From Phycisphaerae bacterium (GTDB lineage: Bacteria > Planctomycetota > Phycisphaerae > Sedimentisphaerales > Anaerobacaceae): DNA of 60,925 nucleotides. Location of the stretch: assembly GCA_017993835.1 (NCBI GenBank), contig JAGOLX010000037.1, positions 1 through 60,925 of the forward strand, in the 5' to 3' direction. This document shows, piece by piece, positions 1 to 60,925 of the stretch. The translations under genes and the position numbers were made by a program. The first letter of the stretch is position 1, and the number at the start of each line of letters is the position of its first letter. The notes beneath the pieces are model-generated. The model had not been told where the DNA came from. It was given only the letters and a program-made list of their open reading frames with translations, and searched no databases.

Positions 1-2482
1 CCCACTTGTCGTACACGATCGTCGCGGTGGCGCCGCCGTCGAAATTCACAACACCGGCCGCCAGGTCAAAGTTCGTCTGCACCGACCAGTCGAGGGTGGC
101 GCCGGGGTCATCGTACTGGTTCATCAGAATGAAGTACGTGGTGCCCGTGGTGCCGGACGGAATGTACTGCATGGCGGTGAGGGTCACGACGCCGCCGTTG
201 CAGGGGAACTCATGCACGAGGTCGGCGGTGCCGATGATCTCGACCGAGTTCGCACCGGCGAAGGCGCGGGCGTTGGACGCGGGCGAACCCGCGGTGGCGG
301 TGTTCTGCCAGCCCTTCCAGCCGCCCTGGCCGTGCAGATCGCTGCCGGCCGCGTAGGACTCGAAGTCCTCGAAGAAGACCACGGTCTCCGTCGGCAGAAC
401 CGTCCGGATGTTGTTGAACGTGACGACGCCGGCGCCGCCGGGCTGACCGTCGCCCACGGCAAGCTGCAGACTCACGACGTTCGTCAGATCCACGCCGGAG
501 AACGCAGAGAACGGCACCTTCCATGTCGTCCACTCGATGGCCTGAGTGGCGGCCGGATCATCACACGCCACGGCGGCGACGTTGCCCGCCGCATCCTGGA
601 GGGAAACGCTGATCGACGCCGCGTCGTTGGTCGCGACGTTGATGGCATCCCACGACGTGAAGGGACCTTCCGGGGTGATGTCGCCAGTCATAGAGACGTT
701 GTCGAACGTGAAGGTCCGATACTCGCCGGCGAGGTGAGATGTGACAGCCAAGCCGATGAAGACCGCGTCCGTCATCTCGATGGTGATCGGATCGCCCAAC
801 TGCTTCCACTCGACGCCGTCCGCGGAGACCGAGCCGGTGAAGCTGGTCCCGATGCGCTCGACCTTGACCCAATACGGGGCCTTGATGCCAGTGCCGTCAT
901 CGTAACTGCTCGAGTCGCCGTCGGCCGCCAGACGCCGCTGGAAGCTGGCGCCGTTGCCGCCCGTGACAGGCATGTAGGCATGGGTCGAACCGGCTGCGAG
1001 GCTCTGGCGAATCATGACGCCGCCCTTGGACCAGTTGTCGCTCCCGGTTCCACTGCTGACGACACGGGCAACCACGGTGCCGTCGCCGTTCAGTGACTTG
1101 TAGGTATAGCAGAATGCATCGGCAGTGCCCCAGATGTCCGCGCCGGTGCCTGTCAGAGCGTAGGTGCCGGTGGTCTCGTTGTAGCCCACGGGACCCGTCG
1201 GGGCGATGCGACCGAGAAAGCGGATTTCCAGGTCGCTGGTTGCGCCGCCGGCGGTCAGATCGGCGGGAGTGTTCACGTCGAGGGAAGAGACGTAGGGTTC
1301 AACCGTGTTGTCGTAGGTCAGGGCCGTCGCTGCATCCAGGATCGCGATGTAGTCGATCGTGGCGAAGCTCCAGACCGGTCCCGCGATCACGGCGCCGGCG
1401 CCGTCCACTTCATCCACGCGCCAGTAGTACGTGGACAGGGCGTCCAGCTCGACAGCCGGGGTGAAGGAGGTTTCGGCCTGGCTGGCCACCAGTGTGGAGA
1501 CGTCGCCGGCGGTCACGAGGTCCTGATCGGTGCTCAGGTACACCGTGTGCAGGACGGCGGTCTGACCGGCGCTCCACGACAGCGTGGGCAGAGTCGCGAC
1601 GTTCTCGGCGGCGTCTGCCGGGCTGGGAGCGGAGGCGGTCATGGGCTGCACGGTGAAGGTCCAGACATTGCCTGTGATGACGTTGCCGTCCGCGTCGATC
1701 CCGTCCACCCTCCAGTAGTACGTGGCGGCCGGCTCCAGATCGCCGACGAAGTAGATCATGGGCTGGGCCCATGCGGCGTATTGGAGATCCGCGTCGGTCA
1801 GATCGGGCGTAGTCCCGACGTACACGTTGCTGGCGACGGCGGTGTCGCCGGCGACCCACGCGAAGATGGGAGTGGTCACATTGGTGGCGCCGTCAGCCGG
1901 ATCGGGGACGCGAGCCTGAAGGCGGAGATACGCGCTGCAGTACTGGCCCGCAATCACCGTAGTGGCATCGCCGACGCCCGGGCCGGCCCAGCCGACGCTC
2001 AGGCTGTCGCCGCCGTTGCCTTCTTTCATGAGGGCTTCGATGTAGTACTTCTGCCCGGCCGTGAGGGCGACGGCGGCCGACTTCTGCGCCGCGTACTTCG
2101 TCCACTCTGCGACACCGGTCCAACCCGCGACCTGCGCGATCATCGTCGCGTTGGCGGCGGTCTCGTCCGAGCTCAACCAGAGCTGGCAGTAATCATCGCC
2201 CGAGACCCAGAAGGTGTACTCGCCGCTCTCCGGGGCAGTCAGATAGGCCCGAGCGCGGACGCCGTAGTAGTCGGCGCGATCCGCGGGACTCGCGAAGGAA
2301 TCCAGTAGCGCGGAACTGGTAGGATTGTCGGGGTAGTTGGCGTTGCCCGTCAGGGCGCTGATGGCGGTGCCGTCGATGCCCTCCCAGTACTCGAAAAGGA
2401 TCTTGCCATCCTGCGCACCGGCCACACCCGCGAGGGCAAGCGTCAGGCACAAGCCAGCCACACACATGAACCTCTGATACAT
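1..2482 (-). CDS. Secreted PA14/fibronectin-like multidomain exoprotein, 3' end cut by window edge
   Basis: The frame stays open from an ATG at 2482 to the left edge, about 827 residues, so the C-terminus is missing. A GGAGAG ribosome binding site lies four bases upstream. Residues 1-23 form a Sec signal peptide ending VAGAQ. Residues about 28-150 resemble a PA14-type module (YWEGIDG, YTFWVSGDDYCQLWLSSDE). Two fibronectin-III-like repeats of about 95 residues follow, each with the phrase TYYWRVD. Residues about 370-560 hold a concanavalin-like module (PYWVKVERIGTSFTGSVSADG) that recurs in the CotH protein encoded at 5186-10723. A second carbohydrate-binding-like region starts near residue 700. 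No catalytic residues are recognisable. It is probably a surface or secreted glycan-binding protein. The lost end could carry an anchor or a catalytic domain. Confidence 0.85.
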   Translation of the reverse strand, partial: MYQRFMCVAGLCLTLALAGVAGAQDGKILFEYWEGIDGTAISALTGNANYPDNPTSSALLDSFASPADRADYYGVRARAYLTAPESGEYTFWVSGDDYCQLWLSSDETAANATMIAQVAGWTGVAEWTKYAAQKSAAVALTAGQKYYIEALMKEGNGGDSLSVGWAGPGVGDATTVIAGQYCSAYLRLQARVPDPADGATNVTTPIFAWVAGDTAVASNVYVGTTPDLTDADLQYAAWAQPMIYFVGDLEPAATYYWRVDGIDADGNVITGNVWTFTVQPMTASAPSPADAAENVATLPTLSWSAGQTAVLHTVYLSTDQDLVTAGDVSTLVASQAETSFTPAVELDALSTYYWRVDEVDGAGAVIAGPVWSFATIDYIAILDAATALTYDNTVEPYVSSLDVNTPADLTAGGATSDLEIRFLGRIAPTGPVGYNETTGTYALTGTGADIWGTADAFCYTYKSLNGDGTVVARVVSSGTGSDNWSKGGVMIRQSLAAGSTHAYMPVTGGNGASFQRRLAADGDSSSYDDGTGIKAPYWVKVERIGTSFTGSVSADGVEWKQLGDPITIEMTDAVFIGLAVTSHLAGEYRTFTFDNVSMTGDITPEGPFTSWDAINVATNDAASISVSLQDAAGNVAAVACDDPAATQAIEWTTWKVPFSAFSGVDLTNVVSLQLAVGDGQPGGAGVVTFNNIRTVLPTETVVFFEDFESYAAGSDLHGQGGWKGWQNTATAGSPASNARAFAGANSVEIIGTADLVHEFPCNGGVVTLTAMQYIPSGTTGTTYFILMNQYDDPGATLDWSVQTNFDLAAGVVNFDGGATATIVYDKW

Positions 2483-2583
2483 GATGCTCTCCAAAAATAA
2501 CACTTCTGATTGACTTCGAGCCCCCAACCGCAAGAGATCGCGTCCGGGGACCCTTTCGCCCAACAAGGCGTCCGCCTCGTGGG

Positions 2584-2619
2584 CGATGCGTCGGCCGCCC
2601 CGGGCGGCACGTCGCATCG
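2584..2619 (-). promoter_or_regulatory. Strong leader hairpin upstream of the PA14/FN3 exoprotein
   Basis: An inverted repeat has outer arms CGATGCG/CGCATCG and inner arms GCCGCC/GGCGGC around a CGGG loop, with a small internal mismatch loop. It lies about 100 bases upstream of the start codon at 2482. In a transcript of that gene it would be a stable 5' leader stem. It could control mRNA stability or attenuation, or end antisense transcription. It has no U-tract on either strand. Confidence 0.45.
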
Positions 2620-3036
2620 GGGAGTCGAGATACGGTTTCGTGGGACGACAGGCCTCACACATTCCGAGCTTTCTCACGGAGATTGTGCGTGTGCGCAATG
2701 GCACAGCAGAACCGCAACGTGACTGACTACCTCCTTCCTGCCGATGAGTGGTGACGCGAAGAGTGGGGAGATGATGCTGAGGCGCACAGGGACCATATGC
2801 TACACAGACCGTCCCAGACTTCCACGATTACCCTGGCCTCCGATTCTGCATTCACAGCCCAATGAAAAGCCGGTATCCTGTCTATCCCGAAGCCGCACAG
2901 GCCTCATATCCATGAGGACATAGGGAATGACCCTATCCAACCATGAACTGTTAGTATATCGCCATCCTGCGTCTCGTGCAAGCTTTTTTCCATGTCGCTG
3001 GGGGATGAGATGATCCGTCAGATCCGTCGCTGCGAC

Positions 3037-3065
3037 TTGCCCGCCCGTGGACACTCTGGTAGGAT
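3037..3065 (+). promoter_or_regulatory. Sigma-70-type promoter candidate for GH27 gene
   Basis: TTGCCC at 3037-3042 and TAGGAT at 3060-3065 are 17 bases apart, and a TGG precedes the -10 (extended -10 form). The start codon is 58 bases downstream. Both hexamers match consensus at only four of six positions, so this is moderate evidence. Confidence 0.4.
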
Positions 3066-3122
3066 CGCCGCGTGAGTTGAGGTCACAGGTTCCGGTCATC
3101 TGCAGATGAAAGGCAGGAGATT

Positions 3123-5099
3123 ATGTGCAAGAACATTCGTCCGCTGATTCTCATCGTGGCTACCATCTCCATGGGAGCAGGCGCCGTCGCGAGAGGCAAC
3201 GTGACGCCCCTGGGCGAACTGGATGTCACGAAGATGTCCAGCGGATGGGGCCGGCCCCTCGTGAACCAGAGCGTCACGGGCAAGTCCCTCTCCATTGCCG
3301 GACGGACGTTTGCGCAGGGCGTCGGGACCCATGCCGACTCGATGCTGTATGTGGACTTGGACGGGAAAGTGCAACGGTTCCGCGCCAGCGTCGGCGTGGA
3401 CGATGCCACGAACGGGCGGGGGACCCTTGTGTTCCGCATCTATGGCGACGGTCGGAGCCTGTATAACAGCGGCGTCATGAAGGGCGGCCAGGAAGCAAAG
3501 GCCGTGGACATCCCGCTGGCGGGCATTCGCCAACTGCTGTTGCTGGTCGGCTCGGCGGGCGACGGGGTCGATTTCGACCACGCCAACTGGGCCGAGGCCC
3601 AGTTCGTCTTCGACGGGCAGAAGCCGCGGGCCGTGGATGCCCCGAAGCCGCCGGCGGAAGAGAGAGTCATCCTCACGCCGAAACCCGGGCCGCAGCCGCG
3701 AATCAACGGGCCCAAGGTGTACGGCGCCCGACCGGGACGGCCCTTCCTCTATCGGATTCCCTGCACAGGGACCCGCCCGATCCGATTCGCCGCCGCCAAC
3801 CTGCCCGAGGGTCTGCGCCTGGACGCGAGCACAGGCATCATCGAGGGCCGGACGCCGGACGAAGTCCGCGAATATACGGTCACTCTCAGGGCAGAGAATG
3901 GGTCGGGCAAGGACGAACGCCCGTTCAAGATCGTGGTGGGCGACACGCTGGCTCTGACCCCGCCGATGGGCTGGAATAGCTGGTACATTCATTACAACCG
4001 GGTCACCGAGCGGCACATGCGCGAGGCCGCAGAGGTGATGATCTCCTCCGGCATGGCCGACTCCGGATACCAATACGTCAACATCGACGACTGCTGGATG
4101 AAGAAGCGAGGCGACGAACCCTATCGGGACAAGGACGGAGCCATCCTGCCGAACGCCAAGTTCCCCGACATCAAGGGAATGGTGGACCACATTCACAGCA
4201 AGGGCCTCAAGGCCGGTCTCTACACCTCGCCCGGGCCGTGGACCTGCGCAGGGTATGTCGGCAGCTGCGAGCACGAGCAGATCGACGCCAGAAAGTTCGC
4301 CGAGTGGGGATTCGACTTCCTCAAGTACGACTGGTGCTCATACAGTGACGTCGCGGGCGGCAACGATCTGGAGCACATGAAGCGGCCCTACAAGAAGATG
4401 GGCGATATCCTCGCCACTCTGAACCGCGACCTCATCCACAACCTCTGCCAGTACGGCATGGGGGAGGTCTGGACGTGGGGCGCCGAGACCGGGCACTGCT
4501 GGCGAACCACAGGCGATCTGGGCGTGGTCGAAGGCACACTGCTTCCGGGCTTCTATCAGATCGGTCTGAGCAACGCTGCCCACTATGAATACGGCGGGCC
4601 CGGCCACTGGAACGACCCGGACTACATCCTCATCGGCTACGTGGGCAACGCCCGCAGCATAAACGACCCGCCCATCCCGACGAAGCTGACGCCCAACGAA
4701 CAGTACAGCTACATGTCGATGTGGTGTCTGATGGCCGCGCCGCTGTTCTTCTCGGGCGACATGGCCATCCTCGACGAGTTCACGTTGGGCGTGCTGTGCA
4801 GCGCCGAAGTGATCGAGGTCGATCAGGACCCGCTGGGCAGGCAGGCCAAGCCGCTGGTCCAGGACGACGAGACGCTCATCATGGCCAAGCCGCTCCAGGA
4901 CGGCTCGCTGGCGGTCGGCCTGTTCAACTTGGCGGAGGCGCCGCGGGAAATCACGGTTGACTGGTCTTTGCTCGGCATCCAGGGCAAGCAACGGGTTCGC
5001 GACCTCTGGCGGCAGAAGGATCTGGGTGGATTCGAGGGCCGCTTCGCCACGACAATCCCGCGGCACGGCGTAGCCCTCGTTCGGCTTCAACCCGAGTGA
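3123..5099 (+). CDS. NPCBM-containing GH27 alpha-galactosidase, secreted
   Basis: This 658-residue protein should remove terminal alpha-linked galactose (or a related sugar) from polysaccharides outside the cytoplasm. The ATG follows AGGAG. Residues 1-25 are a signal peptide. An NPCBM/NEW2-type carbohydrate-binding domain spans about 28-165 (GVGTHADS motif), and a putative Ig-like domain (LPEGLRLDASTGIIEG) spans about 190-270. The GH27 barrel starts at about residue 277 with the family signature LTPPMGWNSW. The nucleophile is Asp403 in FLKYDWCS. The probable acid/base is Asp465 in WRTTGDL. GPGHWNDPDY is the usual downstream block. The gene converges on the CotH gene, and their stop codons lie in opposite arms of one large palindrome. 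Galactose specificity is inferred from family; N-acetylgalactosaminidase activity also occurs in GH27. Confidence 0.93.
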   Translation: MCKNIRPLILIVATISMGAGAVARGNVTPLGELDVTKMSSGWGRPLVNQSVTGKSLSIAGRTFAQGVGTHADSMLYVDLDGKVQRFRASVGVDDATNGRGTLVFRIYGDGRSLYNSGVMKGGQEAKAVDIPLAGIRQLLLLVGSAGDGVDFDHANWAEAQFVFDGQKPRAVDAPKPPAEERVILTPKPGPQPRINGPKVYGARPGRPFLYRIPCTGTRPIRFAAANLPEGLRLDASTGIIEGRTPDEVREYTVTLRAENGSGKDERPFKIVVGDTLALTPPMGWNSWYIHYNRVTERHMREAAEVMISSGMADSGYQYVNIDDCWMKKRGDEPYRDKDGAILPNAKFPDIKGMVDHIHSKGLKAGLYTSPGPWTCAGYVGSCEHEQIDARKFAEWGFDFLKYDWCSYSDVAGGNDLEHMKRPYKKMGDILATLNRDLIHNLCQYGMGEVWTWGAETGHCWRTTGDLGVVEGTLLPGFYQIGLSNAAHYEYGGPGHWNDPDYILIGYVGNARSINDPPIPTKLTPNEQYSYMSMWCLMAAPLFFSGDMAILDEFTLGVLCSAEVIEVDQDPLGRQAKPLVQDDETLIMAKPLQDGSLAVGLFNLAEAPREITVDWSLLGIQGKQRVRDLWRQKDLGGFEGRFATTIPRHGVALVRLQPE

Positions 5100-5190
5100 A
5101 GACGGTTCGTAGTGACGCCGTAAGGCGTTATCTTTCGTGCTCCGGAAGATACGCCCTCACGGGCACACTGCAAACTGCCCCGTCTTCACT
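5095..5190. terminator. 96-bp compound palindrome shared by two convergent genes
   Basis: The outer arms are AGTGAAGACGG (5095-5105) and its exact complement at 5180-5190. Each arm contains the TGA stop codon of one of the two convergent genes. Inside them sits the 63-bp palindromic repeat at 5109-5171. The arrangement would give both transcripts a long 3' hairpin and probably works as a bidirectional terminator. There is no strong U-tract. Confidence 0.6.
5109..5171. repeat. 63-bp palindromic dispersed repeat, copy 1
   Basis: The arms begin GTAGTGACGCC and end in GGGCACACTGC, with TTATCTT/AAGATA closing a short variable loop. A second copy of identical length lies at 60034-60096. The two match at 52 of 63 positions and six of the eleven differences are in the loop. 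Conserved arms with a free loop point to a structure-selected REP-like element. Confidence 0.85.
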
Positions 5191-8100
5191 GATCCTGTGA
5201 TGCCGCCGGTTCGGCATTGGCTGCCCCCGGCGTAGGCTCCATGAGGGCGACGAAGACGTACGAGCCGTCACTCTGCTCCCAGCGACCGAGCGAGACGCCT
5301 GCGTCGGAGGCTCCGAACACCTGCTGCTCGCTGTAACCGGTCAGGACCCCTTCCGAGCCGGAAATCAGGTATACAGTCTCTCCGTCCTTGCTCAATCCAA
5401 AGGGCGTCAGGCAGCCGGGATCGCCCTCGTTGTCGAAGTGCAGAGTCTCGTAGAAGACAAGATAACCGCCCGCCGGGATGACCGTGCCCTCGGCAATCCG
5501 ATACCTCATCAGGTCGTCGTTGTCGTCGCTGAGATACCAACCGCTCAGATCGATGCTCTGATCGGTCGTGTTGTACAGTTCGATCCAGTCGGATCCCCCG
5601 CCGGAAGAGTTCGCGAGGAGTTCATTGATGACGACCGAATCCGGGTCGGGCAGCAGGCCGCTGTCGTCGGCGCCCGGAGAACCGCCCGAATAGACGCTCG
5701 GGCGCCAGGCGCTCTCGCTGTCGAGACCCTGGGCATCGGCAGTCCGCGGGTCCCGGACCGTGAGGGAGAAACCGATCCCGTCGGTCAGATCGAACCAGTC
5801 ATCGTCGTACTCGAAGCTCTGGATGACGACGCCCGCCGCGTCGACGAACTCGATACGCTCGCCGCTGTTGTTCAGACTGCCGCCGTACTGCCCGACGACA
5901 GGGAGGTCGGTCCCATACCGGGCTTCGAACGCCGCAATGTCCTTGACCAGCAGACAATACCCGCCGACAGGCAGCAGGAAGCTCCCGAAGGTGTAGTCGA
6001 TCCCCTTGGTGAACTGCACCAGGTTCAGGTTGACGGCCTCCGTGCCGACGTTCGTCAGCTCGATGTACTCGGTCTTGGGATCAGTGGGATCACCCGTATC
6101 CGCAGGATCATACAGGATCTCGCTGACCCGCAGGCTGTCGGCCACCGGGCCCACCGCGAACACCGCCTCGCTCAGGGCGCTCCATTTGGCCTGGAGGGCG
6201 CGGGCCTTGATTCGCGTGCTCTGGGTGAGCAGGATGGGACCCGTGTACGTCAGGGCCGTGGGCGAGACCGCCCCCTGGCTGACCTCCCCTGCCACCAGTT
6301 CGACGGAGAACAGGAGGTCGGAACTGGAGGTCGAGTTGTTCAGGGCCTGGATCGCCAGCAGGTTGGTGCCCTTCCAGAGCAGGTTCGCGTAATCGGAGAT
6401 ATCGACAGTCGCCTGCTGCACGGCGGAGGAATCGGCATTCGTCGTGCTGGCGACGGAATTCCAGGCCGGCGTGCCCATGAAGTTGCGGCGGGCGACCTCC
6501 ACACCGTTGAGCCAGGCGATGAACCCATCGTCATAGCGAACCTTGAGCATCGCGTTGGAGAACTCCGTGCTGCCCACAACGAAGGGAATCCGGATGTAGC
6601 AGCTTCCATTGACGTTGTACATCTCCGCGCGGACGTCGATGTTGAAGTACGGCGTGTACGTCGCTTCGGTGTCGTAGCCGACGCCGCCGGCGCCGAGCCG
6701 CCAGGAGGAATCGTCGAAGGAATTCGTGTACCAGACGTTGCTGTCGCCGACCTGGAGACCGCCGTTGGCGACATCGCCGACCAGGCGGAATCTCGTTGAG
6801 GAGAAGGTGGCGAAGCTGCCGCGGGCCGCGAAAAGCTCGAGTTCTGAACCCCCGCCCCGCTCGTAGAACACCAGGCGAAGGTCATGTGCGCCAGCCTCCG
6901 CGATATTGAGCACCGTCAGGGTATCCGCAGGGCCTCGCGGGTCCGGGTAGGCGCTGGTGTACGTCCTAGTCCCCTTCTTGAGGGTCATCGAGTACCCGTC
7001 GTCGCTGTTGACGCCGAAGGTCCAGTCGCCCGCCTGGGGAATGAGGACCTTGCCGGTGACGAGGATCACGAAGTCCTCCACGTCCACGTTCATCGTGGTT
7101 CCCGGGAACGCGCGATCCGGGTCGAAGTGGCCGAGACTACCGGTGTTGAAGTAGTTGATGACTTGGGCCTTCTCCGAGGCGGTCGCGGTACGCTGCGCCG
7201 AACTGGCGATCACGGTCTCGGCCGCGCTGATGCTGTCCACCGTCCCGCTGGCCTTGTAGTACGTGACGGTGAATCCGGGCGAAAGGGTGCTCAGGAGGTT
7301 CCCGCCGTTGGCAACGCTCGGGACGAGCACGCGTTTCGACGCGCTTTCCGAAAGCAGGGTATTGAGTTTGCTCGTACCCGACGCGGCGGATGACAATCGC
7401 GGGTCGCTGCCGTCGGTGGTGTAGTAGACGCCGGTCCCGATGGCGGCGCTCATGGCCAGGTAGCTGTTCGAATCGACTCCGCCTCCATGCTGCGGGACGC
7501 CGTCGACCAGGAAGACGGGAGCGGCGGTCGTGGGATAGAGACCCGCGTTCTTCAACTGGGTCAGGACAATGGCCGGACGCTGGCGCATGTACGTGTTCAG
7601 GATGTAGTCCCGCTGGCTGGTCCAGTGGGCCAGCGTGTACGGAGTCGAGCTGGACTGGTCTCCCCATCGTGCCGATTCCGTGATGATCGCCAGCTCCACC
7701 TCGTCGGCGAGCTTCTTGTAGCGGGCGTAGGAAGGCTCCACCATGGCCGGCCCGCCGTTGAAGAGGTGCTTCTGCATGTGATCGGCGAAGAGCAGGCAGA
7801 ACTCGGGGTTCTGACGCAGGGCCGCATACGGCCTGCCCGCGTCTTCGCTCACGTCGGTTACGTTGGCGTTCAGGCTGGACCAGATGACAATGGCACCTTC
7901 CGAGTCCCAGTTGAAGAACTTGAACCCAGTGGAATTCGGCGGCCGCCGGCAAGCAGCATAGTAGTTGTGTCCCGGCCAGTCGCCCGTACCGCCCCAGAAG
8001 TTGGAGAACATGTAGTCGATGTAGTTGTCCACGTCGAGCAGATCGGTGTAGGCGGGATTCGCCGTTCCATCCGGGTTGTTGCCCTGAATCTTCTGGTAGG

Positions 8101-10723
8101 AGGCAACGCTCGACAAGCCGGCCGCGACCTGGCCGATCATCGCGTTCCAGGTTGTCAGATTGCTCTCGCCGACGGGTACTTCGTCGTTGATGGCGTCCCA
8201 TTCCTCTTCGTCGCCGCCGAAGTAGGTGGCGCAGAAGGACGCAATCGGTCTCTCCGTCACATTGTACAGACCCCAGTAAAGACCATTGAGATACAGGTGC
8301 ACGAACGTCCCGTGGGGCGCCGGCTGACCCAGGGCCAACTGCGTCCGCCGCATGAACTCGTCCACGATATACTGGGTCGTCTCCCGACCCCAGTCGTTCC
8401 AGGCATCGTTGGCACCGGCCCGCAGGACGAGCGTGTCGAAGCTCGTGGCCGCGTCGTCTTCCTCGAACACGCGGAAGTTCAGCTTGGTCGGGCCGTACTC
8501 GCGTTTGAACAGCAGGCGGAGCGACTTCTTGCGCGTCAGATTGAAGCCACGGAATGCACCCCCATAGATCCGCAGGCCGGCATCGACCTGGAAACCCGTC
8601 GTTCCGTCTGTGTTGATCCATTCGACGGACACTCCACGCTCCCATGCCACTCCCCGGTTCGACTCGGACGCATTCGAGTAGATGCCTTTGGTTCCGAACA
8701 GGTCATCGACCGTTGTCACGATGGACATCGTGGGCAGCGACATCAGCGCCGCCCGCATCCGACCCTTGTACAAGGCGTTGTTCACCACGTCGGGGTCCAT
8801 CTGGTAATCCGCCTGCGTGCTGCTCCACGTCGTGGGGTAGCCGGCAGGTGCGGCTGGCTGGCTGGGGACCTGGTCGACCAGGATGTACGTATGCGTCTCG
8901 ACGGAACTCGACATCCAGCCGGACCTGAAGGCCGCCGCGCGAACGCACGTGGTCTTCGAGACGCTGATGGGCCCGCTGTAGACCTGTCCGTTGACTTCCG
9001 TGGGCGCGCTGCCGTCCGTGGTGTAGCGAATCACCGCGTCGGCTGTGTCGCAGGATAGCGCCAGCGAGAACGACGAGGTGTACAGACCCCGCTCGGGGCT
9101 GAACCGCGGGCCCGCGACCACATTGAGGGCACCGGCGCTGTTGGCCCGGCCCGGCGTCGCCACGCCAAAATACTGCGGGACCAGGACTTGGCCAGATGCG
9201 ACAAGCTCCGGCGCCAGGAACAACACCGGGTCCTCCCGATCGTCGTTGAGACCCTGAACCGCCAGGACATTGCGCCCCTCTCGCAGCAGGTCCACCTGGG
9301 CGGAGAGGTCAAAGGCGACCGTCTCGTGCATCAGGGCGTCGCCGCGATCCGAGTCCGCTGCCGAATTCCACAGGGGCGTCCCCGTGACATTGCCACGGGC
9401 AACCTCCCGGCCATTGAGCCAGGCGACAAACCCGTCTTCGTACCGCATGCTCAACAGCAGGGAATCGAAGAAGCCGGTATCCTCCGCGTCGAACTCGACT
9501 CGTGTCCAGAGGGAGGCATTCCGACCCAGCATCTCGTTCGTGAGACTGCTGTCCGCCCGGCTCGAGAAACTCACCTCGTTGAAAACGCCGCCGCATATCT
9601 GCGATTGCGCGTGGGACGTCACACACAGGCCGATGTAAGCATCCTGAGCCATGCTGATCGTCTCCGAGCCCTGTTGCGTCCAGCGGACGCCGTCGGGGGA
9701 ATGATAGCCTGCGAATGTGCTGCCGCGACGGATGATCCTCACCCAATACGGCGCTATCAGTGTGTTTCCCGACGTGGGGACGGAAGTCCCGTTCGTCGTG
9801 GTTCGGCGCTGGAAGAGGGTTCCGCCGCCCGGCGTAATCGCCTGCATGGCGTACCGCGAGCCCGCGGCGAGGCTCTCGCGAATCATGACGCCCGCCTTGG
9901 CCGAGGCATGGGTATTGGAAACCGCAACGACCCGGGCCACCAGTTCGCCATCCCCCTGGAGGGGCATGAACACATAGTGGAAGGAATCGGCGGTTCCCCC
10001 GATATCGGCACCGGACCCGAAGACCATGAACATGCTGGCGCCCTGGGGCGCATATCCCCCCTCAATAGATGGCGAGCCGATATCCTGGCCGCTCAATTGG
10101 GACGCCTGCGACAGGCCGAGGCTCCCCTCAGCCGTGGGCCAGTTGTCGTCGTCGAAGTCCAGAGCGGTCCAATCCATCCCGGCGTCGGCCTCCGTCGGCA
10201 CGTGATACGACACGGTGGAACTCGATGTGACAAGGCCAGCCTCCTTCTGGGCCAGACCATAGGAGATGTCGGTGAGCTGCGCGGGGTAGTTTGCATACTC
10301 GTGGGCCACGGTCCGCTCGTCGGACATCACGAGGGCCAGATAGCCCCCCTCGCTGCTGAGGCGGAAGTTCGTGTGAAGCTGCCCGCTCGCGAGATCCTTG
10401 CCCGAGGCGAAGACGAGCAGATACCCGTTGGCGGCAATCGTGGTCCCGTCAGGAAACTGCCATCGCGTCAGGTCGTTGGGATCGTCCGCCAGACTCCAGC
10501 CGCCGAGATCGACGTCTTGCGGCGTGGGGTTGTACAGCTCGATCCAGTCGGAGGAATCGCCGTCGGCGTCGAGGACCTCCCCGCCCGTCAGCGGCGCGAC
10601 ACTGGCGTTGCTGGCCAGGAATTCGTTGATAACCGGGCCGGTCAGATCGATCTGCCCGTCGGCCGTACTCAGCGCGAAGGGGAAGAACAAACCCAAGAGA
10701 ATCGACAGCGGCTTTGCGGTCAT
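5186..10723 (-). CDS. Giant secreted CotH-kinase / lamin-tail multidomain protein
   Basis: This 1,845-residue protein starts at the ATG at 10723, which follows GGAGGAG and opens a Sec signal peptide (about 1-22); an upstream in-frame ATG at 10789 is less likely. In order I see a lamin-tail domain (about 28-143), a concanavalin-like module (225-380), a jelly-roll segment with FVAWLNGREVARG (about 400-520), a chitobiase C-terminal-like repeat (553-628), a CotH domain (about 680-1030, with LYLNGLYWGLYNVTERP and FNWDSEG), a PA14-like module (1193-1320), a second copy of the jelly-roll segment (FIAWLNGVEVARR), and two more lamin-tail domains (about 1515-1640 and 1700-1820). CotH proteins in spores are atypical protein kinases. 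In planctomycete exoproteins the substrate is unknown. The lamin-tail and binding modules suggest surface or matrix attachment. The gene has its own extended -10 promoter, divergent from tyrS. Confidence 0.9.
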   Translation of the reverse strand: MTAKPLSILLGLFFPFALSTADGQIDLTGPVINEFLASNASVAPLTGGEVLDADGDSSDWIELYNPTPQDVDLGGWSLADDPNDLTRWQFPDGTTIAANGYLLVFASGKDLASGQLHTNFRLSSEGGYLALVMSDERTVAHEYANYPAQLTDISYGLAQKEAGLVTSSSTVSYHVPTEADAGMDWTALDFDDDNWPTAEGSLGLSQASQLSGQDIGSPSIEGGYAPQGASMFMVFGSGADIGGTADSFHYVFMPLQGDGELVARVVAVSNTHASAKAGVMIRESLAAGSRYAMQAITPGGGTLFQRRTTTNGTSVPTSGNTLIAPYWVRIIRRGSTFAGYHSPDGVRWTQQGSETISMAQDAYIGLCVTSHAQSQICGGVFNEVSFSSRADSSLTNEMLGRNASLWTRVEFDAEDTGFFDSLLLSMRYEDGFVAWLNGREVARGNVTGTPLWNSAADSDRGDALMHETVAFDLSAQVDLLREGRNVLAVQGLNDDREDPVLFLAPELVASGQVLVPQYFGVATPGRANSAGALNVVAGPRFSPERGLYTSSFSLALSCDTADAVIRYTTDGSAPTEVNGQVYSGPISVSKTTCVRAAAFRSGWMSSSVETHTYILVDQVPSQPAAPAGYPTTWSSTQADYQMDPDVVNNALYKGRMRAALMSLPTMSIVTTVDDLFGTKGIYSNASESNRGVAWERGVSVEWINTDGTTGFQVDAGLRIYGGAFRGFNLTRKKSLRLLFKREYGPTKLNFRVFEEDDAATSFDTLVLRAGANDAWNDWGRETTQYIVDEFMRRTQLALGQPAPHGTFVHLYLNGLYWGLYNVTERPIASFCATYFGGDEEEWDAINDEVPVGESNLTTWNAMIGQVAAGLSSVASYQKIQGNNPDGTANPAYTDLLDVDNYIDYMFSNFWGGTGDWPGHNYYAACRRPPNSTGFKFFNWDSEGAIVIWSSLNANVTDVSEDAGRPYAALRQNPEFCLLFADHMQKHLFNGGPAMVEPSYARYKKLADEVELAIITESARWGDQSSSTPYTLAHWTSQRDYILNTYMRQRPAIVLTQLKNAGLYPTTAAPVFLVDGVPQHGGGVDSNSYLAMSAAIGTGVYYTTDGSDPRLSSAASGTSKLNTLLSESASKRVLVPSVANGGNLLSTLSPGFTVTYYKASGTVDSISAAETVIASSAQRTATASEKAQVINYFNTGSLGHFDPDRAFPGTTMNVDVEDFVILVTGKVLIPQAGDWTFGVNSDDGYSMTLKKGTRTYTSAYPDPRGPADTLTVLNIAEAGAHDLRLVFYERGGGSELELFAARGSFATFSSTRFRLVGDVANGGLQVGDSNVWYTNSFDDSSWRLGAGGVGYDTEATYTPYFNIDVRAEMYNVNGSCYIRIPFVVGSTEFSNAMLKVRYDDGFIAWLNGVEVARRNFMGTPAWNSVASTTNADSSAVQQATVDISDYANLLWKGTNLLAIQALNNSTSSSDLLFSVELVAGEVSQGAVSPTALTYTGPILLTQSTRIKARALQAKWSALSEAVFAVGPVADSLRVSEILYDPADTGDPTDPKTEYIELTNVGTEAVNLNLVQFTKGIDYTFGSFLLPVGGYCLLVKDIAAFEARYGTDLPVVGQYGGSLNNSGERIEFVDAAGVVIQSFEYDDDWFDLTDGIGFSLTVRDPRTADAQGLDSESAWRPSVYSGGSPGADDSGLLPDPDSVVINELLANSSGGGSDWIELYNTTDQSIDLSGWYLSDDNDDLMRYRIAEGTVIPAGGYLVFYETLHFDNEGDPGCLTPFGLSKDGETVYLISGSEGVLTGYSEQQVFGASDAGVSLGRWEQSDGSYVFVALMEPTPGAANAEPAASQDQ

Positions 10724-10869
10724 GAAGCAAGCTCCTCCGACGAGTAGATCATACGACATCCCCCGCTCGGGCGGGGGCGGTCTTCTCATTCGAGCGGACC
10801 GTTCAGCGGCCCGCGTTTGATGTATATCGGCTCAACAGCAATGCAAGATCCCAGGATTTCTTTTCACAC

Positions 10870-10897
10870 ATTATAGCAGATGTCGCCGCCGGCGCAA
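10870..10897 (-). promoter_or_regulatory. Extended -10 promoter candidate for the CotH gene
   Basis: On the minus strand TTGCGC (10892-10897) is followed after 16 bases by a perfect TATAAT (10870-10875) preceded by TGC, the extended -10 form. It lies about 150 bases upstream of the start codon at 10723 and diverges from the tyrS promoter. Confidence 0.6.
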
Positions 10898-10932
10898 ACA
10901 TTATCGGGCCCACACATTGTCGATCCCGAGTC

Positions 10933-10961
10933 TTGCTGAACGCGTCGCACTGGCATATAAT
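10933..10961 (+). promoter_or_regulatory. tyrS promoter
   Basis: TTGCTG (10933-10938) and a perfect TATAAT (10956-10961) have an ideal 17-base spacer. Transcription would start near 10968, about 44 bases before the tyrS ATG. The short leader leaves no room for a T-box, and none is visible. Confidence 0.7.
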
Positions 10962-11011
10962 TATAGTTTTCCGCTCGATGTGACGTTCTTGACTTGTCTT
11001 ACGGGGTATCG

Positions 11012-12220
11012 ATGAGCACGCAGATCATAGAGCAGCTCAAGCAGTTGAGCCGGGGGACCGTGGAGATCTACACGCAGCAGGAGCTGGGCCAGAGGCTGGT
11101 AGAAGCCGCGCAGGCAGGCCGGCAGATGCGGATCAAGCTCGGCCTGGACCCGACCAGCCCGGACATCCACCTCGGACACACGGTGGTCCTGCGGAAAATG
11201 CGGCAATTCCAGGACATGGGCCATAAGGCGGTCCTCATCATCGGCGACTACACCGCCCGGATCGGCGACCCAACCGGCCAGAACACCACCCGGCCCATGC
11301 TCACGCCCGAACAGATCGAACGGAACGCCAAGACCTACTTTGAACAGGCAGGCAAGATCCTCGACACCGCGCCGGGCAAGCTGGAGGTCCGTCACAACAG
11401 CGAGTGGCTCGCGGACCTGCGTCTGGCGGACATCATTCGCCTGGCGAGCAACATGACGGTCGCACGGATGCTCGAACGCGATACCTTCGAGCTTCGCTAC
11501 AAGAAAGGCGACCCGATCGGCGTCCACGAGTTTCTCTACCCTCTCATGCAGGGCTACGATTCCGTGATGGTCCGCAGCGACGTCGAGCTGGGCGGCACCG
11601 ACCAGACCTTCAACAACTTGGTCGGGCGGGACCTCCAGCGGACCAACGGGCAGCCCGCACAGATCGTCATCACGAGCCCCATCCTCGTCGGACTCGACGG
11701 CGTGCAGAAGATGAGCAAGTCCAAGGGCAATTACGTCGGCGTCACCGACGAGCCCTCCAACATGTTCGGCAAGATCATGAGCATCTCCGACGCCATGATG
11801 GAGAACTACTACACCCTGCTGACCGACCTGCCCACCGAGCGAATCGCGGAACTGACGAATCCCGCCAGGACTCATCCGAAAGAGGCCAAGGTCCTGCTGG
11901 GCAAGACCCTCGTTGCCCAGTTCCACGGCCAAGCCGCCGGCGACGCGGCCGCCGCGGAGTTCGACAAGGTCTTCGCCCAGGGCCAGCTCCCCGACGATAT
12001 GCCGGAGGTCGTGCTGCCCGCGCAGGCGATCAGTGTCAAGAATCTCCTGACCACGTGCCGACTGGTCGAGACGGGCGGCGAAGCCAAACGCATGGTCCAG
12101 CAGGGCGGCGTCAGCATCGACGGACAGAAGGCGTCCGACGCAAACGCAGAGATCACGCCGCGAGACGGCATGGTCGTCCAGGTCGGCAAACGACGATTCG
12201 CCAAGCTGTGCGTCAAATGA
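11012..12220 (+). CDS. tyrS: Tyrosyl-tRNA synthetase
   Basis: This cytoplasmic class Ic synthetase charges tRNA-Tyr with tyrosine. The protein is 402 residues if it starts at the ATG at 11012, which follows GGGG; an in-frame codon at 10994 has no ribosome binding site. The HIGH-type motif is HLGHT near residue 54, and KMSKS appears in QKMSKSKGN near residue 233. The ends of the catalytic region, GDYTARIGDPTG and GGTDQTFN, are typical of bacterial TyrRS. A C-terminal S4 RNA-binding domain includes RMVQQGGVSIDG. The length fits the roughly 400-residue bacterial type. It is an ordinary housekeeping gene between carbohydrate genes, and it shares the upstream spacer with the divergent CotH promoter. 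Confidence 0.97.
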   Translation: MSTQIIEQLKQLSRGTVEIYTQQELGQRLVEAAQAGRQMRIKLGLDPTSPDIHLGHTVVLRKMRQFQDMGHKAVLIIGDYTARIGDPTGQNTTRPMLTPEQIERNAKTYFEQAGKILDTAPGKLEVRHNSEWLADLRLADIIRLASNMTVARMLERDTFELRYKKGDPIGVHEFLYPLMQGYDSVMVRSDVELGGTDQTFNNLVGRDLQRTNGQPAQIVITSPILVGLDGVQKMSKSKGNYVGVTDEPSNMFGKIMSISDAMMENYYTLLTDLPTERIAELTNPARTHPKEAKVLLGKTLVAQFHGQAAGDAAAAEFDKVFAQGQLPDDMPEVVLPAQAISVKNLLTTCRLVETGGEAKRMVQQGGVSIDGQKASDANAEITPRDGMVVQVGKRRFAKLCVK

Positions 12221-12237
12221 CTCGGACGCTGTGCTCC

Positions 12238-12263
12238 GTCATCTTGAGCGCAGCGGAGAATCT
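12238..12263. repeat. Solo arm of a GTCATTCTGAGCG-type dispersed repeat
   Basis: The 26 bases after tyrS resemble one arm of the palindromic repeat often seen in bacterial intergenic DNA (GTCATTCTGAGCG...GAGAATCT). No opposing arm follows within the short gap, so it looks like a decayed or half element. It ends 26 bases before the start codon of the next gene. Confidence 0.5.
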
Positions 12264-12289
12264 GGCCTTGGAATAGGAGACACATCGTC

Positions 12290-13069
12290 ATGCAACAGAC
12301 GAGAAGGATGCTGCTACTGACTTTGGTCTGCGTCGCGGTCGCGACCGGCTGCCACAGCACAGGAGTCAAGACACAATCTACGCGGACGCTTCGCGTGCTC
12401 ACGTACAACATCCACCATGGAGAGGGGACCGACGAGCGATTCGACTACGACCGGCTCGCCGGGGTTATCAACGGGCTCAGGCCGGACATCGTCGCGTTGC
12501 AGGAAGTGGACTGCGGTACGGAACGGGCTTCCGGCATCGATCAGGCGAAGCGGCTCGCCCGCCTGTGTCGGATGCACTACGCCTTCGGCCAGGCCATGCC
12601 CCACCAGGGCGGGCAGTACGGCGAGGCCATCCTCTCCCGCTTCCCCATCGAGAAGACCGTCGTTCACCCGCTGCCCTATCATTCCGATTTCGAGCCGCGA
12701 GCGGCGGTCGAAGTAGTGATCCGCCCCGCCGGCATCGGACCCCTCTCGTTCGTCGGCACGCACCTGTGTCACCGGAGCGAAGAACTCCGCATCCAGCAGA
12801 CCCGGCGGCTCTGCGAGCTTCTCCCCTCGAAGGACGGGAATCCCGTGATCCTGGCGGGCGACTTCAACTCCCGTCCCGGCAGCGAACCGATGAACGTCCT
12901 GCTCAGCGCCGGGTGGATCGACGTCGTCGCACCCCGCTCGGTGATCGATTACATCCTGGTCCGAGCCGGCGACGCATGGGCGGTGAAGGAGGTCGTGATT
13001 GTGGATGAGCCGGTCGCGTCCGACCACAATCCGGTCCTGGCCGTGCTCGAATGGAGTGGTGACAACTGA
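12290..13069 (+). CDS. Endonuclease/exonuclease/phosphatase-family lipoprotein
   Basis: This 259-residue protein starts after TAGGAG. Its N-terminus is a lipoprotein signal with lipobox VATGC, so it is probably tethered to a membrane facing the periplasm. The EEP-fold landmarks are present: LTYNIHHGEG, LQEVD (metal-binding Glu), GTHLCH, AGDFNSRPGS (catalytic Asp/Asn) and the terminal SDHNPVLAVLEW (catalytic His). Such exported EEP proteins hydrolyse phosphodiesters or phosphate monoesters, and the substrate cannot be read from sequence. It follows tyrS by 69 bases and could be read through from it. A DNase, a phosphatase or a sphingomyelinase-like activity are all possible. Confidence 0.88.
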   Translation: MQQTRRMLLLTLVCVAVATGCHSTGVKTQSTRTLRVLTYNIHHGEGTDERFDYDRLAGVINGLRPDIVALQEVDCGTERASGIDQAKRLARLCRMHYAFGQAMPHQGGQYGEAILSRFPIEKTVVHPLPYHSDFEPRAAVEVVIRPAGIGPLSFVGTHLCHRSEELRIQQTRRLCELLPSKDGNPVILAGDFNSRPGSEPMNVLLSAGWIDVVAPRSVIDYILVRAGDAWAVKEVVIVDEPVASDHNPVLAVLEWSGDN

Positions 13070-13093
13070 CGCCGGGTCCGGACTGTCCTGCTG

Positions 13094-14923
13094 CTAGCGT
13101 CGGTTGACCTTGACCACGAACGCACTGAATTCCCCGCGGACGGGGACGCGGATCGTACCCCCCTGGCAGACCGCGCTCAAAACCGGAAGGCCGGACAGAT
13201 TCTCCGGATCGAACAGTTCAGCGGTATCGCCGTCGGTCATGAACCCACGGGTCTCGACCGTGATCAGGCCGAGTCCGGCCCAGTTGAGGATCGCCAGGTG
13301 GGCGCGGTTCCGGTCGTAGCGGTTAGGCAGCAGAAGGGACTTGCTGTACTCCGTACGCGGCGTCTCGCTCGTGGGAAGGACCAGGTTCTCCTGCCAGATC
13401 GCGTCGCGGTAGCGCAGGGTCTCGATCCTCCCGTTGACGACGATGTTGCCATGGATCTCGCAGTCTTCGTTGTACGGCGCGTTGTAGCCGATCTTCATGC
13501 CGATGCCGTACAGCCAGTTCGTGGAGGCCCGGATGCCTTTGCTGGGCCGGCCGCCGCCGATCAGCAAGGGGCCCCGCCCGTAGCAGATGTTCTCCGTGAG
13601 CAGGTAGTTGTTCACACAGGCTTGCGTGGGCCCATGGGCGTAGATCGCACAGCGGTCGGCAAGCGGGCAGATGATGATGCAGTTGGAGATGGTCTTCACC
13701 CCTTCATCGTTCTGCGTACAGATGCCGTGACCGTGTCCCCCGTCCACTCCCTTCCAGCCATTGGCGTAGATCACGCAGCCGTAGATCTCGGGATTCAGCT
13801 CTTCTTCCCAGCAACTGACGCCCTGGCTGCAATGATGGATGACGAGATTGAGGTACTTGCAGTGGGTGCCGCCGAACATGTGCAGGCCACCATGCGGTCG
13901 CCCTGCGTCGCGAGAGCGAGAACCGGCGTTCAGAGAAACCGCCGGCAGGGGCTCGGACACGAAGATCTCCAGATCGCGGATGTGGACGTGCGATGAGGGA
14001 CTGTGGATGGACAGCCCGCCGTCGATGCGTACCGTCTGGCGAGGCGCCGGTCGAATCTGGATCGGCTTGACGGCATTACCCTGCAGGCGGACCTCGAACA
14101 GTTCCTGCGGCCGACGCCGGTAGACGCCTTCGAGCAAATAGACCGTGTCACCCGGTCTCACCGGCTGCTTGCCGTTGAGGGCCGAGGCCAGGTCCCACGG
14201 CGCATCGGGCGTACCCGGATTGCCCGCCTTGCCCCAGGGGCTGACGTACCAAGCGGCCTGGTTCCGCTCCTCCTCTATCCTGCGCTGGTCCAGGATCGGC
14301 GTTTCAGGGGGAACCAGAACCCGGCGGAAATCGACGATCTTGTCGTCCGCCACCAGCTCGATTTCGACTCGCGCCCGACGCTTCAATCCGCGAGCCGCGT
14401 CGCCGACCGCGGGGACCCAGGTCATTCCGTCCGACGAGACTACGACATACTCCGGCAACGAACCGTCCGCGGCGCCGACCGAATCCAGTCCTGGAGGTCC
14501 CACCGGCAGCATCCCGTTTCCGACTCTCTGCGCCGAGCTATCCTGGGCTGGCGTGTAGATCCGAATGGCCGGCCTGTCGTTTGCAGACAGGCCTTCGCTC
14601 TTATCGTCCCGAGTCCGGACACTGGACACCCGCAGGGGGGCGCCGTCGCTCTTGAGTTGGAGAATGGCCGGCCAGATCTGTGAGAGTTCCTCCGGCGTCC
14701 GCAGAGTGATTTCGTAAACGTTTTCCAGAACGTCGGTATTGACCTCGAAGGTTCGGGCCTGATCGCGGAACGGTTCCAGGGCCGGGGGCCAATCCGCCGG
14801 CCAGAGGCCCCTTTCGCGAATCGACACGATCCCCCAAGACGGGACACACGCCAGGAGAACCACCGCGATCCACTCGACCGAAACAGCCACGTTCTTCATC
14901 GTGCACACCATTCGGACCCTCAT
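13094..14923 (-). CDS. Secreted right-handed beta-helix protein
   Basis: This protein of about 609 residues has a signal peptide covering [23 protein letters not shown]. Three in-frame ATGs (14923, 14911, 14899) are possible; 14923 and 14911 both follow G-rich ribosome binding sites. After an N-terminal region of about 220 residues comes the opening typical of parallel beta-helix proteins ([19 protein letters not shown], then [12 protein letters not shown]). Coil repeats follow to about residue 540 ([40 protein letters not shown]). A small beta-rich domain ends the protein. The fold is shared by pectate lyases, alginate epimerases and passive carbohydrate-binding proteins. No calcium-lyase catalytic set is obvious, so activity is left open. 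It is isolated on the minus strand. Confidence 0.85.
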
Positions 14924-15162
14924 GCACCCCCTCGCACGACCCGGATTGCCGCGTCGGCGCTACCAGCGCACTCATTTCTCATTATCGGCGCCGCAGCGGC
15001 CGGCGTTTCACCCAATTGCCAGGCAAATTACCGGCTCGACCCAGGCCGTTTGGCACAACGGAGCCCGGAACACCGGTTTTTTGCTTGATGACGCCCGGAT
15101 TCCGGTGTACCTATCTGGTCGTGAGTCGCAGATGTCCAAGGAAACAGAAGGAGGATTCACGC

Positions 15163-16434
15163 ATGTCCAGAAGTCTCGTTTTGCCCATCGTATCGATCGC
15201 GCTGGCGACGCTGATTCGCCCCCCGATTCTCCGGGCACAGGAAGCCAACTACAACGAATTGAAAGTGCCGCAGTACACGCTGCCCGACCCGCTCGCCTGC
15301 GCCGACGGCACGAAGGTCGCCGACGCGGACGCCTGGCGTCAGAAACGCCGGCCCGAGATCCTGGGCCTGTTCGAGGAACACATGTTCGGCAAGGCCCCCG
15401 GCAAGCCCACCCTCATGACCTTCCTGACCACGTCCGTCGACAAGAACGCCCTCAACGGCCTGGCAACCCACAAGGAGGTCGTCGTCTACTTCACCGGGCG
15501 CGAGCAGGACCCCAACATGACCATCCTGATCTATCTGCCGAACAAGCAGGCCAAGCCGGTCCCGTTGTTCGTCGGGCTGAACTTCCAGGGCAACCACGCG
15601 ATCCACGCCGATCCCGGAATCACGATCACCAGGAGCTGGATTAGGGAGGGCGATCACCGCGCGGCCGCGGAATCTCGTGGCAAGGCCGCCAGCCGCTGGC
15701 CGGTCGAGCGAATCCTCGACCGCGGCTACGGCCTGGCGACCATCTATTACGGCGACATCGACCCCGATTTCGACGACGGCTTCAAGAATGGAGTCCATCC
15801 TCTCTTCTACAAGGCAGGCCAGACCCAACCCGCCCCCGACGAATGGGGTTCCATCGCGGCCTGGGCGTGGGGCCTAAGCCGGGCGATGGACTACTTCGAG
15901 ACCGACACAGACATCGATGCCAAGCACGTCGCAGTCATGGGCCACTCCCGCCTGGGCAAGACCTCGCTGTGGGCCGGCGCGACGGACGAGCGGTTCGCCC
16001 TCGTAATCTCCAACAATTCCGGCTGTGGCGGCGCCGCCCTTTCCCGACGGGCCTTTGGCGAGACCGTCCAGCGGATCAACACGGTCTTTCCCCACTGGTT
16101 CTGCGACAACTTCACGAGGTACAACGGCAAGGAAGGCGATCTGCCCATCGACCAGCACATGCTGATCGCGCTGATGGCCCCCAGGCCGGTCTACGTCGCC
16201 AGCGCCGAGGAGGACCGCTGGGCCGACCCGCGAGGCGAGTTCCTTTCGGCCCTGCACGCCGGACCGGTCTACACGCTGTTCGGGCTCGAAGGCCTGCCGG
16301 TCGCCGAGATGCCTTCGGTCAACCAACCTGCAATGGGCGCGATCGCTTACCACATCCGCACCGGCAAGCACGACGTCACCAACTACGACTGGGACCGCTA
16401 TATGGACTTCGCGGACAAGCAGTTCAAGAAGTAG
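15163..16434 (+). CDS. CE15-like glucuronoyl esterase, secreted
   Basis: This 423-residue protein starts after a strong AGGAGG; an upstream extension of the frame lacks one. It has a Sec signal peptide. The alpha/beta hydrolase nucleophile is Ser262 in GHSRLGK, the form of the nucleophile elbow seen in CE15-type esterases (GxSRxGK). It is followed by [13 protein letters not shown], also typical. The catalytic His is probably His403 in [10 protein letters not shown]. The motif [12 protein letters not shown] near the N-terminus is characteristic of bacterial CE15-like proteins. Characterised members cleave esters between 4-O-methyl-glucuronic acid and lignin alcohols. The AGE-family epimerase starts 31 bases downstream, suggesting a small sugar-processing unit. 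Acetylxylan esterase is the main alternative. Confidence 0.85.
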
Positions 16435-16465
16435 AGGATGTCAAGAGATTATCGAAAGGGTGTCT

Positions 16466-17773
16466 ATGACAAGTGGGTTGCCGAGACACAGCTTATGGCT
16501 ATCGGTGTCTGGGATCTTCGTCGTCGCTTCTATAGTCTGTGCGGCGCCGGAGTCCGCGGAGATCTCGGAGCAGTATGTGCCCAAGCTGGAGAAGATCCTC
16601 ACGACGAACATCGTGCCGTTCTGGCAGGAGAAGAGCCTGGACCGCACGAACGGCGGGTACATCATCAGCTTCGATGCCCAGGGCAGGCTCAAGGAACCAG
16701 TGACCAAGATGATCGTGACGCAGGCCCGCCAGGTGTGGCTCTTCTCCCGACTGGCCCGCGCCGGGTACGAGCCCGCCAGGAATCTCGAGGCCGCCAGGCT
16801 GGGGTATCGGTTCCTCAAGGAGAGGATGTGGGACGCCGGCAACGGGGGCTTCTATTGGGAGGTCGACATCACAGGCAAGCGGGTCCTCAAGCCCAACAAG
16901 CACCTCTACGGCCAGTCCTTCGCGCTCTACGCAATATCTGAGTACGCGTTGGCCAGTGGCGACAAGGACGCGTTGGATTTCGCAGTCCGGTTCTTCAACC
17001 TGCTCGAAGCCAAATCGCACGACAAGATTCACGGCGGCTACGTCGAGTACTTCAATCCCGACTGGACCAGCCCGCCCAACGGCGCGTCGTCCTACATGGG
17101 AACGCCTGCGGGTCTGAAGCTGATGAACACGCACCTGCACCTGCTCGAAGCCATCACGACGTTCTATCGGGCGAGCAAGCTGCCCCTGGCCCGCGAGCGG
17201 CTGTTGGAACTCATCAACATCGAGAGCAACACGGTCGTGCGAAAGGACCTCGGCGCCTGCACGGACAAGTACGAGCCCGACTGGACGCCGCGACTGGACG
17301 GCGACTACGCCCGCGTCTCGTACGGCCACGACATCGAGAACATCTGGCTGCTGATGGACGCCTGCGACGCGGCGGGTGTGTCGAACTGGCCGTTCATCGA
17401 CCTGTATGAAACGCTGTTCCGATACTCTCTGCAATACGGCTGTGACGAGCAGAACGGGGGCTTCTTCTACACAGGCAAGTTCCGTTCCCCCGCCGACGAC
17501 CGCAGCAAGTCGTGGTGGGTCCAGGCCGAGGTGCTCGTCAGCTCGTTGCGGATGTACAGTCACACCAAAGATCCGAAATACCTGTCCGTCTTCGAGAGCA
17601 CGCTGGACTTTGTCGAGAAGAACCTCGTGGACTGGAAGGTGGGCGAGTGGCACTCGACCGTCACAGCCGACGGCGCTGCTCAGGGCGACAAGGCCAATCC
17701 CTGGAAGGCGGGCTACCACAACGGCCGGGCGATGATTGAGTGCCTCGAAATCCTTAGAACCTGGAAGAACTGA
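16466..17773 (+). CDS. AGE-family sugar 2-epimerase, probably exported
   Basis: The protein has an (alpha/alpha)6-barrel sequence of the N-acylglucosamine/cellobiose/mannose 2-epimerase group, about 435 residues. The ATG at 16466 follows AAAGGG at good spacing and is preferred to the GTG at 16460. A signal peptide (LWLSVSGIFVVASIVCAA) implies export, which is unusual because most AGE epimerases are cytoplasmic. Family marks are GGYIISFD, LYGQSFALYAISEYA, the His-containing YGHDIENIWLLMDA block, WWVQAE and GYHNGRAMIE. The RVSYGHDIE and WWVQAE blocks favour cellobiose or mannose 2-epimerase over N-acylglucosamine. The neighbours are the esterase upstream and a PNPOx-fold protein 18 bases downstream. 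Confidence 0.88.
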   Translation: MTSGLPRHSLWLSVSGIFVVASIVCAAPESAEISEQYVPKLEKILTTNIVPFWQEKSLDRTNGGYIISFDAQGRLKEPVTKMIVTQARQVWLFSRLARAGYEPARNLEAARLGYRFLKERMWDAGNGGFYWEVDITGKRVLKPNKHLYGQSFALYAISEYALASGDKDALDFAVRFFNLLEAKSHDKIHGGYVEYFNPDWTSPPNGASSYMGTPAGLKLMNTHLHLLEAITTFYRASKLPLARERLLELINIESNTVVRKDLGACTDKYEPDWTPRLDGDYARVSYGHDIENIWLLMDACDAAGVSNWPFIDLYETLFRYSLQYGCDEQNGGFFYTGKFRSPADDRSKSWWVQAEVLVSSLRMYSHTKDPKYLSVFESTLDFVEKNLVDWKVGEWHSTVTADGAAQGDKANPWKAGYHNGRAMIECLEILRTWKN

Positions 17774-17791
17774 AATCGAAAGGACAAAGCG

Positions 17792-18217
17792 ATGTCTGAT
17801 CTGAAGGAACGGATACTCAAGGTTCTCCAACCCCTGCAGATGTCCAGTCTGGCGACGATCACTCAAGACGGCAAGCCGTGGGTCCGGTATGTCATGACCG
17901 TCGCGTCGGCGGACCTGACGATCCGCTGTGCGACGTTCGTCGATGCCCGGAAGGTCACACAGATCAAGAAGAACCCCGAGGTGCATGTGACCTGCGGCGT
18001 GACGGACCCTCGTAACATGGGTCCCTATCTGCAAGTCCAGGGTCGGGCCACGCTCACCACCACCAAGGAGGCGCGTCACGCTTTCTGGAGCGACATGCTG
18101 TCGGGCATCTTCAGCGGGCCGGATGATCCGAAGTACGGCGTCCTTGAGATCAAGCCCTACTGCATCGAATACGTCGCGCCCGGCTCCCACAAGCCGGAGG
18201 TCTGGATGGCCAAGTAA
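17792..18217 (+). CDS. PNPOx-like split-barrel flavin-binding protein
   Basis: This 141-residue cytoplasmic protein has a pyridoxamine 5'-phosphate oxidase-like split-barrel fold, shown by the N-terminal block SLATITQDGKPWVRYVM and the central TQIKKNPEVHVT. Related general-stress proteins bind FMN or F420 and reduce small molecules; the true PNPOx C-terminal signature is absent. The start follows AAAGGAC. It is the last gene of the esterase-epimerase group and has no signal peptide. Its role there is not evident. Confidence 0.85.
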   Translation: MSDLKERILKVLQPLQMSSLATITQDGKPWVRYVMTVASADLTIRCATFVDARKVTQIKKNPEVHVTCGVTDPRNMGPYLQVQGRATLTTTKEARHAFWSDMLSGIFSGPDDPKYGVLEIKPYCIEYVAPGSHKPEVWMAK

Positions 18218-18305
18218 CGCCCGCTCTGATGTCGGACAGGTGGAACTGATCGCGTAGAGGAATCTGAATTCCGGCGTGACCGGCAGAACGCACTGTCACG
18301 ACCCT

Positions 18306-18430
18306 GTCGTTCCTGCAAAAGCAGGAATCCAGGAATCTCGGGATGCAAATCTACGCGGGATGCCCCCCTGCGAAACGAGAGTCGCTTGATACTGCCTTGG
18401 TTCGTGGATTCCCGCTTGCGCGGGAATGAC
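18306..18430. repeat. 125-bp MITE-like element with hairpin ends
   Basis: The ends are 26-bp inverted repeats: GTCGTTCCTGC... at 18306-18331 and the complement of GTCATTCCCGC... at 18405-18430. They match at about 21 of 26 positions. Each end is itself a hairpin (CCTGC AAAA GCAGG; CCCGC TTGC GCGGG). This class of GGAATCC/GGGAATGAC repeat is widely dispersed in bacterial genomes. It sits between convergent genes and encodes nothing. Confidence 0.75.
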
Positions 18431-18501
18431 AAAACGGGCCGGTGAATCCATCTCAGCCACGTATCGCAGGGCAACCCATCTCCTCTCGCGAGATCAGGAG
18501 C

Positions 18502-19488
18502 CTATTTCTGCCCATCGACGCGTTTGCGGTACAGGCGGGTCTGGAGCGCGTTTTGCCACGCGGTCCAGTTGGATTCGCTCATCTCGCCGTCGATGGCGGA
18601 AGTCACCTGGTCCATCTTGGCGTCGAGGTCGTCCAGGTAGTAGACCATGAAGGCCTCCGCGGTCGCGGGCAGCTTGGGCGAGCCGAACTCGAACTCCCCA
18701 TGGTGCGCCAGGATGATGTGGCCCAGCGCGTCGAGGATTTCCGGATCGATCTTCGTGCCGGCGGCGCGGAGGGCCTCCGCCTTGCGATGGATCATCAGCA
18801 GGCTCTTGCTGATGTGTCCGATGAGTTGGCCGGAGTCGGTGTAGGAAAACGCCATGTCGTAGGCGAGTTCCTCCGTCTTGCCCATGTCGTGGAGGAAGAC
18901 GCCGGCCAGGACCAGGTCCGCCTGCACCCGCGGATACAGGGGCAGGATCGCCTTGGCGACGGTGAGCATGCTGTGCGTGTGTTCCAGCAGGCCGCCGATG
19001 CAGTCGTGGTGCATCTTCATCCCGCCGGGAGCGGAGCAGAAGGCCTTCATCAGGTCCTTGTCCGCGAGAAACGCCTTGCACAGGGCCGCGATCTGCGGAT
19101 GGCGGATCGCTCCGATGGTCTCCTGGACCTCCTTGAACATCTGGTCGACGTTCTTCGTCGTTCGCGCCAGGTAGTTCTCGACGTTCACCTTGCTCGGGTC
19201 GATGGCCGCAATGGTGTTGACCACGATCTGCAGGTTGTTCTGGTACAGCTCGCTGCGTCCCTGGATGTGGACGAAACCGGGCTTCGGCAGCGACTTATAG
19301 ACGACCTCAGACGCCTGCCACATCCGCCCGTTCAACTGGCCCGTCCGGTCGCAGAGGAACATCGCGATGTATAGATCGCCTCGCTGCGTACTGCGAAGGA
19401 TCGGCTCGCGAACCACATACACCTCGTTGATGGTCTCGCCCGCCTGGATCTGGTTGATGAACTTGTGAGTATGCACTACCTGCGCCAT
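18502..19488 (-). CDS. YhaM-like 3'-5' exoribonuclease (OB fold + HD domain)
   Basis: This 328-residue protein starts at the ATG at 19488 after GGGGATC. An N-terminal OB-fold domain (about 1-115: REPILRSTQRGDLYIAMFLCDRTG) is followed by an HD hydrolase domain with His/Asp ligands in MHHDCIGGLLEHTHSM, GVFLHDMGK and ILAHHGEFEFGSP. This architecture is that of YhaM, a metal-dependent 3'-5' exonuclease of RNA and single-stranded DNA in Firmicutes. The length (YhaM is about 314 residues) and domain order match. It stands alone, convergent with the PNPOx-like gene across a MITE-like repeat, and is likely a housekeeping RNA-turnover enzyme. Confidence 0.88.
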   Translation of the reverse strand: MAQVVHTHKFINQIQAGETINEVYVVREPILRSTQRGDLYIAMFLCDRTGQLNGRMWQASEVVYKSLPKPGFVHIQGRSELYQNNLQIVVNTIAAIDPSKVNVENYLARTTKNVDQMFKEVQETIGAIRHPQIAALCKAFLADKDLMKAFCSAPGGMKMHHDCIGGLLEHTHSMLTVAKAILPLYPRVQADLVLAGVFLHDMGKTEELAYDMAFSYTDSGQLIGHISKSLLMIHRKAEALRAAGTKIDPEILDALGHIILAHHGEFEFGSPKLPATAEAFMVYYLDDLDAKMDQVTSAIDGEMSESNWTAWQNALQTRLYRKRVDGQK

Positions 19489-19596
19489 GATGATCCCCGT
19501 ATTGAATTCTAATCCTAGTCACGGGGGCCATCATAGTGGGCGTCGTGTGGCCCTGCAAGGGGACGATCCGTGGAATCGGGAAAAAGGCCCGGTCGT

Positions 19597-21705
19597 CTAC
19601 TGCGAAGCCGACGATTGCCCGCCGGTCTCCACGACGAGCCGCTCACCGCCCCACTTGAGGCTCTCGCCAACCGACTGAGGGAACCGCCAGGCGTCCGTGG
19701 TCCCTCCGCAGAGCAGGACGTTTGTCCGCTCGGCGGCCAAGGCGACCCCCTGGGGCGTGTCGAGGTACCGAAGCACGTTGAGGAAGATCGGCCCCTGGCT
19801 ATGGGTCGTCGGCAGGTCGGTCAATTCCAGCCGCCCGATGCCCGGCTCGAACAGCGATGCATACAGCACAATGCCGGCCATGTCACCACGGGCGCCAACG
19901 GTGATGGCCCTTGCCGCTGCCGGGTCGAGCAGCTTGAACGCTGCCAGTGTCCGGCGAACATCCCAGACCCGCATGCCGTCGGCGGTCTGTCCGAGAAGCA
20001 TGAATCGCCGCCGAATCTGAATCTGCTTGCGTGCGTCACCGCTCCAGGCATCCGGTCCGATCCCTCGTGGACAGACATAAACAAGCGTTCGCTTGCCCTC
20101 GACTGCCGCCTTCCGTATGCCATCGAAAGCGGACGGATCGGCATCGGGCAGCGTGTACTCCCCCAGGTTCTTCTCGAACCCGACTCGCATGGCTGCCAGC
20201 CACTTTGCCCAGCCGGCCTCGTCCAGCACGTTCACCGTGACACCTTCGCGAGGAGAGTCTCCTTCGACGCAGAACAGCCTCAGGCGCACGTTGGGCTGGC
20301 TCGTGAAGTCGTACGCAGCCAGGCGAACGCCTTCCGCCTCCGCGGAGAAGATCCGGTCGAGGTCGAGCGGTCCCGCTTCGCGCGGGCCCGACCAGCCGCG
20401 GAAGACCTTCTCCTGCAGGGCTTTCATCCAGCCATCACGCATCGCGGCCCAGTCCTCGGGCGATTGCGGCGTCTGCGGCGTCTTCGCGGTCGGCACGAAT
20501 GTCTCCTGGATCTTCGTGTTGATCTGGTCGGCAGGCAGATCCTTGAAGACTCTCAACTGCTCCGGCTCGAAGAACCGCTCCGCGGGCTCACTGATGACCG
20601 GGTTCTCGCCCTTGAGGAATCGGTTAAACCAGACGAAGGCGTGAATCCGCAATTCCTGCGTGTCCTTGTGCGGGCCCTCGGTGATCTGCAAGCCCAGCTT
20701 GTCCTCGGCGCCGTACAGCCGGTAGATCTCGCGGACCTTCTGATGGAGGCGATACACCCCGTCGAGCGGGAAGATGTCGTCCTTGTCGGTGTTCGAAATC
20801 AGCAACGGCCGGGGCGCGACGAGGGCCGCGACCATCGGATAATCCCAGCGGTACGTGTTGACGATAAACATGCAGTCACAGTGCCCCTCGACGGTGCCGT
20901 CGACGACGTGATTCTGCAGGTCCGTGATGCCCGCGACGGGCACGGCGGCCTTGATTCGCTCGTCGATGGCGGCGATCCACCAACTGTAGGCCCCCCCGCC
21001 GGAACGTCCGGTGACACCGATGCGATTCGGGTCCACTTCCTTGCGGCTTTCGAGATAGTCGAGCGATCGAACGCAATTCCAGGCTTCGACCCCTGCGGAT
21101 GTGTAGCCGCGACTGTTCCACCACCACATGTTGTAGCGATAGGTCCCGTGGTGGATGCCCTCGATCTCGCCCAGTTGCACCGTGTCGATGACCAGGCACA
21201 CGTACCCATGGCGGGCGAACCAGGCGCCGTGGTGCTGGTAGCCGACCTTGTTGCCGTAGCTGAGGTTGTCCTTCTTGACCGCGCCGTGGCCGCAGACGTA
21301 GAGAATCGCGGGCGCTGGCTTGTCCAGGTTCTTCGGGACGTACAAATTGCCGGTGACATAGAGTCCGGGCATGGACTGAAAGTGCAGATTCTCCACGGTG
21401 AACTGCTCGTGATCCACGGTCCCCGTCACGGTCGCATTCAGCGGCGTCTTCTCGGGGAACGGATCGAGGCCGAGCATTTCGAGCAACTGCTGCCGGTAGA
21501 CAATCCGTTTGGCCTTCCAGTCGTCGAGGCTCTTGACGTCGCTCAGACACCCATTCTGCAGCTTCGCGGTTTCAACGCGAAAGTACTCCGCCAGTTGTCG
21601 ATCCGCCGCGCGGGATTCGCTCGACTGTGCACCGAAGCCGTCGGTGCCCATAATGCACAGAAGAAACACAACCGCCCAGCCGCCCATACAGACAGTCCAT
21701 CTCAT
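19597..21705 (-). CDS. Secreted two-domain alpha/beta-hydrolase esterase
   Basis: The start is at 21705, where a signal peptide begins (WAVVFLLCIMGTDGFGAQ); the frame is open further upstream without one. The protein has 702 residues. The first hydrolase domain (about 90-400) carries the Ser elbow GVTGRSGGGAYSWW, and SNTDKDDIFP and EGPHKDTQELR probably supply the acid and His, as in acetyl-xylan-esterase-like enzymes. The C-terminal half (about 430-700) resembles a second, degenerate hydrolase domain with no Ser elbow that I can find (TLVYVCPRGIGPDAW, ITVGARGDMAGIVLYA has GARGD instead). It is the last gene of a three-gene minus-strand unit, 37 bases after the Nramp-like gene. Polysaccharide deacylation is inferred. 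Confidence 0.82.
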   Translation of the reverse strand: MRWTVCMGGWAVVFLLCIMGTDGFGAQSSESRAADRQLAEYFRVETAKLQNGCLSDVKSLDDWKAKRIVYRQQLLEMLGLDPFPEKTPLNATVTGTVDHEQFTVENLHFQSMPGLYVTGNLYVPKNLDKPAPAILYVCGHGAVKKDNLSYGNKVGYQHHGAWFARHGYVCLVIDTVQLGEIEGIHHGTYRYNMWWWNSRGYTSAGVEAWNCVRSLDYLESRKEVDPNRIGVTGRSGGGAYSWWIAAIDERIKAAVPVAGITDLQNHVVDGTVEGHCDCMFIVNTYRWDYPMVAALVAPRPLLISNTDKDDIFPLDGVYRLHQKVREIYRLYGAEDKLGLQITEGPHKDTQELRIHAFVWFNRFLKGENPVISEPAERFFEPEQLRVFKDLPADQINTKIQETFVPTAKTPQTPQSPEDWAAMRDGWMKALQEKVFRGWSGPREAGPLDLDRIFSAEAEGVRLAAYDFTSQPNVRLRLFCVEGDSPREGVTVNVLDEAGWAKWLAAMRVGFEKNLGEYTLPDADPSAFDGIRKAAVEGKRTLVYVCPRGIGPDAWSGDARKQIQIRRRFMLLGQTADGMRVWDVRRTLAAFKLLDPAAARAITVGARGDMAGIVLYASLFEPGIGRLELTDLPTTHSQGPIFLNVLRYLDTPQGVALAAERTNVLLCGGTTDAWRFPQSVGESLKWGGERLVVETGGQSSASQ

Positions 21706-21742
21706 CTGATATACCCTATCCAAGCATGTTCCGTGACCATTA

Positions 21743-23071
21743 TCATGCCAATCTGAGAACCAGCAGATACAGCACACGAAGCGCCGTCAACAACACGACC
21801 GCAAAACCCAGGCCGCCCAGGATATTCACCACCAGCGTATTTCGCTTTTCTCCCATGATGCCCCTATGGTTGGCCAGCCAGAGGATGGCGGCGGCCATCA
21901 GGGGATTGCCGATCACCGTCATCGCCTGGCCGAAGATGATCGCATCGATCTTCTCGACCGGCGTATGGAGCACGATCATCGCAACGCCCATCCCAATCAG
22001 CAGCACGACGACCGTGAACCGGCGCGACCAGGGATCGCTCATCCGAGCGGGCTTGCCCAATCCGTCGGCCAGGATCGCCCCGCCGATCATGGCGTTGATG
22101 ACGAAGGGGTTCATCGCCACCGCGAGCAGGCCCACGGAGAAGAGGACGCCTGCCACGGGACCGAGCAACGGCTTCAACTGGGTCGCCAGGACGCTGATGT
22201 CGTTGGCCTGCCGACCTTGCAGCAGCGTGGCGCTGGTCGTCATGATGACGGCGCTGACGCAGGTCAGCACCGCGACGCCCACGATGGAGTCGCCGATGCT
22301 GCGATCGTAGTCCCGGACCGTCCACCCCTTCTCGCGGACCAGATTGCCCTGGAAGAAGGCGGCCGCGACGGAGAAGGTCGTCCCCAGCAATCCGGCCACC
22401 AGGACCAGAGGGTCCTGCACCCCGCCGGCCGTGCGCGTGGGCAGAGCCAGTGACAGGCCCTCCGGGACGCCGGGGATCAATCCGCCGAGGATCTGGCGGA
22501 TGTCGGGGTGGATGAGAAGCAGATTCACCAGGAAGCAGGCGAGGATCACGGCCACCATGATCTTCATGATGCGCTCCAGGGCCTTGTACACGTGGCGCAG
22601 CGCGAAGATCGAGCCGATGACCAGCAGGTTGAACGCCAGCAGCAAACCAGTGCTGATGACGCTCTGGGTCTGCGCCGTCATCCGGGCCGGGTCGCCAAAC
22701 AGGCGTGTGACGCCGAGGGAGTCGAAGGCTGCGGCGACAGCCAGGTTGTTGGAGAACTGGAACGCCGCACAGATCAGGCAGAGGTTGAACCCGACCACCG
22801 CCGCCACCGGGCGTCCCAGCCGACCTGCAATCAGCGTGCAGGGCGTCGCCCCGCCCACCGCGCCCACCCGGGCGGCCATCGTCGTGAAAGTGCCCATCAG
22901 GACGCCCGTGACAACCAGCAGCCAGAGCAGCTCGTAGCCGTACTTGGCGCCGACGTTGGAACTGATCAAAAGACTGCCCGGGCCAAATACGACGCACGCG
23001 GTTATCAGCGCCGGCCCGATCGACCGCCACCAGGGGGCTCGCACGGTCGCTACGGTGTCCTCTTGTCCCAT
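21743..23071 (-). CDS. Divergent Nramp-superfamily transporter
   Basis: This 442-residue membrane protein has about 11 hydrophobic segments and follows AAGGAG. TM1 reads FGPGSLLISSNVGAKYGYELLW, split here as FGPGSLL and ISSNVGAKYGYELLW, clearly aligning with the Nramp TM1 block. However, the metal-binding DPGN is GPGS at residues 30-33. The TM6 region around 233-245 (FSVAAAFFQGNLV) lacks the canonical MPH motif. Known Nramp proteins move Mn2+ or Fe2+ with protons through exactly those residues, so substrate and coupling here must differ. Nramp-related magnesium transporters are one precedent for altered sites. It lies between an exported oxidoreductase and an esterase, so an organic solute such as a sugar acid is conceivable, but that is speculation. 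Confidence 0.82.
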   Translation of the reverse strand: MGQEDTVATVRAPWWRSIGPALITACVVFGPGSLLISSNVGAKYGYELLWLLVVTGVLMGTFTTMAARVGAVGGATPCTLIAGRLGRPVAAVVGFNLCLICAAFQFSNNLAVAAAFDSLGVTRLFGDPARMTAQTQSVISTGLLLAFNLLVIGSIFALRHVYKALERIMKIMVAVILACFLVNLLLIHPDIRQILGGLIPGVPEGLSLALPTRTAGGVQDPLVLVAGLLGTTFSVAAAFFQGNLVREKGWTVRDYDRSIGDSIVGVAVLTCVSAVIMTTSATLLQGRQANDISVLATQLKPLLGPVAGVLFSVGLLAVAMNPFVINAMIGGAILADGLGKPARMSDPWSRRFTVVVLLIGMGVAMIVLHTPVEKIDAIIFGQAMTVIGNPLMAAAILWLANHRGIMGEKRNTLVVNILGGLGFAVVLLTALRVLYLLVLRLA

Positions 23072-23098
23072 GGAACTCCTTTCCGTTGATGGGGAGGT

Positions 23099-24535
23099 CT
23101 ATACCTGCTCGGGAACGACGAATGGCTCGCGGTAGCTCCCGCGGTCCAGCTTGTTGGCCTCGTCAGCGAATTCGCCCGTGAACGTCTCGGTCTTGGGGTC
23201 CATCGTCAGCCAGGGACCGAGCACTCGGAGGGTCTGCTTCAGATCGACGCCGTTGAGCAGCAGGTGTTCCTGGAACCGCTCGAACGACTCCGCCAGGTCC
23301 TTGTTGCCTTCCATCCGCTCCACGATCTCGTCCCGCGACGCCTCTTTCCCGAGACGGTGCGAAACGTTGCCCATGTGACAGAGGGAGCTGGACAGATGGC
23401 CTTCGAGCACATCGGCGTGGAGGTCGGCCACGTTGCGACTGCGGACGGCCTCGATGAAGTTCTCGTGGTGCCCCGCCCCTTCAGTGAGACGGAACTGCTT
23501 GATCTTCTTGCCGTCCTTGTCGTAGGCCCACCCGCCGGCGAAGTAGCCATTCTCGCACTCGACGATGACGCCTCCGTCGCGAACGCCGCGAAGGTGGTCC
23601 ATCGCGGAATCGCCCTTCGCGTGGGGCAGGCCGCGAAGCTCGAACAGGATCGGGACGGGCCGGTAGTCATAGAATACGATCTGGGTATTGGGTGTCTGGC
23701 CGTCATCGATATAGCCGAAGCGACCGCCCAGGCTCAGGACGCGAGGCGCCAGCTCGTTGGCGCCCACGAACCAGCGGCCGATGTCGATGTAGTGGATGCC
23801 GTTGTTGCCGAAGTCGCCGTTGCCGGTCGGCCAGACCCAGTGCCAATCATAATGCAGGCTCTTTCGCATCAGCGGGGCCATCGGCGCCGGACCGCACCAG
23901 AGGTTGTAGTCCACCGATTCCGGCACAGGCTGCGGCCCATCCACCTTCCCAATGCTGTCGCGCCGCACGTAGATGAAGCTTCGCACCAGACGCATCTTGC
24001 CGAGGTTCCCCCGCCGGATGTACTCCAGGGCCTCGCGGAGCCCTTCGTCCGAACGACGCTGCGTGCCGCCCTGGACGATTCGCTTGTACTTGCGGGCCGC
24101 TTCGACCATCCGCCGGCCTTCCCAGAGGTTGTGGCAGACCGGCTTTTCGACGTAGACGTCCTTGCCCGCCTGACATGCCCAGACGGTGACCAGCGCGTGC
24201 CAGTGGTTCGGGGTCGCGGTGACTACCGCGTCGATGTCCTTGTCGTCCAGCAGCTTGCGGACGTCCACGTAGGTGTCCACCTTCTCGCTTCGTTCGGCGA
24301 ACTTCTTGACCTCGCGGTCCAGGAAGCTCCTGTCCGCGTCGCAGATCGCGACGACCCGCACGCCGGGGATTTTGCGGAACCAGTTGATGTGATTGGCGCC
24401 CTGGTTGCGAATCCCCACCACCGCGACACGGATGTCGCTGTTGGCGCCCTGAACGCGGGCGAACGGGACGGCAGACAACAGTCCCGCGGCGGCCGAAGCT
24501 CTCACGAAATCGCGACGGCTGATCTTGCTGTTCAT
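23099..24535 (-). CDS. Tat-exported Gfo/Idh/MocA oxidoreductase
   Basis: This 478-residue protein starts at 24535 after AGGAG; the longer frame upstream has no ribosome binding site. The N-terminus MNSKISRRDFVRASAAAG is a Tat signal, so the NAD(P)-type cofactor is loaded before export. The Rossmann start is VAVVGIRNQG, with the acidic CDAD at the end of beta-2. The catalytic Lys is in VEKPVCHN, and YNLWCGPAP and DFGNNGIHYIDIGRW are typical of the planctomycete/Bacteroidetes exported subgroup. Members oxidise or reduce sugars at C3 or C1. It heads a unit with the Nramp-like transporter (27 bases on) and the esterase. Confidence 0.92.
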   Translation of the reverse strand: MNSKISRRDFVRASAAAGLLSAVPFARVQGANSDIRVAVVGIRNQGANHINWFRKIPGVRVVAICDADRSFLDREVKKFAERSEKVDTYVDVRKLLDDKDIDAVVTATPNHWHALVTVWACQAGKDVYVEKPVCHNLWEGRRMVEAARKYKRIVQGGTQRRSDEGLREALEYIRRGNLGKMRLVRSFIYVRRDSIGKVDGPQPVPESVDYNLWCGPAPMAPLMRKSLHYDWHWVWPTGNGDFGNNGIHYIDIGRWFVGANELAPRVLSLGGRFGYIDDGQTPNTQIVFYDYRPVPILFELRGLPHAKGDSAMDHLRGVRDGGVIVECENGYFAGGWAYDKDGKKIKQFRLTEGAGHHENFIEAVRSRNVADLHADVLEGHLSSSLCHMGNVSHRLGKEASRDEIVERMEGNKDLAESFERFQEHLLLNGVDLKQTLRVLGPWLTMDPKTETFTGEFADEANKLDRGSYREPFVVPEQV

Positions 24536-24706
24536 AACGCATCTCCTAGGCAAGAATCCCCTGGAACGCGAAGATCGGTCGGAACCTCGTTCTACCCTGC
24601 ACGCCTTTGGGCGCAAAGGTCCGACCCGACCGGTGGCATGGTACCAGCTTGCGGATGCCCTGTCAAAACCCGAAGCGGGAATCCACAGGAAGGAAATCGG
24701 GAGGTG

Positions 24707-25267
24707 TCATTGCTGTCGATCGGGGAGGGCAGGCTCGTTGGGCGAAGGCACAGAACCCTCGGAAGACCTGCGGAGTCGTCCCTGCCCGCCGCGAGGGCCG
24801 AACGGCCCCTGGCGACCGGAGCCGAATCGGCCGGCGCCACGGTGAAACGGGCCGGGAAGGCCGCGCAACAGGTCCCGCCAACGCTGTTGCTGATCCGGAT
24901 TGAGCGATGTCGAGATCTCCTCGTCCATCGCATCGAGTTCCTTGCTGATCTGCACGCGGCCCTGCTCGCGGATCTCATTGAGTCGCTGCATGTACTTGCG
25001 GAGAACCGGCCTGACCTGCTCGGCCTGCCCCGCTGACAGGCGCAATCGCGGCACGATTCCATCCTCGATGGCGACCAGGTCCCCCCCGACCGGCATCGAC
25101 GGCTCTGCACTCGTGCGACGGAGCATCAACAAGGCGCCCGCGGCGCCAATCGTCAGACCGGCAATCAGGATGGTCACGCCGAAGAAGGCCATTCGCCAGC
25201 GGTGGAGCCGTTGCAGCAGGACCATCGGGTTGTCCGGATTCTCAAGCCGGCTCATTGAATCGCCCAT
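24707..25267 (-). CDS. Membrane-anchored Spy/CnrX-like sensor of the ECF cassette
   Basis: The 186-residue protein has one N-terminal membrane anchor (FFGVTILIAGLTIGAAGALLML, given here as the segment at about 29-50). A predicted periplasmic helical domain follows with two LTxxQ-like motifs, LSAGQ and LNPDQ, the mark of the Spy/CpxP/ZraP/CnrX group. The C-terminal 45 residues are Gly/Arg/Pro-rich and low complexity. The ATG at 25267 has GAGG upstream; an alternative ATG at 25255 overlaps the preceding stop as ATGA, so the genes are coupled either way. By position and topology it matches CnrX, the anchored periplasmic metal sensor of CnrYXH. The His-rich metal ligands of CnrX are not evident. 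Confidence 0.7.
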   Translation of the reverse strand: MGDSMSRLENPDNPMVLLQRLHRWRMAFFGVTILIAGLTIGAAGALLMLRRTSAEPSMPVGGDLVAIEDGIVPRLRLSAGQAEQVRPVLRKYMQRLNEIREQGRVQISKELDAMDEEISTSLNPDQQQRWRDLLRGLPGPFHRGAGRFGSGRQGPFGPRGGQGRLRRSSEGSVPSPNEPALPDRQQ

Positions 25268-25518
25268 GAAATCGCCTCGACAATCTCATTCAACGGCCCG
25301 GCAGACCGCGTGGAGAAGACGAATGCAGTCACCGCGACCGGCACTGCGACAGCGGAGGAGACGGCCGCCAGCCACATCCAGAACCGCTCGGCCACCGTCA
25401 ACGGCTGGACCGGCCCGGCCGTGAGCATGGCCAGCACGGCACTCGTCACATCGACGCGGGGAACGCGCTCCTCGCGGGCGCGAGCCGCCAGTTCTTCGAT
25501 CTTCTGATCCCATTTCAT
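25252..25518 (-). CDS. Short single-TM putative anti-sigma factor (CnrY-like)
   Basis: This 88-residue protein starts at the ATG at 25518, overlapping the sigma-factor stop as TGATG; the frame upstream merely runs through the sigma gene. Residues 1-45 are charged and cytoplasmic, and one membrane segment lies at about 46-70 (FWMWLAAVSSAVAVPVAVTAFVF, residues in order but not quoted further). The rest is a short periplasmic tail. There is no zinc anti-sigma motif. Size and topology match short membrane anti-sigma factors such as CnrY (about 95 residues). Function is inferred from its coupled place between an ECF sigma factor and an anchored Spy-like protein. Confidence 0.62.
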   Translation of the reverse strand: MKWDQKIEELAARAREERVPRVDVTSAVLAMLTAGPVQPLTVAERFWMWLAAVSSAVAVPVAVTAFVFSTRSAGPLNEIVEAISWAIQ

Positions 25519-26195
25519 CAGGTCAACTCCACACCGTGTTGCTCCAGCAGCCTGCGGAGCCGGTTTCTGGCACGCAGCGTCTGAACCTTCACCATCGTCT
25601 TGGTCCATCCGGTCCGCCGCGATGTCTCGACCACGTCGCATTGCTCCAGGTATCGCAGCGTCAGGACCAGACGGTCCCGCGGGGCCAGTTGAGCGAACAC
25701 GTGATGCAGCACCTCAGCCGCCTCGTTCGGCTCGACCGTCCCAGCGACGCGGTCGCCATCCATCGCACCGTCCCATTCCTGAACGTCGAACGACTCCGTC
25801 CGCCGGCGGCGGGCCTTCTCCTTCCAGTGCCGATAGCCGACCCGCGTCGCGATGCGAGCCAGCCAGTGCTCCAGCGGCGCCTTGCCGCGATACCGGCTCA
25901 GGCTCAGATACGCTTCCACGAACACATCCTGCACCAGTTCCTCGTGAGTCCCGCGATCCCGGCTGAACCGCCAGAGGATGCGAGCGACGTGGTCCTGATG
26001 TCGCTCCACGAGTCGGCGATAGGCATCGGCATCCCCTTGCTGCGCCTGCCGGACGTCTTCTACGTCATCTCGAATCGGGACGGCTTGCCCATCAGGCCTC
26101 TCCGACTGCGACGGCGTGACGATGGCGCGCACCGCCGCGAGGATGGCGGCCTCGATCCAGACAGGTCTCAGCAATGGCAGGCTGGCGTCGATCAT
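25518..26195 (-). CDS. ECF-family RNA polymerase sigma factor
   Basis: The protein has about 225 residues from the ATG at 26195; a TTG farther upstream is in frame but unlikely. Sigma region 2 is clear (DAYRRLVERHQDHVARILWRF as two blocks, ELVQDVFVEAYLSLSRYRG as the core-binding/-10 element, WLARIATRVGYRHWK). Region 4 shows LAPRDRLVLTLRYLEQCDVVE and a helix-turn-helix TSRRTGWTKTMVKVQTLRAR (blocks listed separately). There is an N-terminal extension of about 45 residues of no known fold. Stop and start overlap with the downstream 88-residue membrane gene, the usual layout of a sigma/anti-sigma pair. Its trigger is probably an envelope signal. Confidence 0.93.
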   Translation of the reverse strand: MIDASLPLLRPVWIEAAILAAVRAIVTPSQSERPDGQAVPIRDDVEDVRQAQQGDADAYRRLVERHQDHVARILWRFSRDRGTHEELVQDVFVEAYLSLSRYRGKAPLEHWLARIATRVGYRHWKEKARRRRTESFDVQEWDGAMDGDRVAGTVEPNEAAEVLHHVFAQLAPRDRLVLTLRYLEQCDVVETSRRTGWTKTMVKVQTLRARNRLRRLLEQHGVELT

Positions 26196-26269
26196 TGAAC
26201 ACAGCGTAAGAAAGAACAGGGTCCCCAGCAAGAGGAATTCCGATCCGGGGGTCCGTCGCGCAAGGCATC

Positions 26270-26303
26270 GGCCCCGCGGGCTACTATCAGCACCCGCGGG
26301 GCC
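26270..26303 (-). terminator. Hairpin between the secreted Spy-like gene and the sigma gene
   Basis: An 11-bp perfect stem, GGCCCCGCGGG with its complement, surrounds a 12-base loop just after the stop of the 26327-26965 gene and before the sigma factor. There is no U-tract, so it may be a partial terminator or an mRNA-stability stem that lowers sigma expression relative to the upstream gene. Confidence 0.55.
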
Positions 26304-26326
26304 GAGACCTCAGGATGAACTGACAA

Positions 26327-26965
26327 TCACGGACGTCGCCCCATCGTCTGGCGAAAAGCCCGGATTTCCTCCCGGGTCAGTGCACCGTTGCCATCGGCAT
26401 CGGCCTTGTCGAACATCTGTTCGATTCCCGTCCCGGCGGGATTCGCTCTGGGTCGGGGACTGGCGAGCTGCCCTGCTCCCCGCGGGAGCCTTCGGCCGGC
26501 CGGATCGCCCTGCAGCGCCGGTCCTCTGGCCCCGCGACCAGGCCGCATGGCCCCCGGCCGCACCTGCTCGAGCTGCTTCGCCTGCTCATCTGTTAGAACC
26601 TCACGGATCGACGCCATCGTCTTGGACCGCGCCTTGTCCAGAATGTCGCGGATCTTCCCGACCTGTTCGTCGGTCAGACCCAGCCGACGGGCCAACACCT
26701 CCCTCGCGCCCAACTGCCCCAATCCCAGCGGACAGAGCGCTCCTTGCCCGGTCCGGCCCGCGCCGAGAGGACACCATGCCCCGGGACCGCCTTGTGCCCG
26801 TCGCGGCGCCGCACCCTGCCTGGCGTAACCCTGCCCCCTTCCCTGCCCACGATTCAGCCCTCGTCCCCGGCCAGCCCCGGCGCCCCACGGCTGTGCCATT
26901 GCCGGGCCGTTCAGAAGGACCAGGATTGCGCCTGCAACAATCGGAACTGTCCATTTCGTCTTCAT
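26327..26965 (-). CDS. Secreted Spy/LTxxQ protein with EF-hand
   Basis: This 212-residue protein begins after AAGGAG with a signal peptide ending PAMAQ. A Gly/Arg-rich stretch follows (about 25-85), with two CPLG repeats. Then comes a helical Spy/CpxP-like segment with two exact LTxxQ motifs (LTDEQVGKIR, LTDEQAKQLE, about 98-140), another low-complexity linker, and a C-terminal EF-hand with loop DADGNGALTREE. Spy-like proteins act as periplasmic chaperones or metal buffers, and the EF-hand suggests calcium binding. It lies just upstream of the ECF cassette on the same strand, which makes it a likely target or soluble partner of that system. Confidence 0.78.
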   Translation of the reverse strand: MKTKWTVPIVAGAILVLLNGPAMAQPWGAGAGRGRGLNRGQGRGQGYARQGAAPRRAQGGPGAWCPLGAGRTGQGALCPLGLGQLGAREVLARRLGLTDEQVGKIRDILDKARSKTMASIREVLTDEQAKQLEQVRPGAMRPGRGARGPALQGDPAGRRLPRGAGQLASPRPRANPAGTGIEQMFDKADADGNGALTREEIRAFRQTMGRRP

Positions 26966-27011
26966 ATCCGGCTCCTTTCAGTCTAGTGTTTCCGGTTACG
27001 CCGGGATAGTG

Positions 27012-27035
27012 AACGAAGCCCCCTCGCAGGTTACA
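27012..27035 (-). promoter_or_regulatory. ECF-type promoter candidate
   Basis: On the minus strand TGTAACC (27029-27035) is followed by CGTT (27012-27015), resembling the AAC ... CGT pattern of ECF-sigma promoters. It lies 47-70 bases before the Spy-like gene start. The spacing is slightly shorter than usual, so this is suggestive only. Autoregulation by the neighbouring sigma factor would be the natural reading. Confidence 0.28.
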
Positions 27036-27080
27036 CCCCCTGCAAAAGAATTCTGCAAGACGAATGGAGACAACGGCCTG

Positions 27081-28520
27081 CTACGAGCCCGATGCCGGCC
27101 GGCGGAGCGGAAAGACTGCCGATTCCGTGCGACCGTTTCGCAAGATCTCTTCGGCCCGGGCAACGATCTCCGGATGTTCCTCCGCAATATCGTTTCGTTC
27201 GCCGAGGTCGGCGGTGAGATTGAAGAGCTGAATTCTCTGGCCCGCCTTGAGACGAATGCCCTTCCAGTCCCCTATCCGGACCGCCTGCTGGCCAGCCAGC
27301 TCCCAGTACAAGTGCTCGTGCTTCTTCTGCAGTGCAGGTCGGCCCAGCAGAGTGGGCAGGATGGAGATCCCGTCAATGCCTTGCGGCGGGTGTATATCGA
27401 GCAGTTCGGCGCACGTGGGCAGGAAGTCCCAAAAGGCACAAACGTGGTCGCTCTCGCTGCCCGCGTCGATCTTCCCAGGCCAACGGGCGATGAACGGCAC
27501 GCGGATGCCTCCTTCCCAGACGGAGCCCTTCAGACCACGCAAAGGACCGGCACTCTCGAAGAACGCCGCATCGACGCCGCCTGCATAGGTCGGACCGTTG
27601 TCGCTCGAGAAAACCACGAGCGTATCGTCATCGAGCCCGAGCTCTTTGATCTGGGCCATGATCCGCCCGACGTCCTTGTCCATGCGCGTGATCATCGCGG
27701 CGTAACAGGCCCGCGGGCTGGCGTGGGCAATGTAGCCTTTGGCGCCGTCGTATGGCGGATCGGGCCATTGGCCTTCATACGCAGTGAGTGAATCACCCGG
27801 CACCTGCAGCGCCACGTGCGGGATGGTGAAGGGCACATACAGGAAGAACGGCCTGTCCCTGTTGGACCGGATGAACTGGAGGGCCTGCTCGGCAATCAAA
27901 TCATGGGAATAGACCCGCTCGGCGCCGTCTTCATTCTCGTCAATCCAGAAGACCTCCCCGTCGCGCCAGAGGTGATTCGGATAGAACGTGTGGGCTTGCC
28001 GCTGGCAGATGTATCCAAAGAAATGGTCGAAGCCTTGTTTCTGCGGATCTCCGGAGGTGCCCACCCGCCCAAGCCCCCACTTCCCGAATGCTCCGGTGAC
28101 ATAGCCGGCTTGCCGAAACAGGTGGCCGACGGTGAACGTGTCCTCGACCAGCGGCCACTGGCCCCCGATCGTCGAGCCGAGTTTCCAGCCTTCGTCGCCC
28201 CCGACCTGCTTGTTGTCTCGGATCTGCGAGTGGCCCGTATGATAACCCGTCATGAGCGTGCATCGCGAGGGCGCACAGACGGGATTGCCCGAGTAACTCT
28301 GGGTAAACCGCATCCCGTCCGATGCGAGCTTGTCGATGTGTGGAGTTCTGATCTTTTTCTGGCCGTAGCAACCGATATCCGCGTAGCCAAGATCGTCCGC
28401 CAGGATGAACACGACATTGGGTCGTCTCCTCGCCTTGGCAGTTTCCTGGCGAGCAAGAACCACAGACGCACCTGATGCTGCGACCAGCGCGGTCGTCTTC
28501 AAGAAATCACGTCGTTGCAT
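27081..28520 (-). CDS. Exported type I sulfatase
   Basis: This 479-residue enzyme should hydrolyse sulfate esters on a polysaccharide or glycoside outside the cytoplasm. The N-terminus (MQRRDFLKTTALVAASGAS) is Tat-like. The active-site motif CAPSR has Cys82, which a formylglycine-generating enzyme would convert. Metal ligands are Asp42-Asp43 in ILADDLGYADIGCYG, and Asp-Asn in VVFSSDNGPTYAGG. The Lys/His sets TGYHTGHSQIRDN and GAFGKWGLGR are present. The start follows GGAGAG. No formylglycine-generating enzyme is encoded here. It ends a stretch downstream of a two-component system, 40 bases after the regulator, so joint transcription is possible. The S1 subfamily was not determined. Confidence 0.93.
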   Translation of the reverse strand: MQRRDFLKTTALVAASGASVVLARQETAKARRRPNVVFILADDLGYADIGCYGQKKIRTPHIDKLASDGMRFTQSYSGNPVCAPSRCTLMTGYHTGHSQIRDNKQVGGDEGWKLGSTIGGQWPLVEDTFTVGHLFRQAGYVTGAFGKWGLGRVGTSGDPQKQGFDHFFGYICQRQAHTFYPNHLWRDGEVFWIDENEDGAERVYSHDLIAEQALQFIRSNRDRPFFLYVPFTIPHVALQVPGDSLTAYEGQWPDPPYDGAKGYIAHASPRACYAAMITRMDKDVGRIMAQIKELGLDDDTLVVFSSDNGPTYAGGVDAAFFESAGPLRGLKGSVWEGGIRVPFIARWPGKIDAGSESDHVCAFWDFLPTCAELLDIHPPQGIDGISILPTLLGRPALQKKHEHLYWELAGQQAVRIGDWKGIRLKAGQRIQLFNLTADLGERNDIAEEHPEIVARAEEILRNGRTESAVFPLRRPASGS

Positions 28521-28560
28521 AGCACATCTCTCCGTCTTCCCAGGAGACCACTGCCCTGCC

Positions 28561-29181
28561 TCAGCGGGCCATCGGATTCTCCTCCTGGGGCGGCTCGCTC
28601 AGTGCGAGACCCATATCCACCGCCCGGCGGAGGAGCTCGATCACACTGGTGGCCCCCACCTTCTGCATCAGATGGCAGCGGTGGACCTCGATGGTCCGCG
28701 GCGAACGATGGAGCGCCGTGGCAATCTCGCGGCTGTTCTTCCCATCGAGGATCAAATACAGCACCTTCATTTCCGCCCTTGTCAAGGCGCACTGTTCCAG
28801 GGCTCCGTGTCCGCCATTCCGATCGAGCAGGAACTGGACCGCCCGCAGGAATCGGTCGCGATCCAGCGGCTTCTCGATGAAGTCCGCTGCGCCGGCCTTC
28901 ATGGCCCGGACCGCCATGGGGACGTCGCCGTGTCCTGTGACAACGAGCACGGGCAGCCACGGCATCTGCCGTCTCACTTCCTGGAGCAGCTCCATTCCGT
29001 CCATCTCCGGCATCATCACATCCGTCACCAACAGTTCACACCGGTGGGCGGCCAGGTACGCAAGGCAATCCTTCGCACAGTGGAAACACCGGACGCTGGT
29101 TCCCACGCGTTCGAGCGTCTTGGACACGGTGGAACAGACTCTGAGTTCATCGTCCACGAACACAACTCGTGCAGGCTCCAT
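28561..29181 (-). CDS. FixJ/NarL-type response regulator
   Basis: The 206-residue regulator starts at the ATG at 29181 after GGTGGAG; longer in-frame extensions run into the kinase gene. The receiver domain (about 1-125) has the phospho-acceptor Asp54 in VTDVMMPEMDG, and the GHGDVPMAVRAMKAGA and EKP blocks of the FixJ group. The C-terminal LuxR-type helix-turn-helix (about 140-200) reads LTRAEMKVLYLILDGKNS then REIATALHRSPRTIEVHR. It is a DNA-binding transcription regulator, paired with the PAS kinase that ends 25 bases upstream. The downstream sulfatase is a possible target. Confidence 0.93.
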   Translation of the reverse strand: MEPARVVFVDDELRVCSTVSKTLERVGTSVRCFHCAKDCLAYLAAHRCELLVTDVMMPEMDGMELLQEVRRQMPWLPVLVVTGHGDVPMAVRAMKAGAADFIEKPLDRDRFLRAVQFLLDRNGGHGALEQCALTRAEMKVLYLILDGKNSREIATALHRSPRTIEVHRCHLMQKVGATSVIELLRRAVDMGLALSEPPQEENPMAR

Positions 29182-29206
29182 ACTCTCCACCTCTACCCGG
29201 CGGCAA

Positions 29207-31960
29207 TCAACCTCCCTCGACCGGTAGCGTGACGATGAAGGTCGTCCCTTCACCGAACTGGCTTTCGACGCGGATATGTCCGCCCATTCCGGAAACAACG
29301 CGGTGAACGATGCACAAACCGAGACCGGTGCCCTCTCCTGCCCCCTTCGTCGTGAAGAACGGATCGAACACATGCCCGACGTGATCGGGGTGAATGCCGC
29401 CGCAATCATCCGCAAATCGCAATTCCACCTGGCTCGGACCACGGGTCCCTGTAATCGTGAAATGCCGGTCTCTCGACCCGTCCGCCGCCTGGATGGCGTT
29501 CTGGGTCAACGCAAAGAAGACCTGCTCGATGTCCTTCTCGCACGCATAGATCGTCGGCAGAACGTCCAGACACTCCAGTCTCAGCGTCACGCGCGCCTTC
29601 CTCGCGCTCTCTTCCAGCAGTCGTATGACACGTGCCGCCATGACGGAAAGAACCACCTTCGCGACGGGCCTGTCCGAGGTCTGGCGGGCCAGATTGCGGA
29701 ACCGATCGATGATGCTCGCGACGCTCCCGACTTCCGTCAGACCGTCGTTGAGGTCCTCCAGCACCGTCGGCGGACAACCCGTACACTCGAGATCCTTCAT
29801 CGCATTCTGAATGGACAGGCGGATCACCGTCAGGGGCTGGCTGAGCTCGTGGGCGTACGTGGCGCCGAGCGTGCCCAGCGAGGCGAGCTGCTCGGCTCTC
29901 ATCATCTTCTCCCGGTAGGCATCGAGCTCCTGCTGGGCCATCCGGAACTCGTGAATGTCGCGGGCAATCACGAGTCCCGCGGTCACCCGCCCGGCCCGAT
30001 CCCGCAGCGGCGCCACCGTCGTATTGAACCACCGCAACTGGCCTTGGACATCGGTCAGAACGACGGAGTTGACTCCCGAGCCCGTCTGAATGACTCGTCG
30101 GATCGCGGCCGCCTGCCGGTCGGCAACCTCCTTGCGGAAAAGGTCCCACATGGTCTTGCCTGTGAAATCGGACGGCCTTCCGCCCAGCGCTCGCGCCGCG
30201 GTGCCATTCATGAACAGGAACCGCCCGTGTTCATCGACGATCGCGATCGTTTCCCCCGCGCTCTCCACCACCGTCCGGTATCGCTCCTCGCTTTCCATCA
30301 GGTTCCGCTCCAGCTCCTGCCGATCGCTGATATCCACGTTGATCTCTGCAACCAGGCGTTCCCCGCTGTCCGTCTCGAAGGGGATCGTGGTCACCTCGAT
30401 CGGACGGTTCCCTTCCTTGACCAGGACCTGGTAGGACACCATCTTGTGCCCGGTCCTCAGGACGGCGGGAATCGCGCAGCCCTCGCACGCCCGATCGGCG
30501 TCCATGAAGTACTCATGGCACTTGCGGCCCTGACAGGGGCCGTACGTCTGTTCCCACGCCGGGTCCACATAGCGCAGGTTGAAATCCCCATCGATGATGT
30601 CGAGGCCCACCCTGGCTGCCCCGAGGATGAACTCGATCTGCTGCTGCAAACCCTTCACCTCCCGCTGGGCCGCCTTCTCTGCACTGACGTTCTTCGAGTA
30701 GATGGCGATCCGATGGACGGCGCCATCGGGATCGACAATCGGGTACATGGTAGTGAGATACTCCCGGCCCAAACGATCATCGTCGTGCTGAACCGGCTCT
30801 CGGGTATCGACCGCTTCCTGGATGTGCTTCGTGCGCCGTTCCACCACGTCCGGCGGAATGACGTCATCGCCGACATCCGACAGGCGGACCCCAACCAGTT
30901 CCCGGACGCTCTTGCCAAAACGGCATGCGGCGGTCTCGTTGAGCGTCAGGATCGTCCCTTCACAATCCACCAGCATGACGGACTCCGTCACCGCGTCAAA
31001 GAGCGCCCGGAGCATCGCCTCGTTTTCGCGGACCGCCTGCTCGGCCCTGCGACGGTCGGCGATATCGCGGATGACGCCCTGGGTCCCGACAATCTGGTGC
31101 TCTCTCACGAGGGGGCCGAGACTCAGTTCAACAGGGCACTCGCCCCCGTCCCTCCCCGCAATCGTCAGTTCCATTGTCGTTCGCTGTCCCTGGAGGGCCC
31201 GTGTACGAGCCTCCTCGAGTGAGCCCAAGGTTGCCTGGGAAACCCATCGGCTGAAGTGACTCCCCACAATCTCCTCGGGATCGAACCCCACGACCCTCTT
31301 GACCGCCTCGTTCACGGTCAGCAGATTGCCGTCGCGATCTGCGGTGTAGATGATGTCGTTCACATTGTCGAGAAGGTCCTGGTACCTTTGCCGGCTCTCG
31401 ACGAGTTCCTCCTCCATCCTGACGCGACCGGTGATGTCTTGTGCAAAGACCACCACGTGAGTCACACGTCCATTCCGATCTGTGATGGGGTAGTACGTCT
31501 GATCGAACGCGCTGCCGTCGCGGCTGTCCGTCACCCGGATCGCCTTGCCCGTCCGGACGACCTCGTCCAGGCACGCGAGTCGGGCCTCACGAACCTCGGG
31601 AGGCAAGAGCTGGGACGCGGGATTCCGTCCGTCGCAGCCCACGAGGTCTTCCCTGGCGCGTCCCAACCGATCCGCCGCCGTCTGATTGATCGCTCGGATC
31701 ACACCCTGGGAATCGAGAACCACGAGGGTCTCCGTGATCGCATCCAGGGTAGCTCGAAACATCTGGTCGCTTCCGGACAGGGCCTCGGCCCGTTCCGCGT
31801 GAAGGCCGTCGAGTTCCCGCTCGAAAGCCGTCAGGCGCTCCCGGAGTTGCGCGTTGGCTCGCTCCAACTCTGCGATCCGACGGCACAACAGCGCCTCTCC
31901 TTCCGACTGGCAGCGATTCTCGTATGCCTCATCCATCTTGCTTCCCAGACCAGTCTCCAT
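29207..31960 (-). CDS. Soluble five-PAS sensor histidine kinase
   Basis: This protein has up to 917 residues; an ATG at 31936 is an alternative start, and both ribosome binding sites are weak. An N-terminal coiled coil (about 15-65) leads into PAS domains at about 70-185, 190-310, 315-435, 440-560 and 565-680. The HisKA His704 sits in TYAHELSQPL, followed by the N-box TQNAIQAADG and the ATP-lid motifs DDCGG and GTGLGL. No membrane segment is seen, so it senses internal signals. The fourth PAS carries four cysteines (GPCQGRKCHEYF and CEGC), suggesting redox, heme or metal sensing. It phosphorylates the adjacent FixJ-type regulator. Confidence 0.92.
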   Translation of the reverse strand: METGLGSKMDEAYENRCQSEGEALLCRRIAELERANAQLRERLTAFERELDGLHAERAEALSGSDQMFRATLDAITETLVVLDSQGVIRAINQTAADRLGRAREDLVGCDGRNPASQLLPPEVREARLACLDEVVRTGKAIRVTDSRDGSAFDQTYYPITDRNGRVTHVVVFAQDITGRVRMEEELVESRQRYQDLLDNVNDIIYTADRDGNLLTVNEAVKRVVGFDPEEIVGSHFSRWVSQATLGSLEEARTRALQGQRTTMELTIAGRDGGECPVELSLGPLVREHQIVGTQGVIRDIADRRRAEQAVRENEAMLRALFDAVTESVMLVDCEGTILTLNETAACRFGKSVRELVGVRLSDVGDDVIPPDVVERRTKHIQEAVDTREPVQHDDDRLGREYLTTMYPIVDPDGAVHRIAIYSKNVSAEKAAQREVKGLQQQIEFILGAARVGLDIIDGDFNLRYVDPAWEQTYGPCQGRKCHEYFMDADRACEGCAIPAVLRTGHKMVSYQVLVKEGNRPIEVTTIPFETDSGERLVAEINVDISDRQELERNLMESEERYRTVVESAGETIAIVDEHGRFLFMNGTAARALGGRPSDFTGKTMWDLFRKEVADRQAAAIRRVIQTGSGVNSVVLTDVQGQLRWFNTTVAPLRDRAGRVTAGLVIARDIHEFRMAQQELDAYREKMMRAEQLASLGTLGATYAHELSQPLTVIRLSIQNAMKDLECTGCPPTVLEDLNDGLTEVGSVASIIDRFRNLARQTSDRPVAKVVLSVMAARVIRLLEESARKARVTLRLECLDVLPTIYACEKDIEQVFFALTQNAIQAADGSRDRHFTITGTRGPSQVELRFADDCGGIHPDHVGHVFDPFFTTKGAGEGTGLGLCIVHRVVSGMGGHIRVESQFGEGTTFIVTLPVEGG

Positions 31961-32115
31961 CAGCGCCGGCTCAACAACCGCTCAGACAGGACCACAATCC
32001 AGCACACTCGCAGCACTCATCGCGGCAACGTGGCATTCATCATAGACCGGCCGTGACCGGAAATCAAGACCGACATGGAGAGGATCGCACAAACTCGAGG
32101 CGGACCAACGGCACG

Positions 32116-32125
32116 CCCCCCCCCC
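32116..32125. repeat. Ten-cytosine homopolymer tract between two kinase genes
   Basis: An uninterrupted C10 run lies about 155 bases upstream of the five-PAS kinase start, in the 265-bp gap 31961-32225. Tracts of this length can slip during replication. Nothing else was recognised in the gap. Confidence 0.5.
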
Positions 32126-32225
32126 AAAGGCCCATGAAAACACTAGGTTTTATGCCCACAGGAAATCGCTTGTCGCGACATCTCGCGGGGTTCTGCGATT
32201 CCTGATGGGGATGGCGGGCGCCTCG

Positions 32226-35200
32226 TCACTTTCCCAGGAGCGTGGACTCAAGACCCTGGTCCGTCTGCTGCGAATCGGGCGACGATCCGCGACGAGGAGC
32301 CAGCGGCAGGAACACCGTGAAGGTCGTGCCCTTCTCCAGTTCGCTTTCGACCTCGATCCTCCCGCCATGGGCATCGACGATCTTGCTGACGATGGCCAGG
32401 CCCAGGCCGGTTCCCTTGATTTCCTTGCCGGGCCTGAAGACACGGTAGAACCGATCGAAGATCTTGGTGAGATCCTCCTTGGGAATGCCGTATCCGGTGT
32501 CGCTGATCTTGAGAACCAGGTGTTCCGCCTGCGCGGAGGCCGAGACGAGGACCCGCCCGCCCTCCGGCGTGAACTTGATCGCGTTGCTGACCAGGTTGAT
32601 GAGGACCTGGAGAATCCGGTCGTTGTCGTACACGACCGGCGGCAGGTCCGTCTGCAGATCGACCGCCAGGTGCACCTTGCTCTTCGTGGCGTGCGGCAGC
32701 ATTGTGTTGTACGCCTCGTTCACCGCCGAGCCAACAGCGTTCTCCTGCATGTTGAGCTTCATCTTTCCGGCGCTGAGTTTCTGGAAGTCCAGAACCTCGT
32801 CAATCAGCCGCGACAGGCGATCGATGTTTCGCTTGGCAATGTCCAGGAAATGATGCTGGTCCTTGTTGATCCTGCCTGCGACGCCGTCCAGCAGGATGAT
32901 CACGGATTCTCTCATGGAACTCAGGGGCGTGCGAAGCTCGTGGGAGACCGTCGAGATGAACTGCGATTTCATCTCCATGGTCTGTTTGAGTTCCTCTTCG
33001 GCCCGCTTGCGCCCGGTGATGTCGTTCAGGGCGACCAGGACGTGCCGACTGCCATCGATGTTGATCGGCTCGACGCTGACCGAGAGCCACGGCCGGTCCT
33101 TCCCGTCGTCGCTCACCCCGGGCTGCATCTCTACACCGCGGGCCGGTTCATCCGAGACCAGCGCCTTTTGGACGAGGGTCCGCAGCACGCAGCTATCGCA
33201 GGAACGGGCGACGACGCCCCCGGCAGAGCGCGCCGCATGAACGCAGTTCAACGTCTGACAAACGTCGCAGCCGATCAGGCTGGAGTACCCCCGGCCGGAC
33301 ATCTGGCGAAGCACGTCGTTGGCGCGCGTCACCTGCATGCGGTCGTCCACCAGAATCATGCCCAGGGGCGTCGCATCGAAGATGGCCTCCAGGTTCTTCT
33401 GTTTGCGGTCGAGGATCTCGTGAAGACGCCGGCTCTCGGTGACATCGACGAGGGACACCATCATACAGAGGGGCCGATCGTTCTTGTCCTTGACGATGCT
33501 GGCGGACAGTTGCACGACGAAATCCGAGCCATCCTTGCGGCAGGCGATCCGCTCGCCGTTCCAGACCCCCGCCTCCAGGGCGGTCTGGAGGGGGGCCTGC
33601 CCTTCGTTCTCGAACCGTATGAAGGAGGTCATGGGCCTGCCCAGGACCTCGTTCTCTTCGTCGTAGCCCCACATCCGCAAAGCGGAGGGGTTGGCGAACG
33701 TCAGGTTGCCGTCGAGATCGACGAACACGATGCCGCTGGCGGCGCTGTCCACGGCGCTGTCCTTCACGAGCAAGGCTTCTTCGACGCGTTTGCGTTCCGA
33801 GATGTCGCGGATGATGATGACCGCCTGATCCTGGCCCTGGAGACAGATGCGTCCGACGGACAGTTCCGCGGGGAACTCCTCTCCGGTCCTCCGCAGCGCG
33901 GTCAGTTCGATCGTCGTGCCCAGGACGGGGCTCTCCCCGGTCAGGCGGAGTTGCCGGGCGCTGGGGTGACTCGGATCGCGATACGGCGACGAGGCCAGAA
34001 GAGAGTGCAGATTCCTGCCGCACGCCTCCTGCGAGACGTATCCGAACATCTTCTCGGCCGCTTCGTTCCAGAACGAGACGCACTCATGCTCGTCCATCAT
34101 GATGATGGCGTCCATCGCGGCGCGGGTCATGCCGAGAAGCCGCTCTTCGCTCTCCCGCAACGACCGCTGGATGCGTTCGGCGGTGGCGCGGGCCTCGTTG
34201 GCGTCCTCGGCCAGACTCAGCGCCGCTTCCCGCTGCTGACGCAGGGCTTGGTTGGCACGGTTCAGCTCCTCCGCCCATCGCAGCAGTTCCGCCTCGTGGG
34301 CCTTGCCCTGCATCTGCTCCAGACCCATTTCCGCCAGCAACTGGGCACACGTGGTCAGGTACTTGAGAACCGGGGGCAGCTTCTGTTCGGGCACAATCGG
34401 CACACGGGAGAGAGCCTCCAGGTAGGCGGTCTCGTCGAATCCGAATTCCCTCGCCTGCCGACGGAACGCTTCCTCGTCGGGCGGCTCGAGCAGGAACTGG
34501 CCGATGAAGACGTTGGCCACATGCCGGCCCTCGATCACGACGGGCGCCGCCGCGTCCGTCAGGCCGTTGCGACACTGGTAGAGCGAGAAGTGTTCGCCCT
34601 CCCGCAGTTGCCCGGCCAGAACGGTGTCGCTCTCGATGCATCGGGCGCGTGTTTGGGTGTTGACGCGGTGGAAGTCCGTGCAAATCCTCTGCCAACGGGC
34701 TCCGACGAACACGTTGCCCTCGAGGTCGATGATCGCGGAGGAAACGCCGACGGCGTCGCAGAAGCTGTCCATCAACTGCTGCATCTGGTCGCGGTCCAAC
34801 AGATCCGCAAGATCGCGATGTCGCGGCACGCCGCCCTCGTTCGCGGCAGTCCCCGCGGTCGCTTCCAGATCCGTCTCGGCTTCCGGAACGACTTCCGCCT
34901 GGAGCACGGCATAGGGCGCCGGTTGGCCGGCGGCCAGCGACATCTCGTTGATCCGCTGCTTCAGCTCCGCCACCCGGACCTCTCGGGCGATGGCCAGGCG
35001 GTTGAACCGCTCGATTTCGCCGACGTGATGGCGCAACGCCTCTTCGGCCCGCTTACGCTCGGTCAGATCGTACAGGACGACAAGACTGGCCGGCTCATGT
35101 TCGTATTCAATTGGTTCCAGGGATATGCTCGCAGGAAACACCGTGCCGTCCGATTTCCGCATGAGAACCTCGCGCTGGGTCACACGACCCTTCTCCCGGA

Positions 35201-36992
35201 GTTCGGCGATAAGACCTGGTCTGTCGCGTTCGGCATCGGCGTAGAGTTCCGGCGTGGTCTTCTGCAGCATCGTCTCGGGGTCGTATCCGAAGAGTTCGAG
35301 GCTCGCACGATTGGACAACAGGATTTGGCCCGTGGCCGGACGCGTCAACTGGAGAGGCACGGGGGACGCCTCGACGATCAGCCGCATGCGTTCCTCGCTC
35401 TTGCGCAGCGCCTCCTCCACCCTGTGACGCTCCGTGACGTCGCGGATCGTCTCAATCGCGCCGATGATCTGTCCATTGCGGTCTCGCAGTCGAGAGGCGT
35501 TCCCCCACAGGATGGCGCCCCGACCGGCGTAGACGTTGGGGACAAGCACCTCCCCGCACAGGGTGTCTCCTCCGCGCAGTGTGGACTGGTACTTCTTCCG
35601 TTCTGTTTCTTCATCCGGTCGCAGGACCAGATCGATCAAGATCGGCCGGCGAGAGCCATAGAAGGGAATGGAGTACTCATGGTCCCCCTTGCCCACCATC
35701 TCGGCCTTGGGGACCCCGGTCATTTCCTCGATGGCTCGGTTCCAGGCGATTACCCTGCCCTCCGCGTCGATGACCAGCGTGGCGTCGGGGAGGAACTCCA
35801 CGATCTCCGCCAACCGGCGGTGCGCCTCGCGCAGCGCATCTTCCGCCTGCTTGCGCGGGGTGATGTCCACGTCCACCCCGCGGTATCCGAGCAGAGTCCC
35901 CCTCTCATCGAGAATCGGCGCGCCGCTGCGCATCAGCCACACGACGTTGCCGTCCCGGCCCACACCCGGGAATTCGATTTCGCTGAACGCCGCCCCCCGG
36001 TTGACGATCTTCAGAGCCTCCTGGAGCATGTGCCCGCCATCGGAGGGGTCGAAGAAATCGTGAATCCGTTTCTTGCCCACGACCTCCTCGACCTTGTACC
36101 CCAGAATCCGCTCGACGACCGGGCTGGCGTAGGTGTACACCCCGTCAACGTCCACCTCCCATATGAATTCCCTGGCATTCTCCGCCACCTGACGGAAACG
36201 CCGCTCCGAGCGGCGCAGCGCCTCCTCCATCAGTTTACGTTCCGTGATGTCGCGAATCACGCCGATCGAGCCGGTGATCCGGCCGTCGGAGTCCCGTACG
36301 ACGCTGAGGGAAATGTCGACATCGAGGATGTCCCCCGTTCCGGAGATCATCCTCGTTTCCAGGTGGTGCTGCATCCCTTTGCGTCGAATGCTCAGAGAGC
36401 AGATCCTCTCCCATTCCTCCGGAGGATACAGGGTCTCGACATTGCGCCCTCGAAGCTGATCCTCTCCGAGATTCAGCAGGTGTTCGGTGAACTTGTTCCA
36501 GGAAACCAACTGCTTGTTCTCGTCGGCCATCATGATGGCGACCGCCGAATTCTCGAAGATGGTGCGATACCGCAGCTCCGTGGCCTGCAACTGGCGTTCC
36601 GCCTTCTTCCGCTCGAGGGCGTGGCGAATCGACCGCACGAGCAGGCTCGCGTCCACCTGGCCTTTGATGAGGTAGTCCTGGACGCCGATCTGCACCGCCT
36701 GGATCGCGGTCCGCTCGTCATCGAGCCCGCTGAGCACGATGATCGGCACCTGGGGAGTCTGCGCCTGAATGCGGTTCACAGAGTCCATGCCCTGGCTGTC
36801 CGGCAAACCGAGGTCGAGCAGCACCACGTCGAACGACGAGTTCTTGAGCAGGTCCAGAGCGGCGCTCAGGCGGCTGGCATGTTCGACCGCGCAGGTCCCG
36901 AGCGACGACTGCGCCAGCAGCCTTTCCAGTAGCTTGCGGTCTACGACATCATCTTCGACAATCAACAGGCGTAGCGGATTCGACGTAGCCAA
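32226..36992 (-). CDS. REC-PAS-PocR hybrid sensor histidine kinase, 1,588 residues
   Basis: The start is a TTG at 36992 with a strong AGGAGAG eight bases away; no ATG fits. An N-terminal receiver (1-125) has Asp60 in LLDLGLPDSQG. Four PAS domains (about 135-645) follow, then a PocR ligand-sensing domain (about 700-900), recognisable from LDRDQMQQLMDSFCDAVGV and the Cys-containing blocks RARCIESD and HFSLYQCRNGLTD. After a coiled coil come three more PAS domains (about 965-1335); the last is Cys-rich (GCDVCQTLNC, CDSC). HisKA has His1351 in VSHELRTPL, with NLVSNAIKF and GTGLGL in the ATPase domain. There is no membrane segment. PocR domains sense small organic molecules. It ends the secretion/pilus cluster, 46 bases after a lone receiver gene. 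Confidence 0.93.
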   Translation of the reverse strand: MATSNPLRLLIVEDDVVDRKLLERLLAQSSLGTCAVEHASRLSAALDLLKNSSFDVVLLDLGLPDSQGMDSVNRIQAQTPQVPIIVLSGLDDERTAIQAVQIGVQDYLIKGQVDASLLVRSIRHALERKKAERQLQATELRYRTIFENSAVAIMMADENKQLVSWNKFTEHLLNLGEDQLRGRNVETLYPPEEWERICSLSIRRKGMQHHLETRMISGTGDILDVDISLSVVRDSDGRITGSIGVIRDITERKLMEEALRRSERRFRQVAENAREFIWEVDVDGVYTYASPVVERILGYKVEEVVGKKRIHDFFDPSDGGHMLQEALKIVNRGAAFSEIEFPGVGRDGNVVWLMRSGAPILDERGTLLGYRGVDVDITPRKQAEDALREAHRRLAEIVEFLPDATLVIDAEGRVIAWNRAIEEMTGVPKAEMVGKGDHEYSIPFYGSRRPILIDLVLRPDEETERKKYQSTLRGGDTLCGEVLVPNVYAGRGAILWGNASRLRDRNGQIIGAIETIRDVTERHRVEEALRKSEERMRLIVEASPVPLQLTRPATGQILLSNRASLELFGYDPETMLQKTTPELYADAERDRPGLIAELREKGRVTQREVLMRKSDGTVFPASISLEPIEYEHEPASLVVLYDLTERKRAEEALRHHVGEIERFNRLAIAREVRVAELKQRINEMSLAAGQPAPYAVLQAEVVPEAETDLEATAGTAANEGGVPRHRDLADLLDRDQMQQLMDSFCDAVGVSSAIIDLEGNVFVGARWQRICTDFHRVNTQTRARCIESDTVLAGQLREGEHFSLYQCRNGLTDAAAPVVIEGRHVANVFIGQFLLEPPDEEAFRRQAREFGFDETAYLEALSRVPIVPEQKLPPVLKYLTTCAQLLAEMGLEQMQGKAHEAELLRWAEELNRANQALRQQREAALSLAEDANEARATAERIQRSLRESEERLLGMTRAAMDAIIMMDEHECVSFWNEAAEKMFGYVSQEACGRNLHSLLASSPYRDPSHPSARQLRLTGESPVLGTTIELTALRRTGEEFPAELSVGRICLQGQDQAVIIIRDISERKRVEEALLVKDSAVDSAASGIVFVDLDGNLTFANPSALRMWGYDEENEVLGRPMTSFIRFENEGQAPLQTALEAGVWNGERIACRKDGSDFVVQLSASIVKDKNDRPLCMMVSLVDVTESRRLHEILDRKQKNLEAIFDATPLGMILVDDRMQVTRANDVLRQMSGRGYSSLIGCDVCQTLNCVHAARSAGGVVARSCDSCVLRTLVQKALVSDEPARGVEMQPGVSDDGKDRPWLSVSVEPINIDGSRHVLVALNDITGRKRAEEELKQTMEMKSQFISTVSHELRTPLSSMRESVIILLDGVAGRINKDQHHFLDIAKRNIDRLSRLIDEVLDFQKLSAGKMKLNMQENAVGSAVNEAYNTMLPHATKSKVHLAVDLQTDLPPVVYDNDRILQVLINLVSNAIKFTPEGGRVLVSASAQAEHLVLKISDTGYGIPKEDLTKIFDRFYRVFRPGKEIKGTGLGLAIVSKIVDAHGGRIEVESELEKGTTFTVFLPLAPRRGSSPDSQQTDQGLESTLLGK

Positions 36993-37038
36993 GAAGGTCT
37001 CTCCTCACAATGTCGCACGATCAGCAGCCCGAGGGGCG

Positions 37039-37452
37039 TCACGCCCTCGGGTTGTTCTTGAGCACCGCGTGGATCCGATCCATCAATTGCGCGAAATCGA
37101 ACGGTTTGGTCACATAGTCGGAAACCCCGCGGGCCGCGGCGGCGGCAATGTCCTGAGGCTCGCACCGGGCGGTGAGCATGATGACCGGGATATGCCGCAG
37201 CGCGGGGTCCGCCCGCAGGTGTTCGAGCATCTCATGGCCGTTCATGCCCGGCATGTTCGTGTCGAGCAGAATCAGGTCCGGCTTCTCGGCCGCGGCACGC
37301 TCCAGACCCTCCTGGCCGTTCGAGGCGGTCACCACGCTGCAACTGGCAAACTTCAGACGGTACTCCACCGTGCTGACGAGGTCCGGCTCGTCATCCACCA
37401 CGAGGATCTTCACCTGACCGGTCTTCTTCTTTGCCTTGAACAGTCCCAGCAT
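37039..37452 (-). CDS. Single-domain response regulator
   Basis: A 137-residue lone receiver starts after AAGGAG. Asp64 in LLDTNMPGMNG is the phospho-acceptor, with acidic Asp20-Asp21, the Thr in MLTAR and the Lys in TKPFD. It has a Lys-rich N-terminal dozen residues and no output domain, so it must act by protein contact, as CheY-like regulators of pili and motility do. It sits between the secretin and the large PocR kinase, on the same strand, and probably relays kinase output to the secretion/pilus machine. Confidence 0.93.
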   Translation of the reverse strand: MLGLFKAKKKTGQVKILVVDDEPDLVSTVEYRLKFASCSVVTASNGQEGLERAAAEKPDLILLDTNMPGMNGHEMLEHLRADPALRHIPVIMLTARCEPQDIAAAAARGVSDYVTKPFDFAQLMDRIHAVLKNNPRA

Positions 37453-37533
37453 GATGGCTTCTCCTTGGAACCCGAATCCACATTCAGTTCACTCGGCGAA
37501 CGTGTCGCCTCTTGTTGGTACGAAGTCTTTCAC

Positions 37534-38820
37534 TCATGGCCCGTGCGACGCGAGATCCTCCGTCCGGGAGTCGCCCTCGGAGCCGGCCTTCGCATCGGCC
37601 TCGCGCTGCCGTTCCGACAGCAGAGACATTTCCCGGATCTTCTTGTGCCCGGCCAGCACCGCCTGGGGGATGGGCTCTTCCCTGAAGATGCGGGGCGACA
37701 GGAGCACCACCAATTCCGATCGGGTCGTCACCTTGCTGGTGCTCCGAAACAACAGTCCCACCAGCGGCAGATCGCCCAGAATCGGAATCTGACTGACCTC
37801 CTTGACCGTTTCCACTCTGCGCAGGCCGCCGATGACAACCGTCTGGCCATCCTGCAGCAGCAGCGAGGTGGTCGCATGGCGCGTATCGACGATCGGCACC
37901 CCTTTCGCGCTCTCGCCCGTCCGGACATTCTGCTCCGTATCCACCAGAAGGAAGATGTTGTTGCCGTCCGTCACGGTGGCCGAAACCTGGAGATTGACGC
38001 CCACTTCTTTGAACTCCGTCGAAGTCAGCGCAGCGGCCCCGCCTTCGGCCGTATCGACGATCTCCTCATAGGGGATCTCCTCCACGGACTTGATCGTCGC
38101 GGTCTGTCCGCTGACCACCAGCGTGCTCGGACTGGCCAGGATCTCCACGTCCCGTTTCTCCTGGATCAGGTGCAGGACGTTTCGGACCGTGCCGCTGATG
38201 ACGCTCAGATCGCCGCCGGCGCCCACCGTGTTGAACACCGTCGCGTCGCCGATAGTGGCGTCGTTGGAAATCGTCGACTGAAGGCGCGTGCTCGTCAGAT
38301 TCTGACGGTACGTGATGTCATACAGGTCGCTGGACAGCAGATCCCAGTTCACGCCCACCTCCGTATCGTCGCGCAACTGGACGTCCAGGATGACGACCTC
38401 CACCATGATCTGCCTGGGCGTCCGATCGGCTTTCTTGATTTCCGCCAGGATCCGGGTCAGGTTCTCGGGCGTGTCGCAGACGACGACGGAATTGTTCTTC
38501 TCGTTGACGGCGACCGCGCCGTACTCCGAGACCATCTTATCCAGGACCTCTTTGAGGCTCTTGACCTCCAGGAACTTCAGCACCACCGTCTCCAATTGCA
38601 GTTCCGGGGGTTTGGCGACGCTCGGCGTCTCCGTCTCGACGGGCGTCTCGGGCGGCTGCTGTGCGGGCAGCGGCGCAAACGGATTCCGCGGGCCACCCCC
38701 GTCGCAAGGGTCCTCCTGGCCGTAGACCAGCCGGGAACCGGGGCCGACCTCCGCGATCCCCACAGACATCAGAACCGCCATCACACACAACAGAACGAAT
38801 TGACGAATGGAACCACTCAT
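37534..38820 (-). CDS. Short secretin (GspD/PilQ family)
   Basis: This 428-residue protein starts at an ATG overlapping the PilO-like stop as ATGA. It has a signal peptide (FVLLCVMAVLMSVGIA), a Pro-rich linker, one N-domain (about 75-145: VVVCDTPENLTRILAEIKK in two blocks), then the secretin core (about 150-390) with QIMVEVVILDVQL, VEILASPSTLVVSGQ, VVIGGLRR and the terminal RSELVVLLSPRI. It would form the outer-membrane pore. GspD and PilQ usually exceed 600 residues with several N-domains, so this is a minimal form. A charged tail (about 400-428) follows. No lipobox or pilotin gene is seen. Confidence 0.9.
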   Translation of the reverse strand: MSGSIRQFVLLCVMAVLMSVGIAEVGPGSRLVYGQEDPCDGGGPRNPFAPLPAQQPPETPVETETPSVAKPPELQLETVVLKFLEVKSLKEVLDKMVSEYGAVAVNEKNNSVVVCDTPENLTRILAEIKKADRTPRQIMVEVVILDVQLRDDTEVGVNWDLLSSDLYDITYRQNLTSTRLQSTISNDATIGDATVFNTVGAGGDLSVISGTVRNVLHLIQEKRDVEILASPSTLVVSGQTATIKSVEEIPYEEIVDTAEGGAAALTSTEFKEVGVNLQVSATVTDGNNIFLLVDTEQNVRTGESAKGVPIVDTRHATTSLLLQDGQTVVIGGLRRVETVKEVSQIPILGDLPLVGLLFRSTSKVTTRSELVVLLSPRIFREEPIPQAVLAGHKKIREMSLLSERQREADAKAGSEGDSRTEDLASHGP

Positions 38821-39416
38821 GGGTGGAGTTCTCCGGGTTGCACCGCAATGTAGAGGGTCAAGCCGAGCCGGCATTCCAACTGGTCGCTGCCGGAATCGAC
38901 GAGCTCGATCTGACAGGAATCGATCCAGACTGCTTGGGGCCTCTCGCGCACCGTTTGAAGGAACGCAACGATCGAGTCATACTGTCCCTGGATCGTGAAG
39001 TCCGCATGGAGGACCTCCACTGCGACCGGGATGTTGGGATCGTCCCTCCCGTTGGCGCTCTGGTCGCAGGCGAAGTCTGCCGCAGTCGTGACACAACCCG
39101 CTTTCCCGACCAGGACCTGCAGATCATGAACGAACGCCTTGGCCTGCTCCCGGGCGTGAACGCCCTCGCGGACCGTCGCCAGTTCCGCCCGCAGGCTCCG
39201 CAGCAGGGAACGCTTCTGTTCGAGGGTCTCGCCGACCACGTTGAGTTCCTCCGCCATCCGGTCCACGACCGGTTCCAAGCGATGCATGGCGTGCAGATAG
39301 CCCACGTGAGGGGAGATCGCCCAGTTGTACAGGGCCACGGCCCCGATGACAAACGGGGCAACCGTCAGCGCGCGTTTCCCCGATCCCGTCGATTCATGAT
39401 TGCGATCTATCGGCAC
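38817..39416 (-). CDS. PilO-like inner-membrane assembly protein
   Basis: The 199-residue protein starts at a GTG inside the end of the PilM-PilN gene (23-base overlap). It has one N-terminal membrane segment (about 18-36: VAPFVIGAVALYNWAI), a coiled coil (about 45-95) and an alpha/beta domain (about 120-195: FTIQGQYDSIVAFLQTV) matching the ferredoxin-like fold of PilO/GspM. Together with PilM and PilN it forms the alignment platform linking the inner-membrane machine to the secretin. It is weakly conserved and called largely from position and architecture. Confidence 0.78.
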   Translation of the reverse strand: MPIDRNHESTGSGKRALTVAPFVIGAVALYNWAISPHVGYLHAMHRLEPVVDRMAEELNVVGETLEQKRSLLRSLRAELATVREGVHAREQAKAFVHDLQVLVGKAGCVTTAADFACDQSANGRDDPNIPVAVEVLHADFTIQGQYDSIVAFLQTVRERPQAVWIDSCQIELVDSGSDQLECRLGLTLYIAVQPGELHP

Positions 39417-40923
39417 GAGCGGATTCCTCAGTTTTCGCGGGTTTCAGAGTGCATTCGATCTCGTACTCGACGACGGACACTCCGTCCTGTCGTCGTTCCA
39501 TCCGAGTAAGGCGGACCGATTGGAACAGATCCCGGTCGTCGAGGCGCTGCATCAGCGTCTCCAGTCGCCCATAGGACACGGCCACTCCCTGCAAGGAGAT
39601 GGACCGGCCGTCGTCGGAGGCCAGACGCGTGAGACGAGTCCCCGGCGGGGCTGACCGACCGATTCCATTCAGGAGGGTCGGCCAATCCGCCTGACGCTTC
39701 GTGCGGACGGCACCCAGGCCTGCCAGTTGCCTTTGGACTTGTGCGATCTCCTCATCGAGATACTGGTTCTGGGCCACCACAGCCGGCATCGTGTAGAGTT
39801 GCTCCGACACTCGGGCTTCTCCGATCCGTCGACGCATGGCATCCGTCGTCCTCGCCAGGGCGTGAGAGACCAAGCTCGCCGCCAGGAATCCGACGGCCAG
39901 CACATTGGCCGCGATCCACAGACGTCGGGACGACGACTTCGCGAGGATCACCTCGTGCGGCGTCAAATCGACTCGCAGTTCATCGCCCTCGACGCCCAGC
40001 AGTCGGAGGGCGGCGCCGACCGCGATGGCGGATGGCACGCAGGAGACGTCTTCCGTCCCCTCCGAGAACAAGCGGAGGGGCTCGAAGCTATCCACAACGA
40101 AGGAGGACTTCACATCGGGAGCGAACGACGCCGCGACGGCGGCCTTGTCGTACGACGCGTCGTGAATCGCCAGACGAATCTGCAGCTCGGAGCCGACGTC
40201 AGATCCCGCGGCACGGTGGTACTGCACGACGACGTTCACTTCTTGCGTCAGCCAGGCGCACAACCGCTGGGACGAGCCCATGTCCGCCGGGACATCCCGG
40301 ATCCTGACGAAGTCCAGCGTGCCTTTGCAGAACAGGCAGATGACCAGGTTGCTGGCATCGAGCACCGCGATCAACGTGCTGCCGCAGCCCACGTCCTTCT
40401 GGCTCGCCAGAATCGCGCGGGCATAGGCGAGCACGGCGGGCTCGACGCAATCCACGGCGATCCTCGACGGGCCGCACATCTTCAGAGCCTGACGCACTTC
40501 CTCCGTATCCGCCGCCACGGCCAGGAGTCGCTTCTGCAAGGCGGACCCCGTCCCGATGCCGCAGTAGTCCACGCTTCGCGGTCTGTCGGACAGCACCACG
40601 TACTGATTCAACTCCGCATCCACGAACTCCCCGACGTTCGCCGGCATGGGTCGCGGCAGGTCGAGCAGACGCAGGATCGTCGAACCGGACGAAATGGCCA
40701 TTGCACTTCGGACGCTGCGGATCATGTCGCGCCGGCCGAGAGATCGCAGCATGCGCGACACTGCCCTGGCGCCCGCTCGGGGGCGAGAGGACGAGTCCGT
40801 GGGAAGGTCCCCGTTGGCCGCCGCGAGGAGGCGGAAGCCATGAGGGACTCTCTCCACCAGTGCAGCGCTGATACGCCGACTGCCCATGTCGATTCCCAGA
40901 GCTGTCATCCTGCGAGGCTTCAT
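39394..40923 (-). CDS. PilM-PilN fusion assembly protein
   Basis: A 509-residue protein starts at the ATG at 40923, overlapping the upstream stop as ATGA. Residues about 1-330 are an actin-like PilM/GspL-type domain (ALGIDMGSRRISAALVE, VDCVEPAVLAYARAIL). A membrane segment lies at about 345-367 (LWIAANVLAVGFLAASLV), then a coiled coil and a PilN-like domain (ISLQGVAVSYGRLETLMQRL, YEIECTLKP). In canonical type IV pili these are two proteins, while GspL of type II systems is similarly single-chain. It would couple the cytoplasmic ATPase ring to PilO and the secretin. Confidence 0.85.
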   Translation of the reverse strand: MKPRRMTALGIDMGSRRISAALVERVPHGFRLLAAANGDLPTDSSSRPRAGARAVSRMLRSLGRRDMIRSVRSAMAISSGSTILRLLDLPRPMPANVGEFVDAELNQYVVLSDRPRSVDYCGIGTGSALQKRLLAVAADTEEVRQALKMCGPSRIAVDCVEPAVLAYARAILASQKDVGCGSTLIAVLDASNLVICLFCKGTLDFVRIRDVPADMGSSQRLCAWLTQEVNVVVQYHRAAGSDVGSELQIRLAIHDASYDKAAVAASFAPDVKSSFVVDSFEPLRLFSEGTEDVSCVPSAIAVGAALRLLGVEGDELRVDLTPHEVILAKSSSRRLWIAANVLAVGFLAASLVSHALARTTDAMRRRIGEARVSEQLYTMPAVVAQNQYLDEEIAQVQRQLAGLGAVRTKRQADWPTLLNGIGRSAPPGTRLTRLASDDGRSISLQGVAVSYGRLETLMQRLDDRDLFQSVRLTRMERRQDGVSVVEYEIECTLKPAKTEESARADRSQS

Positions 40924-41315
40924 GGATTGATCCGCAATTCGTCGATTCTGACCACGTACGGCGGCCCGTCTTCGGCAACAGTCACGTCCGCCTCGAGCCG
41001 GACCGCGAAACCGCGAGAGGTCGTTGCCGTCGAGGTGATGGTCGAGCCGTCGACCGACACCGTGTACGCCCCGTCGCCCAGCGGCCTGTCCGCAAGTCCA
41101 TCGTGCCAGCTCGAATCGCTTCGCAACCGGGACAGGGCGTCGTTCAAACCCGCTTCGGCAATGGCCATCGCCTGTGCACCGTGGAGATGATTCTGCATGA
41201 GCTGGATCTCGTCGGCATTGACCTGGAGGTGGCCCATCACCGTGGCCGCCAGAAGGGCCACCAGGACCACGACGACGAGCAACACCGAACCGGATTGGCT
41301 GCACTTCATTCGCAT
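40920..41315 (-). CDS. PilX/GspK-like minor pseudopilin
   Basis: The 131-residue protein starts after GAGGGG. The N-terminus CSQSGSVLLVVVVLVALLAA is a short leader ending in Gly followed by a hydrophobic helix, the prepilin layout, though the usual Glu at +5 is absent as in GspK/PilX proteins. NHLHGAQAMAIAEAGLNDAL is the PilX-like block. The rest is beta-rich. It overlaps the PilM-PilN start by four bases. GspK normally caps the pseudopilus; at 131 residues it is much shorter than GspK. Confidence 0.78.
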   Translation of the reverse strand: MRMKCSQSGSVLLVVVVLVALLAATVMGHLQVNADEIQLMQNHLHGAQAMAIAEAGLNDALSRLRSDSSWHDGLADRPLGDGAYTVSVDGSTITSTATTSRGFAVRLEADVTVAEDGPPYVVRIDELRINP

Positions 41316-41325
41316 GGCGTTCCCC

Positions 41326-42432
41326 TCATGGCACGACGGCCCCTCCTTGCGGCGAGACGCTGACCTCGACCTTGACGTAGTCCGTGAACAGCGTACTGGC
41401 CTTCTTACCGGTCTTCTTGTCGCTGGAGACGACCAGCACGACAACGGTCGCGTCGTCGCCCACATAGGCGGACGCGCCAGCACCGCCCGACCCCGTCAGC
41501 GTGATCTCGGCATCCGTGTCCTGCGAGGCTTGCACCAGATCGTAACGGGACGAGTTGTAGTTCCAGAGATAGAGCGTAGCTCCATCCGTACGGGAAGAGT
41601 GGGCATTGACGCCGCGACCGATCCAGGTCACAACCAGGCTCGCCAGATTCGCCGGGGCCTCGTCGATCTGGAAGGCGGCGCGGAATTGCGCATAGCAGGA
41701 CTCGTCCGATACATCCACCGCGCACGACAGCTCGTCATCGGCTGAGATCGCAGCGCAGTCACCGCTGTCGAGAATCACCGCGGGCACGCCTGATTCCGCC
41801 GGCACTTGCGGCTTGCCCTGATCCACGAAGGCAAAGCTGTCCACGCCCGCCCGGCTTGTCGCAAAACTGTAGGTCGCAGAGGTCTCCTCCGAGGTCCCAC
41901 TGCCGGCGCCCACGCGGAGATAGCAGGCGCCGCGGATCGCCTTGTCCGACGCCTGCCGACCGGAGCTTCGCAGCGAGGCCTCCCACGTCACCAGGCGGAT
42001 GTCGTCTGGCGTCTGGGTGGAAGCGCCGGGATCGTTCCCGTCGTAGCCGACGAACCGCAGATACTCGACCGGCCCGACCAGATCGCTCAGATCGCCGACA
42101 GGCCCGAACTCGACGTAGCCGCTGGCTCCCACATCGCAGCGATAGACAGCGCCGTCGGCCGCTTCGAACTCGACGTAACCGTCGTCGCTCGTGCTCGAGC
42201 CGATCGCGACGATCCGCGAGGCCGCGGCCAGATGGCGACCGAGGTGCTCGTTCAGCACGCGGGCATTCTGGACCACTTCCAGGTTGGCCCAGTGCGTCTC
42301 GGCGCCGTTGCGGACCCCGGCGAAGAGCGGCAGGATGGCAGCAAAGATTGTCGCCATGATTGCCACAGCCACCGTCAGTTCCACAAGCGTGGTTCCCCGA
42401 GAGCCAGTTGTTTTGTCTTTCAGCACAATCAT
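41326..42432 (-). CDS. GspJ-like minor pseudopilin with extended C-terminal domain
   Basis: The ATG at 42432 gives 368 residues; a GTG at 42462 is possible. The prepilin leader ends in SRG, followed by TTLVELTVAVAIMATIFAAI with Glu at +5. The following QNARVLNEHLGRHLAAASRI resembles GspJ. A large beta-rich region (about 180-365) extends well beyond the roughly 200 residues of GspJ (CAVDVSDESCYAQFRAAFQI, LVVTWIGRGVN, TLYLWNYNSSRYDLV) and may be a binding domain at the pseudopilus tip. Ten bases separate it from the PilX-like gene. Confidence 0.8.
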   Translation of the reverse strand: MIVLKDKTTGSRGTTLVELTVAVAIMATIFAAILPLFAGVRNGAETHWANLEVVQNARVLNEHLGRHLAAASRIVAIGSSTSDDGYVEFEAADGAVYRCDVGASGYVEFGPVGDLSDLVGPVEYLRFVGYDGNDPGASTQTPDDIRLVTWEASLRSSGRQASDKAIRGACYLRVGAGSGTSEETSATYSFATSRAGVDSFAFVDQGKPQVPAESGVPAVILDSGDCAAISADDELSCAVDVSDESCYAQFRAAFQIDEAPANLASLVVTWIGRGVNAHSSRTDGATLYLWNYNSSRYDLVQASQDTDAEITLTGSGGAGASAYVGDDATVVVLVVSSDKKTGKKASTLFTDYVKVEVSVSPQGGAVVP

Positions 42433-42675
42433 GCAGTTCTTCCGCGCACTCCATGCCAACACACACAGGCGTTATTCGGCATAACATGGAACGTGCATTA
42501 CGGCGTGTGCCTCAGGATATTCCGCCGCGATGCCGAGGGACAGAGCACCGACGCCGACGCACTCGCGGGCCCTCGTGACGTGCTGTTATGAGACCTCCAG
42601 GCAGGCTCAATTCCGGATCTGCCGGTTCTCCGCGACGATGCCCCATAATCGGCGGCATGGATCTCGGATCGGAGG
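42433..42675. other. 243-bp gap inside the pseudopilin operon
   Basis: Every other junction from 46994 to 38817 is an overlap or a gap under 100 bases. This stretch has no coding frame with a ribosome binding site and no convincing promoter or terminator. It may be a remnant of a lost gene or an internal regulatory spacer. Confidence 0.5.
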
Positions 42676-43101
42676 TCACTGGGGCCCCGGCCATCGACGC
42701 GCCAGACGGGTCGTCAGGCTGGCTTCGATCTCCTGGGTCGCCAGGACGCCGTCGGCGTTGAGATCGAAGCCGACCGCTACGGTCACGGTTCGCAGGCTGG
42801 GGTGTCCGTCGTCTGTCACCTTGCCCAGAAAGCCGTTCTGAAGCACCTGGGAACTCGCTTGAAAGGACTCCTCGTAGTGGTAGATCGACCTGGCCCGGAT
42901 TCGCTCCAGCTCCCGTTGCGCCAGAAGCAGGCTCCAGCTCCTGCGCTCGATGGTGCGATCCATGCCGTGCGTCGTCGTCAGCGCCTTGACCAGAGGGATG
43001 ATGGAAATCAGCAGCAAGGTCGAAGCGACCACCACTTCGGTCAGGGTCACGCCGGCGCACCGGGCGAGGGAACGCCTGCTCAATCCGTGCAACGCGTCCA
43101 T
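42676..43101 (-). CDS. PilV/GspI-like minor pseudopilin
   Basis: The 141-residue protein starts after GGGAG within the end of the GspH-like gene (22-base overlap). The prepilin site is RCAG then VTLTEVVVASTLLLISIIPL, with Glu at +5. WSLLLAQRELERIRA corresponds to the helix of PilV/GspI proteins. The C-terminal half is beta-rich with a calcium-loop-like DLNADGVLATQE. It likely joins the priming complex of the pseudopilus. Confidence 0.85.
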   Translation of the reverse strand: MDALHGLSRRSLARCAGVTLTEVVVASTLLLISIIPLVKALTTTHGMDRTIERRSWSLLLAQRELERIRARSIYHYEESFQASSQVLQNGFLGKVTDDGHPSLRTVTVAVGFDLNADGVLATQEIEASLTTRLARRWPGPQ

Positions 43102-43589
43102 TTCACCGCTCCCGTGGCAGGCACGATTGTGAGCAGGTAGATCTTGCCATCGCCTGCAATTCGCAATCCCATGTCGCTATCGCCTCGCAGATCGCCGAGA
43201 GGGCTGAATTCGAACCGTTCGCCCCCGCTGCAACAAACGTCGTCGGGGATGTCGGCGGAGGCAACGACGGTGGAATCCGATAGATCGACGATCTCGAACC
43301 CTGTGTAGGGCTCCCCCCCGGTCATGACCAGGGCGAATCCCTTCGAGTTCCACGCTGCCTGCTGAATGGCGTTGGCGCGGGCCCGTCTCAGATCCGTCGT
43401 GATCCGATGGAGGACCCCGTCGGTCTTCGTTCCCGTCACCGCGGCCAGGTTGAGCCGGGGCACCGCCACACAGGCCAGGATCGAGAGGATCAAGACTACC
43501 GTGATCACCTCGACCAGCGTGTGCGCTCGAAGACGCCATGCTCGCCGGGTCGAAGGGGTGTGTCCAACGAGTCTCATGAGACTGCCCAT
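43080..43589 (-). CDS. GspH/FimT-like minor pseudopilin
   Basis: The start is uncertain (ATG at 43589 or 43577, both with weak ribosome binding sites); about 169 residues. The leader RAWRLRA precedes HTLVEVITVVLILSILACVA, so Ala replaces the usual Gly before the cleavage point. The remainder matches GspH/FimT (LRRARANAIQQAAWNSKG, and a C-terminal beta sandwich with FSPLGDLRGDSDMGLRI). A pair of adjacent Cys follows PDDV. It lies 97 bases after the major pseudopilin gene. Confidence 0.85.
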   Translation of the reverse strand: MGSLMRLVGHTPSTRRAWRLRAHTLVEVITVVLILSILACVAVPRLNLAAVTGTKTDGVLHRITTDLRRARANAIQQAAWNSKGFALVMTGGEPYTGFEIVDLSDSTVVASADIPDDVCCSGGERFEFSPLGDLRGDSDMGLRIAGDGKIYLLTIVPATGAVKWTRCTD

Positions 43590-43686
43590 AGATAAGAGGA
43601 CGGATGGCCGCGCAGCGCAGCCATCCGTCCTGTAGTTCGTGTTGAATCCGACTGCCCGCCGATGTCGAAGGACGCCCGCCGGCAAA

Positions 43687-44001
43687 TCAATGGGCATGGC
43701 TCGCAACGCGGTGCGTCGTCGTGCTGTACTTGTAGGCGGTTCCAAACGGACACGCCGGGACACCGTCCGGGAAGTAGTTCGGATCGGTCGTCACCGCGGT
43801 GAGCCGCCGGGGCCAAGCCCCCTCGTCTGCATAGTACAGTTCGATCTGGGAATTGATCAGGTCCACGTTCGTCTCGCACGCGTTGATCTTCGCGTTGGTG
43901 GCCCCGCTGATCATCCGCGGCACCGCAATCGCAGCCAGCGCCCCAAGGATCATCACCACGACCAGAAGCTCCACCAGCGTAAACGCTTTTTTGCCGTACA
44001 T
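43687..44001 (-). CDS. gspG: Major pseudopilin (GspG-like)
   Basis: This 104-residue protein starts at 44001 after GGAGG; a longer frame has no ribosome binding site. MYGKKA precedes FTLVELLVVVMILGALAAIA, the prepilin signature with Glu at +5, but with Ala instead of Gly at the cleavage position. A conserved helix and short C-terminal beta domain follow (INSQIELYYADEGAWPRRL, YFPDGVPACPFGTAYKY). This short form with PDGVPACPFG is common in planctomycete and Lentisphaera-type clusters. It should be the major subunit of the filament. Confidence 0.9.
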   Translation of the reverse strand: MYGKKAFTLVELLVVVMILGALAAIAVPRMISGATNAKINACETNVDLINSQIELYYADEGAWPRRLTAVTTDPNYFPDGVPACPFGTAYKYSTTTHRVASHAH

Positions 44002-44040
44002 TCTATCTATCCTCCTTACAGTTTCGTTCACCTTGAGAGA

Positions 44041-44094
44041 TCAGGACTCCTATCGGCAGGAAGCCCCCGGGACTTTACCGCTCCCCCGCCGGGG
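44041..44094 (-). promoter_or_regulatory. Possible structured leader before gspG
   Basis: Between gspF and gspG the transcript could form CCCCGGCGGGG, then either GGGAGC/GCUUCC or UUCCU/AGGAG stems, which share bases and so exclude each other. The segment GUAAAGUCCCGGG partly resembles the core of c-di-GMP-I riboswitches (GCAAAGCCxCGGG), but the rest of that consensus is not found. I treat it as an unassigned RNA candidate. Confidence 0.22.
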
Positions 44095-45291
44095 TCATTT
44101 CAAACAGGCCATGTAATCGAACATGGGCAGGTACACGCCCATCAGGATCAGACCGATAACCAAACCCATGACAATAGTCAGCGCGGGTTCGAGCTTCACC
44201 AAAAGGGAGGCGGCCAGACGGTCGGCGTCTTTGTCCAGGAGGTCCGCTGCCTTGGCGAGCATCTCGGGGAGAACCCCCGCCTCCTCGCCGGAAGCCACGA
44301 GCTGAATCACCATCGGGGGGAAGATCGCGTGCGTTCGAAACGACTTGGCGACCGGGTGTCCCGTCCGAATCGCCTGCTGCAGTTCGGCCGTGATGCGGGA
44401 CATCTCCTCGTTTCGGGCCACCTGGCCCGCCGCCGCCAGGGCGTCGATGATCGGGACGCCCACAGAGATCAACATGCCGAACGTCCGGATGAACTGCGAG
44501 ACGAGAATCAGGCGGCTCAACGGGCCGATCAAGGGCATCTGCATCTTCCATCGGTCCCAGTAAATCCGCGCCCGCGGGTCCTTCAGCAGGCGCCGCGCCC
44601 CCAGCACGAGACCTGCGATCGTCGGGAGAACCAGCCACCACCTCGTCCGCAGCACCGTGCTCACGGCAACCAGCGCCTGCGTCGGGCCGGGCAGCTCGAC
44701 GTGCAGCCGCGAGTATAGTTGGGAGAACATGGGCACGACGAAGATCAGCAGGGAGATCACCACGAGCGAGCAGACCACGCCCACCACCATCGGGTATACG
44801 AACGCGGCCCGGGTCTTCTCCTGAAGCTCGACCCGCTTCTCCAGGTATCGGGCGCTGGCGTCGAGCGACTGGGTCAGTTTGCCCGAAGACTCGCCCGCGT
44901 CGATCATGCCGAGGAAGAAATCCGAGAAGACGCCGCGATGCTCCTCGAAGGCGGTCTTGAGACTGGAGCCCGACTCCACCCGCCGGCGAACATCGGCCAG
45001 GATTGACTTGAACGCGTCGTTCTCCGCCTGCTCTTCGAGGATCTGCAGACAGCTCGTGATGGACAGCCCCGCGGAGCACATGCCGCCAAACTTGTAGGCA
45101 AAGGAGGCCACCTCACGAGGCCGAACGCGCCCGTGGGCTCGCGAAGGACCGCGTTGCCGGCGCGCCTGGACCAGGACGTATCCGAGCTTGACGAGCTCGC
45201 TGCGCAGCGCCCGGACGTTTCCGACGTTCGTATAGACGCTGCGAACCTCGTTGCCCGCCATGTCCCGTGCTGTGTACTCGTAGACGGCCAT
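44095..45291 (-). CDS. gspF: Type II secretion / type IV pilus inner-membrane platform protein
   Basis: This 398-residue GspF/PilC protein starts at an ATG overlapping the ATPase stop as TGATG. Two repeated GspF domains (about 65-190 and 270-390) contain the blocks FAYKFGGMCSAGLSI, MIDAGESSGKL, VSQFIRTFGMLISVGVPI and QLVASGEEAGVLPEML. Three membrane segments lie near 168-190, 215-235 and 365-390. It anchors the ATPase and passes rotation to pseudopilin assembly. The length is typical of the family. Confidence 0.96.
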   Translation of the reverse strand: MAVYEYTARDMAGNEVRSVYTNVGNVRALRSELVKLGYVLVQARRQRGPSRAHGRVRPREVASFAYKFGGMCSAGLSITSCLQILEEQAENDAFKSILADVRRRVESGSSLKTAFEEHRGVFSDFFLGMIDAGESSGKLTQSLDASARYLEKRVELQEKTRAAFVYPMVVGVVCSLVVISLLIFVVPMFSQLYSRLHVELPGPTQALVAVSTVLRTRWWLVLPTIAGLVLGARRLLKDPRARIYWDRWKMQMPLIGPLSRLILVSQFIRTFGMLISVGVPIIDALAAAGQVARNEEMSRITAELQQAIRTGHPVAKSFRTHAIFPPMVIQLVASGEEAGVLPEMLAKAADLLDKDADRLAASLLVKLEPALTIVMGLVIGLILMGVYLPMFDYMACLK

Positions 45292-46994
45292 CAGTCGCTC
45301 TTGAGATCCACCACGCGCGTCAACTCTTCAATGGTTGTCGAACCGCGGACCACCTCATCCAGTGCGTTGGTCCGCAACGTCTTCATCCCTTCCTTGGTCG
45401 CCTGTTCCTTGAGCAGGCTGTCGCCGGCGCCGTCGAGAATCATCCGACGGATCTCGTGGGAGACAGGCATGATTTCGTAGATTGCCTTCCTGCCTTTGTA
45501 GCCCGTCCGATAGCAATAGGGACAGCCTTGGCCGCGGGACAGGCTGGTCACGGCCCCCGGCTCGATCCGGCCCCGGAGCAGATCCTGCTCGTGCGGCTCG
45601 GGGTCATGGGCCTGCCTGCATCTCGGGCAGATCACGCGAACGAGCCGCTGCGCCACGGCGCCCAGGAGGGCCGAGGCCACCAGGAACGGCGGAATCCCGA
45701 TGTTGACCAGTCGGGACACGGCTCCCGCCGCGTCGTTCGTGTGCAATGTGCTCAGAACCAGGTGGCCCGTCAACGCGGCGCTGATCGCAATTTCCGCGGT
45801 CTCCAGGTCTCGGATCTCACCGATCAGGATGATGTCCGGGTCCTGCCTCAGGATGCTCCGCAGCGCCGAGGCGAAGGTCAGCCCGGCCGCGGGTTTGATC
45901 TGGACCTGGGTGATGCCGGGCAGACGGTACTCGACCGGGTCCTCGACCGTCACGATGTTCCGCTGGAGCGTGTTCACGAGTTGCAGGACCGAGTAGAGCG
46001 TGGTCGTCTTGCCGCTGCCGGTCGGACCGGTAAGCAGAAGCATGCCGTACGGATTGGCCGTCAGCTCGCGGAATTTGCGGTTGTCGTCCGGAGAGGTCAC
46101 CACCTGGTCCAGCGACCAGCGGCTCGCGTTCTTGTCGAGGATCCGCAGCACGATCTTCTCGCCCCCCACCGAGGGCAGCGACGACACGCGAAGATCGTAT
46201 TCCTGCCCCTCGTGGCGAAGCGTGATGTGCCCGTCCTGGGGAATCCGCTTCTCGGAGATGTCCATCTGGGCCAGGATCTTGATGTGCGAGATCACCTCGG
46301 CCTGGGCGGAGAGAGGGACATCCACCGCGCGACGGAGCATGCCGTCCACGCGGTATCGGACGCGAAGCTCGTTCGTCTGCGGCTCGATGTGGATGTCGCT
46401 GGACCGGGCGTCGATGGCCCCTCGAATGACGGACGCGACCAGCTTGGTGATCGGGTCGTCACCGCCCGCGAGGGGACCCGCGGATTCGTCACGCGGTGCA
46501 TCCGCATCCCGCCCCGGATCGCCCTTGAGACGCATCGAGGCAATCGCCTGCTTCGTGACGTTGGCGACGTCGAAATGATAGTGGATCGCCTGCTGCACCG
46601 CGTGCGGGGTCGCCGCCGCGGGGACGACGCGGTAACCGGTTTTGAGCTCGATCTCGTCGCGGGCCCGCAGGTCCAGCGGCGCGCTCATCGCCACAACCAA
46701 CTGCTGGCCGTCCCGTTTGAGCGGGATCGCGCTGTAGCGATTGGCCACCTCGTGGGAAATCAGATGTGCGATGATCGGGTCGATCATCTCGGGCGACAGG
46801 TTCACGAACTCGAACTGGTGGACCGAGGCAACCGCTCGCGCAAGCTGCTCCTCATCCACCAGTTTCTCGTGTTTGAGCAGCGTCAGCAGAGTCTCTCCGG
46901 TCTGTTTGCACTTCTCCGCGAGAGCCTCGATCTCGGCGGAAGACACCGCCTTCTCCTTCACGAGGAACGCGATTATCGGGTCGCCATCGTTCAC
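45291..46994 (-). CDS. gspE: Type II secretion / type IV pilus assembly ATPase
   Basis: The 567-residue hexameric ATPase powers pseudopilus assembly. A GTG at 46994 has GGAG seven bases upstream and is preferred to the GTG at 47012. An N-terminal GspE-N (MshEN-like) region spans about 10-145, where some relatives bind c-di-GMP. Walker A is GPTGSGKTTTLYS (about 323-335), Walker B is IILIGEIRDLETA, and the His box is LSTLHTNDAAGA. Two Cys pairs, CPRC and CPYC, form the zinc site near the C-terminus. It is the first gene of the cluster, and the cluster promoter should lie in 46995-47150. Confidence 0.96.
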   Translation of the reverse strand: MNDGDPIIAFLVKEKAVSSAEIEALAEKCKQTGETLLTLLKHEKLVDEEQLARAVASVHQFEFVNLSPEMIDPIIAHLISHEVANRYSAIPLKRDGQQLVVAMSAPLDLRARDEIELKTGYRVVPAAATPHAVQQAIHYHFDVANVTKQAIASMRLKGDPGRDADAPRDESAGPLAGGDDPITKLVASVIRGAIDARSSDIHIEPQTNELRVRYRVDGMLRRAVDVPLSAQAEVISHIKILAQMDISEKRIPQDGHITLRHEGQEYDLRVSSLPSVGGEKIVLRILDKNASRWSLDQVVTSPDDNRKFRELTANPYGMLLLTGPTGSGKTTTLYSVLQLVNTLQRNIVTVEDPVEYRLPGITQVQIKPAAGLTFASALRSILRQDPDIILIGEIRDLETAEIAISAALTGHLVLSTLHTNDAAGAVSRLVNIGIPPFLVASALLGAVAQRLVRVICPRCRQAHDPEPHEQDLLRGRIEPGAVTSLSRGQGCPYCYRTGYKGRKAIYEIMPVSHEIRRMILDGAGDSLLKEQATKEGMKTLRTNALDEVVRGSTTIEELTRVVDLKSD

Positions 46995-47062
46995 AGAGCA
47001 TCTCCAGGGCACTATGCCACCGGGGACTTATCGACAAATCCGCGGGGACACGTTAGATTGAC

Positions 47063-47083
47063 GATTTGCGATTTGTGATTTAC
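47063..47083. repeat. Three tandem heptads (GATTTGC, GATTTGT, GATTTAC)
   Basis: These degenerate heptads lie in the divergent gap between gspE and the DUF1080 gene. Similar AAATC-type short repeats occur at 52777-52850. They may be regulatory, or simply low-complexity intergenic DNA. Confidence 0.45.
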
Positions 47084-47150
47084 CATCTGGCGAATGGGCA
47101 TATAGATGGCAGATGGCAAGGAGTCGATTCTGAAGGATGGAGGTCCGATC

Positions 47151-47894
47151 ATGACGAGCCGACTGAGACTGCTGATGTGCGTTGCTGCGACGTTGTTGTG
47201 CGGGCACCATTCCGCACGGGCCGCAGACATCTTGCAGGTGCGCGATCTGTTCAACGGAAACGACCTTTCCGGCTGGGTCAACGTCAATACCGCGGAGAAC
47301 ACCTGGACGGTTCAGGACGGCACGCTGATGTGTACGGGCCAGCCCATCGGCGTCCTCCGCACGGACCGCCAGTATGAGAACTTCATCCTGCAACTGGAAT
47401 GGAAGCACCTGACGGCGGGCGGCAACTCCGGCGTCTTCGTCTGGAGCGAGGGGTCCGTGCCGGAGGGAAAGCGACTGCCCACAGGCATGGAGATTCAGAT
47501 CCTGGAACTGGAGTGGGCGGTCCAGCACAACCAGACCGATGCCTACGTCCACGGCGAGGTCTTCCCCACCGGCAACAACACGACCGTGCCGGACAACCCC
47601 CGCGGCCCGCGCAGCAAATCCGCCGAGAATCGCTGCAAAGGCAAGGGCGAATGGAACCAATACACGATCGTCGCCGTCGATGGCGTCATCAAGCTGTCCG
47701 TGAACGGCAAGTTCGTCAATGGCATCCGCAACGCGTCCGTCAAGAAAGGCTACATCTGCCTGGAGTCCGAGGGGGCGCCGATCCACTTCCGCAATATCCG
47801 GATCATCGAACTGCCGCCGGGCATCACAGCCCCGGAGCAGGCGGCGCCGCTTGTCGAAGAGGCGAAGAGCCCCCAGAAGGAGGCAAGCAAATGA
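47151..47894 (+). CDS. DUF1080 / 3-keto-disaccharide hydrolase-like protein, secreted
   Basis: The 247-residue protein starts at 47151 after GGAGG. Its signal peptide ends SARAA. The DUF1080 (3-keto-disac_hyd) jelly-roll fold shows DLFNGNDLSGW, ENTWTVQDGTLMC, FILQLEWKHL, GNSGVFVW, GMEIQILELEW, GEWNQYTIVAVDG and ESEGAPIHFRNIRI. Characterised members cleave 3-keto-glycosides by elimination and hydration. It opens a four-gene plus-strand unit with an exported oxidoreductase that could make such 3-keto sugars. Its stop overlaps the next start as ATGA. Confidence 0.92.
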   Translation: MTSRLRLLMCVAATLLCGHHSARAADILQVRDLFNGNDLSGWVNVNTAENTWTVQDGTLMCTGQPIGVLRTDRQYENFILQLEWKHLTAGGNSGVFVWSEGSVPEGKRLPTGMEIQILELEWAVQHNQTDAYVHGEVFPTGNNTTVPDNPRGPRSKSAENRCKGKGEWNQYTIVAVDGVIKLSVNGKFVNGIRNASVKKGYICLESEGAPIHFRNIRIIELPPGITAPEQAAPLVEEAKSPQKEASK

Positions 47895-49375
47895 GCGTAT
47901 TGCCCAAAGGAACCAGTCACAGTCGCCGGCTCTTCCTGGGCGGCGCCGCGGCCACAGTCGGCTTGCTCGCGTTGCGACGCATCCGATCCGTCGCGGCACA
48001 GCCGCCCGCCCAGGCCAGTCCCGAGGACCGCAAACGCATCGAAGAGGCAATTCCCGCCAAGGCCTTGGTCACGCCGCATAAGCCCCGACGGTTGCTGATC
48101 TTCGACCTGAACGTCGGCTACGGCGGGCACGGCTCCATCGCCGCCGCGAACACCGCGTTCACTCTGATGGGCGCCAAAACAGGGGCATTCGAGACGACCA
48201 TCAGCAGAGACCCCGCGGTATTCGAGGCCGAGAGCCTCAAGCAGTTCGACGCGGTGTTCTTCAACAACACCGTCGGCAACTGCTTCGAGGACCCCGCGCT
48301 TCGCCGGAACCTGGTCGAATTCGTCTACTCCGGCGGTGGGCTCATGGGCGTGCACGGCACCTCGGTCGCCTTCACGAAATGGCCCGGCGCGATCGAGGAC
48401 TGGCCCGAGTTCGGCATCATGATCGGTGCTCGCGGCGCGAACCATCGCGCCCCCGACGAACATGTCTTCATCAAGCTCGACGACCCCACGCACCCGGTCA
48501 ACCAAGTCTTCGGCGGTCAGGGCTTCGATTATCGCGACGAGTTCTTCCGCGTGCACGAGCCCTACTCTCGCGATCGCGTGCGGGTGCTCCTGAGCATCGA
48601 CACGGAGAAGACGGACCTCCAGCAAGGTCCCGGCTACGGGAAGCTCGAACGAGCCGACAACGACTTCGCACTGGCCTGGGTCCGCGGCTACGGTCGAGGC
48701 CGGGTTTTCTACTGCGGCTTCGCGCACAACCCCTACATCTTCTGGGACCCCAAGATGCTCCAGTTCTACCTGGCGGCGACCCAGTTTGCCCTGGGCGACC
48801 TGCCAGGCCCGACGACACCGAGCGCCAAGCTGACGCCGGCCGTCCGAGCGCAGGAGCAACTCGGCTGGCGACTGAATCTCGTGGCCGCCGAGCCGGGGGA
48901 ATCGACGTTCTTCGAGACCATCGACAAGGCCAGCGAACTGGGTATGTTGTACGTCGGCGGCAACAATCGACAGAAGATCAGTCGCGATATCCTCAGGGAG
49001 TTCGATGACCGGCTGACCACCGAGGAGATGCAGCAGATTCGACTCAAGCTGGACGACGCAGGGGTTCGCCTGCTCACCTATCACGTGGACGCGATGCCCT
49101 CCGACAGCGCAGGCCAGCTGAAGATCCACAAATTTGCCTGGAAGATGGGCGTCGAGGCCGTCGTCGCACCGGGGACGAGGATCGCACTGGAAGGCCGACT
49201 ACCCGAGATCGTCAACCTGGACAAGCACGCGCGCGTCAAAGGCATCGATTGGTTTCTCGACGAGACGCGCCGGCAAGAGCAGGGTCCCGCGATCTTCTGC
49301 GTCGAATCCGGCGACGACGAATTGGAGCGAACAATCGAGACTTTCAACAAGGCTGTGGCCAAGCCGACCTTATGA
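47891..49375 (+). CDS. Tat-exported ThuA-like domain fused to partial sugar-isomerase-like domain
   Basis: The 494-residue protein has a Tat-like leader (HSRRLFLGGAAATVG). Residues about 60-300 form a ThuA-like class I amidotransferase-type fold (LIFDLNVGYGGHGS, DAVFFNNTVGN, GGLMGVHGTSVAF, DEFFRVHEPYSRD, GRVFYCGFAHN). Residues about 320-494 resemble AP-endonuclease-2/sugar phosphate isomerase barrels (GWRLNLVAAEPGES, LDDAGVRLLTYHVDAMP), but only about 175 residues remain of the usual 270 or so. The ThuA family is linked to 3-keto-trehalose metabolism. Stop/start overlaps tie it to both neighbours. Confidence 0.85.
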   Translation: MSVLPKGTSHSRRLFLGGAAATVGLLALRRIRSVAAQPPAQASPEDRKRIEEAIPAKALVTPHKPRRLLIFDLNVGYGGHGSIAAANTAFTLMGAKTGAFETTISRDPAVFEAESLKQFDAVFFNNTVGNCFEDPALRRNLVEFVYSGGGLMGVHGTSVAFTKWPGAIEDWPEFGIMIGARGANHRAPDEHVFIKLDDPTHPVNQVFGGQGFDYRDEFFRVHEPYSRDRVRVLLSIDTEKTDLQQGPGYGKLERADNDFALAWVRGYGRGRVFYCGFAHNPYIFWDPKMLQFYLAATQFALGDLPGPTTPSAKLTPAVRAQEQLGWRLNLVAAEPGESTFFETIDKASELGMLYVGGNNRQKISRDILREFDDRLTTEEMQQIRLKLDDAGVRLLTYHVDAMPSDSAGQLKIHKFAWKMGVEAVVAPGTRIALEGRLPEIVNLDKHARVKGIDWFLDETRRQEQGPAIFCVESGDDELERTIETFNKAVAKPTL

Positions 49376-49389
49376 TGAGGTATAGCCAT

Positions 49390-50790
49390 ATGACACAAGA
49401 CAGACATGCCGGACAGTGCTCGCGACGTCGGTTCATCCAACGGACAACGGCGGTTTCCGGCGCGATTGCGGTTCCGTGGATCGTTCCTTCTTCGATATGG
49501 GCAAGCCAGGGCAATGCCGCTCCGAGCAACCGGATCACTGCGGGATTGATCGGCAACGGATGCATGGGAAGCGGGCATCTGCGTCGGCTCGCCGGTGACC
49601 CGGAGATCCAGGTGCTCGGCGTCTGCGACGTAGATCGCGTGCGGCGGGACGCCGGCAAGCAGCATGTTCAAGAGACGTACGCCGCTCGCTATCCCGGCGG
49701 CGCGTACCAGGGTTGCACCGCCTATAACGACTACCGCGAGTTGCTCGCTCGTCCGGACCTCGACGCAGTCGTGATCGCCACGCCAGATCACTGGCACACG
49801 ATGCAGTCCGTCCACGCGATGGAAGCGGGCAAGGATGTCTATTGCGAGAAGCCGATCTCTGTGACCATCCACGAGGGCCGTCGACTGGTGGAAGTGGCCC
49901 GACGGTACGGCCGGGTCTTCCAGACGGGGACGCAGTACCGTTCCATCTCGACGATCCGCGAGGTCTGCAACTTCGTTCGGTCCGGCGGGCTCGGCCAGGT
50001 CAAATCGGTCTTCACCCTCTGGCAGAAGATCGGGAACCACCTCGGCGTCAACTCGTACGTGCCCGAGGACTTCGCCCTGCCCATCGAGCCCGTGCCGGAG
50101 GGATTGGACTGGGACCTCTGGGTGGGTCCGGCCCCCTGGCAGCCGTACAACAGCGCCTATCACAGGAACCCGATTCCCGGCGTGGTGCCCTGGTGCTTCC
50201 ATGAGAGTTTCGGAGCCGGCGCAATCACGTGGTATCATTCGCACGCCGCCGACGTCATCCAGTACGCGCTGGGCATGGAGAACAGCGGCCCGGTCGAGAT
50301 CATCCCCCCGAGCACCGGCCAATTCCCGACGCTCACGTGCCGATACGCCAACGGGACGCTCCTGCACCTCGTGGACAACTGGAACATGATCAAGGACGTG
50401 TACAAGGCTGTCCCTGCGACCGCTCGCATCGAAGGCAACTTCGGCGGCGTCTTCGTCGGCGAACGGGGCTGGGTCACCTCGCTCAGCACGGGCGGCCAGA
50501 TCGAGGGCGGTCCCGACGACCTCTTCGAGCGGATGAAGCTGACGACCCGCGACGTGAACATCGGCGACAACAACCACCACGAGAACTGGTTCGACTGCAT
50601 CCGCACCCGGCGGCAGCCCAGTTGCAGCGAGGAGATCGGGCATCGCGGCGCGTCCCTGGGTCACCTCAGCATCATCGGATACAAGGTGGGGCAATCCCTC
50701 ACGTGGGACCCCGTCACCGAGCGATTCCAGGGCAACGACGCAGCCAACCGCCTGCTCGGCCGCTCGATCCGGAGCCCCTGGCGCCTGTGA
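49390..50790 (+). CDS. Tat-exported Gfo/Idh/MocA oxidoreductase
   Basis: The 466-residue protein starts at the ATG at 49390 with GAGG upstream; in-frame ATGs at 49372 and 49375 overlap the previous stop and are possible. Tat leader: CSRRRFIQRTTAVSG. Rossmann start AGLIGNGCMGSGH, acidic CDVDRV, catalytic Lys in CEKPISVT. C-terminal domain blocks are DLWVGPAPWQPYNSAYH and HSHAADVIQYALGM. Like the paralogue at 23099-24535 it probably oxidises a sugar hydroxyl in the periplasm. Between ThuA and PmoA-like genes it likely supplies the keto intermediate for the DUF1080 protein. Confidence 0.92.
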   Translation: MTQDRHAGQCSRRRFIQRTTAVSGAIAVPWIVPSSIWASQGNAAPSNRITAGLIGNGCMGSGHLRRLAGDPEIQVLGVCDVDRVRRDAGKQHVQETYAARYPGGAYQGCTAYNDYRELLARPDLDAVVIATPDHWHTMQSVHAMEAGKDVYCEKPISVTIHEGRRLVEVARRYGRVFQTGTQYRSISTIREVCNFVRSGGLGQVKSVFTLWQKIGNHLGVNSYVPEDFALPIEPVPEGLDWDLWVGPAPWQPYNSAYHRNPIPGVVPWCFHESFGAGAITWYHSHAADVIQYALGMENSGPVEIIPPSTGQFPTLTCRYANGTLLHLVDNWNMIKDVYKAVPATARIEGNFGGVFVGERGWVTSLSTGGQIEGGPDDLFERMKLTTRDVNIGDNNHHENWFDCIRTRRQPSCSEEIGHRGASLGHLSIIGYKVGQSLTWDPVTERFQGNDAANRLLGRSIRSPWRL

Positions 50791-50811
50791 CCAAGGAAGA
50801 CAGGAGGACAT

Positions 50812-51882
50812 ATGAACACCAGAGAAACACATACAGCAACCGCGCTCTTGGCGGCACTACTGATGGCCGTCGTTATCACTTCTGCGCAGGGCGCTTCGCC
50901 CGACGTGCAGGCGAAGATCGAAACCGACAAGGTCGTCGTCACGGCAGACGGGAAGCTCTTCACCTGCTACAAGTTCAGCCAATCGCAGAAGTACCCATAC
51001 TTCTGGCCGGTCATGGGACCGGTGTCGGGCCAGTCCGTCACGACCGAGACCTCCGAACCCTATCCGCACCATCATTCGCTGTTCTTCGGCTGCGACCGCG
51101 TCAATGGCGGCAACTACTGGCAGGACGTCAACGCGCGAGGTCAGATCCTCTCGCAGGGCCCGAAGATCGTCGAGTCGTCAAACGGCAAGGCGGTCTTCAC
51201 AGACGAATGCCTGTGGAAGCAGCCGGGCAAGGAGCCCATCATCCGCGACCGTCGTCGCATCACGATCACCGCGCCCAGCGACAGCCTGCGACTCATCGAC
51301 TTCCAGATCACGCTCGAACCGCTGACCGACATCCGCATCCTCAATACGAATCACTCGCTGTTCTCGGCGCGCGTCGTACCCGAACTGGCGGTCAACGCGG
51401 GCGGCACGCTGATCAACGCCGAGGGCAACACAGGCGAAAAAGGCACGTTCAACGTCGCATCGCCCTGGTGCGACTACTCCGGCGCCCGCAACGGCCTGAC
51501 CGAGGGCATCGCGATCTTCCAGCACCCGAGCAATCGCTGGTATCCATCCAAGTGGTTCACTCGCGACTACGGATTCTTCTCGCCCACGCCGATGAACTGG
51601 CTCGAAGGCGGCCAGCTCGACCTGCCCAAGGGCGGGAAGCTCTCCCTGAGTTACCGCGTCGTCGTCCACAGTGGAGACTCGCAACAGGCGGGCATTCCGG
51701 CCTTGTTCGACGCCTACAAGCAGACCGCCAAACCCCTGCAATCCGCGGCGGTTCCGATGGAACGCATCCGCGTGTCCCAGGACGGACGCAGCTTCGTCAA
51801 AGAGACCGGCAGCCGGTACACGCCGTGGGGTTTCAACTACGACCACGACGAGAACGGCCGGCTCATGGAAGACTACTGGTGA
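50812..51882 (+). pseudogene. PmoA-like (DUF6807) + GH5 fusion, 5' part ending at an in-frame TGA
   Basis: From an ATG after AGGAGG, 356 codons run to TGA at 51880-51882. A signal peptide is followed by a PmoA/DUF6807 domain (about 35-315) with YPHHHSLFFGCDRVNGGNYW and NTNHSLFSARVVPELAVNAG. Then the first strand of a glycoside-hydrolase barrel begins (GSRYTPWGFNYDHDENGRLM). After the TGA the same frame continues without another stop to 52776 and supplies the rest of that barrel. I read this as one gene broken by a nonsense mutation, or less likely a recoded or miscalled codon. TGA is a normal stop elsewhere in the window. The PmoA domain may still be made. Confidence 0.75.
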
Positions 51883-51897
51883 AGAGAATGGCCCAAG

Positions 51898-52776
51898 GTG
51901 GAAGCGGACTTCGCAGAGATGAGACAGCTCGGAGCGAATGTCGTCCGCATCCACCTTCAGGTCGGCAAGTTCATGCAGGGTCCCTCGGAGCCGAACACTG
52001 CGTCGCTGGAGCAGCTCGGTCGGCTCCTCAAGCTCGCTGAGCGAGAGCGGCTCTACCTCGATCTGACCGGCCTGGCCTGCTACCACAAGGTGGATGTCCC
52101 GATCTGGTACGACGTGCTGTCCGAGCAGGCTCGATGGGACGTGCAGGCGTGCTTCTGGAAGGCGGTGGCGGCCTGCTGCGCCGGGAGTCCGGCGGTCTTC
52201 TGCTATGACCTGATGAATGAGCCCATCCTCCCTGGCGACAAGAAGGAGACCGACTGGCTCGCAGGCGAGTTCGGGGGTAGCTATTTCGTTCAGCGCATCT
52301 CGCTCGACCTGGCCGGACGAACGCAGCAGCAGGTCGCCAAGGCCTGGGTGGACCGGCTCGCCAAGGCAATTCGAAGCCAAGACGACCGCCACTTGATCAC
52401 GGTCGGGGTCATTCCCTGGGTGCAGGTCTTCCCCAAGGCCAAGCCGCTATTCTACTCGAAGGCGGTGGCGGAGAACCTCGACTTCGCAAGCGTCCACTTC
52501 TATCCCGAGACGGGCAAAATCGACCAGGCAATCACGGCACTCGCGGCCTACAACATCGGCAAGCCGGTCGTGATCGAGGAGACCTTCCCGCTGAAGTGCT
52601 CCGCGGCCGAACTTGACGAGTTCATCGAGAAATCGCGGGCCATCGCCTCCGGCTGGATCGGCTTCTACTGGGGCAAGACGCCCGAAGAGTGCCGCCAATC
52701 GAACACGCTGCCCGACGCTCTGACCCTCGCCTGGCTGGAACTGTTCCAGAAGCGAGCAAGCGAACTCGATTTTTGA
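51898..52776 (+). pseudogene. GH5-like cellulase domain, 3' part of the interrupted fusion
   Basis: The frame resumes directly after the TGA (first codon 51883) and a GTG at 51898 is the only nearby start, with no good ribosome binding site. The 292 residues carry QLGANVVRIHLQ, the acid/base Glu108 in CYDLMNEPILPG, HFYPETGK, and the nucleophile Glu227 or Glu228 in VVIEETFP, all consistent with GH5/clan GH-A. The first barrel strand is upstream of the TGA, so a protein begun here would be incomplete. The catalytic residues are intact, which argues the break is recent. Confidence 0.75.
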
Positions 52777-52793
52777 TTTGGGATGTTTGACTT

Positions 52794-52833
52794 TTGATTT
52801 GAGGAGCGCGGCAGATCGGCTCCTTCAAATCAA
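52794..52833. terminator. Bidirectional terminator hairpin between convergent genes
   Basis: TTGATTTGAGGAGC pairs with GCTCC(T)TCAAATCAA, a 14-bp stem with one bulge and an 11-base loop. It sits between the end of the GH5 segment and the end of the GH20 gene. A/T-rich flanks on both sides suit termination in both directions. Confidence 0.65.
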
Positions 52834-52836
52834 CAA

Positions 52837-53883
52837 TCAACGACCAACAATCCCACTTCCCTTGAAGCTGCTCGTCGCGAGCTTGATCGGCTCGAAGGTC
52901 GCCAAGTCCTTCATCGGCACGGCGCCCCACGTGGTGTTCAGATGACCGAGCATCCGCGGGTTGTTCTGCGCCCGTGAATAATCGATCAGGGCCTTGGCCG
53001 CGTCGGGCCTCTTCCAACTGGCGGGCCAGACGCGAAAGCCCTTCTCGATGAACATGGGGACCGACTCGTAGGCGTCCCGCGGCTCGTAGTGCCAGTCGCA
53101 CATGATGATATCCTTGGGGATCAGGTCGATGGCTCGGGCGGTGCCGTTGGCACTGGCCTCCCACGTCCCGTACTTGATCTTGTTCGAGTCGATCAGTCGG
53201 TCGCCCCACATGAGCATCTCGACCTTCTTGTCCTCGACCAGGTGCTTGTGGTAGTCGTTGACCGCCTTGGCGAACAGCACCGCTTTGTCCTTGCCCTTGC
53301 AGCGGGGACAGGAGTCTTCGCCGATCAGGAACACCTCGTCCATGCCCACGTGCAGGGCATCCGCCTGAAAGGCGTCGATCAGCTCGTCCATCAGGCTGAA
53401 GATGATCGGATTGACGTCGGGGTGCAGCGGGCACCAGCTCCGGCAGTAGATATCCTTGTTCTCGGGATACTGGCCGGGACTCTCGTCGAACTGGGGGTAC
53501 TTCGTCAGGAGCGTGAACGTGTGCTTGCTCCAGGACTGATGCCCCAGGCACTGGAACTGCGGGATCAGGCGGATCTTGTGCTTCCTGCACTCGGCGACCA
53601 GCTTGCCGATCTGCTCTTTGCTGCTGGCGTCGTCGGACACCAGCTCGGGATGCGACTGATACTGGAACCCGTAGTTGATCTCCGCGACGATGGCGTTGAT
53701 TCCGACTTGGGCCAGGCCGGACACCGCGTCCGTCAATCCTTCGGTCTGCCGGGCGTTCGTCAGCATGACGTGTACGCCCAGCCAGGGTCGCGCACTCTTC
53801 GCGTTCTCCGCCGCGGGCACGCCCGACACGACAGAGACCAGGATCAAGAAACCGAGAACCGTGCCAATCATGGGCTTTCTCAT
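52837..53883 (-). CDS. Secreted GH20-like beta-N-acetylhexosaminidase
   Basis: The 348-residue protein starts after GGGAGG with a signal peptide ending PAAEN. The GH20 barrel runs almost from the mature N-terminus. INAIVAEINYGF is an early strand, IPQFQCLGHQSW a substrate strand, and Asp182-Glu183 in HVGMDEVFL is the catalytic pair (polarising Asp, acid Glu). CPRCKGK lies just after it. GH20 enzymes use substrate-assisted cleavage of N-acetyl-hexosamines. The usual N-terminal GH20b domain is missing, as in many small planctomycete members, so substrate is uncertain. It is the last gene of a four-gene unit, three bases after msrC. Confidence 0.85.
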   Translation of the reverse strand: MRKPMIGTVLGFLILVSVVSGVPAAENAKSARPWLGVHVMLTNARQTEGLTDAVSGLAQVGINAIVAEINYGFQYQSHPELVSDDASSKEQIGKLVAECRKHKIRLIPQFQCLGHQSWSKHTFTLLTKYPQFDESPGQYPENKDIYCRSWCPLHPDVNPIIFSLMDELIDAFQADALHVGMDEVFLIGEDSCPRCKGKDKAVLFAKAVNDYHKHLVEDKKVEMLMWGDRLIDSNKIKYGTWEASANGTARAIDLIPKDIIMCDWHYEPRDAYESVPMFIEKGFRVWPASWKRPDAAKALIDYSRAQNNPRMLGHLNTTWGAVPMKDLATFEPIKLATSSFKGSGIVGR

Positions 53884-53886
53884 CGT

Positions 53887-54366
53887 CTAACCTCCCAAAT
53901 AGACTGCGCCAACCATCATGCAAACCTGCTCAAGGTTCGCCCCGTCGATCTCGTCGAAGGCGCCGAGGCGATCCGAATCCACATCAAGCACACCGACCAG
54001 GACGCCGGCGGGCGTCGTCACGGGGACCACGATCTCCGATCGGGTCGTCGAGGAGCACGAGATGTACCCTGGGAACTCGCGAACATCCGGCACGATCTGC
54101 GTCCTGCGCAGACGGGCCGCGGCCCCGCACACGCCCCTGTCGAAGGGGATCGTCAGGCAGCCGTGCGTCCCCTGATAGGGCCCGACCTTCAGCAACCCCG
54201 GCTCGACCACGCGGTAGAAGCCCGTCCAATCGAAGTAGTCGAACGCGTGGTGCAGCTCGCAGGCGACGGTCGCCATCACCGCAACGGGATCGGTCTCGCC
54301 CGCGATCAGCTCCTTCACCCGCGGCAGGACCGAGTCATACGACCGTTGCTTGGTTTCTGCGTTCAT
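53887..54366 (-). CDS. msrC: Free methionine-(R)-sulfoxide reductase (GAF domain)
   Basis: This 159-residue cytoplasmic protein is a single GAF domain. The three catalytic/resolving cysteines are Cys70, Cys80 and Cys104 (HGCLTIP, RGVCGAAA, GYISCSS), with the same 10 and 24 residue spacing as Cys84, Cys94 and Cys118 of E. coli fRMsr. RTQIVPDVREFPG and SEIVVPV are family blocks. It reduces free Met-R-sulfoxide using thioredoxin. Its start overlaps the DUF1028 stop as ATGA. Confidence 0.92.
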   Translation of the reverse strand: MNAETKQRSYDSVLPRVKELIAGETDPVAVMATVACELHHAFDYFDWTGFYRVVEPGLLKVGPYQGTHGCLTIPFDRGVCGAAARLRRTQIVPDVREFPGYISCSSTTRSEIVVPVTTPAGVLVGVLDVDSDRLGAFDEIDGANLEQVCMMVGAVYLGG

Positions 54367-55118
54367 CGCGCTGCGCCCTTGGCCTCGTGCTTCAGAGCCT
54401 TGTATTTCTCGGCCAGATCGTTCACCGCGTCTCCGCTCTCATCCACGTACAACTCCAGCCAGCAGCCATCCACTCCCCTCTTGGCAACCTTGATGCCCGC
54501 CGCCAGCCGGCCACGATGATCGCCCCCGGCTCTGTCCCCTGCGACCAGGGCCGCCATCAACCGATCTGCGAGACTACCCTCGGTCTGCTCGTAGGCACGG
54601 GCCATGGCAAAGACGACCTCGGAGCCGGTCAGTGTATTGCCCTGGCAGGCATAGTACCGCCCGGCTGTGGAGCCCCACCAGATCCCCGAAGCATCGGCAT
54701 TAGCCGGATTGCGGCTGGCCGCACGGCCCGACATATCGATGATCGCCAGTTGGCGTTTGTCCTTCTGGGGATCATCCCGGAGAAGCTCCGCCAGCACAGC
54801 TTCCGGCAGGCGGCCCTGGGCCAGGAGGTCAAGTGCCTGCTCACCCCACGGCGGATTGTGCCAGTGCTGTGTGCAGAACGCCCCCACGCCCGTCCGAACG
54901 TAGGGCACCACCTTCCCAACCGCGGGGTATTTGCTGGCGACCGCGGCCCCGCACACCCCTGTGTTCGGGTCCACCGCCACGATGGAGAACGTCCCGGAGA
55001 CGTGGAGGTCCGCCACGGCACGATCGCCGTGCGTGGCGATGCATTGTGCATCCCGCCCGGCGCACCCTCCCAATAGAAGAGCCGTGCAGACCATGATCGA
55101 CCAGTATTCTAGCCGCAT
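54363..55118 (-). CDS. DUF1028-family putative lipoprotein
   Basis: The ATG at 55118 has GAGG eight bases upstream and is preferred to a GTG at 55127; 251 residues. The leader ends in lipobox LLLGGC, implying a membrane-anchored periplasmic protein. DUF1028 proteins have an Ntn-hydrolase-like fold: TFSIVAVDPNTGVCGAAVAS at the N-terminus contains the conserved core (Ser/Thr nucleophile candidates), followed by GVGAFCTQHWHNP, RQLAIID and YYACQGNTL. Function is unproven; amidohydrolase or peptidoglycan-binding roles have been suggested. It overlaps msrC by four bases. Confidence 0.85.
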   Translation of the reverse strand: MRLEYWSIMVCTALLLGGCAGRDAQCIATHGDRAVADLHVSGTFSIVAVDPNTGVCGAAVASKYPAVGKVVPYVRTGVGAFCTQHWHNPPWGEQALDLLAQGRLPEAVLAELLRDDPQKDKRQLAIIDMSGRAASRNPANADASGIWWGSTAGRYYACQGNTLTGSEVVFAMARAYEQTEGSLADRLMAALVAGDRAGGDHRGRLAAGIKVAKRGVDGCWLELYVDESGDAVNDLAEKYKALKHEAKGAAR

Positions 55119-55129
55119 CGGTTTCACCT

Positions 55130-55786
55130 CTACGGAAGCAGTCCAGTGATCCGCATATGTCGTTCGCTGACGGCCTCGACCTCCAGTTCGAGCCCGGCCC
55201 GTCGAAGCTGATCGCGGACCTCGTCGGGCGTGAATGCCGCCAGGAGGGAATTGTAGAAGTCCCGCTTGAGGATCTCGGCCTCGTTCGCAGAGACCGATTC
55301 CACGATCTGTGCCGCCGCCTCCGGCGTTGCAGGTCGATACAAATCCATGACGTAAATGACCGTCCCGGCTCGACCCAGGCGCTTCACTTCCTCCCAGAAG
55401 ACCATCGGGTCGGGCAGGTGATGGAGCAGATCTTTCGAGACGATCACGCCGAAGCCGCCGCTGCGAACCTTCAGACCGGGTATGCGCCCCTGGGCAACCT
55501 GAATCCGACCCGCGAGGGCGGCCCGGTTCACCGCCTCCTGCGCCAGGCGGACCATGACGTCCGACGCATCCACCGCAACGATGTACACGGACGGTCGGGC
55601 ATGGGCCAGGCAGATGGGAATGTCCCCCGGCCCACAGCCGATGTCCAGGACGGTTCCCAATCGCGATGCGTAGGCGTCGATCAACCCCTCGACGAACGTC
55701 TGATTCGACGACGAGAAATCGGCCTCCGCATAGGCGACGGCCTGTTGCTCATCGTCCATCACCTCAGACTCCAGGATTCGGTCCAT
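55130..55786 (-). CDS. Class I SAM-dependent methyltransferase
   Basis: The 218-residue protein starts at 55786 after GGAGAG; the frame extends further without a better start. The SAM-binding motif I is VLDIGCGPGDIPI (about residues 47-59), the acidic residue after strand 2 is in VAVDASD, and motif post-II and III blocks are FGVIVSKDLLHHLPDP and VIYVMDLYRP. It lacks substrate-specific features. It is the first gene of the unit with DUF1028 (11 bases on), msrC and GH20. Confidence 0.88.
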   Translation of the reverse strand: MDRILESEVMDDEQQAVAYAEADFSSSNQTFVEGLIDAYASRLGTVLDIGCGPGDIPICLAHARPSVYIVAVDASDVMVRLAQEAVNRAALAGRIQVAQGRIPGLKVRSGGFGVIVSKDLLHHLPDPMVFWEEVKRLGRAGTVIYVMDLYRPATPEAAAQIVESVSANEAEILKRDFYNSLLAAFTPDEVRDQLRRAGLELEVEAVSERHMRITGLLP

Positions 55787-55857
55787 ATCGTCACTCTCCA
55801 AGGGCTCCCCAGCCGGCCAAGACAATCGCAAAGTCATGTGACAGCACCATCCGGGAT

Positions 55858-55933
55858 GTCATTGCGAGCGGAGCGAAGCAATCTCCCATGCCAGGAGTTG
55901 AGATTGCTTCGTCGCGATGCTCCTCGCAATGAC
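55858..55933. repeat. 76-bp GTCATTGCGAG-type palindromic repeat
   Basis: The left arm (55858-55885) begins GTCATTGCGAGCG and ends GAAGCAATCTC. The right arm (55900-55933) is its near complement with a six-base insertion. The loop is 14 bases. This is a widely dispersed bacterial intergenic repeat class. It lies between divergent genes, unlike the other elements in this window. Confidence 0.75.
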
Positions 55934-56064
55934 ATTCGGGAGACCTGCCTGACGACTCTGCATTCGCCCTGCCCAGCCGGGCCTTGTGCCTTGAATTGTC
56001 GCACCCGAATGCTACCATGGCAGTATTGTGAAGGATCGACATGGCTCTACTATGAGGCGCATGC

Positions 56065-57711
56065 GTGAAAAGATCGAGAACAATCTTGCTGCTTGTGACG
56101 GGCCTTGTGGGAATCGCCGTCGAGTCCGCACCGGGACAGGACCGGAAGGCGGACCAGATCGCAACGATCCGTCCCGAACAGACCGATGAGTTGCTCGCCA
56201 ATCCCGGCATGGGGTGGGAGACCTTCCACAGGACGCGAGACAAAGACGCGAGCCTTCCCGACTGGATTCCCTCGACCGTTCACTACGCCCGCTGGGGGTG
56301 GGGCATCCTGGAGCCCCGTCCCGGCGAAATCGACTACGCCTTTCTCGACAAGACATTGCAGGCGACCCGAGCGGCCGGCCAGCGGCTGGCGTTCCGAGTC
56401 ATGTGCTGCTCCACGTCGCCGGGACGCCCATATCAGCCGGACTGGCTGCAAGGAGCAGGCTGCAGAGCCCTCACGGTCGATTACAGCGGACAGGAGGGTT
56501 TGACCATTCCCGACCTCGACGACCCGAACACCCTCGCGCGGCACCTGCACTTGATTCAGCAGCTCGGCGCCCGCTACGACGGACATCCCGACCTCGACCA
56601 CATCGACCTCGGAACCGTCGGCTGGTGGGGCGAGTGGCACATGAGCAGTTCGAAGACCGCGCGGATGCCGACGATGGAGACCCGCAAGCTGGTCATCGAC
56701 ACCTATATCAGCGCGTTCCGCAAGACCCCCCTGCTCATGCTCATCGGCGACGCGGAGTGTCTCACCTATGCGGCCGAGCACGGCGCGGGCTGGCGGGCCG
56801 ACTGCCTGGGCGACTTGGGCGGATTCTCGAAGAACTGGCACCACATGCGCGACGCCTATCCCCGCCTGGTGCGCGAGGCGGGAATCCAGGACGCTTGGAA
56901 GAGGGCGCCGATCGCGTGGGAAACCTGCTGGGAGATGCGTCGCTGGGTCCAGGAGGACTGGTCGCTGCGATACATCTTCAACTACGCACTGGCCCTGCAC
57001 GGCTCGTACCTGAACAACAAATCCGCCCCCCTGCCCATCGACGACGAGGTCCGGCCGGAGGTCGAGCGGTTCCTCCGCCGGCTGGGCTATCGGCTGGTGC
57101 TCCGGGAGCTGAGACACCCGAGACAGGCCCGAGCCGGAGCAACGCTGACGATTGAAGCCAAATGGCAAAACGTCGGCTCCGCACCCTGCTACCGACCCTA
57201 CCACGTCGCGTATCGACTCACGGGCGACAACGGGTATGCCAGGACGCTGGTCGGATCCGTCACGGTCGAGAACTGGATGCCCGGCTCGGTCGAGCTGTTC
57301 ACCGACGAGTTCATGAGACAGCCGCCGGACCTGCCGCCGGGCGAGGTGGTCCCGCTGACCGACTCCGTGACGCTGCCGCCGGACATGCCGGCGGGCGAAT
57401 ACGCCCTCGCGGTCGGGATCGTCGGCGAGGACTCGACGGACCCTGCTGTCCGACTCGCGATCAAAGGCCGATCTCCCGACGGCTGGTATCCTTTGAGCCG
57501 ACTGACCGTCGGCGGCGCGGGCAGCGCCCAAGCAAAGGACTACTACGTCAGCCCCACGGGCGACGACTCCAGTCCCGGCACGCAGACCCGACCGTGGCGG
57601 ACCATCGACAAGGTCAACACCATGGACTTCGCCAACGGGGATTGCGTCCACTTCCAGGGCGGTGCGACGTTCGTCGGCACGGTCGTACTCGCCCGCGATT
57701 GGCGCATGTGA
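56065..57711 (+). CDS. Secreted DUF4832 protein with truncated beta-helix tail
   Basis: This 548-residue protein starts at a GTG with GAGG seven bases upstream. The signal peptide ends SAPGQ. Residues about 30-330 form a TIM-barrel-like glycosidase-type region (NPGMGWETFHRT, YARWGWGILEPRPGEIDY, VGWWGEWHMSSSK). The DUF4832 beta domain is about 335-485. The last 55 residues (KDYYVSPTGDDSSPGTQTRPW onward) are the typical opening of a right-handed beta-helix domain, which stops abruptly after two strands. A glycoside hydrolase role is inferred. The GH42 gene starts 27 bases later and is probably co-transcribed. Confidence 0.85.
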   Translation: MKRSRTILLLVTGLVGIAVESAPGQDRKADQIATIRPEQTDELLANPGMGWETFHRTRDKDASLPDWIPSTVHYARWGWGILEPRPGEIDYAFLDKTLQATRAAGQRLAFRVMCCSTSPGRPYQPDWLQGAGCRALTVDYSGQEGLTIPDLDDPNTLARHLHLIQQLGARYDGHPDLDHIDLGTVGWWGEWHMSSSKTARMPTMETRKLVIDTYISAFRKTPLLMLIGDAECLTYAAEHGAGWRADCLGDLGGFSKNWHHMRDAYPRLVREAGIQDAWKRAPIAWETCWEMRRWVQEDWSLRYIFNYALALHGSYLNNKSAPLPIDDEVRPEVERFLRRLGYRLVLRELRHPRQARAGATLTIEAKWQNVGSAPCYRPYHVAYRLTGDNGYARTLVGSVTVENWMPGSVELFTDEFMRQPPDLPPGEVVPLTDSVTLPPDMPAGEYALAVGIVGEDSTDPAVRLAIKGRSPDGWYPLSRLTVGGAGSAQAKDYYVSPTGDDSSPGTQTRPWRTIDKVNTMDFANGDCVHFQGGATFVGTVVLARDWRM

Positions 57712-57738
57712 GAAACCACAGTGACGAAAGGCGACACG

Positions 57739-59850
57739 ATGGAACGACGGACGATAACCACCCTGATGGCAGCTCTCGCGATGTTGACGGCGCCGGGCGC
57801 GCTTGACGCCCAGGACTCCGCGGTCACGAGACAAGAGGCACTCTCGCCGGCCAGGCCTATGCTCATCGGCGTCGATTACTACCCCGAGCACTGGCCTCGC
57901 GAGCGATGGGAGACCGACGCCAAACTCATGAAGGAAGCGGGATTCAACGTCGTTCGCATGGCCGAGTTCGCGTGGATCGACATGGAGCCCGAGGAGGGGC
58001 GATTCGAGTTCGGATGGCTCGACGACGCGGTGAAGCTGCTCCGGCGATACGATATCCAAGTGATCCTGGGAACCCCCACCGCGGTCATGCCCGCCTGGGT
58101 CGCCCGCAAGTACCCCGAGACGCTGCGGATGAAGGCCGACGGCGCCCGCGTCGTCTGGGGCGGGCGAAAGCACAATTGCTATTCGAGCGGCGCGTATCGT
58201 CTGCTCTCCGAGCGGATCACGCGGGCGATGGCCGAGCACTTCGCCGAGACGCCCAACGTCATCGGCTGGCAGATCGACAACGAGTTCGGCGGCGAGGAAT
58301 GTCACTGCGCCTCGTGCCTCGCCCAGTTCCAGGACTGGCTCAGGACCAAGTACGGCACGCTCGACGAGCTGAACCGCGCCTGGGGCAACCACTTCTGGGG
58401 TTTGAAGTTCACCACGTGGGGCGAGATCACCATCCCCGACTGCACCACGGACCGCGCCTGGGTCATGGGCAATCCGAGCGCGTGCCTCGACTGGAAGCGG
58501 TTCATCACCTGGCAGCAGGCACGATTCCAGGCCGACCAGGCGAGGATCATCCGATCAGCCTGCCCCGAGGATTTCGTCACACACAACTTCATGGGCTTGT
58601 TCCCCTCGCTGGACTACTACGAGATGGCCGAGGACCTCGATTTCGTCACCTGGGACAACTACCCGATCTGGTCGGACAAGCCCAACATCCCCTACGACGC
58701 GTCGCTTGCGGCCGATCTGATGCGCGGCCTGAAACAGAAGAACTTCATGATTATGGAGCAGACGGCGGGACCTTGCGGCTGGGAGAGCTTCGGGCGCAAT
58801 CCCTGGCCCGGCGAGATCCGCAAGATCGCCTACCAGCAGCTCGCCCACGGCTCGGACGGCCAGATCTGGTTCCGTTGGCGAACCTGCACCGTCGGTCGCG
58901 AGCAGTATTGGCACGGCCTGCTCGGACACGACGGCAAACCCCTGCGCCGGTACCAGGAGGCCGCCCAGACCGCAAAGGAGTTCCGCAAACTGGAGAGCCG
59001 TCTGCGAGGCACGACGGTCGTCTCGGACATCGCCATCGTCTACGACTACGACAATCTCTGGTCCCTGAGCTTCCAGCCGGGATTCGCGGGCAACAGCCTC
59101 CAGGCCGCGGTCAAACGCTACTACAACGCCCTCGCGCGGGCGGGCGTCAACGTGGATATCGTGAACCGCCAGGCGGACTTCTCCAGGTACGCGCTGGTCC
59201 TCACGCCGGACCTGTCGATCCTGCCCGACGAGACCGCCCGCAGGCTGGACGCCTACGTGAAGAATGGCGGCGTCCTGCTGGCCGACTGCCGAACGGGCGT
59301 CAAGGACGAACGCAACCTCTGTCATGAGAGGACCCTGCCCGGCCTGCTCGCGCCGGCGCTCGGGATCAGCATCGAGGAATACAGCAGCCTGGGTGCTGAT
59401 TCGTCGTACAAGATCGTTCGCGCCGACAAGCCGGACAGCACGTACACAGCGATCCAATACGTGGACTGGGTCACGCCGCAGGCCGCCAAACTGATGGCCG
59501 GCTACATCGATCAGTGGCACATGAAACCCTTCGCCGCAGTCACACGCAACACGTATGGCAAAGGCAAGGGCTGGTACGTCGGCACGGTCGTCAAAGAGGA
59601 CGCTTTCTACGACAACCTTGTCCAGTGCCTGCTCGACGATGCCGGCATGAGACCGGTGGTGCATCCCCCCGCCGGCGTGGAGGCATCCATCCGCCGGGGA
59701 CAGGGCGGGACGCTCCTGTTCCTCCTGAACCACACGGATGAGCCGAAGACCATCACTGTACCGCAGGGCCGGCTTGAGCTTCTCACCGGCACGAAGACCA
59801 GCGAATCCCTCACGATCGACAGGTTCGGCGTGGCGGTCCTGGAATTGTGA
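57739..59850 (+). CDS. Secreted GH42 beta-galactosidase
   Basis: The ATG at 57739 gives 703 residues with a signal peptide ending ALDAQ; the in-frame GTG at 57721 is less likely. The GH42 barrel (about 35-400) begins GVDYYPEHWPRERW. The acid/base is Glu182 in QIDNEFGG and the nucleophile is Glu340 in MIMEQTAG. Cysteines in HNCYS and ECHCASC match the zinc cluster of the family. A trimerisation domain (IAIVYDYDNLWSL) and a C-terminal beta domain (TLLFLLNHTDEPKTI) follow. It releases terminal beta-galactose. A signal peptide is unusual for GH42, which is most often cytoplasmic. Confidence 0.93.
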   Translation: MERRTITTLMAALAMLTAPGALDAQDSAVTRQEALSPARPMLIGVDYYPEHWPRERWETDAKLMKEAGFNVVRMAEFAWIDMEPEEGRFEFGWLDDAVKLLRRYDIQVILGTPTAVMPAWVARKYPETLRMKADGARVVWGGRKHNCYSSGAYRLLSERITRAMAEHFAETPNVIGWQIDNEFGGEECHCASCLAQFQDWLRTKYGTLDELNRAWGNHFWGLKFTTWGEITIPDCTTDRAWVMGNPSACLDWKRFITWQQARFQADQARIIRSACPEDFVTHNFMGLFPSLDYYEMAEDLDFVTWDNYPIWSDKPNIPYDASLAADLMRGLKQKNFMIMEQTAGPCGWESFGRNPWPGEIRKIAYQQLAHGSDGQIWFRWRTCTVGREQYWHGLLGHDGKPLRRYQEAAQTAKEFRKLESRLRGTTVVSDIAIVYDYDNLWSLSFQPGFAGNSLQAAVKRYYNALARAGVNVDIVNRQADFSRYALVLTPDLSILPDETARRLDAYVKNGGVLLADCRTGVKDERNLCHERTLPGLLAPALGISIEEYSSLGADSSYKIVRADKPDSTYTAIQYVDWVTPQAAKLMAGYIDQWHMKPFAAVTRNTYGKGKGWYVGTVVKEDAFYDNLVQCLLDDAGMRPVVHPPAGVEASIRRGQGGTLLFLLNHTDEPKTITVPQGRLELLTGTKTSESLTIDRFGVAVLEL

Positions 59851-59980
59851 GAACCGTATAGAGAAACAGCAACGATTCGATTGCGGGTAGCAGCGACAAG
59901 AGGACCGCGTAAACGCGGAACTCCAAACGCTGGCGCCCGGTGGCGAGTCCGTTTGTGGCTGTGTAGATTTCCGGGCGCAG

Positions 59981-60000
59981 GGGCGACGCATGCGTCGCCC
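59981..60000. repeat. Perfect 20-bp palindrome
   Basis: GGGCGACGCA is followed immediately by its exact complement. It could be a cruciform or dimeric protein-binding site, or an element end. It lies 131 bases after the GH42 stop. Confidence 0.6.
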
Positions 60001-60033
60001 TCTCCTCCGAAGGCCGACAGGCGAGTCCCGTTT

Positions 60034-60096
60034 GTAGTGACGCCGTGAGGCGTTATCTTCCGTTGTGTTCAAGATACCCCCTCACGGGCGCACTAC
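60034..60096. repeat. 63-bp palindromic dispersed repeat, copy 2
   Basis: It has the same length and arms as the copy at 5109-5171 (52 of 63 identical), and here the terminal GTAGTG/CACTAC match is perfect. It again lies between convergent genes and may serve as the GH42 terminator. Confidence 0.85.
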
Positions 60097-60227
60097 GTCG
60101 GGCGCAGCGGCGAGCGGGGCCTTGCCGATGGTCTTTCGCTCGACTCAGACGCCGCGAACGACCCGGCGAAAGCACTGTGAAGCCTCAGACATTACCACGA
60201 TTCCTTGCAAGATGCACGCCCGAAAAA

Positions 60228-60239
60228 GTACCTGACACC
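60228..60239 (+). repeat. GTACCTGACACC motif, left of an inverted pair
   Basis: The exact complement occurs at 60829-60840 in inverted orientation, so the pair flanks the small hypothetical gene. It may be a remnant of a REP-type or IS200-like element, but no transposase is present. Confidence 0.4.
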
Positions 60240-60330
60240 GTCGCATTCCTCGGCTGTGTATGCAGCAGATCGAGCGACAGCTGGGGACGAGGAATTGACG
60301 CCGCGGTTATCATGATCCGGCCGCCATGAT

Positions 60331-60699
60331 TTAGGCTACGACAATGTTCACCACCACGGCCCCCCAGGCTGCCAACATGCTCCAAAAGGCTATCTGCTGG
60401 GCTCTGGAGGCCGCCGCCTGCGCGTTCTCGGCGAGTTTGACATTCTCTGCTGCCGTTCGGCAGGCGTCGATCATGGAGGCGGTTTGCAGGGCCTGGTGGA
60501 TGCCCTGCACCAATGCGGGCAGGTTGTCTGGGTTCAGGGATCCATTCTCAATGATACGCGTGCACGCGCCAACCTTCACGGCGAGCTTCTCGACCTTCCC
60601 CCTGATGCCGCTGCCTTGGTTGGCTGAGGTTCTCAGAATCTCGCCTGCAAGACTTTGTGTCTCTTCCCAGCATTGATCGATTTCTTCTCTCGTCATCAT
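60331..60699 (-). CDS. Small tail-anchored hypothetical protein
   Basis: I do not recognise a family. The start at 60699 (ATG-ATG) has GGGAG nine bases upstream; a longer version from 60765 or 60735 adds un-protein-like sequence. The 122 residues are mostly helical and charged (EEIDQCWEETQSLAGEIL, LAVKVGACTRIIENG). An Ala/Gln-rich helix (NAQAAASRAQQ) precedes one C-terminal membrane segment (FWSMLAAWGAVVVNIVVA). It would be a cytoplasmic helical protein anchored by its tail. It lies inside an inverted pair of GTACCTGACACC motifs. Confidence 0.6.
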   Translation of the reverse strand: MMTREEIDQCWEETQSLAGEILRTSANQGSGIRGKVEKLAVKVGACTRIIENGSLNPDNLPALVQGIHQALQTASMIDACRTAAENVKLAENAQAAASRAQQIAFWSMLAAWGAVVVNIVVA

Positions 60700-60828
60700 T
60701 CCATGAGTCTCCCACCCCCCGGTCGTCTTGGCCATCAGACTACTATGATAAGGGCCTGATGGCAAGTGGGAAGACCGTCACTTTTGGTCATGTCCGCCTG
60801 GAGAATTAAAGGTGTCAAGTGAACTAGA

Positions 60829-60840
60829 GGTGTCAGGTAC
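60829..60840 (-). repeat. GGTGTCAGGTAC motif, right of an inverted pair
   Basis: This is the exact complement of the motif at 60228-60239. A related GGTGTCAAGT lies at 60811-60820 in the same orientation. The rest of 60700-60925 holds no recognisable gene. Confidence 0.4.
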
Positions 60841-60925
60841 GAATGGCATGAAGATAATCCGTGGATCGAACGAGGGCGGAGCTTGACAAGAGAGCCTCCT
60901 TTGGAAGGGGCGGAGGGGTCAGGGG

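Follow-up and report, generated by a model that had tools for sequence, protein, structure and literature searches.

A putative CnrYXH/SigAb-type ECF sigma switch in a Phycisphaerae bacterium, with a secreted LTxxQ protein as its predicted main target

What would an ECF sigma factor listen to, and what would it switch on, when its gene is followed by genes for an 88-residue single-transmembrane protein and an anchored protein with LTxxQ-like motifs, and is preceded by a gene for a secreted protein carrying motifs of the same kind? This question is raised by a locus in a 60,925-nucleotide stretch of DNA from a Phycisphaerae bacterium (the window). A first, sequence-only reading had described these four genes; all four are present on the minus strand, in the order P (the secreted protein), S (the sigma factor), A (the small protein) and X (the anchored protein), as confirmed by direct checks of open reading frames, overlaps and motifs (Table 1). 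In the reading that we favour, with a probability of about 0.72, the cassette encodes a CnrYXH/SigAb-type ECF sigma switch whose main target would be P, a soluble cousin of the cassette's own sensor.

Table 1. Features of the locus (positions are those of the window).
Feature	Position	Strand	Basis or remark
Putative target promoter TGTAACCT-N16-CACTATCC	27004..27035	(-)	upstream of P
Secreted protein P (P0004)	26327..26965	(-)	two LTDEQ motifs and EF-hand; RG-rich
Stem-loop between P and the sigma operon	26262..26311	(-)	folding z -3.25
Possible sigma-70-like promoter TTGCTG-N17-TACGCT	26203..26231	(-)	by-eye alignment with L002, L003 and L005
S, ECF sigma factor	25518..26195	(-)	Sigma70_r2 2e-13, r4_2 4e-9 (Pfam)
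A, 88-residue single-TM protein	25252..25518	(-)	linkage, covariation, two cytosolic helices before the TM
X, anchored LTxxQ-like periplasmic protein with RG/GP-rich tail	24707..25255	(-)	PF13801, Spy profile, AF2

The sigma gene probably begins at the ATG at 26195 (MIDASLP..., 225 residues), a start common to the related loci L002, L003 and L005, and its stop codon is overlapped by the start of A as TGATG. X probably begins at the ATG at 25255, which gives a 4-nucleotide ATGA overlap with A, and this junction is conserved in 117 of 139 cassettes; an in-frame upstream ATG at 25267 is a less likely start. The TGATG and ATGA junctions described earlier stand, and the alternative 15-base overlap, which belongs to the start at 25267, is the less probable one. 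The stem-loop upstream of the sigma operon is strong; it is kept in three relatives, with 4 of its 16 pairs changed on both sides, and lacks a strong U-run; it is possibly a terminator or a processing site. The sigma-70-like element, which was not scored in the consensus scan, ends 7 nucleotides before the sigma ATG, so that a leaderless mRNA is suggested.

The gene order was examined in relatives by searching whole genomes with the profile of A alone. Among the 130 distinct A proteins recovered, the sigma gene lies upstream in 126, X lies downstream in 126, and both neighbours are present in 123, which is above chance. A scan with the sigma factor yielded 68 loci, and in nearly all of the close ones the sigma gene is likewise followed by A and then by X. 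We thus consider the sigma-A-X linkage well supported by sequence, and the conserved gene order that the first reading called for was found. Within the phylum, 38 of 392 sampled genomes carry A, and within the order 71 of 161 do. A few loci found with the sigma factor are titled Hydrogenedentota, Sumerlaeota, Armatimonadota or deltaproteobacterial; these come from metagenome bins and may include misplaced contigs. A plasmid search with X gave no match. The bacterium's own genome contains a second S-A-X cassette (L101:9168-10764, G000 C102), which has a variant promoter, TGTCACC...CACTATAATG, about 80 nucleotides before its sigma gene and, judged by eye, adjoins type II secretion genes.

The sigma factor itself is a regular ECF protein: Sigma70 regions 2 and 4 are both above the Pfam cut-offs and there is no region 3, TIGR02937 matches at 8e-22, and the sigma profile matches CnrH (4cxf_A) at 3e-18. 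Pfam gave nothing convincing for A. Its AF2 model (mean pLDDT 73) has helices at 3-16 and 25-33, followed by one at 42-87, i.e. a short two-helix cytosolic segment and then a single transmembrane helix, which is the CnrY-type (class II) architecture. Covariation was analysed by mean-field coupling in 139 S-A-X triplets, with S-X pairs as a control and with shuffled pairings; the numbers given here are alignment columns, which for A equal the residue numbers of the window protein. The top S-A couplings, A7-S120 (z 8.7) and A7-S140 (z 7.4), fall in sigma-4 and exceed the S-X control (maximum 6.8) and the shuffled pairings (maximum 6.5) in every setting tried. The side-chain sizes at these positions are compensating, V120 and L140 being found with F7, and L120 and F140 with I7. 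Positions 23 to 32 of A couple more weakly to S23, S26, S35 and S89 on the sigma-2 side, and these couplings are not above the S-X control. MI-APC puts other S-A pairs first, and the tree-independent pairs for A7/S120 (4.3-4.7 in the same and 0.1-0.3 in the opposite direction) have a median p of 0.125 at low power. Taken as they are, the couplings support a contact of A residue 7 with sigma region 4 and, more weakly, of residues 23-32 with region 2. This pattern supports the topology described for CnrY on CnrH, where helix 1 binds sigma-4 and helix 2 binds sigma-2 (PMC7406223, PMC4598750). We therefore propose that A is a class-II-like anti-sigma factor, and the partnership between the sigma factor and the small protein, suggested from the window alone, gains support from both the linkage and the covariation.

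The covariation between S and A can also come from shared ancestry. A and X might then be no more than co-transcribed envelope proteins that do not regulate the sigma factor; the near-obligate linkage and the fact that the S-A couplings rise above the S-X control make such a bystander role hardly probable at all. A direct sequence kinship of A with CnrY is suggestive only. The two align in the same register by hhalign (E 0.059), and the Pfam family of CnrY (PF17524) matches one of 53 A members at E 0.0062. Both CnrY and the window A have VDV at residues 22-24. This match looked striking at first, but a shuffle test without Met1 gave only p 0.014 in the natural register and 0.60 when all registers were allowed, and we did not retain it as a striking sign of kinship.

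The sigma-TM-periplasmic order is also that of rpoE-rseA-rseB and of SigAb-AabA-AabB, an operon thought by its describers to work by an RpoE-like scheme (PMC12153292). One could imagine that X shields A, as RseB would shield RseA, until stress leaves A open to regulated intramembrane proteolysis, with no conformational release involved. However, no more than about 20 residues of A lie outside the membrane, the cytosolic part consists of two short helices and not of the four-helix domain of the RseA type, and an unsystematic look revealed no linked protease gene. We consider such a proteolytic switch unlikely.

X was previously noted to carry two LTxxQ-like motifs, and they are readily seen as LSAGQ and LNPDQ, inexact forms of the consensus. 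Their leucines are 45 residues apart in 131 of 139 members, as opposed to 76 in CnrX (51-127) and 73 in Spy (34-107), and AF2 predicts one straight helix, from 75 to 117. Since the spacing is so much shorter, X appears to lack the hairpin of Spy and CnrX. Profile evidence nevertheless links X to the Spy/Metal_resist family: PF13801 (Metal_resist) is matched by 42 of 53 members with E values of 0.1 or less, the best being 7e-9, the window X itself scores 0.0015-0.014, which is below the curated cut-off, and the X profile matches Spy (3oeo) at 2.8e-4. CnrX gives a short, weak match to X by hhalign. Fold searches with the X model found no match to Spy or CnrX, but with only one chain and an extended helix to compare they cannot tell folds apart. 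Profiles thus place X near the Spy/Metal_resist family, and its hairpin length and predicted straight helix set it apart from CnrX.

This bears on whether X could be a true metal sensor, binding a transition metal as CnrX binds nickel or cobalt, with the secreted protein sequestering the metal. Metal_resist is the Pfam family nearest to X, the similarly organised SigAb system is copper-responsive (PMC12153292), and in one relative the promoter motif is followed by an outer-membrane efflux gene. Against this, the 139 members of X contain no conserved column of His, Cys or Met, nor conserved His/Met/Glu ligands of the CnrX type, and the cassette in the window has no linked efflux genes. The earlier remark that obvious His ligands are lacking holds well beyond the window, where the periplasmic domain of X has a single His. 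In view of the fixed 45-residue spacing, the straight AF2 helix and the lack of a conserved metal ligand, X is not CnrX proper, and we regard metal sensing as quite unlikely.

The secreted protein P begins with a signal-like N-terminus (MKTKWTVPIVAGAILVLLNGPAMAQ) and contains, as the first reading had it, two exact LTxxQ motifs (both LTDEQ) and a canonical 12-residue EF-hand loop for Ca2+ (DADGNGALTREE). It thus combines the signal peptide and paired motifs of LTXXQ/Spy secreted proteins with a calcium-binding loop, even though the Pfam matches are both below the curated cut-offs (EF-hand_1 5e-5, just below; LTXXQ 0.0034). Orthologues of P lie upstream of the sigma gene in L002-L006, and secreted-looking proteins are found directly upstream of it in 52 of 127 loci. 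Fifty of these were scanned, which gave LTXXQ in 19, Metal_resist in 15 and EF-hands in 11, the groups overlapping; about 18 of the 52 have neither LTxxQ nor EF-hand by pattern. In four loci (L017:4889-5683, L021:4994-5668, L022:4742-5677 and L016:4825-5709) the place of P is taken by long repeat proteins that are rich in Gly, Arg and Met and have neither LTxxQ nor EF-hand.

The EF-hand had led to the suggestion that calcium might be the signal; in a calcium sensor, the EF-hands of the secreted protein and of some X proteins would report it. Such loops are indeed present in the 11 upstream proteins and, C-terminally, in the X proteins of L032, L149 and L151, but most upstream and X proteins, the window X among them, have none. 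With EF-hands in 11 of the 50 proteins scanned upstream and in about 3 of the 139 X proteins, there is no support for calcium as the signal in general, and we consider a calcium sensor very unlikely. The fused loops of L032, L149 and L151 are of interest in their own right, as they link the sensor and the output modules in one protein.

A putative bipartite promoter, TGTAACCT-N16-CACTATCC, is newly identified here upstream of P. The regulon was searched by pattern, and within two mismatches the 6.37-Mb genome has no other such site; a looser form gives two sites, the second of which (C47, L207) has no clear target. The strict motif lies upstream in 51 of 139 cassettes; of its 55 sites, 52 have a spacer of 17 or 18, counted from TGTAAC to CACT. 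In relaxed form the motif is found in 82 of 138 loci, as against 17 on the reverse strand, and in 89 genomes of the family there are 37 sites compared with 3 for a reversed control. The motif stands directly before sigma in 44 of the motif-bearing cassettes, an arrangement resembling autoregulation, and further upstream, as before the P-type gene, in 38. Across relatives the fourth base of the -35 element, A, T or C, tracks V, M or T at sigma residue 161, which ranks first among all columns of the sigma factor and lies within the recognition helix of region 4.2; the match involves only 4-6 changes on the tree. An initial guess at an ECF pattern, AAC-N-CGT, matched at chance level and was dropped. 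We take the promoter and its main target, P, to be well supported by these comparisons. Because P carries the cassette promoter it is better read as an output gene than as a second sensor, and an output role is likely.

In the switch that we favour, A would be held in the membrane with its two cytosolic helices docked on the sigma factor, the first at region 4 and the second at region 2, in keeping with the covariation, while X, anchored beside A, would keep it inhibitory through a periplasmic helix bounded by the LTxxQ-like motifs. Some change in the periplasm, with stress on the envelope or on protein folding as the likeliest, would alter X so that A releases the sigma factor, and the latter would then direct RNA polymerase to the bipartite promoter. 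The one strong site in the genome would drive P, which may work on that stress itself and so weaken the signal, in the manner of CpxP, ZraP or Spy. Envelope damage is plausible as the signal; a general role of this kind is less likely for calcium and for transition metals. We also offer, as a tentative extension, a planctomycete-wide form of envelope sensing with a nearly single-promoter regulon, in which X and the output embody a single LTxxQ theme, the former in the membrane and the latter in soluble form, X has become a straight helix of fixed length with the hairpin of Spy and CnrX lost, and the output titrates the ligand of the sensor, closing the loop.

The closest described wiring is that of CnrYXH from Cupriavidus metallidurans. 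Both systems encode in one operon an ECF sigma factor, a small single-TM anti-sigma factor and an N-terminally anchored Spy-related sensor (both roles being proposed ones here), and the covariation supports for A the helix 1/sigma-4 and helix 2/sigma-2 topology of CnrY. The differences are in the gene order (S-A-X as opposed to Y-X-H), in the spacing and metal ligands of X, and in the absence of linked efflux genes from the window; no TGTAACC/CACTA motif was seen on reading the sequence just upstream of cnrY or cnrC. The CnrYXH analogy proposed at the outset thus holds for the wiring, but not for the hairpin length and metal ligands of X, the gene order or the promoter, and the similarity of A to CnrY is weak. 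Spy, CpxP and ZraP are LTxxQ periplasmic proteins with a feedback role. The cassette resembles their systems in the motifs, in a secreted protein that would be made under an envelope pathway and in the match of the X profile to Spy; in contrast to them it would be ECF-driven, its output has an EF-hand, and the motif spacing is far shorter. In SigAb-AabA-AabB of Acinetobacter baumannii the order of sigma factor, small TM anti-sigma factor and periplasmic partner is the same and the genes overlap; CnrY-like binding is predicted there and a very small direct regulon is described (PMC12153292). AabB, however, has a predicted cleavable signal peptide whereas X is anchored, the promoter is GTCAAC/CGTT and not TGTAACC/CACTA, and the direct targets are sigAb, relA and an sRNA instead of a secreted LTxxQ protein. 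By description, the proteobacterial RpoE8 operon of Azospirillum brasilense, uncharacterised in that report, has a like composition: a sigma factor, a hypothetical protein and an annotated periplasmic heavy metal sensor (PMC12826043).

The cassette suggests that wiring of the CnrYXH/SigAb kind is old and serves as a switch for general purposes, and that it is not a metal speciality. To our knowledge, little is known about envelope-stress signalling in planctomycetes, and the cassette offers, from sequence alone, a complete and testable candidate circuit of sigma factor, anti-sigma factor, sensor, promoter and target that is both compact and widespread. The promoter variants matched to sigma residue 161 could also serve as material for studying or engineering orthogonal ECF switches.

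Motif sites outside the cassettes precede additional P-like genes, exported-looking O-methyltransferases and one outer-membrane efflux gene, and some others have no clear target. The efflux gene (PF02321; L237:24-1448) lies directly behind the motif in one relative. The O-methyltransferases (PF01596), which have a signal-like N-terminus, share the motif at L221:1658-2575 and L222:1777-2712 and also occur downstream of X in L011, L014, L021, L023 and L024; an extracytoplasmic methyltransferase is puzzling.
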